Of a stretch of 64,000 bases of DNA, positions 1-64,000 are shown piece after piece. The DNA comes from Blepharisma japonicum. Taxonomy: Eukaryota; Ciliophora; Heterotrichea; Heterotrichida; Blepharismidae. Each line of letters starts with the position of its first letter. Positions within the stretch are counted from its first letter, which is position 1. The position numbers and the translations under genes are program-made. The notes beneath the pieces were generated by a model, which saw only the letters and a list, made by a program, of their open reading frames with translations, had not been told where the DNA came from and ran no database searches. Location of the stretch: contig CATKHK010000121.1 in the NCBI GenBank assembly GCA_949751835.1, forward strand, positions 45,616 through 109,615, in the 5' to 3' direction.

Positions 1-177
1 TCACCAAAAGGAGCCGATATAAATATTCTTTTTAAATTTGCATTAACAAAACAAATTATGATTGAAGATATACATAAACAAGCGAAAGCATATGAGATTA
101 ATGATTCAGCTCTAAAAAGTGATAATGAAGTAGATTCAAAATTTGGCTTAATAGATAGCAATTCTTTATTTACTTAA
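1..177 (+). CDS. 3' end of an unknown gene (partial)
   Basis: An open frame runs from the window edge to a TAA at 175-177 and gives the last 58 residues of a protein. It begins SPKGADINILFKFALTKQ. The GADIN string resembles the turn of an ankyrin repeat, but one partial repeat is not enough for a call. The 5' part lies outside the window. A diverged, stop-containing copy of the same tail is found near 3515-3690, upstream of the second copy of the coiled-coil gene, so this tail was included in the local duplication. Confidence that it is coding is moderate; the function is unknown. Confidence 0.5.
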   Translation, partial: SPKGADINILFKFALTKQIMIEDIHKQAKAYEINDSALKSDNEVDSKFGLIDSNSLFT

Positions 178-690
178 AATAAATTTAAGAGATTAAACCA
201 ATTAAAATTTTCGTGAGAAAATTAAATTAATTTATATATTGCAAATGACTTATTTTAAATAAGGGATGGGGCATGGAATTAATATATGAAATGGAATATA
301 AATCAAGCAAATGAACCTAAATAAAGATGAGCAAATTTTTTTGGATTTTGTCATTTTTAACTCTACTTATTTATTTGCCGTTTTCTATAATGTGGAGACC
401 TATTTGACAAAATATTAATTCAAATACAAATATTTTTTAAGTCCACAGCTCTTAGTATCGAAAAGTATTTTTCAAATAATTTCAGTCGCTTTAAATAAAA
501 CTCTAAAGCATTATGACCAACCTTTAGAGGGATTTGTTTATTTGGTTGTTACATTGATTTTTATTACTTATACGCTGTATCACAATTATAATTACCATAG
601 ATGCAACCTATTGACGACAATTTCTTTACTTTGTTTAGTATGAAGCTTAATGCTATATCATAAAAATAAATAGTTTTAAACGATGATTTA
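178..690. other. Intergenic stretch with a possible decayed membrane ORF
   Basis: AT-rich. On the + strand an ATG at 327 opens a hydrophobic frame (starting MSKFFWILSFLTLL) that closes at a TAA near 440. A second hydrophobic frame is open from about 430 to a TAG at 671-673 but lies in a different frame. No 15- or 16-nt intron joins the two. It may be a frameshifted remnant of a small membrane protein; nothing else is recognised. Confidence 0.3.
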
Positions 691-1275
691 TTAAATTTCT
701 TTTTCTTCAGCTTTATGTATCAAAAACCAGCTTAAAATAGAAATAAGGCTAATAAATCCCATTAATACATAAACCCACATAAAATTAGATTCTCTAGCTA
801 AAATAACTTCTAAATATTCAGTCTGTTCTTTTACCTTCAGAATTGAATTTTTCACTTGATTATCCTGTGTTGCAAGCCCATTCAGCCCAATTTCAATTTT
901 TTCAATAATTTTCTGAAAATCCAGTGTTTTAATCCTGTTGTCAACTTTTTCAATTCTTTCTTCAAGTTTTCCTAAAGAAAGCATAATTTCATTCGCATAA
1001 GTTTTATTAAACTCTTTATGTCCTTTTGTCATTTCTTCTGTGGTTTTTTCTAATACACTTAAGGACTGGTCTGTTCTTAGCATGTCATCTTTAAGCTTGT
1101 TTACTTGTATATTAAGTGATTTTAGATAAGTTTCTGATGTAAGCTCATTGACTTTGTGGAGAATGTCCTCGATTTCATGGAGTTTCTTTTCAAGCTCAGT
1201 GTGTTGAGAAATTAATGAGGTGATTTCTTGACTGAGGCAGAGTGTCGTGAGAGCTAATAAAAGAAGCTTGATCAT
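691..1275 (-). CDS. Secreted/anchored coiled-coil protein with C-terminal TM, copy 1
   Basis: Protein of 194 aa. Residues 1-15 form a hydrophobic signal peptide (MIKLLLLALTTLCLS). Residues 20-155 are charged heptad-like helix, so a long coiled coil. Residues 166-186 form one transmembrane segment, followed by a short charged tail ending EEKEI. This is the layout of a type I membrane protein with a lumenal or extracellular coiled coil. No family is recognised. It lies between a plus-strand gene end and membrane-protein gene copy A. A second copy at 3730-4313 is broken, so this is the intact member. Confidence 0.7.
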   Translation of the reverse strand: MIKLLLLALTTLCLSQEITSLISQHTELEKKLHEIEDILHKVNELTSETYLKSLNIQVNKLKDDMLRTDQSLSVLEKTTEEMTKGHKEFNKTYANEIMLSLGKLEERIEKVDNRIKTLDFQKIIEKIEIGLNGLATQDNQVKNSILKVKEQTEYLEVILARESNFMWVYVLMGFISLISILSWFLIHKAEEKEI

Positions 1276-1490
1276 ATTTATAAAATGGAATTATTTATCA
1301 AATAATTTAATTTACTCTATATTTAAATAATTATTATGAGTTTGATGAATCAGTTTAATTATATTCATTAATTCTTTAAAATGAATCAGCACATTCAGCT
1401 AGTTTATCATGCAATTAATAATATTGGAATACAAAAATATCAATTTTTATAGAGATCAAGGCTTTATATATATTAATTTAAATTAGACTA

Positions 1491-2429
1491 TTATCTCATT
1501 ATCCAGCAAATTAATAATGAAATATCATAAATCATATCAAACATAAAAAACATAGCAAAAATATTTAGGGCAGCATAATCAATATATCTGCTATGCGAAA
1601 ATCCAAATCTTATCAGCAATAAGTAGCCAAGCGGAAAGGAAAGCATATTCAAGCCCATTCGTACAAGATATGGAGAATTCTTCAAAAGTGATTTGTCATA
1701 AAATACTGTAAAAGCTCAATTATATCTTGTATAAAATAGAAATGTTTTGCCTCATAATTTTGCAAGGCTTGTTATATCAGAGACCAGCCAGTCATCAAGA
1801 AAATTTTTGGAAAATTTTATAAAATCATGGGCACTCGAAACTTGAGCCAAAAATATTTTTGCAATTAGAGCACCAATGCCACCAGCGCCTGTAATAATCA
1901 CGCTTCAAATTACCAATAAAAATATAACTGAAATAACAGCATGGAGAATTCAGTCTCCATAGGAATAAACCTCTGCTATAATGAGTATCAGAATAAGCAT
2001 AACATAAAGATAAAAGGAGTATTTTTCAGTCTCCAAAATTACTTTTAGAAAGTAACAAACTATTGAAATGCAAAAGATTATGTAAGCTCAAAGTAGTAAA
2101 TATAAAGGTAAAAGTGTGCTGTAAATAAAGATTTCTTTAATCAGAATTTGATAAAAAATAACCCAAATCAGAATGTATATGCTTAAAAAGAGTGGTCATT
2201 TTTGAGTTATATTGAACTTCACAACTTTGTGACTGAATCTATCAAAAATATTGAGAAATTCAGCTGCATATAATAAAGATCGAAAATAAAGTTGAAACTC
2301 TATGGAAATTTGTTGCTCTCTTTGTGAAGAAAAGAAGTAAAAAAGCGTAGGTTCTAATAGAATTCTTAAGATCATAAGTATAGGAGTGACAATCATTTTC
2401 GAATCTTCACTGATTTTAAGTCTGTTCAT
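1491..2429 (-). CDS. Unknown multi-pass membrane protein, array copy A
   Basis: Reading TGA as Trp gives one frame of 312 aa from ATG 2429 to TAA 1491-1493; with the standard code it is split into several pieces. It begins MNRLKISEDSKMIV and contains about seven to eight hydrophobic segments. Conserved blocks shared by all copies are the N-terminal RLKISE..K motif, FLETEKYSFYLY-like mid-region residues, HDFIKFSKNFLDDWL, and a C-terminal LLIRFGFSHSRY block. At least five in-frame TGA codons fall at positions that are TGG or TGA in the paralogues. Function is unknown; its nearest relatives are copies B, D and E. Confidence 0.75.
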
Positions 2430-3514
2430 TTACAATTTTTATTAAGAATTAATTAATTGCTTATAAAATCTTAATAATTTGCTTCAAGCTATTTTTTGGT
2501 ATTCAATTTCCTAAAAACATTTAAACTCAAATATATCAGCACACATTTTTAAGTGAAATTATTAGTATTAACATTTATAATAAAGATTGAATTCATAAGA
2601 TCTTTGTGGGATGACTCTATAATCACTGGAAAAAGAAAGCATAATCATCCAATGCATCCATATCTGTTACCCTGAAATGACTCATATATGTCGGCTACAT
2701 TTTCCGCATGGACCAAAGGACTCTATAAGATTTTTCGTAAATCTTCTAATATCCGAAGTTACGATTGTGGAACACAACGCTATACCTATTAAGGCACAAA
2801 ACTTGAAATCTTTATAGAAATAAAGTGAATAACATATTTAAATACAGTAGCGCTATCTATATGTACATTAAAATATTTATTTACCGTCAAGCTATTAAAT
2901 TTTATAAACTGAAATATCATCTATTATTGTATTTAAGAATTATAAAAAGTTATCATAGTAAATATCTTAATTATATTTGATTATTGCAAGAAGCAAGATA
3001 TTTAATATAATGATGGAGATTTTAGAAATATCATATTTTTTCTGTTATATGATATATATCGATTTATTCCATCTTTGATATTGATAGTGGTTGCTCTCAA
3101 TTATAGGTGTCCAAACTTTTTCAATAATGTAAAAAGATGAAAATAAGATATTATAATAAAACAGATTCTCTTGAATAAGAAAGAATGTTCCTTTTTTCAT
3201 AATTTTATATCATGAGTAATATAAATTTTTTGGTTTTATTTGACTGAAATTTTATCAGTTGTTTACATATATTAGTATAAAACCGTTTCGCTTAATAATA
3301 ATTAATCAGATTTTTTTCTTATAGAGTTAACCAGTCTTTATTTTATTTACTTCCTAGTGCTCTTAAAATTTATTGAGCAGATTAGATTAGAGGATAATTA
3401 TAGCAGGTCTCAAAGGGATTATTTAAGCCCTCTCCGCCCGACCGACAGCTCCAGGCTTGATAATGGCCCTAGTTAGTCAATGTCACGCTCTTTTCATGTT
3501 GATGCTACCAATTT
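2430..3514. other. Intergenic spacer between duplicated units
   Basis: No convincing gene. The first ~100 bp are shared with the region upstream of copy B (5465-5568); after that similarity stops, marking a duplication breakpoint near 2530. On the minus strand about 2690-2825 is open and encodes a hydrophobic stretch followed by a Cys-containing tail (CGKCSRH), which could be the decayed end of a channel-like gene. Around 3421-3490 there is a short GC-richer patch that stands out from its AT-rich surroundings but matches nothing I recognise. Confidence 0.35.
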
Positions 3515-3690
3515 CTTAATATTAACACCCTTTTTAAATTTGCATTAACGAAGCAAGTAATGCTAGAATAAGTCATAAAAAAGCAATCACATGCTTATGA
3601 AATATATGATGGGAGTATTGAAAGTCATATAAATTCAAAAAATATATTATTGAGTAATAATATAAGCAATTCAATAATTTATTTAATCAT
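3515..3690 (+). pseudogene. Degenerate copy of the gene tail at 1-177
   Basis: The string tttaaatttgcattaac and its flanks repeat the sequence at 31-47 and remain alignable for about 150 bp, but stops and indels interrupt the frame. It sits in the same position relative to the downstream coiled-coil copy as the intact tail at the window edge. It is therefore the left end of the second duplicated unit, carrying a broken 3' gene fragment. Confidence 0.55.
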
Positions 3691-3729
3691 TCTTATCATA
3701 AAAAATAAATAGTTTTAAACGATGATTTG

Positions 3730-4313
3730 TTAAATTTCTTTTTCTTCAGCTTTATGTATCAAAAACTAGCTTAAAATAGAAATAAGGCTAATAAATCCTA
3801 TTAATACATAAACCCACATAAAATTAGATTCTCTGGCTAAAATAACTTCTAAATATTCAGTCTGTTCTTTTACCTTCAGAATTAAATTTTTCACTTGATT
3901 ATCCTGCGTTGCAAGCCCATTCAGCCCAATTTCAATTTTTTCAATAATTTTCTGAAAATCCAGTGTTTTAATCCTATTGTCAACTTTTTCAATTCTTTCT
4001 TCAAATTTTCCTAAAGAAAGCATAGATTCATTCGCATAAGTTTTATTAAACTCTTTATGTCCTTTTGTCATTTCTTCTGTGGTTTTTTCTAATACACTTA
4101 AGGATTGGTCTGTTCTTAGCATGTCATCTTTAAGCTTGTTTACTTGTATATTAAGTGATTTTAGATAAGTTCCGATGTAAGTTCATTGACTTTGTGGAGA
4201 ATGTCCTCGATTTCATGGAGTTTCTTTTCAAGCTCAGTGTGTTGAGAAATTAATGAGGTGATTTCTTGACTGAGGCAGAGTGTCGCGAGAGCTAATAAAA
4301 GAAGCCTGATCAT
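3730..4313 (-). pseudogene. Coiled-coil/TM protein, copy 2 (broken)
   Basis: Nearly identical to the gene at 691-1275 over its full length, including signal peptide, coiled coil and TM region. Two lesions are visible. A one-base deletion near 4170 (ttccg where copy 1 has tttctg) shifts the frame within the N-terminal third. A Trp codon in the TM segment has become TAG (3766-3768), removing the last 11 residues (FLIHKAEEKEI). TAG is a real stop in this genome. The rest of the sequence is still highly similar, so inactivation is recent, or the one-base deletion is an assembly error. Confidence 0.75.
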
Positions 4314-4537
4314 ATTTATAAAATGGAATTATTTATCAAATAATTTAATTTACTCTATATTTAAAAAATTATTATGAATTTGATGTATCAGTTTAATTAT
4401 ATTCATTAATTCTTTAGAATGAATCAACGCATTCAGCTAGTTTATCATAATTAATAATATTGGAATACAAAAATATCAATTTTTTATAGAGATCAAGGCT
4501 TTATATATTAATTTTAGTTAGACTATTATCTCATTAT

Positions 4538-5464
4538 CTAGCAAATTAATAATGAAATATGATAAATCATCTCAAACATAAACATCATAGCAAAAAAATT
4601 AAGGCCAGCATAATTAGTATATTTGCTATGCGAAAATCCAAATCTTATCAGCAATAAGTAGCCAAGCGGAATGGAAATCATAATCAAGCCACATTCTACA
4701 AGATATGGAGCTTTCTTCAAAAATGATATGTCATAAATCACTATAAACACTCAATTAAATCTTGCAAAAAACATAAATATTTTGCCATATAATTCTGCAA
4801 GACCTTTCATATCAGATAATAACCAGTCATCAAGAAAATTTTTGGAAAATTTTATAAAATCATGGACACTCGAAATTTGAGCCAAAAATATTTTTGCAAT
4901 TAGAGCACCAATGCCACTAGCACCTGTAATAATCACGCTTCAAATTCCATGTAAAGATATAATTGAAATAGCAGCATCTAAAATTCAGCCTCCAAGGGAA
5001 TAAACCTCTGTTATAATGAGCATCAGAATAAGTATTGTATAAAAATAAAAGGAATATTTTTCAGTCTCGAAAACTACTTTTAGAAAGTAACAAACTATTG
5101 AAAGATAAAAGATTATGTAAGCTCAAAGTAGTAAATATAAAGGTAAAAGTGCACTGTAAATAAAGATATCTTTAATCAAAATTTGATAAAAAATAACCCA
5201 AATAAGAATGTATATGCTTAGAAAGAGTGGTCATTTTTGAGTTATATTGAACTTCACAACTTTGTGACTGAATCTATCATAAATATTGAGAAATTCAGCC
5301 GCATATAATAAAGATCGAAAACAAAGTTGAAACTCTATGGAAATTTGTTGCTCTCTTTGTGAAGAAAATAAGTAAAAAAGCGTAGGCTCTAATAGAATTC
5401 TTAAGATCGTAAGTATAGGAGTTACAATCATTTGCGAACCTTCACTGATTTTAAGTCTGTTCAT
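4538..5464 (-). CDS. Unknown multi-pass membrane protein, array copy B
   Basis: Protein of 308 aa with TGA as Trp, beginning MNRLKISEGSQMIV. It is the closest relative of copy A, including flanking DNA, and arises from the same duplication that made the broken coiled-coil copy. It ends four residues earlier than copy A because a TGG near the C-terminus became TAG. Membrane segments and conserved blocks match copy A. No frameshift is visible, so it may be functional although its partner coiled-coil gene in the same unit is broken. Confidence 0.75.
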
Positions 5465-5575
5465 TTACAATCTTTATTAAGAATTAATTACTTGCTTATA
5501 AAATCTTAATAATTTGCTTCAAGCTATTTTTTGGTATTCAATTTCCTAAAAACATTTAAATTAAATATATAAAAT

Positions 5576-6260
5576 CATGATTACTTGAAAATTGTGCGAA
5601 AAATATTTTTAAAAATTAGGCACCGATGCTTGTAGCACCTGTAATAATCGTAGCTGATATTCCAAGTCAAAATAAAGCAAAAACACAAATTTAGGAATCC
5701 ATCAAGAATATAGGGAAACTTCTTCCAAAATGAGCAAAAATGCAATTAAAGCATAAAGATAAAATGAAAACTTTTCTGTTTCAAAGAGTTCTTTTAAAAA
5801 GAATCCTACTAATAAAAGTAAAAAAATTATATATACCCAAAACTGCATATATAAAGGTGAAGTGGTACCGAGCGCCAAAACATTTTCAATCAGATTTGAG
5901 CTCAAGCCAGGATGTATATGCATAGAAGGTATGAAAGTTTTTCAGATATTTTGAAGATTACAAATTTGTGATTAAATGATTGAGAAATTCAGTTGCATAT
6001 AATAAAGATTGGAAAAAAATTTGAAACTCTATTGAAATCTTTGCTGTCTCCGCAAAGGAAATATATAGCATAGCGTAGGTTCTTAATATAAGTCCTAAGA
6101 TTGAGAGTATGGGATTAATAACCATTTGTGAATGCTCACTGACTCTGAGTCTGTTCAGTCTGTTCTTATCAAATAGTTTATTAAGAATTATGGCATATGA
6201 GTAATTCCAATTTGAAGTTTTCACTAATTTTAAATCTGTCATTTCAATTTTATTAATCAC
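5576..6260 (-). pseudogene. Membrane-protein array copy C (degenerate)
   Basis: The 5' part (5958-6260) keeps the NRLRVSEHSQM start block and the first hydrophobic segments. A deletion of about 10 bp relative to copy A, just after the LLYATEFLN block, then shifts the frame to a stop. A mid-portion is readable again in another frame (5702-5923, containing FLKELFETEKFSFYLYAL). The 3' part stops abruptly at about 5576, at the junction with the duplicated unit, so the C-terminal third is missing. It is most like copy D in the mid-region. Not expected to make a functional protein. Confidence 0.75.
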
Positions 6261-7012
6261 TTTTCTATGAACAAACGAGAATTTTTACTAAAAAATATCA
6301 TAATATGATAAACCAAAAATGTTTTCGGATTAGCAAAATTCTAATTAGCAAATTTTTGAATGAAAACTCAGATTTAATTTATAATTTTATGTTTAGAGCT
6401 AAAACAATATAAAAATAATCAGAATTTAAATATAAAATTATTAATTAAAAATTATTTATATAAGAAAATATTTCGTTCTCTTATTAAAGGCAAATTTTAC
6501 CAAAAGTAAAAACTTTAGATAGTTTTGCTCACTATTGAAAGCATTAATTTAGATTTATTAATAATTTCTACTTATAGAATAAAATCTCAAAAGATGGCTG
6601 AGTCTATGGTAATTGTCAAATTATTCTATTTTTAAAGTAATGATAATTTAAGAAACTGATAATTTTTTAATTATTATTATTAAAGCTAATAATAGGTTTT
6701 TCCCTTATTAGCAATTCATTTAATTTATTTTATCTCTTTATATTTTTAATTAATTATTTTATGATTGTCTTCACCGATTGATTTTTGCATATACATGAAA
6801 ATCGATGCACAAATTTTTTTCTATTAGAATGGCTATATTAAATTTAGAAAGCCTATATTAAACTAAGAAATGCATATGAGGCTCCAAAGAAAATCAGCAA
6901 TAATCGACTAGAGAGCCACCAAGATATTCGATGCAAATAGCAGTAATTAAATAAACTAAGCAAAGGAAAAATCGTATTTTATAATTTTAATTTAGTCAAA
7001 TTATTAATTTTA
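6261..7012. other. AT-rich intergenic stretch
   Basis: About 750 bp, very AT-rich, with no open frame of note, no tRNA-like B box and no repeat that I can match elsewhere in the window. Confidence 0.5.
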
Positions 7013-7951
7013 TTACCCTAAAAATAATGATAAGCAATGATAAATCATCTCTGACATAAATACCATTGCAAAGGCATTTAGTGCAAGGTATAAATCATAT
7101 CTACTATGTGAAAATCCATCTCTTATTAGCAGTAGAAAGGCAAGTGGAACAGCAAATATATCTAAATATAATTCTATAAGTAAAGGACTTTTAAGAAAAA
7201 TTGCTATCTCAAAATTTCCCATGAATAGCCAATTAGTTTTTGCAAGCGTTTTAAATACCTCATTCAATAATTTTGCAAGACCTTTTGTGTCAGATGCCAG
7301 CCAGTCATCAATAAATTTTTTTGAAGCATTTATAAAATCATGAGTACTTGAAAATTGTGCAAAAAATATTTTTGCAAATTGAGCTGCGACATAAATAGCA
7401 CTTGCAATAATTGCACTCCATATACCAAGTCAAAATAAAAAATAAATAATAAAGTAAACTACTCACCATGAATATATAGAAACTTCTTTTATAATGAGCA
7501 TAAATACAAATAATGCATAAAGATAAAGTGAAAATTTTTCTGTCTCAAAGAGTTCTTTTAAAAAGCAGCCTAATAATGAAAGTAAAAAGATTGCATATGC
7601 CCAAGCCAATATATATAAAGGCCAAATGGCACTGAACTCCAAAATGTTTTTAATCAGAATCTGATAAAAAATAGCTCAAACCAGGATGTAGATACTTAAA
7701 AAGTATGTAAATTTTTTAGTTATGTTGAAATTCACAAATTTGTGGCTGTAAATATCAAAGAGGTTGAGAAATTCAGTTGCATGCAATAATGATTGGAAAC
7801 AAATTTGAAACTCTATTGGAAATTGTTGCTGCCTTTTAAAAGAAAATAGATAAAATAGTCCAGGCTCTAATATAATTCTCAGGACTATCAGTATGGGAGT
7901 AATAAGAACTTTCGAGCGTTCACTGATCCTAAATCTTCTCAGTCTATACAT
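7013..7951 (-). CDS. Unknown multi-pass membrane protein, array copy D
   Basis: Protein of 312 aa with TGA as Trp, beginning MYRLRRFRISERSKVLI. It is the most diverged intact member: the core blocks (ETEKFSLYLY, STHDFINASKKFIDDWL, LLIRDGFSHSRYDLY) are kept but flanks differ from A and B. Both TGG and TGA are used for Trp, including adjacent TGG-TGA codons. I checked the frame from 7678 down to about 7320 codon by codon and found no TAA or TAG. Seven to eight hydrophobic helices; function unknown. Confidence 0.75.
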
Positions 7952-8075
7952 TTATAATTTTTATTAACATATTTTAATGAATTTTAAATTATTGAAACCC
8001 AAAACTATAAGCTTTTCAAAGATATCAAGTATTTATTTATATTTATTTTATGCAATTAAACTATTAATTTTATCA

Positions 8076-9002
8076 TTATGAAATTAATATTAAAACATAA
8101 TATATCATCTCAGACATAAAAAACATAGCAAAAATATTTAAGCACACATAATCATCATATCTACTATGAGAAAATCCATGTCTTATCAGCAATAAGTGGC
8201 CAAGTGGAAAAGAAAGCATATTTAAGCAAAGTTCTACAAAGGATGGAGCATTCTTCAAAATTGATTTGTCATAAATTCCTGTAAACACTCAATTAAATTT
8301 TGTAATCAGTAAAAATGTGTGGCCTAATAATTTTGTAAGGCCTTTTATATCAAAGACCAGCAAGTCATCAAGAAATTTTTTCGAAAATTTTATAAAATCA
8401 TGGACACTCGAAACTTGAGCCAAAAATAGTTTGACAATTTGAGCGCCAATTCCAGCAGCTCCTGCAATTAATACACTTCAAAGTCCATTTGTAAATATAA
8501 GTGCGATAAAAATATGAAAAATTCATCCTCCAAAGGAATAAACCTCTGTCATAATGAATATCAGTATAAGTATAGCATAAAGATAAAAGGAATATTTTTC
8601 GGTCTCAGAAACTACTTTTAGAAAGCAGCTTATTATTGAAAGATAAAAGATTATGTAAACTCAAAGTAGTAAATATAAAGGTAAAAGTGTGCTATAAACA
8701 AAGATCTCTTTAATCAGGATTTGATAAAAAATAACCCAAATAAGAATGTATATGCCTAGAAAGAGTGGGCATTTTTGAGTTATATTGAACTTCACAACTT
8801 TTTGACTGAATCTATCAAAAATATTGAGAAATTCAGCTCCATATAATAAAGACCGGAAACTAAATTGAAACTCAATAGGAATCCCTTGCTGTCCTTGAAA
8901 AGAAAATAAGTAAGAGAGTGTAGGTTCTAATAGAATTCTTAAGATCATAAGTATAGGAGTGACAATCATTTTCGAATCTTCACTGATTTTAAGTCTGTTC
9001 AT
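8076..9002 (-). CDS. Unknown multi-pass membrane protein, array copy E
   Basis: Protein of 308 aa with TGA as Trp, beginning MNRLKISEDSKMIV exactly as copy A. Start chosen at ATG 9002 because this is where paralogues A and B start; the frame stays open further upstream but that extension is not shared. It carries the same conserved blocks (SVHDFIKFSKKFLDDLL, LLIRHGFSHSRY). It lies at the right end of the array, separated from copy D by 124 bp. Confidence 0.75.
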
Positions 9003-9425
9003 TACAAATTTATTAAAACTTAATCCAAAAAAGATATAAAATATCATGCACATATAAAGTTAAAAATTCACAAAATAGCAATTTTTTTGCCTCATGGACT
9101 ATTCATGAATTAGACAATTTGACGTATTAAGATGATAATTTTCTGCAAATATTAAAAACTCTATTAATATATAATTGGCTAAAAATAGACATGCTTTAAT
9201 TAATCTATTTTAATTTTGTAGTAGCTCATATCAAAATGCAGCATTAATAAGCGAGCAAGCTTATTAAATTTTATTTTTTAAATACAAAACGAATTTTCAC
9301 TCTAAAAATTATAGATCCCAGAGGTATTAACGATAATATGCTAGAGGGTACAGCTTAGTAAATTATTTATCTTATAACCCTGAAAATTTATAATAGCAAT
9401 AACATACCAACTTGAAAATAATAAA
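9003..9425. other. Intergenic region between the array and the next gene
   Basis: About 420 bp of AT-rich DNA between the divergent copy E and the plus-strand gene at 9426; it presumably holds both promoters. No specific motif recognised. Confidence 0.4.
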
Positions 9426-9899
9426 ATGTTTACCAAGAGCTTGCGATCAATAGCTCGTGCTCCATTCTTAAGACTAAAAGTCCACGAAAAGCCAGAACTC
9501 CAAACTGACTTTGTTAGGTCCCCATTCGGCATTCCTCCAGTTGAAGTCATCTCAATGGAAAAGAAAATCGACCACGGTTTTGATTATGCCTCCGAATCCT
9601 ACGATTATGAAGATCACGGTATGACTGTTTTGCATCAGAGACCATCACACTACAGATACTTTTGGATTTTCGCAGGATTTTGGGTTTCCAGCGCCTTTCT
9701 CTACTTCATTTGGCTTGAAGTTCCATACACTGGGACTTTCTTCGGGCATTATAACTTGGATATTGAAATGAACGCAATTAAGTATTTAAACAACAATGAA
9801 CTTCATCATGACTGGGAAGGACTCAAAAAGAAGTACCTTGAACTAGAGGCTGCAGCCGAAGAAGGTGGGGAGGACGAAGAAATTACCCCAGAAGAATAG
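9426..9899 (+). CDS. Probable mitochondrial inner-membrane protein, unknown family
   Basis: Protein of 157 aa. The N-terminus MFTKSLRSIARAPFLRLKVH is basic, lacks acidic residues and looks like a mitochondrial presequence. Residues about 78-98 (YFWIFAGFWVSSAFLYFIWL) form one TM helix, followed by a soluble acidic tail ending in EEGGEDEEITPEE. All Trp codons are TGG and codon use looks like the better-expressed genes here. The size, single TM and acidic tail suit an accessory subunit of a respiratory complex or ATP synthase, but that is inference; I recognise no specific family. Confidence 0.65.
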   Translation: MFTKSLRSIARAPFLRLKVHEKPELQTDFVRSPFGIPPVEVISMEKKIDHGFDYASESYDYEDHGMTVLHQRPSHYRYFWIFAGFWVSSAFLYFIWLEVPYTGTFFGHYNLDIEMNAIKYLNNNELHHDWEGLKKKYLELEAAAEEGGEDEEITPEE

Positions 9900-10324
9900 A
9901 TGAATTGAGCATAAAGCTAAATAAGCTATTACTCAACATTAGAAATAATAATTAATCTTAGGTAAAAAGATTTGCTTAGGACAGAAAAAGTCCTATTGAA
10001 GAAACAGTCTTAGAGTTTAGATATAATGCTCCATTTTTTGATTTCGCTGCTCAAAACAAATGATAATAGATATGCAATTTGTTTAGAGACTACAATCAGG
10101 TTGCATATTTTGTTTAATTGATTTAAGCTAAGGTCTTCACATTTTCTACTAAAATATTAATTTAAACTAACCTATATCGACATTTGAAATATTTTCTAAT
10201 TTTCTATCATGCTATTCATTAATCCTATTGACTCTTTTTCCTTTAATTTCGATATGATGCAATAGGAAATTTTTATATGATTCATTATTTTATTGTTTTT
10301 ATTTTAATTATTTCGTAATATTAA
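9900..10324. other. Intergenic spacer
   Basis: About 425 bp between two convergent genes; AT-rich; no ORF, RNA gene or repeat recognised. Confidence 0.4.
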
Positions 10325-11665
10325 CTACATCGTTTTCTTTTTAATTTGAAAAATATATTTCAAATACAAAATCACGGCTGTAATAACTGATGATATTGCG
10401 AAAGCTCCATCAAATAAATGATGGAAGCTGAAAAAATCTACCCCGCTTAAAGCATTAGTCATAGCTTCTCTTTTCTTTTCAGGCAAATTAGCTCTCATCA
10501 TTATGACAGTTGCCATGAAATAAGCTCCCATAACTTCACTTAGCATTAATAGCAAGGATTCAGAAGAGAGTCCAGAGGAAAGTAATTTCCCACATTGATT
10601 TACAATAGAAACCAAAATATTGGCAAAGCTTCGGATATTTGTGAAAATTAAAATCCCAATAAATACAAAACTTGAGTGTTCAATAACAAAATTCAAAAAT
10701 GACTCATCAAGACCAAAAATATAGCAAAAAATGTGTAATCCACGGGTAACTGGATCTATTGAATATTTCTTTTGTAAAATAACATTATATATTGAAAAAA
10801 CTACTTTGTAAATCCCATAAATAACAAGAAATTTTGCAAATAATGAATATATTCTCCCTTTAAAAGTTTTTGATAATTTTTCTTTTTCTCTATTTTCTAC
10901 TATCTCTGACACTGTCTGCAAATATTGTTGATGAATTGCCTCAGCTGCCTGTAGCTCTGCATCCAAAGCTTCCAGTTTTGGATCTGAATTAAAAGATCCA
11001 TTGAAGATACCTACCAAAGATTTGGCTCATCCCACATTTTTCTTTTCTAAAGGTAAAAATAGTCTTTTCTGCTTTATTTTCACAAGATTCACAATATTTC
11101 TCTTGGACAGTCTACAAAACTCTTTTAAGTCAGCTTGAGTAGATGCCACATTAAAAAAATTAAAATAATTGTAAGCACAATTCACTGCTCCAAATCCTGA
11201 TAGACAAGCACTTATCAATACTCCATTAATTCCTAATAATTTTATTTGCTCTATAATAGAATAATGCAGAGACTCTAAATTTTCTGATGTCCCAATAGTC
11301 AAATACCAATAATAGCTTAATTCTCATAAATAAATTATAACAAAAATAATTCACAGCAGCCATTTGAGTCTGAATGGAAAGACAAAAGAATAAATAAAAT
11401 AGATTGGGACAATATAAAGCATCAAAGTACTAAAACAGCCAAAAATTATTTTTCAAATCCCAGGATTCACTTCAATCGACGTCAGCTCCAATAGGAAAAG
11501 TTCTAAAAGAGCTCCAGATGCAGCAAAAGTAGCGCTGAAGAGAAGTTCGACAAAGGGATTTTGTATTTCGAAGTTGTGTAAAAGTCAAAAATGAACAAAC
11601 ATGTAAGCAAGCCCTAATAATAAAAGTCAAGATAATGAGATAATAATCCATGTTCCTGTTTCCAT
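10325..11665 (-). CDS. Golgi pH regulator (GPHR/GPR89, GTG family)
   Basis: Protein of 446 aa, close to the ~455 aa of animal GPR89. With TGA as Trp the frame is open from ATG 11665 to the TAA/TAG at 10325; I checked the first 120 codons individually. The N-terminal half has several TM helices with the family pattern around FSATFAASGALLELFLLE and the diagnostic LLSGFGAVNC-type block (here ACLSGFGAVNCAYNYFNFF). The C-terminal half is the ABA_GPCR domain, with DPVTRGLHIFCYIFGL, FIGILIFTNIRSF, SEVMGAYFMATVIMMRANLP and FHHLFDGAFAISS. The family forms Golgi anion channels needed for lumenal acidification. At least six TGA codons are used. No introns. Confidence 0.92.
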
Positions 11666-11770
11666 TTTAAATCTAATTAAACTCTGATTTTTAGATTTTT
11701 CATGTAAAAGAAATAACTGCACTTAAAGTCTAATGATCTTCTATAACTTAAGTTGATTATTTTAGCTAGA

Positions 11771-12103
11771 TTAAGCTAAGAATCCTAAAGTCAGCCAACT
11801 TGCCATCATCAGGACCCCTCCCCAAGGCATCGCAAAGTTAAATTTCGAGTCTTCAGTCTTCGCATAATAATAAAGTGGCAAGCAAAACAAGCTTACCCCA
11901 GCTGCTGAAAGTGCTCCAGGAATGTGCTTATTTTTTTTATTCCCCACAAAGAGGAGTGGAATGCTTCCGAATTGTTGGTATCTCACCGCCTTATCCCATT
12001 TCTTTTTTTGCTCATAGTTCATACCTCCATGATACCCATAAGTTGCCGTTACCAGTGAGGCGCACATTGATGTACAGCCCAGTGCGAAATATAATTCCGT
12101 CAT
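11771..12103 (-). CDS. TMEM256/DUF423 family small membrane protein
   Basis: Protein of 110 aa with four hydrophobic segments. The family pattern is visible: an N-terminal GCTSMCASLVTATYGYHGG block, KKWDKAVRYQQFGSIPLL (family WxxAVxYQxxHxxxLL), a middle AAGVSLFCLPLYYYA segment, and a C-terminal PWGGVLMMASWLTLGFLA matching the P-x-GG-x-x-F-x-x-GW ending. The role of the family is unknown; eukaryotic members are small, multi-pass membrane proteins. Its start codon is only 8 bp from that of the divergent acyl-CoA oxidase gene. Confidence 0.85.
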   Translation of the reverse strand: MTELYFALGCTSMCASLVTATYGYHGGMNYEQKKKWDKAVRYQQFGSIPLLFVGNKKNKHIPGALSAAGVSLFCLPLYYYAKTEDSKFNFAMPWGGVLMMASWLTLGFLA

Positions 12104-12111
12104 ATTTTTAT

Positions 12112-14076
12112 ATGGAAAATTTCGCCCAAGAGCGTAAAGGGATTGATTTCAGCGTAAAAGACCTCACAAACCTGATATATGGTCCTCATATACCAAAAAT
12201 CATAGAAAGGTGGAATATTCTGGCAAATGATCCAGTCACCAAGAACACACCTGAGCTTTATTGGCTTTCAAGGAAACAATCATTAAATAAAGCCTACCAA
12301 AAAGTGAAATTTGTACTGGATAAGTGAAAGGTTTATGATGAAAAACATGAAGAAATCATATGGGACATGTTTAAACATATAGGCCCTACTCCATTTGATA
12401 CCCATTTTACGATGTTTAGACTAGCAATCCAAGCATTAGGAAGTCCTAAGCAGCGCTACAAATGGCTGAAATTAATTAAAGAAAATAAAGTCATAGGGTG
12501 TTATGCACAAACTGAAATAGGGCATGGGTCTGATGTGAGAAATATAGAAACGACTGCTGTTTATGATAAATCGACACAAGAGTTTATAATAAACTCGCCT
12601 ACAGTATCAGCGTCAAAGTTTTGGATTGGATCCTTAGGACTAACAGCGAACCATTGTGTGGTTTTTGCTAAGCTGATTAGTGATGGGAATAATTATGGAG
12701 TCCATCCTTTTATAGTCCAAATAAGGTCAATGGAATCGCATCACCCATTAAAAGGCATCACTTTAGGCGATATTGGGCCAAAATTAGGCTGGGGAAGAGT
12801 AGACAATGGATTCCTTCAGCTTCATTCTGTAAGAGTACCTATGGAAAATTTACTATCAAAATATGGTAGAATTAGAAGGGATGGGACTTATTATTCCCCG
12901 CCATTTGCAAATATGAGGTTTTTTGTTATGATGGAAATAAGATGTGGGATTATAAGAGACTGCTCAAGACATCTAGCCAAAGCACTCATAATAGCTGCAA
13001 GATATTGTTTTAATAGCACAGAAAATTTAGATTCAGATGGCAAGCCTATGAAAATAATTGACTATCAAGGCTATCAATATTCTTTAATTCCTGCAATAGC
13101 AAATTGCTATGCAATTTATTTGACAAGTCATAAGGTAAAACAAATGAATATTAATATGCTGTTAAAGCTCAGAGCTGGAGATCTAAGCTACGTCAAAGAA
13201 ATGCATAGCATAGCATCTGGGCTGAAATCATTATTTACTTCACAGACACTAAAAGATATAGAAAAATGCAGAGAAGCTTTAGGAATGCATGGATATTCAT
13301 TACTATCAGGCCTCCCTACAATTTACCTAGACTTTTCTCCATCAGTTACTTATGAAGGCGACAATACAGTTTTAATGCTTCAATGTGCTTCCTTCTTATT
13401 AAAAGCTATAAAAGGCTTAAAGGCAGGTCAAAAACTGCGTGATTCTTTGCAGTATTTAAATTACATAGATATTTATATGAAACATACCTGCAAAGTAAAA
13501 TCATTAAGAGACCTTGCCAATGTGTTATCATTTGAAGAATTTTTGAGGGTCAGATCTTGCTACGTCGCAAAAAGGACTTCAGAAAGATTTGCTAGAGAAA
13601 TGGACGAAGGGTTCCCATTTATTGAAATTTTCTATGAAAGAGCTCAATCAGACCTAATTGAGATGGCTAAGGCTCATTTAGTGCTTTTTGTGTTTTTGCA
13701 GTTTAAAGATGCAGCGATGACCCAGAAAGGAAAAACTAAAAAAGTATTACTGAAATTATGCGAGCTGTATGCTGCTATTTATATTAAAGAAGGAATTGCT
13801 GAATATTATGAGTGCGGGTTTTTTACTAATGGGAAACCTGAAGAAATTTTAGATGAAAAAATAGAAGTCCTGCTGAGTGAGCTGAGATATGCAGTAATTG
13901 GACTAACTGATGCATTTGGATATACAGATAATGCGCTTAACTCAGCATTTGTAGGAGACAAAGATGGCTTAGAGACCTTACAAGACTGGGCTGAAAAATC
14001 TACTTTTAACACAGAAAAGGCTTTAAAGAATTTCAAATCACTGGTGCATCCTAACTTTATTGAGCCAAAATTATAG
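12112..14076 (+). CDS. Peroxisomal acyl-CoA oxidase
   Basis: Protein of 654 aa, the usual length for ACOX1-type enzymes, which catalyse the first, H2O2-forming step of peroxisomal beta-oxidation. Start at ATG 12112; a TGA-Trp at 12325 joins the N-terminal domain to the rest. FAD/substrate-domain motifs are present: CYAQTEIGHGSDVRNIETTA, INSPTVSASKFWIGSLG and VPMENLLSKYG. The catalytic-Glu motif is TYEGDNTVLMLQ at about residue 418. The protein ends -PKL, a weak PTS1-type peroxisomal targeting tripeptide. The C-terminal ACOX domain is complete. Ends 14 bp before the convergent gene at 14091. Confidence 0.93.
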
Positions 14077-14090
14077 TTAAATCATTACAA

Positions 14091-14570
14091 TTAAATTCTT
14101 TTTGAGGTTTCTTCTTCAAGTGCTTTTTGTTTTTTCTTTTTAATTAGTTGAGAACGCTGGTTAAAGGTTTCTGCAATTAAATTTGACGTAGATGCTGCTG
14201 TATTTGGCTTTTTCTCTTCTTGATCCTTTATTTCCCCTCTTAAGCCGAATTTATTAAAAGGATCTTCTGTGAGATTGGGAAAGGCTTCTTTTATGAGTGG
14301 CTTCGTTTCTAATAAATTCCATTTGACTTCATTGCTGAATGCAAAAGCCTGCTGGCCGACTTGTCGCATTTTTCTAATGACTTCAATACTTTCGTTGGAT
14401 TTTGGAGTCATATGCTTGATAACGATACGCAAATAGTTGTAGCCCATACCTATGGATCTTCCTGTTTGGCGAGTTATTTGGGGAAGTTTGTTGCCTTGTC
14501 TAAATGTGATGTAGGTGGAAAATGAGACTAATGGGACAAATACACAAAGAAAACCTGAGATTAATCCCAT
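14091..14570 (-). CDS. Small N-terminally anchored membrane protein, unknown
   Basis: Protein of 159 aa. Residues 4-22 form a single hydrophobic anchor, followed by FRQGNKLPQITRQTGRSIGMGYNYLR, then a charged helix and a Lys-rich tail. The sequence after the anchor superficially resembles the hinge and amphipathic helix of TatA/TatB proteins (a G..KLP..R..GR pattern), but overall similarity is too weak for an assignment. It is more cautiously an organelle-membrane protein of unknown role. Convergent with the acyl-CoA oxidase gene. Confidence 0.6.
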   Translation of the reverse strand: MGLISGFLCVFVPLVSFSTYITFRQGNKLPQITRQTGRSIGMGYNYLRIVIKHMTPKSNESIEVIRKMRQVGQQAFAFSNEVKWNLLETKPLIKEAFPNLTEDPFNKFGLRGEIKDQEEKKPNTAASTSNLIAETFNQRSQLIKKKKQKALEEETSKRI

Positions 14571-14637
14571 TAATATAAAGTATTTAGAATTTATTTTTAA
14601 TGTGATGTTAATATTAATTTAAAATCTTGATGGGATT

Positions 14638-14820
14638 CTATATATTTTTTCCAAAGTTGTCCATTGTTTTTTGAATATGTTTATAATAACTCGGTTCAAT
14701 ATTGTGCTCTTTATAAAAATTGCTTTTCCCTGTAAGCAATAATAATAAAGCCCCTGCGGATTCTGCTAAACTTGGAAAAAGAGCAGGACCGTTTCCATAT
14801 TCCTCTGTAATCTTATGCAT
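14638..14820 (-). CDS. Small hypothetical protein
   Basis: Open frame of 60 aa starting at ATG 14820 with a hydrophobic stretch AGALLLLLTG near residues 22-31. Unrecognised. It may be a real microprotein, or one half of a gene broken from the frame at 14862-14993: the two lie head-to-tail in different frames, and I could not find a 15- or 16-nt intron to join them. Confidence 0.3.
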   Translation of the reverse strand: MHKITEEYGNGPALFPSLAESAGALLLLLTGKSNFYKEHNIEPSYYKHIQKTMDNFGKNI

Positions 14821-14861
14821 AATTAAATGCCTCGAATCTACAATAATTGAATGACTTATTT

Positions 14862-14993
14862 TTATAGCAGCTCTTTTGCATGCTTTGGGTTGGATCTAAA
14901 TAATTCTTCAAATTTTTCTAGTCTTGTTTGTAACTCTTCTTTTAATTCTATTGGTAAAGAGTAATCCAATATTTTCCCTGATCTCAATTTCAT
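14862..14993 (-). CDS. Small hypothetical protein
   Basis: Open frame of 43 aa from ATG 14993 (MKLRSGKILDYSLP), mostly charged helix, ending NPKHAKELL. The frame is open somewhat further upstream without another ATG. It lies 168 bp from the divergent UGGT gene start. No family recognised; could equally be a fragment. Confidence 0.3.
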   Translation of the reverse strand: MKLRSGKILDYSLPIELKEELQTRLEKFEELFRSNPKHAKELL

Positions 14994-15160
14994 TTTTCTT
15001 AAATTTAAGTATTGAGCATAGCAGGCAGAAGGAAATAAATTTAATTTCAAAAGCTTTTTATCTTATGCTTGTATTTTGTATTCAATCTGCTAAAAACAAG
15101 AATTATAAAGGTAGGATTTTTGAGCTTTTATTCTATTCCATCTTTTTAATAATTATTGCT

Positions 15161-18100
15161 ATGTGATTCTTACTAATAATAGCCCTAGGGAGTGCACAAA
15201 TAAAAATTGAAGTTACAACAAATTGGAAAGGACCAAGCCAGAGAACATTAATACAAGAATTGAGGTAAAATATCATAAAGCGAATACTTTGCAGAAATCG
15301 GGAAATTTTGATATTTTATTGATAAAATTGAAGAAATAGAAGATAAGCTTAATTTGGATTCTGTAATAAGCAAAATATCAAGAAGTGAGGTTGAGAAAAA
15401 GCTAATAAATTATTCATTGAGCAATAGAGAATTTTCAGCCAGAATGGAGTTTTATTCCAAATTGGAAGAAAAAGACAGAGTAGTGTTAAAGGAAAATTGC
15501 CAAGATTTTTATATTATTAACTCTGAAGCTTCATGCATATTAGATAGAAACCTCTTTGCTACACATGAAATTGATAGCTATCAATTCGACCATGCAATAT
15601 TTAAAGGTAAAAATTCAGTTATTGCTTATCTGGATATTACTAATATACATTTTCCTGAGATTTCTTTGAATATCAAAGATTTTTGTATCAAAAATAACGC
15701 GACCTATATACTAAGGCATCGAGATACAAGAATAAATAAAGCTGACTATTTAGGAGGCTATGGGGTTGAGCTGCAATTAAAAAATCACTATGAAAGTCAA
15801 TTGATAGCCAAAGATAATGGTAAATATTAATCAGATTTTAAATTTAAAACCCTGAAAAGATTGGTATCCATGCTACCTAATTGGAAAGATATCTCAAAAA
15901 TACTAGAAAATTTCCCTGAACATATATTAAATCTAAATTCAACTGAGTTTTCAGAATCATTCAAAAACGAATCACTTTCAGTAACAGGGCTGAATTCCAA
16001 GGTAAATATTATGCAGTTTAAAGATGAAGGAGTGATCCTAATAAACAATTACTATGTGCCAGCGGATTTTTTTAGTATTTTATCAGTCCTCAGAGCGGAA
16101 TATAATGCTATTGAAGAGCTCAAAAAAATAGGAATCCCTCATAAAACAGCACTGATAATGCTAGATCATTTCAATTTAAGAGTACACAAAGACATTTCAG
16201 TAAGTAAATACTTGAAAACTGGCCCTAGCACAGGAAGGGTCTACATAAATAATTTAGAAAAAGACTTAAAGTATTCTGAATGGCAGAAAAACATGTCTGA
16301 TTTTTTAACAACTTATGAAGTTGACCTAGCAAAGGTTGCAAAAAATTTTTATAATTTAATAGCTGTTGTCGATTTAGATAAAGAAATCAGCTGAAAGGCA
16401 ATAAAAGCAGTTATACACTTATATACAAATAATTACCCTGTTAGATTTGGATTTGTGTTTCTTGGAAACCCTGATTTAGCTTTGGTTATGAATCAAGCAT
16501 GCAAATGCTTGGAAAGCAATGAGACTTCTATTATTGAATTTTTTGGATTATTAGAGTATAATATGACAGCATTAGAAATTCATTCAATAGGAAAAAGCTA
16601 TTGCGAAACTGCTGAATTTGAAGGAATAATAAACTCCAAGAAGAAATTACCTACCATAATTTGCGATAATTTTAGACTGTGTGGGCCTGTTCATTTAATT
16701 TTAAATGGCCGCGTTCTTGAGATAAATCTTGATAAACATTTTGATAAATCCCTTATTGTGGAACTAAGAAGAGAAAAGAAAAATATAATGACTGCTAAGG
16801 TAAAAGGAATCTTGAAACCTCCTCTGACCGGCTATTTTGAAAATTTAATAAATGAATTCCCAATTGTAAGAAACCATTTAAATTTCCTTGATGGGATTCT
16901 TGGTGAAGAAATTTATCATGGTATAACCAAATTTGGGTATAACTTTGATTTTAATGGTCATCCAAAATTAATGACTTATACTGTGATTGCAGGAATAAAT
17001 GACCAAACTTTAATATTGCACACTATTAAATTATTCAAAGAGGCTTCTTACTTAAAAATCAGAATAAGATACATTTTTAACTCAAAAGAATTGGATGATG
17101 AATGATATAAACTTTTGTGTTATATAAAGTCAATTCATGAAAATAATAAAAAGTTAAATTATACTGGGAGCGATATAGATTTTGATAAATTTCAATGTGA
17201 ATACTCTCTTGAGTATATTAAAGCCTGCTTTATGAAAGACACAATCGAGTTTATATCAGGAATATTAGTTAATGGAAAAATGATACCCACAAAGGAAATA
17301 CATTCTTATTCAGATTTGAAAAATATATATGATTTAGAAATTGAAAGGTCTGATTTGAACAATATCCAAAAACATCTTCAAACTTCTATAAAAGAAAATA
17401 AGCTGGATAACACAATGGAAAAAGCTTCATATATTCTTCTTCGGCAATTATCCCATATTCCTTATTTTGCTTCATATGCTTCATATCATATTGTATCTTC
17501 AAAGAATTTTACCAAAAGAATTATAAATACAAAGAATATCTATTTCAACATTAATTTATTGATCAATCCTTTAAACGAAAAGGGAAGATATCTATCATCT
17601 TTGTGCAATTTTCTGTTAGATATTGGCTCAACTTTGAGCGTCACTTTAATTGCTTCAAGTTCCTCACATTCGACTGATAAGATCCAAAAATTTAATATTA
17701 AAAAAGACCTGAATCAAGAGTTTTCGGTGAACAAAAAAATTCATAAATCAGCTTCAGTGAGTTTGAATACACCAGAATCATGAGTTTTGAACTTTAATAC
17801 GCCGCTTTATCTAGATGATTTGCAATTAAATAAAACATCAATACTTAGATTTTCATTAAAACAGATTCTGATTACAGGAAGTTCGAAAGCAATTCAAAAC
17901 AATTTCGAAATTAAAATGCAGAGCGCCATAGAAATAAATCTATTTGAACCTGATAAGATTATTTCAAACACATTTATTATGAAGAATCTTGGCTATTTTC
18001 AGTTTTATGCTCATCCTGGAATTTTTAATATTTCACTTAGCGATAATAGCAAAGATGAATGAAAATTGCCAAATTTGGCGCCAGTTATTGTAAAAGATTT

Positions 18101-19061
18101 TAATCAAAAGCCTATTACCTTCAATTTATATAAAATTCCTCCAAAAAACATAACAGCTGAGCATAAAACTAATTTGATAAAAAATGACGATCAAGTCATT
18201 AACATTTTTTCTATTGCAGAAGGCAAAACATATGAGAGACTTCTGGAAATAATGATCCTTTCAGTCATGAATCACACTAAATCAAAAATCAAATTTTGGC
18301 TTTATGGTGATTTTCTCTCTATCAACTTCAAGAAATCAATAGAAATTCTGTCTGAAAAGCTGACATTCCAATACGAATTTGTTTCTTATAAATGGCCAAG
18401 CTTGCTTCCATCTCAAAAAGAAAAATCCAATCGAATTTTCGCTTATCGAGCTCTTTTATTTGACATGCTTTTTTCTGCAAATGTAACTAAAATGATATCA
18501 ATGGACGCTGACCAAGTAGTCCAAGCAGACATTTCTGAATTATGAAATATTGATCTACAAGGAAATGCATATGGCTTTGTTCCATTCTGCGAATCAAATA
18601 ATGACACTTTTGGCTTTCAATTTTGAAAAGATGGGTATTGGCAAAATCATTTGAAAGGAAAACCTTATTTCATATACGCTCTTTCTATTACAGATTTGGA
18701 TAAATATAGAAGTATAGGAGTTGGAGATATTTTAAGATTTTATTACGAGTGTTTTATATCAAATGCGAATTCTTTGCAAAATTTAGATCAAGATTTGATA
18801 AATTTTATACAGAATAAAGTGCCAATTACACAGCTGCCAAGCAAATGATTGTGATGTGAGACATGGTGCGCATATGAAGAAAAAGATAAAGCTAAAATCA
18901 TTGATCTGTGCAATAACCCATTAACAGAAGAAGCAAAGTTAGACGTGGCTAAAAGAGTGATTCCATTATGGAGAAAATATAATGAAATCGCAGAAAAGCT
19001 AGAAAAACTTACTAAATCTACAGAAAACAAAAAGATCACAGAACATAGAACGGATTTGTAA
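15161..19061 (+). CDS. UDP-glucose:glycoprotein glucosyltransferase, paralogue 1 (UGA-rich)
   Basis: Spliced protein of about 1284 aa. The second codon is TGA (Trp), giving MWFLLIIALGSAQ as signal peptide, aligned with MWIPFLLCIAYAQ in paralogue 2. Introns: 15265-15280 (16 nt), 15820-15834 (15 nt), 16002-16016 (15 nt). The N-terminal thioredoxin-like UGGT repeats are followed by the C-terminal GT24 catalytic domain (~18.2-19.0 kb) with the metal-binding DAD in MISMDADQVVQAD and the WLWCETWC block. About ten of roughly eighteen Trp codons are TGA. The conserved DQDLPN motif reads DQDLIN here. Acts in the ER lumen, re-glucosylating misfolded glycoproteins. The C-terminus (HRTDL) is not a standard KDEL signal. 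Confidence 0.93.
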
Positions 19062-19116
19062 GCTAGAAAATTCATTTAGTAATTCTCTGCACTAATAAAT
19101 TAAAGCAACTTAATTA

Positions 19117-20379
19117 TTATTCAGCTTCAGCCTTTTCCCTATACTCTGCATTCTTAAAAGTGCCTCCGAGCAGCATATCCTTATCAAACTGGTTATCCAA
19201 AAATTGTGCTTTATCTACTTGTCTATTTTTTTGTATTCTTTGTGCCTCGCTATCCCTATACTCTTGCTGAGCCTGTGCTGCCTTTTCTCCCCCACACCCC
19301 CATACCTCAATTGAGACGATATGCATTTTCCCATCAGTCTCACCCGCATTAAAAAGATCCCCAGGTGGATAAGTGCTGCAATGAGAAATCGCATAAGAGT
19401 TCATATCAATATCGTCATCAAGCCAAACTCTTGCAGTCTGTGGGACATTTCCTCCAAATCCAAGTCCTTTTGGAAACTTAGATGTCCCTGCAATCCTTGA
19501 GTTAAAATAAATGAAATTTCCTCCTCCTTCGCCTTCTTCAGGCCTAAAAGTGTGGTACCCATTATAAAAAGTGAATAAAAATGTATCCATCGATCCTGAG
19601 TACTTAGCGTTATCTCTGAGACCATCTCCTATAAAAGCTCCTAATAAGGTTGAGTCAGACAGTTTTATAGTCAAAACCATTGGGCCTTGATATCCATTAA
19701 GTCCAGCTGCCAGTCTATTGAAGCTTAGTCCGTCTTCTTTTGATAAAAAGAGCCTAACCAGCTCAATTCCACATAGAGCTGGACAGCTCAGATATAAAAA
19801 TGATAAAGCTTCATTGATAGTGTGATTATTTTCATTAAGAGTAGGAGGCAGAGAAGGAGGCTTATCTAAGAGTCTGGAGATTAAAAAGTTAGGGAAACAG
19901 TTGGCAAGAACTGGGAATTGCACTTGAAAATAAGCTTGGAAATCACGAATGGACTGGGAATGAGGGTTAACTGAAGTAATTATAGAGAAATCTCCTTGGA
20001 TTATTGCTAATAAGTGCCGAAGTAAAACTTCATTAAAATTTTGAGTCCCTTCTGTTATGTTTAATAAATTTGAAAACCTTTCAACTGGCCCTTTAATATC
20101 ATAACTTATTCCTCCGGTTTTATTTTTTCCAAAAATGAGAATTTCTAAAGCCTTTAAAAAGCCTTCAAAGTCTTTTTTGGTTTTTACCTTGCTTGATAAG
20201 TAATTTTCAATAGAGGGGTGAATTTCAGGATCATTTGGAACTTCAAACAGTTTCTGAGCTAAAGAATGGTCAATAGTACCTTTGGTAAACAATAAATTAA
20301 AGTGCCCAGAGAGGAGTTTAAGTTGTGTTGAATTAAAAAATGTGTCTTTGCTGTAATCTTTGGACTTTGAGTTTCCCAT
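19117..20379 (-). CDS. TLDc-domain protein, MEAK7-like, N-myristoylation motif
   Basis: Protein of 420 aa if it starts at ATG 20379, giving MGNSKSKDY, a good N-myristoylation signal and very like the MGNS start of animal MEAK7 (TLDC1). A longer in-frame start at 20469 would add 30 hydrophobic residues and bury the Gly, so I prefer the shorter one. The C-terminal TLDc domain is clear: LLGAFIGDGLRDNAKYSGSM, DTFLFTF, FIYFNSRI, GLGFGGN, RVWLDDDIDMNSYAIS and the terminal IVSIEVWGCG. MEAK7 is a lysosome-associated mTOR signalling protein in animals. Uses TGG only. Sits between two tandem UGGT genes on the opposite strand. Confidence 0.85.
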   Translation of the reverse strand: MGNSKSKDYSKDTFFNSTQLKLLSGHFNLLFTKGTIDHSLAQKLFEVPNDPEIHPSIENYLSSKVKTKKDFEGFLKALEILIFGKNKTGGISYDIKGPVERFSNLLNITEGTQNFNEVLLRHLLAIIQGDFSIITSVNPHSQSIRDFQAYFQVQFPVLANCFPNFLISRLLDKPPSLPPTLNENNHTINEALSFLYLSCPALCGIELVRLFLSKEDGLSFNRLAAGLNGYQGPMVLTIKLSDSTLLGAFIGDGLRDNAKYSGSMDTFLFTFYNGYHTFRPEEGEGGGNFIYFNSRIAGTSKFPKGLGFGGNVPQTARVWLDDDIDMNSYAISHCSTYPPGDLFNAGETDGKMHIVSIEVWGCGGEKAAQAQQEYRDSEAQRIQKNRQVDKAQFLDNQFDKDMLLGGTFKNAEYREKAEAE

Positions 20380-20640
20380 TAAATAATATACTTTGTGTAA
20401 AATAAAAATTATTACCAATGAGAAGCATAAAATTAGTATAAAGTCCTGTGCATGCTTATTAAGGGGCAATATGAGGCATGACCACTGTAATAGACAATAT
20501 TATATTTTATGTACTTTAAAATCTCGTTTTTGAGCTATATATTTAATGCAACATTAATTTATATATTTTGTTTTAACAATATAATCATCATATTTAATTT
20601 AAAAAATATTCTTGCTTTATAAAGACTACACGCAATATAA

Positions 20641-23600
20641 ATGTGGATTCCATTTCTGCTGTGTATTGCCTATGCTCAAGTAGAAGTCAAGCTCTCCACA
20701 CAATGGAAAGGTCCAAGCGAAAAAAGCTTGATTCAAGAAATGAGGTAATTTTCACCTAGTGAGTATTTTGCTGAAATCGGGAAATTCTGGGAATTTTTGG
20801 ATAAAATTTTGATTGAGAATGAACCAAATTTTGAAAAATTGGCTGAGAAAGTGTCGAGAAGTGATATTGAAAGAAAAGTCTTACTATTTTCTTTATACAA
20901 CAGAGAGTTTTCTGCAAGAATGGAGTTCTATTCAAAATTAGAAATTCATGATCGAGAATCCTTAACAGAAGATTGCAAAGTTTTTTACGTGATAAATTCA
21001 CAACCATCATGTAAACTTGACCAAGCTTTATTTAGCACCCCTCCAAGGACACAATACAACTTTGATCATACTTTTAATGAAAATCTAAATTCAGTCACTG
21101 CCTATGTCGATATCACAGATCCTCAATTCCAAAAAATTCACCAAGAAATCAAGCAGTTCTGCATTGATAATAATTCAGCTTATATCCTTAGGCACATTGA
21201 TGTCAGAAGTGAAAAAATTGACTATTTAGGTGGATATGGGGCTGAATTGCTTGTGAAAAATATGGAATATAAGCCTGTTGAAGATGCAAATAAAGTAGAA
21301 AGCCAAGACAACGAAAATTGGAATTTAGAAGGTAATTCCTATATAGATTTGCCATTTAAAGCACTAGTAAAGCTACTATCAGTTTTACCTGATTGGGATA
21401 AAATGGCAGATATTTTAGAAACTATTCCATTACACCTTGCCGATTTTTCAGGTGCAAACTATACAAAAGCGCTAAAAAGTGAAGTAATGATGAGTGCTTA
21501 CACAAACGCACAGGTATTTGCTAATTAGCTAATTGGAGAAAACATGCTACTGATAAACAACCATTATTTATCACCTGATTTTTACACAATTTTAGGCACC
21601 TTAAGAGCAGAAATCCACGCTTTAGAAGAAATTAAAGCTTTAGGGATTCCACACCAAAATGCTCTTAAAATACTTGAAAATTCTAACTTGAAGCTGCATC
21701 AATATAAGGGACAAGGCGGGCTTATAAAAACAGGCCCTCAAACTGGACGAGTCTACATGAATGACTTAGAAAATGACAAAAAATATTCCTCCTGGACGAA
21801 AAATTACCAGGCATTCTTGATGTCTTATGGAAACGAGCTTGAAGAAGTTGCTAGGAATTTTTTTAATTTTATTGTAGTTGTAGATATCAGGACTGAGGCT
21901 GCATGGAATTCAGTCCAATTTGCCTTAAAAATGTATCTAGAAAATTGGCCTGTAAGAATAGGGTTTATTTTTATTGGAAATGACCCTGTTGTAAATGTAA
22001 TTACACAAGGACTTAAACAACTGAAAAATAAAGAAACTGAAATTTTTGAATTTCTGATGAGCATGAATAAAGATACCACAATAGATGATGCGATAAATGC
22101 ATTTAGCGCCTATTGCACTGATTGCGAATTTGATGAAGAGCTAAGCCATACTGTTACTAGAGCTAATAACTTCTGTGAAGAGTCAGGAATTTGTGGACCT
22201 GCTACTTGGATTCTGAATGGGAAAGTTTTAGATATTTCAATTAATCCAGAGGAAGAGGAAGAATCTGAAAATAAAATAGTGCTCGAGCTGCTTAAAGAAA
22301 AACGCCAAATTGCGATGATGGTAATGTATGGGATGGTTGATCCGCCCCTAGAATCATTTTTTGAAAATGTAAAGCATGGAAAACCAGTAGAAAGGCTTAA
22401 CTTAGAAATTACTCATAAAACTTCTACTGAAATTGATTTAATTCAAAAAATAGAAAAAGGGTTTACAGTGGAGCTTAATGATTTGCCTAAAGTAGCGACT
22501 ATTACAGTTATTGCAGGAGATACAGATAAAGATTTAATTATGCACACACTGGAAATTTTTAAGAGATTTTCTCATTTAGGAATAAGGATCAGATATACTT
22601 TTGCCTCCTCAGAAATAAGCCAAGAATGGTACAAAATATTATGCTTTTTAAAAAATTTGCAGGAAAAAAAGAAAATTGGAAACGTTGATTTCGAAGAATT
22701 TCAATGCGAGTATAAAGAAGATGAAATCAAACAAGATTTTGGAGGATACAAAGGAAGCTTAAAATCTGTTGTAGTTGTAAATGGAAGAATCATTCAGAAG
22801 AAGTTCATAAAATCTTTCAGAGACATAATGATCGCCCATGAAACTGAATCTTCCAGAGTTGGAGTAAATGGAATTTTGGAAGAAATTTCTAATATAGTTA
22901 CACCAGAAAATCAATCAGATATTATTGAAAAAATTTCTCTTATCTTGCTGAGTCATATAAAATTTTTGCCCTATTTTGCTCAATATTCATCCCACCCAAT
23001 TCCTCAAAATATGCGAAAACCTTCTATAACAAAGCTTGTGGCATCTGATAATGAAGTCAATTTTAAAGTTGATATGCTGCTAAATCCACTAAGTGAAAAA
23101 GGTCAAATTCTTGCATCTCTTGGAAAGTGGCTCTTATCCATAGGCTCCTCAGTTAATGCAACGCTAAATCCAGATCTTGACCCTAAGAAAAAAATCCTTC
23201 CTATTAATAGGTTTCATAAAATCCATATAAAATCGAGTTTCCATGATTTCATGAAGCTCGGCGAAACAAGCAGCAAGACTTTTACCTTAGGACTTGATGT
23301 TCCTGAATCTTGGGTCGTCAGTACAACTTCATCAGATGACCTTGACAATTTAATGCTTAACGAACCTATAAGTGTAAGTTATGAGCTTAAAAATCTTTTG
23401 GCAACTGGCCAATGCACAGAATATGTCCAAGGCTACGAAACTGAGCCTCCTAGTGGCTTACAACTTGCTTTAAAAAATAGCACACACGTGATTTCAGATA
23501 CTATTGTGATGAAAAATCTCGGCTACTATCAATTCAAGGCAAATCCTGGAATTTACAACATTTCCCTATTCCCAGGAAGAAGCGAAGAGCTGTTTAATAT

Positions 23601-24591
23601 AATGAATTCGCCAGAAATTATTGCAAAAGACTTATCTGGGAATACACAAAGATTAAGTGTGTCTAAAAAGCTAGGGTATGAAAATGAGGTTTTATTGAAC
23701 TCTGAATCAATTGAAGATCTAGGAGACGTAATTCACATTTTTTCGTTAGCCAGTGGGAAACTATATGAGAGATTAATGAAAATTATGATTCTTTCAGTCA
23801 TGAGGAATACAAAATCAAAGGTAAAGTTTTGGCTTTTTGAGGACTTTTTCACACAAAATTTCAAAAATTCATTAGAAGCATTTTCTAAAAAAGTAGGTTT
23901 TCAGTATGAGTTTGTCAGCTATAAATGGCCGAGTTGGCTTTTTGCACAAAGAGAGAAACAAAGGATAATATGGGCTTATAAAATATTGTTTTTAGATGTG
24001 ATGTTTCCATTAAATGTCAAAAAAATCATTTATATTGATGCTGATCAAGTAGTTAGAGCTGACATAAAAGAGCTGTGGGACATAGACTTAGAAGGAGCTC
24101 CATATGGATATACACCATTCTGCGACTCTAATCCTGACACTGAAGGCTTCAGATTCTGGAAGCAAGGGTATTGGAGAGACCATCTTAAAGATTTGCCTTA
24201 TCATATAAGTGCATTATATGTAATCGACTTATTTAAGTTCAGAAGCATGGGCGCTGGAGATATTTTAAGATACTTTTACGAAACAATGGCCCCTAACCCT
24301 GATTCCTTGTCTAATTTAGACCAAGATTTACCTAACTTTGCCCAGTATCAGGTCCCTATCAAGTCTTTACCTAGTGAGTGGCTTTGGTGTGCTACTTGGT
24401 GTTCAGAAGCAACAAAATCCAAAGCAAAGACCATTGACCTCTGCAATAACCCCCTCACAAAAGAACCAAAAATCCATGCAGCAAAAAGGATAATTTCTGA
24501 ATGGGAAGAATACGACAATTTCATAAGGAACTTTGAAAACCCAGAGGAGCCCCAAGAATTAGAAGAAGCACCTAAGAAAATAGATTTATAG
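20641..24591 (+). CDS. UDP-glucose:glycoprotein glucosyltransferase, paralogue 2
   Basis: Spliced protein of 1306 aa. Signal peptide MWIPFLLCIAYAQ; introns at 20745-20759 and 21514-21528, both 15 nt and at positions shared with paralogue 1. UGGT thioredoxin-like repeats fill the first ~1000 residues. The GT24 domain contains IYIDADQVVRADIKELWDIDL, the invariant NLDQDLPNFAQ and PSEWLWCATWCSE blocks, all intact. Every Trp codon is TGG, in sharp contrast to paralogue 1. It is somewhat shorter than animal UGGT (~1500 aa). The C-terminus KKIDL is not a classical KDEL. This copy keeps all active-site motifs and is likely the main ER enzyme. Confidence 0.95.
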
Positions 24592-24602
24592 AAGTTAATA
24601 GA

Positions 24603-25594
24603 TTAGTCTAAACGAAGGAGCCTAGAGATATCTTCTTTAGCAGAGTCTTCATATTTCTGCCAGACTGTTTGAGTCAGAGTGGGCATTGCAAAGACCCAGG
24701 CAGCAATAGCAATGCTATAAAATAAGCTTCCTCTGAATAGCACATCAATTCCTTCCTGTGTAGCCACTTTCCACATGCAGTGAAGCACTCCTTTGTATTT
24801 CCTCTCTGGCATGCCTATGTGTGATTCTTGGCACGCTACTCTTCTCTGAGCTGTTAAAAATGGGTATGCTATAAAATACGGCGCAAGTCCTAGTAAAATT
24901 TCTTTGATAAAAACATTATATTTGTTGTTTCGCTTTAGGCCTAAAATTTCGTCAGTCATATCATCAATCATAGGTGCGTGATTTGTCCATATACTAATAA
25001 TGGCTTGCTTTGGCAAAATTCCACCCCAGCCTTGATACATGCTTCTGAAGCCTGAGAGCTTCCACATATGGAAAAAATCGTCATAAGTCCTGAAATTGGC
25101 TCGTCGGTTTTGCTGGATAAAGCGGGTTTGGGCAACAAAAATAGGCTGGATTATGGCTTCACACATCGAGCTTAATAAAGTTTCTATACTAAATAAAGCT
25201 TACCTGTAATGATTCTTTCCTGTGAAGACTTGATGTAGTTTTCTCCAAAATAAGAAAAAGTGAGATGTGTACCAGCTGTTCTTGCAAGTATACCAAAGTA
25301 AAAATGAGAAATCCCCATAAAAAAGCCTCGGTAGAATCCTAGATAGCCTTGAAAGGAATTTCATATGATGGCTGAATTTGCGTTTTTGAATAATGGTGCC
25401 TTGTAAGGTCTATTAGCTGGGTGAGGATATCATATAAAGGATGAGACCTTTTCTGCGTAAGATTTTCCAATATAATTGGGGATTGATGGAATTGGTGATA
25501 ATTGCAATTGAGTAGAAATTTGCAGGAAAGGATAAACACATAAATTGATGGAAGCGTTAATCAAGCCAGCTAGATGAGGTCCATATAGCTTCAT
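24603..25594 (-). CDS. Mitochondrial carrier family (SLC25-like) protein
   Basis: About 323 aa if a 20-nt intron (25184-25203, gtaagctttatttagtatag) is removed. That is longer than the usual 15-16 nt, but it is the only removal I found that restores the frame, and the resulting length suits the family. Start ATG 25594 gives MKLYGPHLAGLINASINL. Three repeats are visible with Pro-kinked helices: CVYPFLQISTQLQ, then IIQPIFVAQTRFIQQ, then YFIAYPFLTAQRRVA. Repeat 1 includes GYLGFYRGFF, repeat 2 FRSMYQGWGGILP, repeat 3 GIDVLFRGS. The acidic residue of the P-x-[DE]-x-x-[KR] signature is missing in all three, so it may be an atypical or MTCH-like member. Two TGA codons. Its stop is 11 bp from that of UGGT-2. 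Confidence 0.8.
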
Positions 25595-25668
25595 TCTCCC
25601 TATTTACGCTTTACTTTCATTTTCTTGGAGTTTTTGGTAGACTAACTCATCCATTTTAGTATATCCAC

Positions 25669-26427
25669 TTATCTAAAATGCTTTTTATTTATATATGATA
25701 TATAGCTTAACACATCTTCCATGCTCATTTTCTTATCATTTCTATCAGGCAGTTCAGGTGCAAGATTTATCTGAGCCAGATTTGAAGAACTTAGAGGGTT
25801 TCTTTTCGAGGATTTCAAGTCTCTTCTTGAATCACTCGTATTTAAATTCATTGAAGAATTCAATGGGTTATCGCTTGCCAATAAATATTGTGAAGTCTTG
25901 TTTACAGGAGTGCTTGGCCTAGAGTTTCCTTTGATAATCAGTTCCCCAGGTTCTAATAAAGAAGGCTCTTTTTGAATGGTTTTTTGGGAGATATCTCTTT
26001 TAATCCTTGATGAAGCCCCTGATTTTATCCTTGTCAATCGGTTATTTTCTATTATGTGCTTTGAGGTAGATCTTATTGAAGATTTAGAACGTAAAATGTC
26101 TGGTAGCACATTTTTCTCAGTTTCAAGTTTAGGCTTGGGTTTCTCGATTATTTTTAAGGAAGGGTTGCTCTGGCTGCGAGTTCCTTGAGTAAGAGACCTT
26201 GAACCTTTAGAAAAAGAGCTGAAAAATGCTTCCATTCAGTCTTCTTTTGGCTTTGGCGATTTCATTCTGAATTAAAAGTACATGCTTTGTAACAAGTTAT
26301 TGAAATTATTAGAAGAGTATTCTTCTTTAAGCTTAGAGTTTAGGAAGGAGGGCTTGATTGACACTTTTCGCTTTCGAATAATTCTACGCTTGCGTTTTTG
26401 AGGTTTTTTCACTTCTGAGTTTTCCAT
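25669..26427 (-). CDS. Disordered basic protein, unknown
   Basis: Protein of 247 aa after removal of a 15-nt intron at 26267-26281 (gtacttttaattcag in sense). It begins MENSEVKKPQKRKRRIIRKRK, a strong nuclear-localisation-type cluster. The rest is rich in Ser, Lys and Arg, with many RS/KS dipeptides and a final helix (MEDVLSYISYINKKHFR). One TGA-Trp. No globular domain recognised. The intron supports this being a real, expressed gene. Confidence 0.65.
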
Positions 26428-26469
26428 TATTTGATCTTAAGAAAATTTACAAAAATTAATAAAACATTT

Positions 26470-28599
26470 TTACAAATATTTCTTTATTATATTCGCCAAA
26501 GTATTGGGGGGACAAGGCTTTGGCATACAGTCTACCATGCCACATTCAAAACAGGCATTTCGATCTTCGTCAGAGCTATAAGCAGAATATCCAACTATTA
26601 TTGGCAGTTTCTTTAGAATTTTGTCCTTATACAAGTTGACAAGAATTCTGGTAGCTTCATAACCATTGATATCAGGCATGCAGCAGTCCATTATAACGAT
26701 CTTGTACATTTTAGAAGTTTGGTCATAGGCTAAAATTTTATTGATCGCTTCTTTTCCATCGCAGGACTCTTGAAAAGAGATATTAAGCTGTGATAAAATC
26801 GATCCTAAAACAGCTCTATTAAACTCATTATCGTCTACTATCAAAACATCAATAGGCTCTTTTAATGTCGCAGTCATATAAGGAATAACGTCAAAATGGG
26901 TAATATCCTCTTTCTCAATTGCCATTATTTTTTCTCAGCTTGAACAAGATGGAGGCTCTTGGAAAATATCGATAGAAAATTTAAAGGTGGAGCCTTGGCC
27001 TTGGGTTGACTTTACTTTAATAGGGCCGCTTCCTAATGCTTTTGACAAGATATTAGAGATGCAGAGTCCCAGCCCGCATCCTTGAGGGTTGATGCTAGGG
27101 ATATTATTAGTGCTAAATTCAGTAAATAGCTTTTGTTTCACGTCTTCTGTCATTCCAATGCCAGTATCTTCTACGTAAATTTTCAGTTGGTTTTTACAGC
27201 CAAGCACACAACAAATTTCTATTGATCCGGACAATGTAAATTTTAGTGCGTTGCTTAATAGATTCAATAAAACTTGACTAAGCCTCAAAGGATCCGTATA
27301 AACTCTTTCAGGTATTAACGGATCGATCCTGCATATTAAGCTTAATTTTTTCTTTTTAACTTGCAAGCTGATCAATTCAAAAGCATTCGACACAATTTGC
27401 CGAAAGTCACAATGGATTTTTTTTATAGAAAACGCCCCAGCCAGCATTTTTGAATAGTCCAATAAATCGTCAATAAGAGACAACATAAGTTTAGAAGAAA
27501 TAGAAACAATTTTGAGATTATTGTACTCGTCACTATCTTTGCTTATATGTGGCTTATTTAGCAGATCATTAACAAAAAAGCTTATTGCGTTAAGAGGTGT
27601 CCTTAATTCATGAGAAACCGATCTTAGCAGGACAGTTTTCATGTTATCGTCAGCTATACGTTTTTCAAGCTCAATTATTTGGTTTACATTTCTTACTGTC
27701 AAAAACAGAGAGTTGTGATTTTCCCATACAATTCTTCGAACTTTTCATTGAAGATATACATTATTTAGCCGTGTGATCCCCAAAGTAATTTCTGAAGAAT
27801 CCAAATGACTAAAGGCGTAATTAATGTGGTCAATCAGAAAATCCGAAATTTCGAATTCTGACACTTTTCTATCAGGGCAAAATTTAAAAGCTGACAATTC
27901 TGAATAAATTTCATTTTGACTGCAGTTTAAAAGCTTTAGGATGTTATCATTAATAAACTCGATTTCATTACTTGATGAAACTACCACAATCCCATCAGAA
28001 AAAGCTTGGGAAATGATCTTAAACCGGTCTTTTGACTCTTCTATCTCATGTAAATAGAGAGATCGCTCATATGCGAGTTTCTGCTTATAATATATCCCGA
28101 CATTGATAAGGACTATAATTGCAAGAATAGTATTGAATTGGAAAACGCTCATCTGTGCTGAGTTAAAAATCATATCGTGTAAGAATCATATGTAAATATA
28201 CTTGAAAAGAATGAAGTTCAATAGGTATTTGTTCCTGATCATTGGTAATTGCAAATGAGTCATCAGGACGAATGAAAAAGATTGAAAAACAGCGGCCATT
28301 TGGCTTACCATAAAGGCTTTGGAAGTAAGACAAACTAAATTGTAAATTTCAGTGGATACCATTGCTGCTGTATTCTTGCCTACCGCTCCTAATCTCTCAG
28401 AAAACTTAAGGAATATTATCATTACTATGTGAAATGACGGGAAAATTAAAGTTTCTTTTACAGCAACGTTCTGAGTTCATAAAAAAATCATAGCTCTAGT
28501 AAAGATTGAGATAAAGCCAAATATATAGCTAAAGTATAAGAGGAGCTTGTATAAGTGATCTATTTCTTCGGTCCACCAAAGTTTTCTATATCGTTCCAT
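26470..28599 (-). CDS. Hybrid sensor histidine kinase / response regulator
   Basis: Reading TGA as Trp fuses four standard-code pieces into a 709-aa protein. Order: several N-terminal TM helices (residues ~15-190); a PAS-like sensor (~205-290, with FKIISQAFSDGIVVV); the dimerisation domain with H-box SVSHELRTPLNA (phospho-His ~330); an HATPase_c domain with N-box LLNLLSNALKF, G1 DTGIGM and G2 GCGLGLCIS; and a C-terminal receiver with acidic pair VDDNEFN (~589-590), phospho-Asp in IVIMDCCMPDINGYEA (~638) and the PKP lysine near the end. All catalytic residues are present, so it is an active membrane sensor. The ligand is not predictable. Confidence 0.93.
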
Positions 28600-29475
28600 T
28601 TATAATTGATTGTTGAGTTTGATTATGGATCTTATTATTCTCTCTTTATTTTCATAGCTTAAAGTTAATGTATAAAGATCGTATAACTGAAAAGATCTTT
28701 AATAAATAAAATGACAAAAAATAAATAAAAAGACTGGGATAATTGGATTTAGGTGTTTTAGCTTCGCATTAAGGATTGCGTCATTAGTTTTTTTTTATTT
28801 ATTTAAAATTAATATGTAAGTTTAGGAAGCATAATAAATCTTCTTTGAGAATTTGGACGTCAAAAATTGTTTTCTATTTCCTATTTTGATATTTATAGCC
28901 TAATTAATATTTGTTGATTTATGAAAATTTAGCTTAGGCCGTCATTTTCTATCTCCTCCTATTAATAATAGTCTAGATCAAGCTAGCTTTCTCCTATCTT
29001 TCAAATTATCCAGGTAGCTTATTCATAAGCTCTGATTTTGATAGCCTTGCAGGAGAGCAAACACTGAGACATAATCCATTATATGTATATTATTAATAGA
29101 AAAACCAAGATTTTAGCAAAGCCAATTTATCACTACCTCAATTAGGATAATAAAAATTATCTATTAGTGAGGCTTATAACAATTATGTGTAAATAAGCCA
29201 CAGAATTTAGCTCTCAATAGCCAAGAAGTCTGAATATATTGTGACAAGGAAATATTTTTTTCTTAGCAACCTGAAGTACGTTCATAAGTTCTCAATTGAG
29301 ATTCTTTCTAATATTCCTTGAAATTTATCTAAATCTTCCAAAAACTCTATATATATTTCTTAACTTATTCTTTCCCTAAAAAGACTTCTAGTTAAGCAAT
29401 ATCAGACATCCCTTTAAAAATCTAGAAATTTCTAAGAGACTCAAATAGGACAGTGAGGAATCCTTATATAATTAA
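28600..29475. other. Intergenic region upstream of HSP110
   Basis: About 875 bp, AT-rich, between divergent histidine-kinase and HSP110 genes. No ORF or RNA gene recognised. A heat-shock-element-like palindrome near its right end is listed separately. Confidence 0.4.
29424..29435. promoter_or_regulatory. Candidate heat shock element
   Basis: The 12-bp perfect palindrome TAGAAATTTCTA contains the core GAAnnTTC unit bound by HSF and is followed by a near-match (TTCTAAGAG) to a third unit. It lies about 40 bp upstream of the ATG of an HSP110 chaperone gene, where a heat-shock promoter element would be expected. In AT-rich DNA such palindromes also occur by chance. Confidence 0.35.
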
Positions 29476-31749
29476 ATGTCAGCAGCAGCAATCGGAATTG
29501 ATCTTGGCAGTCACAACGTCGTCATATCCATCGTCAAAGGTGGCGGTGTAGAAATCCTTACAAACGATTTATCAAATCGTTCCACTCCTGCAGTAGTAGG
29601 TTTTGGCGATAATCAAAGACTCATAGGGGAGTCAGGACTCAGCAAACTCATGACAAACTTTCGAAACACAGTTCTCTTTCCTACACGCTTTTTGGGATTA
29701 AACTCTTCCTGTCAAAATCTTCATAATGAATCCAAATGGCTTACAAATAAACTAGTCACTTTAGAAGACGGAAAACTTGCCCACGAAGTAAGATACTTAG
29801 GCGAAAATATGACATTTACAAGTGAAAGAGTGGTCGCTATGCTGCTATCAGGGATGAAATCTCTATGCCAAAGGGCTGGGCTTAATGTTAATGATGTAGT
29901 CATTTCAGTCCCTTGCTACTTTACAGAAACTGAAAGGCGGGCTTTACTAGATGCTATTTCTATATCTGGTTTGACTTGTGCAAGAATTATGAATGACAAC
30001 ACTGCTTCAGCGCTCAGCTACGGGCTATTTCGTAGCTCAGAGTTCACAGAAGAACCAAGAACTGTAGCATTAGCAGATATGGGGCATTCCAAGTTCACAG
30101 TCTCCATTGTACAATTCACCAAGGACAAGCTTCAGGTCCTTACACATGTATCTGACAAAAATCTTGGCGGGAGAGATTTTGACTGGAAAATCATGGAATT
30201 CTTTGCCAATGGATTCGAAAAAAAGCATGGAATCAATCTCTTAAATAACCAGAAAGCAAAGTGCAAAATGGCTGTTGCAGTAGAAAAGCTTAGAAAAATG
30301 CTATCAGCAGGGCCTGAAGCTGTGCTGAATTTGGAATATATTGCTGAAGATTTAGACCTTAATGGAATTATGAAGAGAGAAGAATTCGAAAGTCTGGTTG
30401 AAGAATACTTGCAGCGAATTGATAATTTGTGTAGGGAGGCTTTGGAAAAAGCTGGAGTGGTAAGTGTGCATTCAGTAGAAATATTAGGAGGAGGGACCAG
30501 AATGCCATGTGTGCAAAGAGCTATTGCTAAAGCTTTCAATGTGGAGTCTGTAAGCAAAACTTTAAACCCAGAAGAAGCCATTGCAAGAGGCTGTGCTGTA
30601 CAATCTGCTATGCTTTCTCCTCTTTTTAAAGTCAAAGAATTCTCAATACAAGACATTGTCACTGTTCCAATTAACATAAAATCTACCTCTATTGATATGG
30701 AAGTCGAAGCAGAGCCACAGCTGCTTTTCCCAGAGAAGAATGTATTCCCTACAACTAAAATCTTAAAACTTCAAAAGAACCAGCCATTTAAAATGAGCCT
30801 CTTTTATTCACAGCCTCCACTTGAAGGTCTTGGATGTGATGTAGCTGAATTTGGTATCCTCTGCCCCAGTGGTAGCGAAAAAGATATAAAAGTCTACATC
30901 AAAATGAATGGGCATGGGGTCATAAATCTAGAAAAGGCAGAATTAATTGAAGAAATCGCTGAAGAGGAAAAGACAGCAGAAAATTCTACAGAAATCAAAG
31001 AAGAAGCGAAGAAAAAAAAGTATAAAAGGACTGAGCTTCAAGTCACAAGATTTTTGAAAGGACTGCAAGGGGAAGAGCTTAAAACTTATATAAGCGAAGA
31101 ACAAAGGATGGCAGCAGAAGATAAGATTGCTCAAGAGACTTCTGAAAAAAGAAATGAAGTAGAAGCTTATGTCTATGAAGCAAGGTCAAAATTAAGCTCT
31201 TCACTCAGAGATTATGTAACCCCAGATCAGTTGCAGACAATCTTAGCATTTTTAGAAGAAACTGAAAGCTGGGTGTATAATGAAGGGTCAAGCGCTACAA
31301 AGAACCTATACCTAGACAGGCTGGAAAAACTGAAAGAACGCATAGAGCCTATTATAAGAAGATATAATTTATATAACTCCTACCCTCAGCTAACAGCTGA
31401 TCTCCAAGAAGCCTTGTTATGGAGCAAGGAGCAAGCACAGTCAAATTCTGATTTCCATTCACATATCCCACAGGAGGACAGAGAACGAATCCTTGTAAAA
31501 CACGCAGAAATCTCTAACTGGCTACAAGCTGCACTCACACAGATTGCAGGCTACTTAAAATATCAAGACCCTGAAATTTCTACTGAAGAGTTTGTGAAGA
31601 GAACTATTCAGATCCGAGAAATCACTACACAAATTATGAATAAGCCCAAGCCAGCACCTCCGAAGAAGGAAGAGCCAATGCCAGCTGAGGAAAAAGAAGC
31701 CAAAGTAGGCGAAGAAGCCAAGACTTCAGAAGACATGGAGCTAGATTAA
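29476..31749 (+). CDS. HSP110/HSPA4-family chaperone (HSP70 nucleotide-exchange factor)
   Basis: Protein of 757 aa, single frame, no TGA. The N-terminal actin-like ATPase domain (1 to ~385) starts AAIGIDLGSHNVVISIV and contains NRSTPAVVGF, FPTRFLGL, VPCYFTETERRA, ADMGHSKFTVSI and the EILGGGTRMP phosphate-2 motif. The divergent substrate-binding region has a long acidic Lys/Glu loop (~485-515) and an extended alpha-helical C-terminus ending in acidic residues. The length and acidic insertion distinguish HSP110/Sse from canonical HSP70 (~640 aa, EEVD end). In the cytosol it acts as exchange factor and holdase for HSP70. Convergent with the S28-like gene 25 bp downstream. Confidence 0.93.
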   Translation: MSAAAIGIDLGSHNVVISIVKGGGVEILTNDLSNRSTPAVVGFGDNQRLIGESGLSKLMTNFRNTVLFPTRFLGLNSSCQNLHNESKWLTNKLVTLEDGKLAHEVRYLGENMTFTSERVVAMLLSGMKSLCQRAGLNVNDVVISVPCYFTETERRALLDAISISGLTCARIMNDNTASALSYGLFRSSEFTEEPRTVALADMGHSKFTVSIVQFTKDKLQVLTHVSDKNLGGRDFDWKIMEFFANGFEKKHGINLLNNQKAKCKMAVAVEKLRKMLSAGPEAVLNLEYIAEDLDLNGIMKREEFESLVEEYLQRIDNLCREALEKAGVVSVHSVEILGGGTRMPCVQRAIAKAFNVESVSKTLNPEEAIARGCAVQSAMLSPLFKVKEFSIQDIVTVPINIKSTSIDMEVEAEPQLLFPEKNVFPTTKILKLQKNQPFKMSLFYSQPPLEGLGCDVAEFGILCPSGSEKDIKVYIKMNGHGVINLEKAELIEEIAEEEKTAENSTEIKEEAKKKKYKRTELQVTRFLKGLQGEELKTYISEEQRMAAEDKIAQETSEKRNEVEAYVYEARSKLSSSLRDYVTPDQLQTILAFLEETESWVYNEGSSATKNLYLDRLEKLKERIEPIIRRYNLYNSYPQLTADLQEALLWSKEQAQSNSDFHSHIPQEDRERILVKHAEISNWLQAALTQIAGYLKYQDPEISTEEFVKRTIQIREITTQIMNKPKPAPPKKEEPMPAEEKEAKVGEEAKTSEDMELD

Positions 31750-31774
31750 TATAACAAATTTTTAATAAATGATG

Positions 31775-33214
31775 TTAAGTTAAACTCGATAACCAATATT
31801 GGATTGCTGCCTTTTCTGTTGCTCTTGCAGCTGCTAAGTCAGATGGGTCAGCAGCGTTAGGGAGTCTTAGGTCCATCATAAAAGCAGCTCCTTTGGCAAC
31901 GAAGGCGACTACTGAAGAGCCAAATGACTTTGTGACTGACCCAACCTGCCAAGGATCCAAGCCTCCGTTGCTAAACACGATGTTGCTTGCGTACTGCCAA
32001 GTCTGTGATGGGTTATTGCTGACTCCATACCATTGGCTTGCGTAATTGACTTGTGGAGTTCTTCCCCAAAGAGTTAAGCAGTCGTTATTAATAGCTTCTT
32101 GGTCAAATGGCTCATCTCCAAACATAGAGGTTGTTTTGATGCTTCCGAATGGGAAATTCAATGAGCTGCAGAGCAAGTAACTCCAGCCTTGCTGGTTTCC
32201 AAAGTTTCCGTTGCTCAATGGGTTATAAGTGTTGGCACAAGCATTTAGGCCTGTATAGTTATAATAGACATTTGCGGCATTTCTGGCTGCAGTCAAGACT
32301 TCCCAAACATCACTCATGTCAACACCACTGAAAAAGCTGCAGGCTACAGTTAGAGGGTTTGGTGGGAGTGGGAAAATAGTGTTTGAAGGATAAGGGTAAT
32401 TATATAAACTCATATCTGTGAATGAATTTTGAAGCCAATTCACAATAAGTCCTACATCTTCTGGCTCTGCAACTGGATTGCAGGTTTCAAAGGTAGTTTG
32501 GAGATGAGTGTACTCACTTGTATTTAGGTAAAATGATTCAATATAATCAAAAGCTGAAGCAATGTAAGCTGGGCATTCAGGTGACACTGAGGCATATTGG
32601 CTAGTAACAAAAGCATTGAACGCATTTGGATCTACAGTCCCATTGAAATATAAGACAGGTGCTGATGAAGCTATAGCGCCATCAATAAGGTTCGAATAAG
32701 TCATTCTCATCCAAGCTGAAAGCATTCCTCCATACCCACCTCCCCATGCAATAACTGGCACATTTTGATAGATATTTTTAAGATTAGTAATCAAATAAGC
32801 CCAGTCTGCCAAAGCTTGATGTGGAGATAAGTACTTCATGTTATATGGAGCGTATGTCTTGTTACCAAATGGCAAGGATCCACCGAAATATCTGTGCTCT
32901 GCGTATACAACAATAGCTTGCATCTGCTGAGCCAAGTAATCAATGTAGCCAGTTGTGCTGATGAAAGTCTCTATTGGAGCGCTTCCTCCACAAAAGAAGA
33001 AAATTGGGCCAGGCTGCTTGGCATTCCAATAATATGTATTGATATAGTATCTAAGAGGATATTGATAATAATTGTAATCCCAGTTGTCAATGTACGCTGT
33101 AAAGTTAGCCTGCACATAGCCAGGAGGAACTGCGCCTACAGGTGAATCCTCCTCTGGAGAAACTTCAAGCCCCAAAGACTTTGCTACTAAGATGTTGAGA
33201 ATAAAACTCCACAT
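31775..33214 (-). CDS. S28-family serine carboxypeptidase homologue, catalytically dead, paralogue 1
   Basis: Protein of 479 aa with an N-terminal signal sequence (MWSFILNILVAKSLGL), so secreted or lysosomal. The overall fold of the Pro-X carboxypeptidase/DPP7 family is well kept: GPIFFFCGG, AEHRYFGGSLPFG, YLSPHQALADWAYLI, AIASSAPVL, and the catalytic-Asp region SNGGLDPW. However, the nucleophile motif GGSYGG reads GGGYGG (Gly160 in place of Ser), and the catalytic-His motif AHHLDLR reads AAFMMDLR. Two of the three catalytic residues are therefore absent, making this a pseudoenzyme. All Trp appear as TGG. Confidence 0.9.
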   Translation of the reverse strand: MWSFILNILVAKSLGLEVSPEEDSPVGAVPPGYVQANFTAYIDNWDYNYYQYPLRYYINTYYWNAKQPGPIFFFCGGSAPIETFISTTGYIDYLAQQMQAIVVYAEHRYFGGSLPFGNKTYAPYNMKYLSPHQALADWAYLITNLKNIYQNVPVIAWGGGYGGMLSAWMRMTYSNLIDGAIASSAPVLYFNGTVDPNAFNAFVTSQYASVSPECPAYIASAFDYIESFYLNTSEYTHLQTTFETCNPVAEPEDVGLIVNWLQNSFTDMSLYNYPYPSNTIFPLPPNPLTVACSFFSGVDMSDVWEVLTAARNAANVYYNYTGLNACANTYNPLSNGNFGNQQGWSYLLCSSLNFPFGSIKTTSMFGDEPFDQEAINNDCLTLWGRTPQVNYASQWYGVSNNPSQTWQYASNIVFSNGGLDPWQVGSVTKSFGSSVVAFVAKGAAFMMDLRLPNAADPSDLAAARATEKAAIQYWLSSLT

Positions 33215-33323
33215 TTATCTGGAGATATTTCACCAGGTGAAATATTCAATTAATTTATTAGGATCACAAGGAATGCTTATTTTTCTATGCTTCTAATACT
33301 ATGAACATATGTACAGCGATTAT

Positions 33324-34241
33324 TTAGTTCTTTTTAATCATCATCATAATTCTCTTTGCAAAATGGGAAGTATTTGATAGCTCGCCTTGAGTATTTTTCA
33401 TATATTCATCTCTATCAAATCTCAGCACGTCATTGCTGTCAGCGTGAATCTTCCTGAAGGGCTTTCCGTTTTTATAGGAGTTTGACCTCTTGAAAGTTTC
33501 TTGATGTTCCTCTTGCTTGCCAAAACCCCTTTTAGGGTTATCTGCAGGAATTTTTAGTTCAAAAGTGTTTTTCTTAATGCTTAGACCGTCAATTTCGTTG
33601 ATTGTTTTTAGTTCTTGCTGCTCCTGAAATTTTTTGATTTTGGCACTGAAAGCCATTTGATCAAAAATGTAGCCAATTCTAGAATCAGGATTTTGGTTCA
33701 TTATGTTCTTGCCAACTCCACCCCAACCGAAGGCAGATAGAGATTTCTTGTAAGGATAGTCAGGATCTGGAGAATCAATTGGAGGACTCTGGTCAGGGGT
33801 TGGTGACTGGGGTTTTTCAATGTGGATTTCTCTCTTAGTGCTGCGAGAGTCTAAAATCATCTCGATGTCCGATTTTTTCTCTGTTGGTTTATTCCAGGCC
33901 CCAAGATTTAGTAACGCTTTGGGGTCTATGCTGCCACGGCGAGACATATTTAGATTTGGAGGGAGTTTAAGTGTGTTTCCATCATCTTTTGCTTTTTCTT
34001 CAAAAAGTGGAGAGACTAGAAAAGATCCGGGATCCAAACTTTGGCGTCTAAGAGCTGCTAAATTGTTAGGGACTTCTAAAAAATTACTGGAAGAGCCTGA
34101 TCCCAAACTAGGCTTTAAGTTAGAGGCGGAAGTAAACTCGTCAAATTGGTTTATTCTTGGCTTCGGAGTCAAAGCTTTTTTATCGAGATTGAAATCATCA
34201 GAAAAATTGATATTGGATGGTTTTTTTCTATATGGCTGCAT
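33324..34241 (-). CDS. Disordered protein with repeated RRxS(I/L)DP motif
   Basis: Protein of 305 aa, largely low-complexity and predicted disordered. Two copies of a short motif are visible, LRRQSLDPGSFL and SRRGSIDPKALL, each containing an R-R-x-S basophilic kinase consensus as used by PKA. A Pro/Ser-rich section (SPTPDQSPPIDSPDPDYP) follows and then a helical C-terminal third. No known domain. Lies between the two S28-like paralogues; function unknown. Confidence 0.6.
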   Translation of the reverse strand: MQPYRKKPSNINFSDDFNLDKKALTPKPRINQFDEFTSASNLKPSLGSGSSSNFLEVPNNLAALRRQSLDPGSFLVSPLFEEKAKDDGNTLKLPPNLNMSRRGSIDPKALLNLGAWNKPTEKKSDIEMILDSRSTKREIHIEKPQSPTPDQSPPIDSPDPDYPYKKSLSAFGWGGVGKNIMNQNPDSRIGYIFDQMAFSAKIKKFQEQQELKTINEIDGLSIKKNTFELKIPADNPKRGFGKQEEHQETFKRSNSYKNGKPFRKIHADSNDVLRFDRDEYMKNTQGELSNTSHFAKRIMMMIKKN

Positions 34242-34483
34242 TTTTTTATTAAAAAGGTTTTAAGTGGCTAGGCGATATTAGAAATATTGAGAACTTACAT
34301 TTTAATTGTATATCACTTTGCGTTCAAATTATTTTGATAATAAGATATCACTTAAAAATAGCCTTAAGTAAGTAATTTCTATTAAAATTAAAATATTTTG
34401 TATAAAAATATTTATAATTGGATTAGGTTTTAACTCATTTTTAATTTTACTTAGTAATTTCAGGCATGCCATCCCTCAATTTT

Positions 34484-35941
34484 TTAATTTAAACTACTAT
34501 TGATTTTTCCAAGCCCATAAAGTCAGTACTGAATTGCAATTTTCTCAGTTGCTCTTGCTGCAGAGAGTTGGGGAGGATCATTTGGGTTTGGAGACATCAG
34601 ATCCATCATAGAAGCTGCGCCTTCAACCACAAAAGCAGCAACTGTAGCATCTCCAAATGTTTTTGTGACTGACCCTACTGTCCATGGATCCAGCCCTCCA
34701 TTACTAAATACAATATTGCTTGCATATTGCCAAGTCTGTCCTAAGTTACTGCTCGCTCCGTACCATTGGCTTGCATAATTAATTTCTGGTGTTGTATTCC
34801 AAGTAGTCAAGCAGGCATTATTTATTAAATCCTGATCCCAAGGCAAATCTCCAAACATTGATGTCGCCTTGCTGCTTCCCATCGGCATATTTAGTGTGCT
34901 ACAAGTTATATAGCTCCATCCACTCTCAATCCCGAAATTACTATTAGCATATAAATTGTTTAAATTGGCACATACATTCAGGCCAGTCATATTATAATAA
35001 AGCACCCCAACACTTGCGGCAACTTCTATAGTCTCCCAGAAATCATCAGCATTTGCGTATTTTACCATCTCACATGCCTGGGAAACTGGGTTTGATGGAA
35101 TTGGGTATATAACAGAAGTTGGATAAGGGTAGTTAAAAATGGAGAGAGCTACAAAAGCGTTTTGCAGCCAAACTGAAAGATTTACGACGTCTTGAATAGA
35201 TTGAATTGGGCTGCAAGGCTGGAATATCTCGGTAAGCCTCTCATATGCGCTTTCATTTCCATAGAGAGACCTAAGATTGTCAAATGCTACAGCTATGATT
35301 GCTGGGCACTCTGGGACTTGGCTTGCATATACGCTTGTCACAAATGCATTAAAGGCATTAGGATCAACAGTTCCATTAAAAGCAAGCACAGGCGCTGACG
35401 AAGCAATTGCTCCTTTAACCAGATTTGAATAAGTCAGTCTCATCCAGGCTGCCAGCATTCCTCCATATCCGCCTCCCCATACAATAACTGGAGCCTGATC
35501 ATAAGCAGCTTCGAGACTTGTGATCAGATAAGCCCAGTCAGCAATAGCTTGGTGAGGTGACAAGTACTTGGCATGTCCGGCAGGTGTGAAACTTATATTG
35601 CCAAATGGCAGAGATGAGCCAAAATACCTATGCTCTGCATAAACCACTATTGCCTGCATCTGCTGTGCTAGAGAGTCAATGTAGCCAGTGTTACTCATGT
35701 AAGTTTCAATTGCTCCGTTTCCTCCGCAGTAGAAGAAAATAGGTCCAGGAAGGGTAGCATTCCAATAATTAGTGTTGATATAGTAGCGTAAATTGAACCA
35801 AATTGCATTGTAGCTCCAATTATCTATGTAGGCTGGAAAGGTAAAGAGTTTGTAGCCGTTAGGAACAGCGGATTCAGGTTCGCTAGAGACTTTTATCGCT
35901 GAACTGCCAATTATGAGAATTCCTAATATAAAAGCCAACAT
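34484..35941 (-). CDS. S28-family serine carboxypeptidase homologue, catalytically dead, paralogue 2
   Basis: Protein of 485 aa with signal peptide (MLAFILGILIIGSSA). A TGA-Trp at 34523-34525 extends the C-terminus by 13 residues in the same position as the IQYWL of paralogue 1, confirming the code there. Family blocks match paralogue 1. The nucleophile motif is again GGGYGG (Gly158), and the His motif reads GAASMMDL. The Asp block SNGGLDPW is kept. Both copies therefore lost the same two catalytic residues, before or soon after duplication. Asn-x-Ser/Thr sites suggest a glycoprotein that could be a UGGT client. Confidence 0.9.
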
Positions 35942-35979
35942 TTATATTCTATTAATTTCTTCAACCGCTATATAAATGA

Positions 35980-36807
35980 CTATTGAATTATTCTTAAAGC
36001 TTGTCCCTCATCAAACTTTGGCCTGGGGAAAAAGAGCTGAGGACAAAACGTTGGAACTGTAAAAGGTGCTCTGCCAGTCTTCTTCAGCATATACCTGTAA
36101 TAAAATACTGTGACTCCTAAAAACAGGGCAATGCTTCCTAAAATTACGAAGAAAATGAGCCAAAACAGCCAAGCACTCCCAGATTCCTCAGTCCCACATC
36201 CTTCCCATGTGTGGCGAATTGCTTTATCATAAGATTCGCATCTCATCTTTTGTTCTGCTGAGCTCACAGTGTCAGGCAAACACATATTAAAAGCTTCTTC
36301 CCATTTCATATTTTTCTTATAATAGCAATGCAGCAGTCCACATCCTTTATCACAATTATTCAAGCATTCGTCTGCTGGCAACATCTTGCAGAAATTCGCA
36401 GGAGTTCTGTCAAACCCTTCACATGGGGAGTTTTGCAAATAATCAGTCTTTATCGTGTAAGGCACCTGAACGATAGCATTCTTTTCCATCTTAGGGATAA
36501 AGTAAATGTAAACTGATTCTGTGCAAACTGAAACTATTTCTTTAAATTTCTTAGCGCTGGCTTTATTGCAGTATAAATCACTTGGATCGCAGTCTTTTGG
36601 ACAAGTCTGACTTGGGATTGTTGAAATGATATAATAATAAAGAGAAGTATCAGACTCGAATTCAATTGAAAGGGGCTTATAGTTGGCTTTATACTGAAAA
36701 ATCTCGCACTCATTGCGCACAGTATCCTCAATTTTGCCTCCGACGATGTATTGATGAATGGCCTGAGCTGTGAAAGGGAGGATGAAAATAAGGAAAAGTC
36801 TTTCCAT
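35980..36807 (-). CDS. Type I membrane glycoprotein, Cys-rich, unknown
   Basis: Protein of 275 aa. Residues 1-16 form a signal peptide (MERLFLIFILPFTAQA). An extracellular region of ~200 residues carries about 18 Cys, with CPKDCDPSDLYC and CLNNCDKGCGLLHCYY clusters. A TM helix follows (about 215-240, WLFWLIFFVILGSIALFLGV), then a ~35-residue cytosolic tail. No domain recognised. The Cys spacing suggests a disulfide-bonded surface or vesicular protein. Confidence 0.65.
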   Translation of the reverse strand: MERLFLIFILPFTAQAIHQYIVGGKIEDTVRNECEIFQYKANYKPLSIEFESDTSLYYYIISTIPSQTCPKDCDPSDLYCNKASAKKFKEIVSVCTESVYIYFIPKMEKNAIVQVPYTIKTDYLQNSPCEGFDRTPANFCKMLPADECLNNCDKGCGLLHCYYKKNMKWEEAFNMCLPDTVSSAEQKMRCESYDKAIRHTWEGCGTEESGSAWLFWLIFFVILGSIALFLGVTVFYYRYMLKKTGRAPFTVPTFCPQLFFPRPKFDEGQALRIIQ

Positions 36808-36923
36808 TTGTATTTATTATGCAACAAAGTTAGCATAATAGAGAGGTTTTTCAGGAATCAGGTATCTGATTTCTCTAATTTTAATATGTCAGACTTAGTA
36901 AGAATTATTAGTGAAAAGTTTAG

Positions 36924-39900
36924 TTAAGAACTTCTTTCATTTGTGAATTGTGGCAGCAACCCAGGAACCAGAGCTTTCTTCTCTTGGATCAGCCTTCTCG
37001 CTTCTTCTATTTCTTTTTCTCTTTCTTCTGCATAAAATGACTCATTATCTACAGCAATTTCTTTGGTGGTTACCAAAAAGTCCCTCAGCACATTCTTGAA
37101 GCTCACTTGGTCGTTGCAGCGGTTAAACATACTCAAAATCAGCGTCTCAATCTGCACTCTGTTCATATTTGTGAAGTTTGTAGCCAAAATTTGAGTGAGG
37201 TGAGAAATCACAAATGCCTTATTAGCATCAGCTGCGATTCCTTCAGTTAAAGGTGCAGTGATGAGCCCTGAGTCTACTATGTAGAATAGATATCTCAGTA
37301 TTTGAGAATGATGCTTGAAATTGGCTATATGAAGCCCATCAGTCATTATTGCAAAGATTTCGGTTAAAACGTATACATAGAAGTGCTGATAGAAATAGTT
37401 AGCAACAACGCCTGAGCTTTCTAAACTTTGCAAAATTTGCTTGAGTGTGATTAAGCCAAGTTCAGCATGCTGAGTGCTTTGGTGCTTGGATGCCCAAAGA
37501 ATAGTGTCAATTGCAACCTTAAATCTTTCTATTGGAAGCTGCAAAAGCGACTCAAAGCACTGAGAAGCGACAGCTTTCAATAACTCAAAGAAGCTTGATC
37601 TCTGCTCTGGGTAGTTCGTATAGTCAGACACCAGCATATTTAGCACTGAGTCTAAAAATACACCTAACACTACTTGCATGTACCCAGTAGCTTCTCTGCC
37701 TAGCTTATTTATAATATCAGCTACCAGCGTAATTACTTCAGCATCTCTCAGCTCAATAGGCGAATTTACAAAGTCTCTGACTACAATTTCGAAAATTGGC
37801 TGAATAAAGTGCTCAATAAGCAACTGAGGAGTTTGGCAGATCTTTATGTACGTCGAAATTAAGTTCAAGATCCTCTTACAAAGAGCTCTTGCACTTACTA
37901 TATGTGTATGTCCGACAACTATTGGGCCTTTTGCTGCTACTTCTGAGTTCAAGAATTGGACTGTGGTTGTGTAAAGCTGGATCATGTCATTATAAATCTT
38001 TCCAAGCTGGATATAATAGAAGTGCCCGAGCGACTGAGAAAGACTCTCATTGACTTTAATGCAAAACGCAAGGGAGCGGGTTACTTCAGGATCTTGAATA
38101 ACTGCCAAGTTTTGTGAAATTAAAGACAGCAACTGAGTCCATTGGGATTGAACCAGAGCGAGAGCTCCAGTCAAATGATAGTCCATTTCTTCATAGCTCT
38201 TGATATTCGAAAGAATGTGGCCAATAGCTTGGTAATATACAAGCTTCTGGTGGTTTTGCAGCTCTGAAATAGTAGCTGCCATTATTCTAATCACTTCGTA
38301 TATGAATGGCTCTCTTTGATCTTGGATGTCGTGAGGAACAACGAAATCAGCGCCACAGTTCTGGGCAATTCGTAAAAATGTGTCAACACTCATGTCCTGG
38401 ATCCCTGGGTGAAGTTCATGCATAAACTCAAACAGTTTCTTAACAACAGTCTTTAAGAAGTTCCAGTGATTTGATAAAAATCTTGGGTATTGCATAACGA
38501 CGTACATAATATTAGTTGCCACAATTGCTTTGTTTTCCTTTCCACGCTTGCCTTCACAAAGTGCTAGCAAGTCTTTGATTACGTGGATCAAAAACCTTTT
38601 TTCATGCTCCTCGTCCATTGATCCTGATATTGACCCAATAGCATAAGCAAGTGAAGAAATCCTTGTCCAGGACCATTCACTGCCGTCCATTTGTTTAGCC
38701 ATTTTAAGCATGATGATATGTTCAGTGTCTTCAGGGTCAAGATGTGTGAGGTAGACCAATGTTTCTCTCATCAAGTCGTAAAGAGCGATATTTTCAGTGT
38801 CTTGCAACTTTTCCCTCACAACATTGCCTTGCTCATCTACTGATATCAGGACTTCTGTAGGTTTAGCTGTCCTTGGAATCAAAAGCATTCTCGCTTTGCT
38901 TAAATTGGCTCGATATGCCATGCTCCATATTTTATTTTCAAGCCAGCCTGCTACTCTTTGTTCATAAAGGTGCTTTGAAACTGTGTGCCAGAACTCACAG
39001 CAGATCTTGAAGACTTCGTCATCAGGAAACTCTGTCAGTGAAACCATATAAGAAAGCAGAGCATCAAGGCTGATAATAATCACACTTTCTGTTTCTGTCC
39101 CTTGAGACTGTAATGCTGAGCTTTCACATAAAGTTAGGTGGTTTTGGGCAAAGGCTAATAGAAAGAGAGAAAGCTTCTGTGCGAAAACCTTCATGTGGAG
39201 CTGCATATTTGGGTCAGTTTCCATAAAAATGGTTGCGAAACTCGTAGTTTTTGGAGGAAAAGATTGGGAAAGCTTATTCATTGACAAGGAGAGTAAGTTG
39301 ATGACTGCAGTTTGGTAGAGCGCAAAAGAAGGGTCATTTGGGTTAATTTCCATGGTTACTCCAGCTACTTCTGTTAGACATTCTAACGTAGCCGTTCGGA
39401 AAAGCTGGTTGTCCAAGTAACTTTCAAGCAAGAAGGTCACCAAGTCCCCAGAAAAAATGTGTACAGGCGGCACCCAATCCAGAAATGCAGCCAAAGTGCT
39501 TAGGCAGCTTTTAATTAGTGAATTCTGCACCGCTCCTGGATGCATCGCAGCAGTCCTCAAAACCCAGTTGCAGAGCTCATAAATCTTCGAGAACTCCAAG
39601 TTCATGGCCTGCTTCAGCTCATTTTTCTTCGCAGTGCTCAGTGGGGTCCTTGTATTTTCAAAGATTTCCTCACTGAGCAGCTTCAGCACACTCATTGTGT
39701 TTTCACACAAAGCCTGGCTGCTTTTCGAAGCGCTGCATATCTCTGGGATAAAGTCTCTCCAGGTAGTTGTCCACTCTCTCTTCACAATTTGTACCAAGAT
39801 GAGGTTAAGCTTGTTCAAGAAATGAGAAGCTCCAGAGCTCGAATTGTCTATGACTTGCTTTACGATGAAGTTCTTGATCCCACCTCGTTGATCTTCTGGG

Positions 39901-40160
39901 ACTGCATTTCATGCGGTCACTATTACGTGTTCTAGTAAAGAAAGGGCGAAAAATTTGGTGTCTGTGTTCGAGGTATTTCCAATGATTGTGTCGACATGGA
40001 TTCATAGGTTGCCTTTTTCTTTGATGTCGTTCAGGACTTTTACGGCGTAGTCTCGCTCTTGGGGATTGATGCTTTTCATGCAATTGATCAGTGTGTCTAG
40101 GGTCTGAACAGAGTTAAGTGTAAAAGGGGCATTTGGATCCAAATAGGGTGGGCTCGACAT
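36924..40160 (-). CDS. Exportin-1 (CRM1)
   Basis: Protein of 1078 aa, the normal CRM1 size. Start at ATG 40160 (MSSPPYLDPN). The first 115 residues are interrupted by two TGA codons at conserved tryptophans: GNLW-IHVDTIIG (aligning with DAW-QKADQIL of yeast Crm1) and VTAW-NAVPEDQRGGIKNF (aligning with RKW-KLLPNDHR). The importin-beta N-terminal domain is followed by LVQIVKREWTTTWRDFIPEI, CENTMSVLKLLSEE and HEAT repeats including MAKQMDGSEWSW, and the CRM1 C-terminal domain. It exports leucine-rich NES cargo from the nucleus with RanGTP. All later Trp are TGG; no introns. Confidence 0.96.
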
Positions 40161-40677
40161 TTCCTATTTTTCTATTTACATTTTTAGATTAAATGGGGTT
40201 GCTAAAATTATAGCATTGAATTTAGTTTTGGATGAAAAAATCATGTGATTTAAGTGGTAAATCATGAATAATTTTAATATTAAAATGCATGCCATTTTGG
40301 AATTAATTTTTGATTGAGTATTGACTTTCTTTTTGTCAAACTCAATAAGGAAATCCAAGAAATAAGTAGTGCTAAATAGCACCTTAGATATCTTAACTAT
40401 AATAATAAAACTTTATGTAATTATTATCTTGGATGCCCATTCTTGTGAGGCAAAATTGTGATATAAAATTATCTTATTTTTAATTGCATCCTCAATATAA
40501 TTTTATTATCTTTTAAAATTAATTTTAATGAAATATTTATAATTTGTATCAATTTTTTTATTTTTCTATTAACTAATAAGCATCGTATCTTGAAATAATG
40601 CTTATAGATGATTCCGTATAATGACATCAATACTTTTTTTATATTTAACGCCATTACATTAAATCAGAGTAGCTTAT
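40161..40677. other. Divergent intergenic region
   Basis: About 515 bp, strongly AT-rich, between exportin-1 and the TauE/SafE-like gene. It presumably contains both promoters. No motif or RNA recognised. Confidence 0.4.
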
Positions 40678-42171
40678 ATGAAAGGACTTCTATTGTTAAT
40701 GATTCTTGCCTTAGTCAGTTCGGAGTCATGTTCTACAAACGGAGACTGTGCCTACCTATTCAACTGCGTTAACGGTGCATGCCAGCACAAAGATTTTTTA
40801 CCAGTAGAAGGTATAGAGCTTGCAGGAATGATTTTAATTATCCTAGTAGGAGCCCTAACCTATGCATCTGGCTTTGCCGGCTTGGGAGGAGTCCATCTGC
40901 TGACGTTTATGATTTTTTTCAACTTTGACGTCCACACAGCTATCACCTTGAACCAAGCAATTGTCATGGGTGGGGCATTTGCCCATGTTCTCATAAACAT
41001 TCCAGAAAGACACCCAATTAAGGACCGGCCTTTAATTGATTTTGAAGTTGTCATGCTACTAGTCGAGCCCATGTGCTTCGGAGCTACCATTGGGTTTATT
41101 TGCAGCAGAGGCTTTCCTCAGTGGCTGATTATTGCCAGTTTAACAGTGGTGCTCTCTTATACTTTTTGAACTGCATTTCAAAAATTTATGGCTTTTCATA
41201 ATCAAAGGAGAACACAGAGAAGAAGAGAAACAGCCAGAACATCAATAGAAGGATCTGACCAAGAGGCATCTCCAAGCAAAAAGATTAACACAAATTCTAT
41301 TGAAGTTTCTGAAGAAAATTTTGTAGGAGAGAATGGGTCACTCAAAGGCAATTTTCCTGAGGATGCCCAGGTGTACCCCTCATCAGAAGAAGCTAAAGAA
41401 AATAACGAAGTTGAAGACAAGCCAAATCCCGAAGATCAAAAACACCTTGACTACATCCTAAATAAGCAAAGGAAAATAGTTCCTTATAGAGAAGTCTTAT
41501 TTATTCTTGCATTATATGTCATCACAAATGTCGCACAAATAATTAGAGGAGGTAATGAGCTGAAATCCCCTCTTGGTTACGAAGTCTGCTCAGTATGAAA
41601 TTGGGTCTATGTAATTCTTTTTGAGGTCTTCCTATTATGTCTAAATCTAATTGCCGGTCTCTTTTTGCTTCATATCATCAAGAAAAAGCTGAGAGTCGGG
41701 TATGATTTCGATGATATGGACATCAGATGGAGACCTAAAACTGCGTTTATAGCGAGCTTTGCTACTTATATCGCAGGTTTTGATGCAGGATATCTTGGAA
41801 TTGGAGGAGCCATTGTAGTGAACCCTACTCTTGTTAGTCTAGGAATTAGGCCAGAAGGTGCCGGCGTGATATCATCTTGTGTAGCCTATTTCTCTTTTTC
41901 AGTCTCAACTTTCCAGCACTTGGTTGCTGGAGTTGTGCTGCATGATTACGGAACAATGAGTATTTTATGTGCCTTTGTAGGGACTTTTATTGGGGTCTTT
42001 ATGTTTCAGAGACCAGCGCAGAGACATAATAAAATGTGGGTTTTGATTGTCTTGTTAATGCTAGTTCTTGCTACAGCTATTATCGGGAGTATAGTTTTTA
42101 ATATATTGAGTGCTAACGATTCATTGGGTAATGGATACGAGCCAGAAATTAAATTCAAAGCATTTTGCTAA
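40678..42171 (+). CDS. TauE/SafE-like multi-pass membrane transporter
   Basis: Protein of 497 aa with TGA as Trp (41167, 41596, 41602). Signal peptide MKGLLLLMILALVSS, then a short Cys-rich lumenal segment (CSTNGDCAYLFNCVNGACQ). Two TM halves are separated by a ~100-residue charged cytosolic loop. Each half carries the internal-repeat glycine motif: ASGFAGLGGVHLLTFMIFF in the first and FDAGYLGIGGAIVVNPTLVSLGI in the second. This is the TauE/SafE (DUF81) pattern known in ciliates, plants and bacteria. Substrate (sulfite or other organic anion) cannot be told from sequence. Confidence 0.85.
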
Positions 42172-42592
42172 TACATTTATTTATAGAATTAAAATGCATA
42201 AATATCATGATTCATATTATAATAAATTGCATAAAAATAGATGATGCATATAAAAGAATATCTATTTGCATTATCTTAAAATAATGTTCTATTATTGCCA
42301 TACTTTTTACTGAACATTTCTAAAGCAATACAGCATTTTATTAATGATAAATAGAAGTAAAACAACTTAGTTACTGTCAAAGAAGTCAAGATAAAGAGTA
42401 TTTCTATAAAGAAAAATATCTGGAGTCATCTCGACTTAAAATTATTGTTACCTACAGTGAGGATCCAAAATATGAATTTAAATTCTAAGTTATTTTTACT
42501 GCAAATCTCTCCAATAGTCTTAAAATCCCACCCAAAACAATTTTAGGTCTAAAAAATTAGGCTACCGAATAATTAAACAAAAATTTCCATCT
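42172..42592. other. Intergenic spacer
   Basis: About 420 bp between convergent genes; AT-rich; no gene, RNA or repeat recognised. Confidence 0.4.
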
Positions 42593-43369
42593 TTACAGAG
42601 GAGAGCCAGACCTAGTGCTTTGATCTTCACTACTAGCCGAAATATCAACAATCTTTATTTGTATTCTTTCTAAGACTGAGTCCAAAGCCATTACATCATA
42701 AGGATAGTCCTGCTTCACCATTTGTAGCCAATCTTTTTTGAAGTCCTGATACTTGAATTTATCAAGCGCGCAGCAAATTGAAGCCACTGCGATTAAAAGC
42801 GGTGGCTCAAAAAATAAGGTGCTATCAAGATAGCAAACTGCTGCATACGAGTCCGAGTACTTTGCAAGGGTTGAGAAATCAAAAGCCCCGCAAGTCCACG
42901 AAAGAAGACATCTTGAAATTTCTGAGGCTGTGGGGACATCAAGCCGCCAGCCCAAAACATTCAGCATGTAAACCTCAGTAGTCACGATTGCTTCGATGGG
43001 GAAATTCCCACTGCACAAGTCGAAAATTCGCCTTGGGCTGAGTTCCCGCCCAAATTCATATTTCAAAGCCACCCCAAGGGCCACAATTCCCACAAGTTGC
43101 AAAATTCTCACATGAGAAACGGGCTTAACTGATAGGAAAGAGTCAAAATATCTTATACCATGCTGAATTGTGGTGGAAGAGCCACCTAAATGGTCGTTTA
43201 TTTCCATCAGCCACTCTATGACTGTTTCACGGTCCTTTTGGGTGAATTTTCCAGTTTGAGGAGAAGAAAAATAAGAACTCAAGTTTGGGTAGTTCTACGT
43301 AAGATTCACCTTTTCGATAAGAAACTTTAGAGTTTCTTTCGTGTATAAGGTACTTTGGTCTTTGTTCAT
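42593..43369 (-). CDS. Cyclin-box protein
   Basis: Protein of 253 aa after removal of a 15-nt intron at 43295-43309 (gtgaatcttacgtag in sense), which joins MNKDQSTLYTKETLKFLIEK to NYPNLSSYF. The cyclin box is clear: RETVIEWLMEINDHLGGSSTTI, then HGIRYFDSFLSVKPVS (mitotic-cyclin DRFLS region), LQLVGIVALGVALKYEF and VYMLNVLGWRLDVPTASE. Hence a cyclin_N domain and a partial second fold. It lacks a destruction box near the short N-terminus, so it is not a typical A/B mitotic cyclin despite the box similarity. All Trp are TGG. Confidence 0.88.
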
Positions 43370-44626
43370 TAAAATTTATGTTTTCAATAAATAGCATTAA
43401 GAAGATATAAAAGTTATTTTATGCGGAATTGCAAATGGAATTCTAGAATTTATTTTCTGAGTTTTAAGAAAGCGGCAAAAATAAAAAATCAGCTATGCCA
43501 TTAATATTCTTTTAATTAGTGTGTAAGTAAGCTGAAACAACTTGCAGTAAATTATTAGTTAGTGAAATTTACAATTTGAGAATGTTTTAGGGTTGGGGAA
43601 TATATTTTATATATAGGGCTGAGGATCATAATATATATGGCGATTTGTGGAAAATAGGAAATTAGGGAGTTTCGCAGTTTATTGACTGATTTTTAGCGGA
43701 AATTTTTCAGTCTACTTAGAAGCTATTTTAATAGGTTTCTCAGTATTTCTATAATGATTTGAATGTTTGATTATGAAATTTACAAAATTTCTCTATAGGA
43801 TGCCCTCTGAATATCTATATCTATAATATGATCGATATCATTTTTTTCTAAGTAATGATCCAAATGAATAAAATTCTGAAATAAAATACTCATGATTTAA
43901 TTCTTTAATAATGATATTTTCTGTTTCATTGATTACTGCATTTTAAAATTGTATGCTATTTTATTACAATTTCTATTAAATATTTTCATTGGCATATTTA
44001 TTTTAAATAACAACAATGAGACTATCTTCTTTATAGTAAAAAAACTATTAAACAAACTTTAAATTTAAGGAGTTTGATATATATCGTTTTGACTAAATCC
44101 TTTATCATCATATTTTTCGAAACTTTACTCCTTATTTGAGAGAAAAAAATCCTAAAAGCGAATAGATATAGATTAGAAAAATTTTACAGTTTTAATAAAT
44201 GCCATTAATTGTAAAATCAGCTGTTTATTGTCCTTTCTATTTCAAAGGCTAGTCTTATTCAATTCTTTAAAGAGATTCAATTTGATTACTTCTTTATTTC
44301 ATTTTAAAATTATTTTACTCCCAAACAATTATACTTTTATTTTCAGATATCAATATTAAATATAAGTCCTAAATAAAAAAAAAATTTGCAATCCAATTAT
44401 TTAAATGATCAGATTAACACAACGCAAGAAAATGATGCAATTTCCATAAATATATAATTATGCGATTATAATTACTTTATATTGACTATAGATAGCCTGC
44501 ACCAATTTTAGCATCAGTTTCCATTTTATCCCAACTGATTAATAATAAAAATTAAATTTTAATCTTGCATTATCTTTTATCCTATTTTGTTCCAAAGTTA
44601 TGGCTCGAAGGCTGGTCCTATAATAA
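43370..44626. other. Long AT-rich intergenic region upstream of eRF1
   Basis: About 1.26 kb between divergent cyclin and eRF1 genes. Very AT-rich with many short A or T runs; stops occur frequently in all frames. I saw no tRNA, no snRNA-like sequence and no repeat shared with other parts of the window. Confidence 0.45.
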
Positions 44627-45937
44627 ATGGAAGGAGACGAGCTCACACAGAATATCGAGCAGTGGAAAATAAAGCGACTGATTGATAATCTGGACAAAGC
44701 CCGTGGAAATGGGACATCCCTGATCTCACTGATCATCCCTCCTCGAGAGCAGTTGCCCATCATCAACAAGATGATCACTGAAGAATATGGAAAGTCATCT
44801 AACATCAAATCAAGAATCGTCAGACAGGCTGTTCAAAGTGCTCTCACCTCCACAAAAGAGCGTCTCAAACTTTATAATAATAGGCTCCCAGCAAACGGTC
44901 TAATTCTGTATTGTGGCGAAGTTATCAACGAAGAAGGAGTCTGCGAGAAAAAGTATACGATTGACTTCCAGCCATACCGAGCCATCAATACCACTCTTTA
45001 TATTTGCGATAATAAATTCCACACACAGCCACTTAAAGATCTTCTGGTCATGGATGATAAGTTCGGCTTCATCATTATTGATGGTAATGGAGCCCTTTTT
45101 GGTACTCTCCAAGGAAACACAAGGGAAGTCTTACACAAGTTCTCAGTCGATCTGCCAAAGAAGCATAGAAGAGGAGGTCAGTCAGCCCTTCGTTTTGCCA
45201 GGCTTCGTATGGAGTCCAGGAACAACTACCTCAGAAAGGTCGCTGAACAAGCCGTGGTACAGTTTATTTCTAATGACAAAGTTAACGTGGCAGGACTTAT
45301 TGTCGCTGGGTCAGCTGAGTTCAAAAATGTGCTTGTACAAAGTGACTTGTTTGACCAAAGACTGGCCGCCAAGGTCCTGAAAATAGTGGATGTGGCGTAT
45401 GGCGGAGAAAATGGCTTCACTCAAGCTATTGAGCTCTCAGCAGACACCTTAAGCAACATCAAGTTTATCAGAGAAAAGAAGGTCATGAGTAAGTTCTTTG
45501 AAGAAGTCGCACAAGACACCAAGAAATACTGCTACGGAGTCGAAGACACAATGAAGTCCTTAATCATGGGAGCTGTTGAGGTCATCCTCTTGTTCGAAAA
45601 CTTGAATTTCACGAGGTATGTGCTGAAAAACCCAACAACTGGGGTTGAAAAGACACTTTACCTGACCCCTGAGCAGGAAGAAAACCATGACAATTTCATG
45701 GAAAATGGGGAAGAGCTAGAAGCGCTGGAGAAAGGTCCACTGCCTGAGTGGATTGTGGATAACTATATGAAGTTTGGCGCTGGGCTGGAATTTATCACCG
45801 ATAGAAGTCAAGAAGGAGCCCAGTTCGTAAGAGGATTTGGAGGACTCGGCGCATTTTTGAGATACCAGGTGGATATGGCTCACTTGAATGCAGGAGAAGA
45901 AGAGCTTGATGAAGAGTGGGATGACGACTTCATGTAA
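44627..45937 (+). CDS. Eukaryotic peptide chain release factor 1 (eRF1)
   Basis: Protein of 436 aa, single exon, full family length. N domain: the codon-recognition motif TASNIKS reads KSSNIKS (residues 56-62), followed by [10 protein letters not shown] where animals have VNRLSVLGAI. The YxCxxxF motif is YICDNKF (125-131). M domain: GGQ at 183-185 within [17 protein letters not shown]. The C domain ends in the acidic tail [13 protein letters not shown]. It terminates translation at UAA and UAG; the changed residues before NIKS plausibly reduce UGA recognition, consistent with UGA being Trp here. Its own three Trp codons are all TGG. Confidence 0.97.
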
Positions 45938-45968
45938 TGCTAACACTCTTTTAGTGGTTAATTAGATT

Positions 45969-46325
45969 CTATAGCTCGTCTTCTTCAACTATAAGGCCTG
46001 AGTACCCTTCAATTCGACCAACTATTATTTCTATGTCTTCTGGGGCAACATTTACATCGTCAAGAACTAGCCTTAGACAGTTGAGAAATCGGTGCATGTC
46101 CTCTGTGCTTATGCCCTTACCTATGTGGGCGTATTTTATTAATTCTTCGTATTCAGCATCTGCATATCCTAAGCCTGCTTTTAAAATTGCAAAGTTAATC
46201 ATTTGCACTTCTGCTGGTCTTCGACGTTCAAAATAAGATCTTAAAATTCTGTCTTCTCTGAGCTTCTCATGAAACAAATTCACGACATGGTCCCAGAATT
46301 CTCTGTTTCCGTAACGATAAAGCAT
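45969..46325 (-). CDS. Truncated-globin-like protein, paralogue 1
   Basis: Protein of 118 aa from ATG 46325 (MLYRYGNREFW), chosen because paralogue 2 starts at the same point; the frame is open for 15 more residues upstream. It shows the all-helical pattern of truncated haemoglobins: FWDHVVNLFHEKLREDRILRSYF (A-B helices, like the xAVVxxFYxxVxxDxxLxxFF of trHb), EVQMINFAILKAGLG (E helix region), LIKYAHIGKGISTEDMHRFLNCL (possible proximal His in YAH). Ciliates are known to carry group I truncated globins. The fit is at motif level only. Convergent with eRF1, 31 bp between stops. Confidence 0.6.
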   Translation of the reverse strand: MLYRYGNREFWDHVVNLFHEKLREDRILRSYFERRRPAEVQMINFAILKAGLGYADAEYEELIKYAHIGKGISTEDMHRFLNCLRLVLDDVNVAPEDIEIIVGRIEGYSGLIVEEDEL

Positions 46326-46537
46326 AACTAGTAATTTTAATATGAAAACCACAACTTTAATTGATTGCAAAGAAATGCCTCCAATTGGACTTTTTGAAAT
46401 TTATATTTTAGTTATTATTTATTAAATTATTTAGATAAAGCTTGTAGCATTTAAATTATTAAGTCTATTTTAGAAGATGCATTAATAAATTTATCAATAG
46501 ATTCCAGTGTTTTCAAGAAACATAAAATTGATTAAAT

Positions 46538-47440
46538 ATGGAAGTCAAACGAGTCTCAGTTCCCTATTTTTCTTCAGCACCCAGCACGATTGACAGCATA
46601 GACGAGGACACTCAATCCAAGCCAAGGAGAAAAGTTTTTAATAACAAAATCTCCAAAAGCTCAAGCTATGTTTGGGCATCTTCCATTCCACAAAGGTGAA
46701 AAGATTTAAAAGGAAATTCCTACTTTCTCCATATTTCTCAAACTACACGGCCGAAGGACACTTTAGAATTTTTGAGAGAATCACAAAAATATATTGACGA
46801 AATTAGAAGCACAGCGAAGAAAGTGATTGAGCTGGAAGACACCCATAAAGCACATAAATCATTAGCATCAAGACAATCTTTTATGAAAAAGACAAATTTT
46901 TCTAGTCCTAGCCATGATATTAGGAGTGAATATAGAAATACTCTAAGCCCGTCATTTAGGTCTGATGATGAGCTCTATATGAGTGCAAAACCATTTGAAT
47001 GGAATACTCCAAAGAATGCATTCGCTCAGAAAACTGCTAATGAGCACTCTCCCGATAGTTTAGTCTGAAGAAAGAGTAAAATAGATTTCAAAGCAAAAAG
47101 AAAAAATAAATTAATTAAACGCAAATGCAATAGCCCAGACGTATCAGAGACAGAGCTTCAGCTTAATCAATCGCCGTTTGCAATAACACCTATTTTTTAT
47201 GAGACAAATTTATTGAATTTAGTAACTCCGCATAGATTAATACCAAGTGGGATCGCAACACCAAGATATGTCAATAATACACCTACCTTTCTGGATCTAA
47301 ATTTGGCACACTATTTGAATAGATTTGAAGAAAGTAATAAAAATACTCACCCAATTCCACCTATAAATAAAAATTTCCCAGGGAGAAAACTCATAAGAAA
47401 CAAATTTTCATTAAGTCAAAAAATACTTCAAAAATCCTAA
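46538..47440 (+). CDS. Disordered hypothetical protein
   Basis: Protein of 300 aa with TGA as Trp (46697 region and 47066 region). Starts MEVKRVSVPYFSSAPST. A short helix (DTLEFLRESQKYIDEIRSTAKKVIEL) sits in otherwise low-complexity Ser/Asn/Pro-rich sequence, with a basic patch (KIDFKAKRKNKLIKRK). No known domain. Lies between the two globin-like genes, which are on the other strand. Confidence 0.6.
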
Positions 47441-47543
47441 TTAACCTGTAAAATGAGTTTCTAATTAAATAAATGTTGAAATTATATATAAAAAAGGTGT
47501 AAAATAGCACAGTTTATAAAGATTTTAAATATTTTGAAATTAA

Positions 47544-47927
47544 TTAGATTTCTTCATCTTCTTCAACTCCTTCGCTACTTGTTTCATCAATTAATAAGCT
47601 AGAATAATTGGACAGGTTGGCAATAATAGTTTCAGTGTCTTCTGGCAAGACATTGGCTTGGTCTAAAGCAGCCTTCAAGCATATAAAAAACCTGTCCAAG
47701 TGCTCTTTACGAATACCTTTACTTTGATGGGCGTATTTTACAGCATCTTCATAGCCACATTCAACAAGCCCAAATCCTGCTTTCAATATTGCAAAATTTA
47801 TCATTTCAACTTCAGCTTGAGATCTTCTGCAAAAATATCGTCTTAAGAGTGGGTCTGAGCGAACTTTTTCATGAAAATCGTTGACTACTGCACTCCAAAA
47901 ATCAGTGTCTCCATATCTATAATACAT
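47544..47927 (-). CDS. Truncated-globin-like protein, paralogue 2
   Basis: Protein of 127 aa beginning MYYRYGDTDFWSAVVNDFHEKVRSDPLLRRYF. It shares about half its residues with paralogue 1, including EVEMINFAILKAGFG and VKYAHQSKGIRKEHLDRFFICLK, and has a slightly longer acidic tail (SSEGVEEDEEI). The AVVxxFxxxVxxDPxLxxxF start is the typical truncated-haemoglobin entry and YAH could supply the haem-ligating His. Two copies in ~2 kb, separated by one unrelated gene, indicate a local duplication. Confidence 0.62.
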   Translation of the reverse strand: MYYRYGDTDFWSAVVNDFHEKVRSDPLLRRYFCRRSQAEVEMINFAILKAGFGLVECGYEDAVKYAHQSKGIRKEHLDRFFICLKAALDQANVLPEDTETIIANLSNYSSLLIDETSSEGVEEDEEI

Positions 47928-48120
47928 TTAATTTTTAAAATCCGATGTCCAATAAATAAAAAATGAAATATAATCAGTTTAAGCTCTTATTTAATACTCA
48001 ATCGGTGTAAAATCATTAAGAGCATTATTTAAAAGTGTTTCATAAATGAATCATATTCACTAAAGTTATTAAGCCAAGGCAGAGGATGGATTTTTATATT
48101 TAATTGGATTGACTTAATTA
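47928..48120. other. Spacer upstream of the putative small-RNA cluster
   Basis: AT-rich with no ORF. It lies between globin-like paralogue 2 and the first box-plus-hairpin element. Confidence 0.35.
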
Positions 48121-48283
48121 TATCCCATAAATAAAACTTTTAGAAATTATTTTAATTTAAAGGAAAGGGGCTTTAGTTAAGTGACGCATATAAGCGTCAA
48201 AATGGCCCAACTGGCAGCTCCAGCTGTCTTAAAAATTCGTTATACTGGAATAGCTAAAGCCGAAGAGGCTAAAGGCTCTTTTT
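48121..48283 (+). ncRNA. Putative structured small RNA, element 1
   Basis: An upstream box TATCCCATAAATAAAA (48121-48136) is followed ~45 bp later by a perfect 5-bp hairpin, GACGC-atataa-GCGTC (48183-48198). Next comes the core GCTCCAGCT at 48217-48225, with a potential closing CTGGA further on, then a second hairpin region and a T-run at 48279-48283 that could terminate Pol III. The core recurs in elements 2 and 3. Inference from comparison within the window only; no known RNA family recognised. Confidence 0.4.
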
Positions 48284-48371
48284 ATCTTAAATGAAGATAT
48301 TTTATTCTATTTATAGGCATATCTTCTGTTTAAATATATGAAAAATGAAATATTTTAGATTATTAGTCTTT

Positions 48372-48546
48372 TATCCCATAAATAAAAGCCCCGAAAAAAA
48401 TAGTTAATTTAACAAATGAAGCATATATTAGATAACCCACCTTGGGCATTATTTAATTTATATAATCTAGCTAGAGGCGCTCCAGCTACCTTGAAATTAC
48501 TTCATACTGGAACTTTGCTATGTCTTCAGGACAAATAGCACTTTTT
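48372..48546 (+). ncRNA. Putative structured small RNA, element 2
   Basis: The same TATCCCATAAATAAAA box (48372-48387) lies 107 bp upstream of the core GCTCCAGCT (48479-48487); the spacing is 96 bp in element 1. The downstream string CTTGAAATT..TTCATACTGGA can pair TCCAG with CTGGA. Then follows GCTATGTC..GACAAATAGC, an imperfect hairpin, and a T-run at 48542-48546, 63 bp after the core start (62 in element 1). The spacing conservation supports a duplicated transcription unit. Confidence 0.4.
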
Positions 48547-48960
48547 AATACATTTAATTCTAGATTTCAACTTATATATTTTGAATTTATATTCGAAATA
48601 AATCCTTCGCTAAAAGCCTGCCAAAATAATCATTTTCACAATTATACATAATGTGTTGAATAATTTTTTTATAAATATCGTACTCAAAATTACCTAGTTT
48701 ATTGTGTTCAATCTTTCAAATTCAATTTTAAAATGTTTTTAAAAGAGCAAAGAATTTTTGGAAATCATTATAATATCTGAATAATGTTACGATTTTACTA
48801 GGTCATTTCGCAAAAATTTAGTTTAAAGTTTTTAATAATTAAATCAGAATTTATATTTAGTCTTGCAATTATGTTAATGAAAGCAGAACTAATTATTAAA
48901 GTAATAAATATCCCCCTCCCTTAAACAAAATGGTCAGATATAAATTTGAATTTAAAAATA

Positions 48961-49114
48961 TGACGTAAATTAAGATGTGTCCAAAATGGAGGATTGTTGG
49001 ATATACTTAGGATTATATAAAAAGCAAAAAATAGCTCCAGCTATCTTGAAATTCATTCAATTACTGGATAGTGCATTATTCCCTTGCTGTGCCCTCGGGG
49101 CAACAGCTATTTTT
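48961..49114 (+). ncRNA. Putative structured small RNA, element 3
   Basis: Carries the core GCTCCAGCTATCTTGAAATT at 49034-49053 with a downstream CTGGA, then a strong hairpin GCTGTgCCC..GGGGcAACAGC and a T-run at 49110-49114. The upstream box of elements 1 and 2 is not obvious here. Relative to element 2 a 2-bp insertion between the two paired arms would shift any reading frame but keeps the TCCAG/CTGGA pairing, which argues for RNA rather than a peptide. Confidence 0.33.
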
Positions 49115-49214
49115 CTAACAAGAGTAAAACACAAAAATTTGACAGATATCCTCGACGAGTCACCTTGTAATTATCAATTAGACATCCTATTAAATTAATC
49201 CTCGATTAGATTAC

Positions 49215-50423
49215 TTAAGACGAAAGTAACACAGGGCTTGAAATTTCCTCTTGAGTACTTGAGCTATAATTATTTGCAAGAGCAATGACGTTGCTAAACC
49301 AAGTCATGTTCTTTCCCCAAACGAATGTCATATGCCCGAAATTGTAGGTCTCTTCCTGATACACAATTGAACTAGATGGAATAACTCCTCTAAGCCAAGC
49401 ACCATCTGTAGGATCAGCAAGTCTATCATCTTTCCCAAAGAAAAGTGCAATTGGGCCAGGGATTTTAGCAAAGTTGTACACTGGAGGCTTCTTTTGCCCA
49501 TAGATCTTTTCATTGTCATGATCGCCAAAGTCATATTTTTGGACCTTGTAGACGTCATAGTTAGTCATCTGCTGCCAGTGTTGCATATTACGGACGCTGG
49601 TTCCTCCTGCTTCATGGGCCATAATGGTAGGAAGCATCTTATCGTTGTCGTTTCCGGTAATCAAATCAGCCAAAGCATAATCAACCCAGTCACAGACAAC
49701 ACTGAAAAGCTCACAGAAATCGTAATTTAGTCCTGGAGCATTATCATATGGCAAGAAGCAGCCAATTCCGAGGTCATTCATCATATCAAAAAGTGGGAGC
49801 TTTTTGATGAGGAAGAAGAAGTCAATTTTGATATGTCTGACAGTTCCTACTGGAGCCAAGGCAATGAAAATGTTGATGTTGTTGATGAAGGTTTGGTTTG
49901 ATGAAAGATGGGCAAACATTTGAAGGGTTCCTTGAGAGTGGCCAACATAGGTGAGCTTCTTTTGACCAGTAGTTTGGAGAACGTATGGAATTACAGCTGG
50001 AATATCGTAATCTGCCATATGTTGCCAGGTGAAATTCCAGTATTCTAAGTTTTTCCAAGGATTCAAGGTTACATGCCCAAGACTGTGGTAATTACCTCTT
50101 GAGTTGCCAAACCATACATCATATCCAGCTTCTGCAAATTGGAAACCTGGGGAATCTGGAAGATCCATAATCCAAGTATCTGCGCAGTCCAAAAGACCGT
50201 GCTGAAGGAAAACGACTTTTTTATTAGGATTTAGTGGCTGGTTTGCAGCTCCTGGGATGCGGAAAAGGGTTAAAATATAGTTATCTGCAGTTGTTACATT
50301 GTGGGTTTCAACTCTCCAACCATGGGCTGTGCAAACTTCTGTGAAGTTTCTTTTTGCATCTGGGTAATCTTCGGCAGAAACTGCACAAAGGATTCCAAGA
50401 AGAAGAATACAAATGACCTTCAT
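49215..50423 (-). CDS. Acid (lysosomal) lipase, AB-hydrolase family
   Basis: Protein of 402 aa from ATG 50423, which starts a clean signal peptide (MKVICILLLGILCAVSA); the frame continues slightly upstream but without an ATG. Acid-lipase features: HGWRVETHNVTTADNYILTLFRIP (lipase N-terminal region), FLQHGLLDCADTW (oxyanion), WFGNSRGNYHS, nucleophile elbow VGHSQGTLQ, and catalytic Asp/His regions LFFGKDDRLADPTD and FGHMTFVWG near the end. All triad residues are present, so probably an active lysosomal or secreted cholesteryl ester/triglyceride lipase. Trp all TGG. Confidence 0.93.
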   Translation of the reverse strand: MKVICILLLGILCAVSAEDYPDAKRNFTEVCTAHGWRVETHNVTTADNYILTLFRIPGAANQPLNPNKKVVFLQHGLLDCADTWIMDLPDSPGFQFAEAGYDVWFGNSRGNYHSLGHVTLNPWKNLEYWNFTWQHMADYDIPAVIPYVLQTTGQKKLTYVGHSQGTLQMFAHLSSNQTFINNINIFIALAPVGTVRHIKIDFFFLIKKLPLFDMMNDLGIGCFLPYDNAPGLNYDFCELFSVVCDWVDYALADLITGNDNDKMLPTIMAHEAGGTSVRNMQHWQQMTNYDVYKVQKYDFGDHDNEKIYGQKKPPVYNFAKIPGPIALFFGKDDRLADPTDGAWLRGVIPSSSIVYQEETYNFGHMTFVWGKNMTWFSNVIALANNYSSSTQEEISSPVLLSS

Positions 50424-50840
50424 TTTATTATCACACAAACTTAAGGGTTTTCAGAATATTTCGACAAATATGGGTAGATTTATTTAATTTTGATTCAACA
50501 AGAAGGGCTCTAATAAAAATTAAAGCTGAATTTTAATGTAAAATTTTCTTATCAATATATATAAAACTCGTATCAGATTTCTATATCGTATATATATCAT
50601 TACTAAATGTTAGTGCTATAATTTTAATATTTGCTGTTATTTGAAATTAAGTTCATATTTACTTCTATTGAATTCTTGAATGATAACTAATTGTATTCTT
50701 TTAATGTTTTAAAAATTATGAGATATCGAGCGGAATAAGAATTAAGTGTGTATTGCTTAAATTTAGCTGTTCAATTAATATTTATTTATATGAAAAATTT
50801 CCAGGAGTATTGTAGTTGATGATATTCTAGTAAAATTATA
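50424..50840. other. AT-rich intergenic spacer
   Basis: About 415 bp upstream of the lipase gene, with poly-A/T runs and repeated TATA-like strings; no gene recognised. Confidence 0.4.
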
Positions 50841-51620
50841 TTAAGATGGCCCATCTTGCAGCATTTGATCAATTGCTTGAAAAATCATTTCTTCATTAGT
50901 TTTTTCTGGAAATTTCAATTGAATTTCCAAGCTTCTCCTATCCCTTTTACTTTGTTGAAGCTGAAGCTGCAGATTTTTGATCATGATATTATCGTTTGGA
51001 ATGCTCATTTCTCTCGCCATTGAAGCTTGTTTAAGCAAATGGAGATTTGACTTTGCCTCTCTTATAATTCCAAGAAGTTCATTATCTGTTTTTATTTCTT
51101 TGGTTTTTTTCTTTTGAACTTGCTCTCATGCTGATATGTTGCTTAAGCTTTCAATATCCACTTGCATAACCTTTACGACTTCTTTTAATTCATCAAATTT
51201 TTTTCTTATTTCAATTATTTTATTCCCAAGCGTACAATTGCTTAATTCTGTATCTGATATTTCATATTCTTGCTTAAATAATTCGATTTTGCTGATTTTT
51301 GAAAGTCGCCATTCTTTGTGTTGCGTTAAAAGATTCTCTATTTCAGATAAAAGCTCGCTCAAAGCTTTTTCAAAAAAGGATTCATTCTTTATTGGGCTTG
51401 GATCTGAGTCAGTTGTTTTTGTTGGGGAAAGCTCGTCTTTTGGCATTATGATGACTGGGGTTTTACTTCTTTGATGATTTATGGCCCTTTTCTGTATAGG
51501 GCTTTTATTATTTTGCTGAGGCTCTTTCAGAGAAACATTGGAGGAACTTCCTTGGGAGGATGGAGATATTGTAATTGAAAGACCTTTCTTACCTTTAGTT
51601 GTTGGACTTCTATTTTTCAT
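50841..51620 (-). CDS. Coiled-coil protein, unknown
   Basis: Protein of 259 aa from ATG 51620 (MKNRSPTTKGKKGLSI), with a TGA-Trp at 51126-51128 joining the two halves. The first ~85 residues are disordered, with several S/T-P sites. The remainder (about 85-259) is mostly helical with heptads (FEKALSELLSEIENLLTQHKEW..., IREAKSNLHLLKQ..., IKNLQLQLQQSKRDRRSLEIQL). It could be a cytoskeletal or basal-body component; this is inference from structure only. Confidence 0.65.
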
Positions 51621-51933
51621 GATATATCTGATAAACAATACGTCATATACAAAAAGAAAACGGTTTGATATTGACAGCGAATGAGGGTGAAGTTCTCATG
51701 ATCTCTCCAAATAATTTTCTTTAGTCTTATTAGCTTGATCAACTATATGGCTTAGCTTTGAGATAGCATTAGTTTATCTTTAAAGTTATAATAATCATTT
51801 ATCTAAATGCTAAAAAATTATAAAACTGGGTATAAAGAGATTTCTATTCATTTTTTGATTTAATTTTTATAAGGGTTTCATTTTGATTTCTTCCTTATGC
51901 CAAAGTCTGAAATAAAATTACCATTTTTGTAAA
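51621..51933. other. Divergent intergenic spacer
   Basis: About 310 bp of AT-rich DNA between a minus- and a plus-strand gene; no motif recognised. Confidence 0.35.
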
Positions 51934-52627
51934 ATGCACTATTCACCATTAATCAATGCTCTTCTCGTCCTTTGCTTTTTTATAAATTCAGATGCTTTCA
52001 CTCCATGTATGGATCTCATTTTCACTAAGTCCTTCTATGACACTACTAATGTTCAAATCAAAGCTGACAACAAAATTGCTACAACAAGTCCATCTCAGGC
52101 CAATAGTGTTGTAGAGCCAACTTTAAGCTGCTCATCAGCCTATATGAATAACTTCCAATGGGCTTGAAGGATCGATGGCACAACGTGCGATTCAGATAAA
52201 ATAGCGTTAGGGATTTGGCTTAGTTTCGAATCAACTGTTAGTGCAGAAATTTTAAAGATTGGAAACTTTGGCAATTGTTAATGGAATTGACTAAGCCCCT
52301 TGAATTATTACTTGCAATCAAAATTCTTCTTGCTATATGTGTGCTGACTCAATTATGCAAGAAGGGGCTACATGCACTCTCGCTTCCCTTGGCTATAAAC
52401 TTACTTTTGATAATCCAAACATCAAAATCGACTTTGCCCACAAGCTTGATTACGATTTGGCGAAAGATACATTAGAAGCTACATCATATAGTGGGTATGC
52501 AATAGATACATCAAATTGGGCTGTAAGCGGTTGCACTGCTGGTGTCACAAGCTGCCAAATAGTCACGAATAATTTGAGCATAGGCCAGCTTCCAATGGAG
52601 GTTAATTTCTCATTCAAGCAAGGATAA
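51934..52627 (+). CDS. Secreted Cys-containing protein, unknown
   Basis: About 224 aa if a 19-nt intron is removed at 52277-52295 (gttaatggaattgactaag). This is longer than typical introns here, but its length restores the frame between the two halves. Signal peptide MHYSPLINALLVLCFFINSDA. TGA-Trp codons at 52165 and in exon 2. Cys are spaced through the mature part (CSSAYM, TTCDSDK, CNQNSSCYMCADS, ATCTLAS, SGCTAGVTSC). No family recognised; a small secreted or extrusome protein is possible. Confidence 0.55.
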
Positions 52628-53453
52628 CTAATCTTCTTCTTTTACATTTATTAATATGCTAATTTCGATTATTACAAGATTTTAGATATTTCTTAGGAGT
52701 ATAATTGGAAAAGTCGATGTAAATGAAAATTGCTTGATGATAAATAAGAGATTTATTCTTTTAGAATATTTTATACAGGAATTTTAAATATATCCTATTA
52801 AGAAAAATCTCTCTGTCAAATTGCAATACCTTATTTTTAATTAAATAAGAAGATATTTGACATTTTGCTAAATTCAGCCGCTAATTGATATAATTTCTAA
52901 AAAAGCTCTGATCTTAACTCGAAATCTGAATTAAAATAAAACAGAGAACGTTATTTAAAGTGTAGGGATTGTACTTTAAAAAAAGGCGGCTTTATTGAAT
53001 CCATGAGGGAATGCAGAATTCGATTTCAATTATATTGCTTATTGCTATTCTTCTAATTTAATCTGGATCAATCCTATGCATTTTGCAATTTCAGCATATA
53101 AGAATGTCCTAAAATTTAGGCTTCAAAAATCTATAATTAGGAGAGTGATAAATTAATGTCACTGATATTTTTTTATTTGGACATAAAAGTTTATTTGGGA
53201 TGCTGCAAATAGTTTATTAATTTAGAGCAAGATGAGCAATTCCTTTTGTATCCGCTCTGAAATAAATAAGATTGAATTTGAACTAAATAATATTGATGAT
53301 CTTTTAAATAGGATTTTAACTTAGCCATGCAGGCTTGCAATTTTACAATTTTAATTGAAAATTTAAGCTTTAGCTAATATTAGTTTATTTTTCAAGTTAA
53401 ATAACAATTTACTAAGTGTTAAAAACTATATATTTTAATAAAATATCAGTTTT
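52628..53453. other. Intergenic region at the start of the subtelomeric zone
   Basis: About 825 bp, AT-rich, with no ORF above noise. It separates the gene-dense interior from the duplicated Kelch-like family. Confidence 0.4.
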
Positions 53454-54707
53454 TTAGTTTAATCAAGACTTTTCATCCAAACTAAACTTGTAATAGTTAC
53501 TTTCGTAATTATTGTTTTCAAAATTGTAATCAATGCATCCAATATAGATGCATCCTTTACTATATGCTCATGACGATTGATATGGATAATTACTGATTGC
53601 TGAATTTGTTATTAATTTTCAATCGTACTCATTTCCTACTTTACTTTCGTAGATTGATCCTATATTTTCAATCAAAAACAGCTTCTCTTTTGCACTTGCC
53701 AAAAGCCTTGCTTTTTTAGGCGCAAAGCTATATTGAAAAAATGAAAAAGAATCAATATTGACTGAATATAACAAAATATCTCTACCCAGTCCAGCAATCA
53801 TAATATTTCCATTAACGATTATACTGCTGCAGTTATTATAAGAATACGGAATTGGAGTTAATGGCATTCATCGGTTTAAATCCAGATCAAATCTACGGGA
53901 TAGAGTTAGTTGGCAATTCTCGCGCCATCCTCCAAAGCAATAAATATTTTTGTTAAAATAGATAGCTGAAGATTTTTTGCAAGCTATTCCAGATGGCAGC
54001 TTTCGAACTTTATAATCGCTATCAATTATCAACGCTATTCCAGAAGCTGGAGAGTTACCATAGCAGAATAACTCACTATTTGGAAGCAGGGCAATGCACG
54101 TGTAATTCCCTAATGGTTCTGGAGTTTTTAATGTTTTAAGCTTTTCTTTTTCATTTTCAATATCATATATCAACAATTGAGTTTTTTTAATTTTATTCTC
54201 ATGAAAAAGATAAAGAGATGCAGCTTTATGACAAGTGTCGCTATTTTCTTGATAACCCGATGATGTATTTAAAGCCAAGTCTTGGCTTTGATATAGCAAA
54301 TGAATTTGCTTTGTTTCTGGGCTATTTGGCCTATCTTTCTCCTCAAAAATTGGTTTGCCCATTCCAATCTGGTTAGAATTAAGAGTTGAATCTGGAGAGC
54401 AAAGATTTGATACTGTTGGATCATAAACTAGCTTTTTTCTTTTTAGTTTATTTTTTGAATGACGTTGGGGAGTCAAAGTTCTCTTTTTTACATTTTTGCT
54501 CTTTTCCATTTCAAGATTTCCTTTAATTGTGTCTTTGGCTTCCTTATCAAGGTCTAATAAAATAGATTCAAAGATGTGGGTTCTATTCATCAATTTAAGA
54601 TGTCTTCCAAAGTGAAAACTGCATGAATATATTACAGGATCTGAGCATTTGCATGCATAATCGACCTCAAGTTCACAACTTTGTTTAAAGCATCTCTTCA
54701 TAGTCAT
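53454..54707 (-). CDS. Zinc-finger/Kelch-like protein, family member 1 (intact)
   Basis: Protein of 417 aa with TGA as Trp (at least four TGA codons, including 53865-53867). The N-terminal metal-binding module is C-FKQS-C...Y-A-C-K-C...SC-SFH...H, B-box-like. A basic linker (KKRTLTPQRHSKNKLKRKKL) follows. The C-terminal half has repeated beta-propeller strands: IALLPNSELFCYGN, AIYFNKNIYCFGGW, LTLSRRFDLDLNRW, SSIIVNGNIMIAGLG. The FDL-x-x-N-x-W turns and YCFGG strands are Kelch-like. It lacks the long central coiled coil of member 4. Function unknown. Confidence 0.75.
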
Positions 54708-54889
54708 ATATTATATATTTACTTAGCGAATTATATAGTGTTTATTCAAATGCTCATATTTTATAACCTTGCTAATACTCTCCTAATATATTTTTGCAAA
54801 ATAATTTATTGGCAAATGTTTAAACTTTCAAGCTAAAGAAATAAAGAGTTATAAATTATTTTAAGCAATCATTTGGATAAAAATAATAT

Positions 54890-55920
54890 TTAAAGCTTGC
54901 TGATTAATTTTTCATTCAAGTCAAACTTGTAGTAATGAACAAACAAAAAGATTGTGCAGCCAATGTATATTCTTCCTTTATTATATGAGCAATTCACTTG
55001 ATCATGATAACTGATTGCTGAGTCCCCTATTCATCTCCAACTTGTGTAGCTTCCAATTTCACTTTCATAGATTGATCCATCACATTCAATCAAATACGAT
55101 TTCTCTGCATTTGCCAGGATTTTCGCTTTCGCCGCTGCAAACTCATAAGGAATAGTCGAGAAAGAGTCAATATCAATTGAGTACAATAAAAGATTTCTAT
55201 TATAAAATCCAGAAATCAAAATATTTCCATCAAATATTATACTATTGCAAAGACAATCAGCTTTTGGCATTGGAGTTAATTGAATTCATCGATTTCGATC
55301 CAAATCAAATCTACTAGATAGAGTTAACTCTCTATTATTTATACCTCCAAAGCAATAGACACTGGTTTTAAAATGAATACATGATGAGCCATCACAAGGA
55401 GTTCCAGATGGTAGCACTTCCACCTCACCATTCAAATCAATTAGCACTGTAATTCCAGAAGCTGGATTATTACCAAAACAAAATAGCTTGCCATTTGGAA
55501 GTTGAGTTATGCAAGTGCATCTGTCTAGTGGTTCTGGAGTCTGCAAGACTTTGACTTCTTTGGTTTCAGTTTCGGTATTATAAGTAATTAAATTTGTCTT
55601 GCTGTCACTATCTCTTAGAAGATTATAAAGAGTCTTTTGCTGATAAACATTAAGATAATCTTGGTAAGCTTGAACTACTGGTAAATCATAAGGACTTGAA
55701 TTGGTCTGATATGCTGAACAAGATGCTCTGAAATCCATTTCTAATTCTGGATTATTTGGTCTACTCAAAATCTCAGCTATTTATATCTTAAGGTACCTAT
55801 AATGTTAAAATAGTTTTTTTATTCCCTGACTTACTGAGATCACTATAAATTGTGTTTATTTGAAAATTAAGCAAGTTTTTCTTATTTGCTTTTCTATCTT
55901 GATAGATCATTTATTCACCT
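54890..55920 (-). pseudogene. Kelch-like family member 2 (5'-degenerate pseudogene)
   Basis: From 55768 to the stop at 54890 the propeller half is open with TGA as Trp and very similar to member 4 (SRPNNPELEMDFRASCSAYQ, CITQLPNGKLFCFGNNPASGI, YCFGGINNRELTLSSRFDLDRNRW). Upstream, DNA similarity to the member 4 coiled-coil region continues to about 55920 but is interrupted. One base is missing where member 4 has KTAE, producing TAG, and further indels follow. The N-terminal zinc module is absent. Probably a decayed copy, though a short protein could still start at the Met at 55768. Confidence 0.7.
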
Positions 55921-55992
55921 AATCGAGCAAAATTCAAAATGGGCATTAGCAATTTAAGTATCAAAGCATGACAATGATGGTGCTATAAACCA

Positions 55993-56946
55993 CTAAATAT
56001 TCGCAGAGGAGTTTTGATAAATATCTCAGCAGATTCTTCTAAAGCTTTGCTCTAATTCTGGATCATTTGGCTTATTTAAAATTTTCGATCTCTTGTCTAT
56101 TAATTCTTCAAGGGTTTTTTGAAAGTTTTCTGCTTCATTATTTTTGTTGGTATTTTCAGTAATCTTAGATATTCGATTATTAAGCTGATCCATTTGATTT
56201 TTTGTTTCTTCTTACCAGTTTTTCAGATTTACTTGGTTTATTTTATTCTCATTTATCAGATCAAAAATTGCATCATTGATGTTTGCTAACACATCACTTG
56301 TGGGATAATCGATCCGTTCATGCTCTTCCTTAACCGATTTAATAATTTTATCATGCTCATCAAGAGTTCTTACTATATTGGACAGTCTGTTTTCTAAATA
56401 AGATTGAAATTTATCTTTAATGAAGCACCCAATCATTTTCTCGACTTGTTCACTAAACCCAAAAAATAGCTTTGGACTGTTGAGCCATCCTTGATTAGCT
56501 GGGTATAATAGTTTTAATTTTTCAACAGCTTCATCAGGTTGTAAACTCAGTAAACCTAGGATAGGGTCCTGCTCTGACTTTGATAATTTTTGAGTTTGAG
56601 ATATCTTTGTAAAATAATTACTTATCTCATCTGATCTCGAATCCATATGTTTTAAGACTCCTCTAATGTCAATTTCTGATTCAATTAAGCGTTGGCTAAA
56701 GGCTGCTAGGATATTTTCCTTCAGCTCGATTATTTTTGACTGCTCTTCTGTAAAAAATCTAAGAATCGCTTCTTTAGTCCCTCTGCATGGTTCTACAAAA
56801 ATGTTTTCGATTAATTTATCCTTATGAGATAGCTTCATATGCTTTCCGAAATGTCTTTCGCAAGATAGAATTTCAGGAGAAGCGCATTGGCATCTATATT
56901 CAACCTTATTCCCGCACCCTGGCTCAAAACACTTCATAAGCTCCAT
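55993..56946 (-). pseudogene. Kelch-like family member 3 (truncated, in-frame TAA)
   Basis: Starts MELMKCFEPGCGNKVEYRCQCASPE, an intact zinc module, followed by the family's central coiled coil. At 56212-56214 a TAA directly follows a Trp codon (NLKNW*). Beyond it the same frame stays open for 72 codons with clear family sequence (NKPNDPELEQSFRRIC, then YQNSSA) before a TAG at 55993. The propeller half is missing. So this is a copy truncated at its 3' end that has also acquired a nonsense codon; a 244-aa product might still be made. Confidence 0.7.
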
Positions 56947-57083
56947 ATAATTATTATAATGCTGTCTTATTACAAACAAATTTTAGTTATTTGTTTCAAT
57001 ATAATAAACTTAGCTCAAATTAATTCCTTTTTAAGATTCATAAGTATTTTTGGCTTGATTATTAGCACTCTAAGGCTAATTTC

Positions 57084-57293
57084 TTGCACTTTTGGGATAT
57101 CTTGCTAGAGCCATATTTTATCAATAACATTCATTTTCTTTCTTATTATCAAGGCTCAATTTATTATCTTAAAAATCCAGCAATATATCAATTTGATTTA
57201 GAAAAATGGAAGCTAAAAAAAATAGGAGAATTCAGAAACAATAATTTGGGCGAAAAAGCAAGAGAAGCATATAGTTTATTATTTGATATATAA
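57084..57293 (+). pseudogene. Short Kelch-strand-like fragment
   Basis: Open frame of 69 aa whose middle part (SIYYLKNPAIYQFDLEKWKLKKIGEF) resembles a single propeller blade of the neighbouring family (Y-x-FDLE-x-W). Too short to be a domain on its own and on the strand opposite to members 1-3; likely a gene fragment. Confidence 0.3.
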
Positions 57294-57440
57294 CTTATAT
57301 GCTTTATAATGCAAATCACTGTGAAGAGCATAAACTAATTTTTCTTAGAAGTATTCTGGTGAAGGTCATTAAGGTGTTCTAAAAATCTTAGGATATAAAC
57401 ATTTGTGTATATTCTGGAGCACAAGGACTCCCAGATTTTG

Positions 57441-57902
57441 CTAATGCTGGAAATTGCTAAAATCAAGCACAAAATTAAGACTGTCAGTTAGACTGCCTCC
57501 TGGGGTGGGTGCTGAAGTTGCTGCTGCCAAGTTGTACGAAGTTATAACAAAAGATCCTCCATATGGAGCTACAATTGAAGCAAAAATCCCATTCAAAGGG
57601 AACGGATTTGCACCAAATCCTTTGGAGGCCTGGCTAAGCAGCTCCTTAAAAAAATTGTAGGAATCTTGATAGCATGATTTCATTAAGGCTGCATAATAGA
57701 TGATATTATCAGTCCCCATCATTTCTCTAATAGAATGCATCGCCAACATCGGAGCACAAATATCAACTGCTCTAATCCCAGTAAGTGAAGCCACAATTGT
57801 CCCAATGGTCGTTCCGTAAGGAGACTCATTTCTCACTATAAACCCCTGCGTTTTAATTCCATTGCTTTCCGCATGGACTTTCAATAAGCTTGCTCCCAAC
57901 AT
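57441..57902 (-). pseudogene. M18 aspartyl aminopeptidase, C-terminal fragment
   Basis: Frame of 153 aa. Residues ~10-95 match the C-terminal metal-binding end of aspartyl aminopeptidase (DNPEP/M18): GFIVRNESPYGTTIGTIVAS, then GIRAVDICAPMLAMHSIREM (family VRNDxPCGSTIGPIxA...LDxGxPxLAMHSIRE, with the conserved catalytic-region His). The N-terminal ~350 residues of a normal M18 enzyme are missing, with no homologous DNA seen upstream. The last ~55 residues (after FFKELL) are not family-like. A partial, presumably non-functional copy in the subtelomere. Confidence 0.7.
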
Positions 57903-59534
57903 AATAGATTCAAACCTTTAATTGGATTTTTTTTTAGTATCCTTTCTTATGATTCTTTTTAAGATTTTATGAACAGCCAAGGTAAATTATCTATACTGTC
58001 ATTTATAGTGTGATCATATTCAATCTCTTCAAAATACAATAATTTTTCTTTTATAATTTCTATTTTACTTTTTACTGATTTAATTTTCCACGTTCTTCTA
58101 ACAATTCATTGCTTAAATCTTCAATAATTTTTTTTAAAGAAAGTTTTCTTCTGAACTGAGATTGAAATGATTCATATTTTTAGTCAAGTCCTCTGAGTTA
58201 GGAATGCATGCTTTATACATTTTGAATATTTTTAAATTGTATTGCAAGGTTTTGACTTTCAGGTGATTCTTCTGATAGTTTATTGTTTAATCATTAAATT
58301 CTTTTCTTAATCTCTCATTTTCTAATGCTTTTGCTTCAAATTTACTTGTTTGATCTTTATTTTTTTATTTTATAGATTGATTTTCAGTTAAGAGACTAAT
58401 ACTTTTCTCTTTAGCCTGCTCAACATCAGTTTTTAATACTTTTAAATTATCCTTCAGATTAGAATTTTCCTGAGCTATTGGCTATTTACTTTTTCAAGTA
58501 CTTTAATTTTTTGATTTAAAGGAAAACTCAGTCGCAGCACACAGTTTTGTATTGTGGAATATATTTATCTGCTCTATAAGCGGCATTTTATTATTTTCAG
58601 AAGAGGATGAAATAAAAATTAAGTGTGCAGGCAGTTGAAAAATAGATTTTAACACCATTCATCACCTAATGAGATGAAAAATCTGAAAGAACCTCTATCT
58701 GATAATCGTAGAAATTCACTTATGACTTTCTATAACCCTCAAACCCTTTTTATATCATCCAGACTTATAGATAGAGTTTGCAGTGAGAGCAATTTCCATT
58801 TTAAAACAGCCCCAATTGTAAGCCTATTCATCTAAATTTTCTTGGAGCACCTTGTCAAAATTGTCGCCATCATGTTGGGAGAATCAATATTATAGAGATC
58901 TGATGTACAGAGTAAGAGTAATAATCTTGGAGAATTAATTTGGAGGCGGCGGAAAGACTGGTTCCTCTAGGCGTCTGACATACCCATATAAACTTACTGT
59001 GTTCAAAGGAGAGTTATAAAGGCCTAAACTTCTATTATTGGGATTAACTCAGAGTGGTCGTTTATTTGCTGAATGAAATTTACAAACATCTAAAGTGGTC
59101 TAAATAAGCAACTGCAACCAAGCCTATACTTTCTAGCGGATGCTAAACGATCATGATTTATGATAAAGTGTAAAGTGTAAATATGAGGATGGCAGTATAT
59201 AAATTATTTGAGCAGATATATGGCTATGTCTAGTTAAGGAAAGAAAAATTTGATGCAGATTTTTTACTATGAAAATCTATAAAGCAAATCATAAGGCAGC
59301 GCCAATATAAGAATTTTGATAGCCTAAAATTTTCCAAAGGGATGCTTGCCATTATTAATCCTTGGAGTACTCATTTTATGCTGATGCAAGTTCAAGCCCT
59401 AATCAGTTATTCATAAATTCTTATCATCAGAATGCAATTATTTATTGAATATTTCTGTGTTTAGGATTGTCTAAAAAATGAGATTAATGACATTTTTTCA
59501 TATAAATTAGCTATTTTAATAATAATAATTTTAG
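57903..59534. other. Degenerate subtelomeric stretch
   Basis: About 1.6 kb. On the minus strand, 58000-58560 gives charged coiled-coil-like pieces in several frames with many stops, like a decayed coiled-coil gene. Around 58940-58985 a GC-richer patch (containing GGAGGCGGCGG) stands out but matches nothing I recognise. No intact gene. Confidence 0.4.
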
Positions 59535-61286
59535 ATGAATCAAAAGAAGTGCTTCGAGCCAGGCTGCAAAAATGAAGCTGAGTATGCATGCAAATGTAAC
59601 TCTCCTGAATCTTTCTTCTGTGAGCTGCATATCCAATGGCATATTAAAAATAAAATTGCTGGCAGGGATCATTCATTTGACTATATTTTTGCAGGGCCTA
59701 ATGAAGAGACAAAACAAGCTGTTCTTAGATTTCTTATAAAAGAAAATTCAAAGTATAGGAAGCTAAAGAAGTTAATTATAGATTCCTATAATCAGCGCCT
59801 AGCTAATTTAGAAATCGATGTAAGACAATACACTAGAAATTTAGATACTTTTTCAGCTAATGTAGGAAATTTGGTTTTAGAAATTTGCAAAGCTAAAAAT
59901 TCTTTAAAGCCAAACCAAGACTCAATTTCAGAGTTATTGACTTTACAGCCTGGAGAAGCTGTAAACAAAGTAAAATCGATAATCTCAGCCGAAAAGCATT
60001 GGTATAATAGTGCAAAGTTGTTTCATATATACAGTAAAGACTTAGAAAGTTTAATTGTACCTTTCATTAATATGAGATTTCAAGCATTTCTTAATACTAT
60101 ACTCTCCAATAAAGAAAGCAGTATTGAAGCAAATAATAAAACTATAAATTTGGCTAGGATTAAAGTAGCAAACATTAAGGATTCGATTTCTTTAAAAGCA
60201 AATGAGAACAGTGAGACTTTAACAGTGCTTCAAAATTTAATAAGATTAAAAACAGAGAATGAAAGTGAGGCAGAGCTGCTTAATTCTAAAATAAACTCCA
60301 TTACTAGTGATATCAACAGTAAACTCGCAAAAATAGAAAGTCAATTAAATCTTATGAATATTAATACCTTAAGATATAAAACAGCTGAGTTCTTGAGTAG
60401 ACCAAACAATCGAGAATTAGATATGGATTTCAGAGCAACTTGCTCAGCGTACCAGAACAATTCTATCATTTATGATCCACTGTTAGAGCAAACTTACCAA
60501 GATTATTTTAATGCTTATCAACAAAAAGCATCTCTTTATAATCTTAGAATGAATAACGACAGAACTGAATTAATTATTTATAACACTGAAACTGAAACCA
60601 AAGAAGTCAAAATCTTGCAGACTCCAAAACCACTACACTTAGGCACTCGCATAACTCAACTTCCAAATGGTAAGCTATTCTGCTTTGGTAAGTGAGATCC
60701 AGTTTCTGGAATTGCATTACTACTTGATGTGAATGGTAGAGTCGAAATGCTGCCATCTGGAACTCCTTGCCGTTTCTCATCATGTATCTATTTCAACAAC
60801 AGCGTCTATTGCTTTGGAGGATCCGATGGGAATTATTTAACTCTATCTAGTAGATTTGATTTGGATCAAAACCGATGAATTCAATTAACTCAATTGCCAA
60901 AAGCTGATTTTTATTGCAATAGTATAATATTTAATGGAAATATTTTGATTTCTGGATATAAAAATAGAAATCTTTGGCTATACTCATTTGATATTGACTC
61001 TTTCTCAACAATTCCTTATGAGTTTGCAGAAGATAAAGGAAAGATCCTGATAAATGCAGAGAGACTGTATTTGATTGAATGCAATTATGGATCAATCTAT
61101 GAAAGCGAAATTGGAAGTGACACGAAGTGGAAAAGAATAGCAGACTCAAAAATCAAATATTTTTGTCATCAAATGTATTGTTCATATAACAAAGGAGTAA
61201 TATACATTGGGATGATAAATAATATCGCAATTATAAAGTACTTCAAGTTTGAATTGAATGAAAAGAGACTGATTGAATTAAAGTAA
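59535..61286 (+). CDS. Zinc-finger/coiled-coil/Kelch-like protein, family member 4 (intact)
   Basis: Protein of 583 aa with TGA as Trp. Residues 5-40 form the zinc module (C-FEPG-C, Y-A-C-K-C, FFC-ELH, WH). Residues ~45-290 form a long coiled coil. Residues ~310-583 form the propeller: ITQLPNGKLFCFGKW, IYFNNSVYCFGGS, LTLSSRFDLDQNRWIQLTQLP, SIIFNGNILISGY, IYESEIGSDTKW, and a last strand YNKGVIYIGM. It is the only complete long-form copy here and lies on the opposite strand to the other members. Likely a cytosolic or cytoskeletal scaffold; the role is unknown. Confidence 0.8.
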
Positions 61287-61849
61287 TTATAATATGGTTA
61301 GCTAAAAGTAATTTTTAATGCTTTTGAAATAGTTCACTCATCCTTTTAATTAAGGACAGGGAATAAATTGGAATAACTTTCTGATAATTCTGCATATCAC
61401 CTATTTCTGACCATAAATCTGCATTTTGTTCTGATAACTAGCTCTTTAAGTTATGAATTTTCTCTTGCAATAAATATTTTATTACTAAAGATACTTTAGA
61501 TAAGTTTATTTTCAAGTGTTCCAATGTTTGGTATTAGAATACTTATTTTTTTGTTGCAGTTTTTTAATTTTTCTTTTATAATTATTTCATTAATAACAAT
61601 CTTTTTTTTTCAGCCAAAGTAGTTATTTGTTTTTAATCTTTTATTTCTTTATTGAAAGTATCATTATTGTTGTTTCTCAGACCTAAATTTTCATTTTCCA
61701 AATCAGATTTGCGAAAACAGTAAGAAGCTTATAGGATACTTTTACGATTCTCCGAGGCCTATAATAAGTATATAAAATTTACCAACTATAATATCGCTCC
61801 TGAGAAAGAGCAAGAATTTCCAACTCATATTATTCAGCCAGATAGGATT
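61287..61849. other. Degenerate subtelomeric stretch
   Basis: AT-rich, with coiled-coil-like pieces in the minus strand and no intact ORF; it leads into the first USP-like fragment. Confidence 0.35.
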
Positions 61850-62210
61850 AGATCTCCTAAATGTGGACTTCCTAATCTTGGTAATACCTACTATTTAAAT
61901 GCCCTTCTACAAGATTATCAAGTACTCCAGAATTTGGCCCAAAATTGCCTTTAAATTCAAAAATATGTGCTTCATTATCAAAAATTATATCATAAGTTCA
62001 ATAGAATAGTTAAATTTTAATTTCAACTGAAATAAAAAAGACTGAGCAAAATTTATTTCAAGAATTCTACATGCTATTAAATACCTTGTTTAATGAGTAC
62101 TCAGAAAATGACCCAAAAGTGCTTTATTTATCATTAAATAGGCCTTTATCAGATTCAAGCGATTTCTCTATAACTCTATACAAGTAACTTCTATTTAAAA
62201 TATGCCAAAG
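61850..62210 (+). pseudogene. Ubiquitin-specific protease fragment, copy 1 (Cys box mutated)
   Basis: Around 61860-61920 the + strand encodes GLPNLGNTYYLNALLQ, an almost perfect USP Cys box (GLxNLGNTCYxNxxLQ) except that the catalytic Cys codon TGC has become TAC (Tyr) at 61889-61891. Downstream the frame is quickly lost through stops and frameshifts. It is a decayed copy of the element at 62570-63560. Confidence 0.65.
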
Positions 62211-62569
62211 TTTTCAAATTTGGACGCCATTTTAATGTATACCTGAAATAAGCCAAAAAGCTATTAGAGATGAAAGTAAATTAAATGATGAAATTATTGA
62301 AGAAGTTAAAAAAGATGTAAAAATCAAGAATCACAATCAAAAACTGAAAATGAAGATGAAGATTAAGAAGTCCAAAAACTCAAGCTATCAATTAAAAATT
62401 TACAACAAAATGCTAAAAGGCTCCAAGATAAGAATTAGGAATCACAAAAAACAATAAATTCTCTAAATAGTGAAATTTATGTGCTTAAAGAACAAAGAGA
62501 TGACTCATAAAATCAAATAAAATTCAAGCACGAATAGAAAATCGCAAACGTGGAAAAGAAAAGAAAGAA
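62211..62569 (+). pseudogene. Decayed coiled-coil segment between USP-like copies
   Basis: A Lys/Glu-rich coiled-coil-like frame (AIRDESKLNDEIIEEVKKD and similar) is broken by stops. It resembles the coiled-coil leader that precedes the Cys box in the next copy (starting MCDTIQLLHNQRQQ), so it is probably the 5' part of that gene family in a degraded state. Confidence 0.4.
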
Positions 62570-63560
62570 ATGTGTGACACTATTCAGCTTCTCCATAATC
62601 AAAGGCAACAAATGAGAATAAGCCATAATTTTCAACTAGACCAATTGGAAAAATTAAATCATGATCTAGTTGATAAGAATAACTCATTAAAAGAAAAATT
62701 CAAGAAACTTAAAGAAAATATAGTAGTTGAGCTACCTCCCATTCATAAGCATAGCCTTCCTAATTTAAGAAATACCTGCTATTTGAATTCGCTCTTACAA
62801 ATATTTTTGAGTACTCCTGGCTTTGAATCTGCATTTCAAAGCTTAAACTGATCTTTTTCCAAGTCCCTTAAAGATCTTTCGCTCAATATGAAAAGGAATA
62901 ATACCCCCTCGGAATTTTGGAGACTTGACAAAGTTATTTATATCAAATTTGGTTACAGATTATTCATTTGTAAAATTTATTTAGCTTCAAAATTACGCTC
63001 GAAAAGACCCTAAAAAGTTTTGAATATGATTTTAAGCAAATTAAAAGAAGAAAAAAGCTTTTGATATTTTTTCAATCGCCTTTGTGCAAAATCTAACGTG
63101 TATGAGAAATCACAAATTTAAAGTTTCAATCATCAATTCATTTTTATTAATCCTCCACAATATAAAGAATATCCAGAGAATTTTGTCTTTAGCAATATTG
63201 CAGTTCATGCAAAAAGAAGTTGATATTGCAGTTTTGATTTTTCGACCAATTATTCGCAACATCTTATCTTTTATTTTCACCTTCTCCACGATGTTCTAAG
63301 AGATCATATTAATTTTAGTCAAAACATTGCATACGAATTATATGGAACTATATGCTATTATCAAGAAGAAAGCTCTCATTATACTGCATTTACCAAAGAT
63401 GAAATCGATTGAAATGAGTATAATGATGAGCATGTTGAAATTAAAGGATAAACCCTTTATTAGTAATTTTAGCATTTTATTCAAAAGTATCTCCATCAAT
63501 TTCCTGGCACGAAGGCTGCCACCATTCCTGCAACTTCGGAAAAAATGATACAAGTTTTAA
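62570..63560 (+). pseudogene. Ubiquitin-specific protease, copy 2 (frameshifted)
   Basis: Begins with a coiled-coil leader, then HSLPNLRNTCYLNSLLQIFLST, a USP Cys box with the catalytic Cys intact (62777-62779). The frame is lost beyond ~63010. Near 63310-63450 another frame encodes AYELYGTICYYQEESSHYTAF followed by DEIDWNEYNDEHVEI, i.e. the USP His box (HYTA..., W-x-x-YND-x-x-V), with Trp as TGA. A further shift precedes the final VILAFYS strand. The spacing between boxes is short for a USP. The pieces show a once-complete deubiquitinase now broken by frameshifts and stops. Confidence 0.7.
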
Positions 63561-63589
63561 ACATTATTTTCATAATATTGCTTAATAAG

Positions 63590-63915
63590 TTAATGTGCAT
63601 AAATTTGCGTATACATCCTAGCTAATCTTTCATATGCCACTTTATCAGCGATCCTGACTGCAGTCGCATCATTAAGGTATCCATCCTCAGTGCTAGGCTC
63701 ACTTTTCAGTATGCAAATATTGTGAATAATCGATTTCACTTTTGTTGCACTATTCCACTTGTAATTAAGCAGTATTGTACAAGCTTTGCCTTCCGAGTCC
63801 ACGTTTGGGTGGAAAATCATCGTTTTGAAATAAAATTATTAGAGAACTTTGAGGGGAATCTTAAGGGAAAAGAATACTTTGATATTACTAATATTGACCT
63901 ATTTTTTATTGATTC
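63590..63915 (-). pseudogene. Ubiquitin-conjugating enzyme (E2) C-terminal fragment, truncated by telomere
   Basis: Residues of the open part (63590-63820) read MIFHPNVDSEGKACTILL, then YKWNSATKVKSIIHNI, then ILKSEPSTEDGYLND and ARMYTQIYA. This is the E2 core from the HPN motif through the catalytic Cys (in KACTIL), the L..W region and the PNPEDPL-like segment to the C-terminal helix. Upstream, 63821-63915 keeps traces of the preceding P-x-x-P-K-V region but with stops, and the gene's 5' end is replaced by telomeric repeats. Hence a fragment left by chromosome-end formation or decay. Confidence 0.65.
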
Positions 63916-64000
63916 TTAGGGTGTTAGGGTGTTAGGGTGTTAGGGTGTTAGGGTGTTAGGGTGTTAGGGTGTTAGGGTGTTAGGGTGTTAGGGTGTTAGG
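63916..64000. repeat. Telomere, (TTAGGGTG)n
   Basis: An uninterrupted array of about 10.6 copies of TTAGGGTG runs to the window end, G-rich strand 5'->3' outward as expected for a right chromosome end. The repeat (CCCTAACA on the other strand) is the heterotrich ciliate type. This marks the window as a chromosome terminus. Confidence 0.97.

Follow-up and report, generated by a model that had tools for sequence, protein, structure and literature searches.

7SK RNA, of the LARP7/MePCE type, is a Pol III transcript with a 5′ hairpin and with a 3′ hairpin followed by a U-tail. In ciliates, the Arisong RNAs of Oxytricha reportedly form a family of small RNAs with snRNA-like features that falls outside the known classes, and to our knowledge few independent non-coding RNA genes outside these classes have been described in this group. 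The telomerase RNA of ciliates is transcribed by Pol III from a type-3 promoter, according to the available part of PMC9841428.

Here we describe three elements, E1, E2 and E3, found in a 64,000-nucleotide stretch of the Blepharisma japonicum genome (the window, whose numbering is used throughout). We regard E1-E3 as likely to be a set of paralogous non-coding RNA genes, whose short products would measure about 101, 113 and 138 nt and would most likely be made by Pol III.

Genomic setting of E1-E3

All three elements are located on the plus strand within a single gap of 1.29 kb. Both genes bordering this gap are on the minus strand: on the left a globin-like gene at 47544-47927 (Bac_globin in Pfam, 4e-06), and on the right a gene for a lipase at 49215-50438 (Abhydro_lipase, 1.4e-21). 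The predicted RNA regions have a G+C content of 44% (E1), 37% (E2) and 37% (E3), versus 23% elsewhere in the gap. When the gap was searched for repeats, similarity between the elements proved to be limited to an upstream promoter box (PSE) and a conserved core, besides one AT-rich repeat outside the RNAs. The sequence-only reading had recognized a set of three elements here and this was borne out: the core pattern occurs three times in the window at up to three mismatches, as compared with a mean of 0.08 matches expected in shuffled sequences. A tRNA search of the window found no tRNA genes.

The contig ends in TGTTAGGG repeats. For the related species Blepharisma stoltei, the available part of PMC9942806 gives telomeres made of CCCTAACA permutations, an AT content of 66%, and UGA as a tryptophan codon.

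Promoter sequences of the snRNA and SRP RNA genes and of E1-E3

The genes for U6, U2 (three copies), U5 and SRP RNA were located in this genome using Rfam families, and all six have the sequence TCCC[A/T]TAA upstream. The first C of the box is found at -60 in U6, at -54 to -56 in the U2 and U5 genes, and at -80 from one SRP model start. Counting from this C, the U6 and SRP RNA genes, both expected to be transcribed by Pol III, have TTTAAG exactly at +33 and a G at +59/60; the U6 model starts there, and the SRP model start from the Rfam library search lies 4 nt past +59. Among the genes for which Pol II is expected, U5 has TTAAAA at +33, and none of the three U2 copies has TTWAA at +32 to +34. 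Because U5 also has TTWAA at +33, the combination of PSE and TTWAA marks an snRNA-type promoter and not the polymerase by itself. In this genome the SRP RNA gene (L037:1480-1776) has a type-3-like external promoter composed of a PSE and TTTAAG at +33. In the U2 and U5 set (L033-L036), which has no TTTAAG at +33, two U2 genes and U5 share the motif AAAATGG at a distance of approximately 17-20 bp from the initial C of their PSE, and the third U2 gene has AAATATG; this is a possible switch between Pol II and Pol III.

E1 and E2 carry exact copies of a 16-bp box, TATCCCATAAATAAAA, at 48121..48136 and 48372..48387 (plus strand), 96 and 107 bp before their respective cores, as the sequence-only reading had stated. 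That reading assigned the box to these two elements only and overlooked a degenerate version in E3, CCTCCCTTAAACAAAA (48915..48930, plus strand), which is detected with a matrix built from the six reference genes. TATA-like sequences follow on the plus strand in all three elements: TTTAAAG in E1 (48156..48162, with TTAAAG at +33 from the first C), TTTAAC at +33 in E2 (48408..48413) and TTTAAA at +33 in E3 (48951..48956). The same reading had compared the arrangement to Pol III snRNA-type genes and proposed that the box be sought upstream of U6 and other snRNA genes. The sequence TCCC[A/T]TAA is present there in six out of six genes which, together with TTWAA at +33 in E1-E3, supports the snRNA-type organization, but the choice of Pol III over Pol II is less certain. 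E3 also has AAAATGG after its PSE as do the U2 and U5 genes, but closer in.

The strength of this match was evaluated using a PSE matrix derived from the U6, SRP, U2 and U5 promoters only (six genes), with E1-E3 left out. Over 127,968 window positions, E2 and E1 ranked first and second with equal scores, jointly the highest in the window, and E3 ranked 11th. Among the 11 window sites scoring at least as high as E3, TTWAA at +32 to +34 was present in all three elements and in none of the eight others, against a background frequency of 2.3%. In 200 random order-1 Markov windows, the mean number of such joint sites was 0.3 versus three observed, with at least one site in 51 windows and a maximum of three; the threshold for both tests was E3's own score, which makes them in part post hoc. 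With a matrix of 43 positions covering PSE and TATA, built from U6 and SRP alone, E1 was placed at rank 93, E2 at 21 and E3 at 12, and the ranks became 2, 1 and 4 when the telomerase-RNA candidate described below was added. U5 obtained 15.5 bits with the promoter model, versus 20-27 bits for the model's own six members.

Two other sites in the window scored well. The sequence TGTCCAATAAATAAAA at 47946-47961, 175 bp upstream of the E1 box, has the third-best PSE score in the window; it has no TTWAA at +32 to +34, with TTTAAG visible by eye at +29, and could be a decayed or a different promoter. The site at 46479 scored highest in the window with the thin matrix from U6 and SRP and ranked third with the one from three genes; it obtained only 6.5 bits with model R1. 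An open frame with an ATG start follows approximately 60 bp downstream, at 46538.

Genome-wide, TATCCCATAAATAAAA has two exact copies (E1 and E2) and 25 places with one mismatch. Only four of these 27 places have TTWAA at +32 to +34, namely E1, E2 and two further loci, L016 and L023, with the first T4 at offsets 96, 108, 177 and 111, respectively, from the predicted start. In 18 of the other 23 places a T4 occurs earlier than offset 60, and in three there is none before 96. The strict form TTTAAG at +33 is shared by U6, SRP and L016, with variants of it in E1-E3.

Locus L016 (1501-1744; G000:C16, PSE at 325114) combines a PSE and TTTAAG at +33 with a predicted RNA of 182 nt. Nucleotides 37-48 of this RNA are CACCCUAACACC, a 12-nt match to the telomere C-strand that stays single-stranded in the fold of minimum energy (-62.7 kcal/mol). 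The predicted fold also has a hairpin ending 4 nt before the template, a closing stem joining the 5′ and 3′ ends, and a long 3′ stem-loop ahead of the closing strand and U5 (T5 in the DNA), and a CCUUUG/CAAAGG pseudoknot stem appears possible by eye. In Rfam, L016 has no match at the gathering threshold, and its weak matches at E≤10 include no telomerase RNA. On its promoter, template and modelled fold, L016 is a convincing telomerase-RNA candidate. L023 (minus strand, approximately 1340-1516; PSE at G000:C30:204342-204357) has the PSE TATCCCATAAATGAAA, TTTAAC at +33, and an RNA of about 115 nt with a predicted fold of one long hairpin and an end at T4. It lacks both the E1-E3 core and an Rfam match at gathering, and is predicted to be a further RNA gene with an snRNA promoter.

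Predicted transcripts and their conserved core

Counting as above, RNA starts of E1-E3 were placed at +59 by analogy with the U6 and SRP spacing. This gives predicted plus-strand RNAs of 101 nt for E1 (48183..48283), 113 nt for E2 (48434..48546) and 138 nt for E3 (48977..49114). Folding places 5′-terminal hairpins at 48183..48198 in E1 (GACGC/GCGUC) and at 48977..49004 in E3; E2 has an A at its predicted start and forms only a weak 5′ hairpin. The hairpins begin at the predicted starts or within 3 nt of them, and the starts had been predicted without using the hairpins. Equally good 5′ hairpins were found for 0.8% (E1), 9% (E2) and 1.2% (E3) of 6000 random window starts, and for 2.0%, 7.9% and 2.6%, respectively, of the positions within 47960-49199. 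For E1, an alternative 10-bp helix reaches upstream of the predicted start.

Near the other end, 3′ hairpins at 48251..48276 (E1), 48516..48540 (E2) and 49085..49107 (E3) are followed by T5 terminators at 48279..48283, 48542..48546 and 49110..49114, respectively, all on the plus strand, which confirms the earlier description of a hairpin and a run of five T in each element. The first T4 is found at offsets 96, 108 and 133 from the predicted starts of E1, E2 and E3, with no internal T4 earlier. The 3′ hairpins have unpaired A residues on their 3′ side. Between E2 and E3, both of the two variable pairs in this hairpin are changed on both sides; this comparison has two sequences only, and 115 of 500 shuffles did equally well.

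The conserved core spans 34-36 nt, with 25 of 36 aligned columns invariant, and alignment places it at 48216..48249 in E1, 48478..48511 in E2 and 49033..49068 in E3, the last with a 2-nt insertion (all plus strand). Its 20-nt pattern, GCTCCAGCTNNCTTGAAATT, is exact at 48479 (E2) and 49034 (E3) but has two mismatches at 48217 (E1), so that the sequence-only reading was right about a shared core for E2 and E3 and too strict for E1. Other parts of its description hold: TACTGGA follows the core in all three elements, in agreement with the reported downstream CTGGA, the 2-nt insertion in the E3 core breaks the reading frame, and the distances from the core to the T-run are 62 bp (E1) and 63 bp (E2), with 76 bp in E3. 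The reading also proposed pairing between TCCAG and CTGGA, which is possible in all three elements. This helix is neither supported nor excluded by covariation, because none of its five pairs varies. A competing hairpin, AGC-UCCA-GCU, was recognized by eye in the E1 and E3 cores and is chosen in the predicted E1 fold; it precludes the TCCAG/CTGGA helix.

In a window scan with model R2, E1-E3 obtained 48-51 bits and the next-best hit 13 bits, R2 itself having been built from E1-E3. At up to two mismatches, GCTCCAGCTNNCTTGAAATT occurs in four places in the 45.2-Mb genome, which are E1-E3 and one site on contig C109 with no ACTGGA downstream and no TCCC[A/T]TAA in the upstream 160 bp. The exact pattern was also found once in a viral and five times in a bacterial sequence collection; none of these six matches has TACTGGA in place, and they were therefore taken as chance.

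Interpretation of E1-E3 and comparison with known RNAs

The most likely explanation is that E1-E3 have promoters of the ciliate snRNA type (type 3) and are transcribed by Pol III; the PSE would be followed 33 bp on by TTWAA, and transcription would start approximately 59 bp past the first C of that box. The PSE is common to the Pol II- and Pol III-type genes of this genome, and the elements may instead be non-coding RNA genes that use Pol II, as U2 and U5 are expected to, the T-runs being incidental. The TTAAAA at +33 in U5 resembles the TTAAAG of E1, one U2 gene has a T5 just past its 3′ end, and AAAATGG is present after the E3 PSE. However, each of E1-E3 has TTWAA at +33, which the three U2 genes do not, AAAATGG is absent from E1-E3 at the place where U2a, U2b and U5 have it (about +17 to +20), and all three elements have a hairpin immediately before T5 and no earlier T4; we consider transcription by Pol II unlikely. 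Only slightly better are the chances that E1-E3 derive from one non-coding RNA gene by decay or recent duplication, with at most one copy active, as might be suggested by the degenerate PSE of E3, the two mismatches in the E1 core, and the tandem placement on one strand. Against this, the PSE, TTWAA at +33, core, 3′ hairpin, T5 and freedom from internal T4 are kept in all three elements while the sequence between them contains no repeat, a pattern that looks like selection rather than decay.

It is highly improbable that the elements code for protein, as short genes or exons belonging to a small family of paralogous peptides with a common frame APAxLK.... The core is open in this frame (APAVLKIRYTG, APATLKLLHTG and APAILKFIQ), and open reading frames of 50, 40 and 73 aa run over the elements when TGA is read as Trp. 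Nevertheless, the differences between E1 and E2 are even over the codon positions (3, 2 and 2), the third positions of GCT CCA GCT are invariant in all three elements, the frame is broken by the E3 insertion, and there was no Pfam match above the cut-off (best value 0.12 for E3, none for E1 and E2). We rejected this reading on the lack of codon-position bias, the broken frame in E3, and the Pfam result. Less credible still is the view that the elements are cis-acting terminators or 3′-UTR hairpins of the adjoining protein genes: a hairpin and a T-run in an intergenic gap would fit, but both flanking genes are on the minus strand and each element has its own plus-strand promoter signature. Antisense pairing of the core with a structural RNA (SRP RNA helix 6 or the telomerase-RNA candidate), which would be compatible with the preferred explanation, was analyzed by contiguous pairing over eight RNAs and by shuffling against six targets (U6, U2a, U5, SRP, the telomerase-RNA candidate and L023 RNA). 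The E2/E3 core can form a duplex of 10 or 11 bp, a bulge and 6 bp with SRP RNA around nt 141-158, and the shuffles equalled the summed duplex energy in 4.7% of cases with SRP and in 4% with the telomerase-RNA candidate. With six targets neither value survives correction, and the predicted SRP fold already has this site base-paired. These best fractions (0.047 and 0.04 among six targets) were not accepted as evidence of pairing, and we view an antisense role as quite doubtful.

Returning to Pol III transcription as the preferred explanation, the RNAs would have a hairpin at or near the 5′ end, a variable linker, the conserved core, a 3′ hairpin, and a U5 tail left by Pol III termination. At the RNA level the core would be GCUCCAGCU-NN-CUUGAAAUU...UACUGGA in E2 and E3 and slightly altered in E1. 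The 5′ hairpin and the 3′ hairpin with its U-tail may protect the RNA through binding of a La/LARP7-type protein, and the core, presented on three different scaffolds, may be the functional face of an RNP, to which either a protein or a partner RNA would bind. The E1-E3 RNAs probably act as RNP scaffolds. The promoter class was computed here, and we infer transcription, the polymerase and the RNP step. More tentatively, with three copies known from one genome, E1-E3 might represent a new class of Pol III RNP RNAs restricted to heterotrichs, in which one core on three scaffolds would yield three related particles that differ in their jobs or regulation.

For this heterotrich, the U6 and SRP genes of the genome itself revealed the promoter grammar (PSE, TTWAA at +33 and a start at about +59), which turned a suspected motif into three gene models, a telomerase-RNA candidate (L016) and one more predicted RNA (L023). 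The same rule could help to catalogue RNA genes of the snRNA type in genomes of this kind.

Searches of the literature on Blepharisma or Stentor telomerase RNA, on Arisong, and on ciliate telomerase RNA and Pol III returned no mention of E1-E3 among the matches listed, and no paper was found on Blepharisma or Stentor telomerase RNA or on Arisong. The available parts of PMC9841428 and PMC12133305, on ciliate telomerase RNA and Pol III, do not mention Blepharisma or heterotrichs, and the Stentor splicing paper PMC9505925 contains neither Blepharisma nor the promoter terms sought. Over E1-E3, none of the 4227 models of Rfam 15 matched at the gathering threshold or at E≤10. The two Rfam matches obtained at E≤10 both fall between E2 and E3 and lie on the minus strand, and the same library recovers the U6, U5 and SRP RNAs of this genome.

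Compared with known systems, E1-E3 are closest in promoter to the U6 and SRP genes of the same genome, with which they share the PSE TCCC[A/T]TAA, TTWAA at +33, a start at about +59 (predicted for E1-E3) and a T-run end. They differ from these genes in having variants of the TTTAAG at +33 and no Rfam match. With the telomerase RNA of ciliates they share the promoter class, the size range, and the 3′ hairpin with a U-tail; however, telomerase RNA contains a telomere template, whereas E1-E3 have none, the longest telomere-repeat match being 4 nt in each. The likeness to 7SK RNA is in the general layout only, E1-E3 having no Rfam match. The nearest precedent may be the Arisong RNAs of Oxytricha, with their reported snRNA-like features. 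With no Rfam match and no mention among the papers listed, the E1-E3 RNAs appear to be a new family within a known kind, the PSE-driven small-RNA genes of ciliates.
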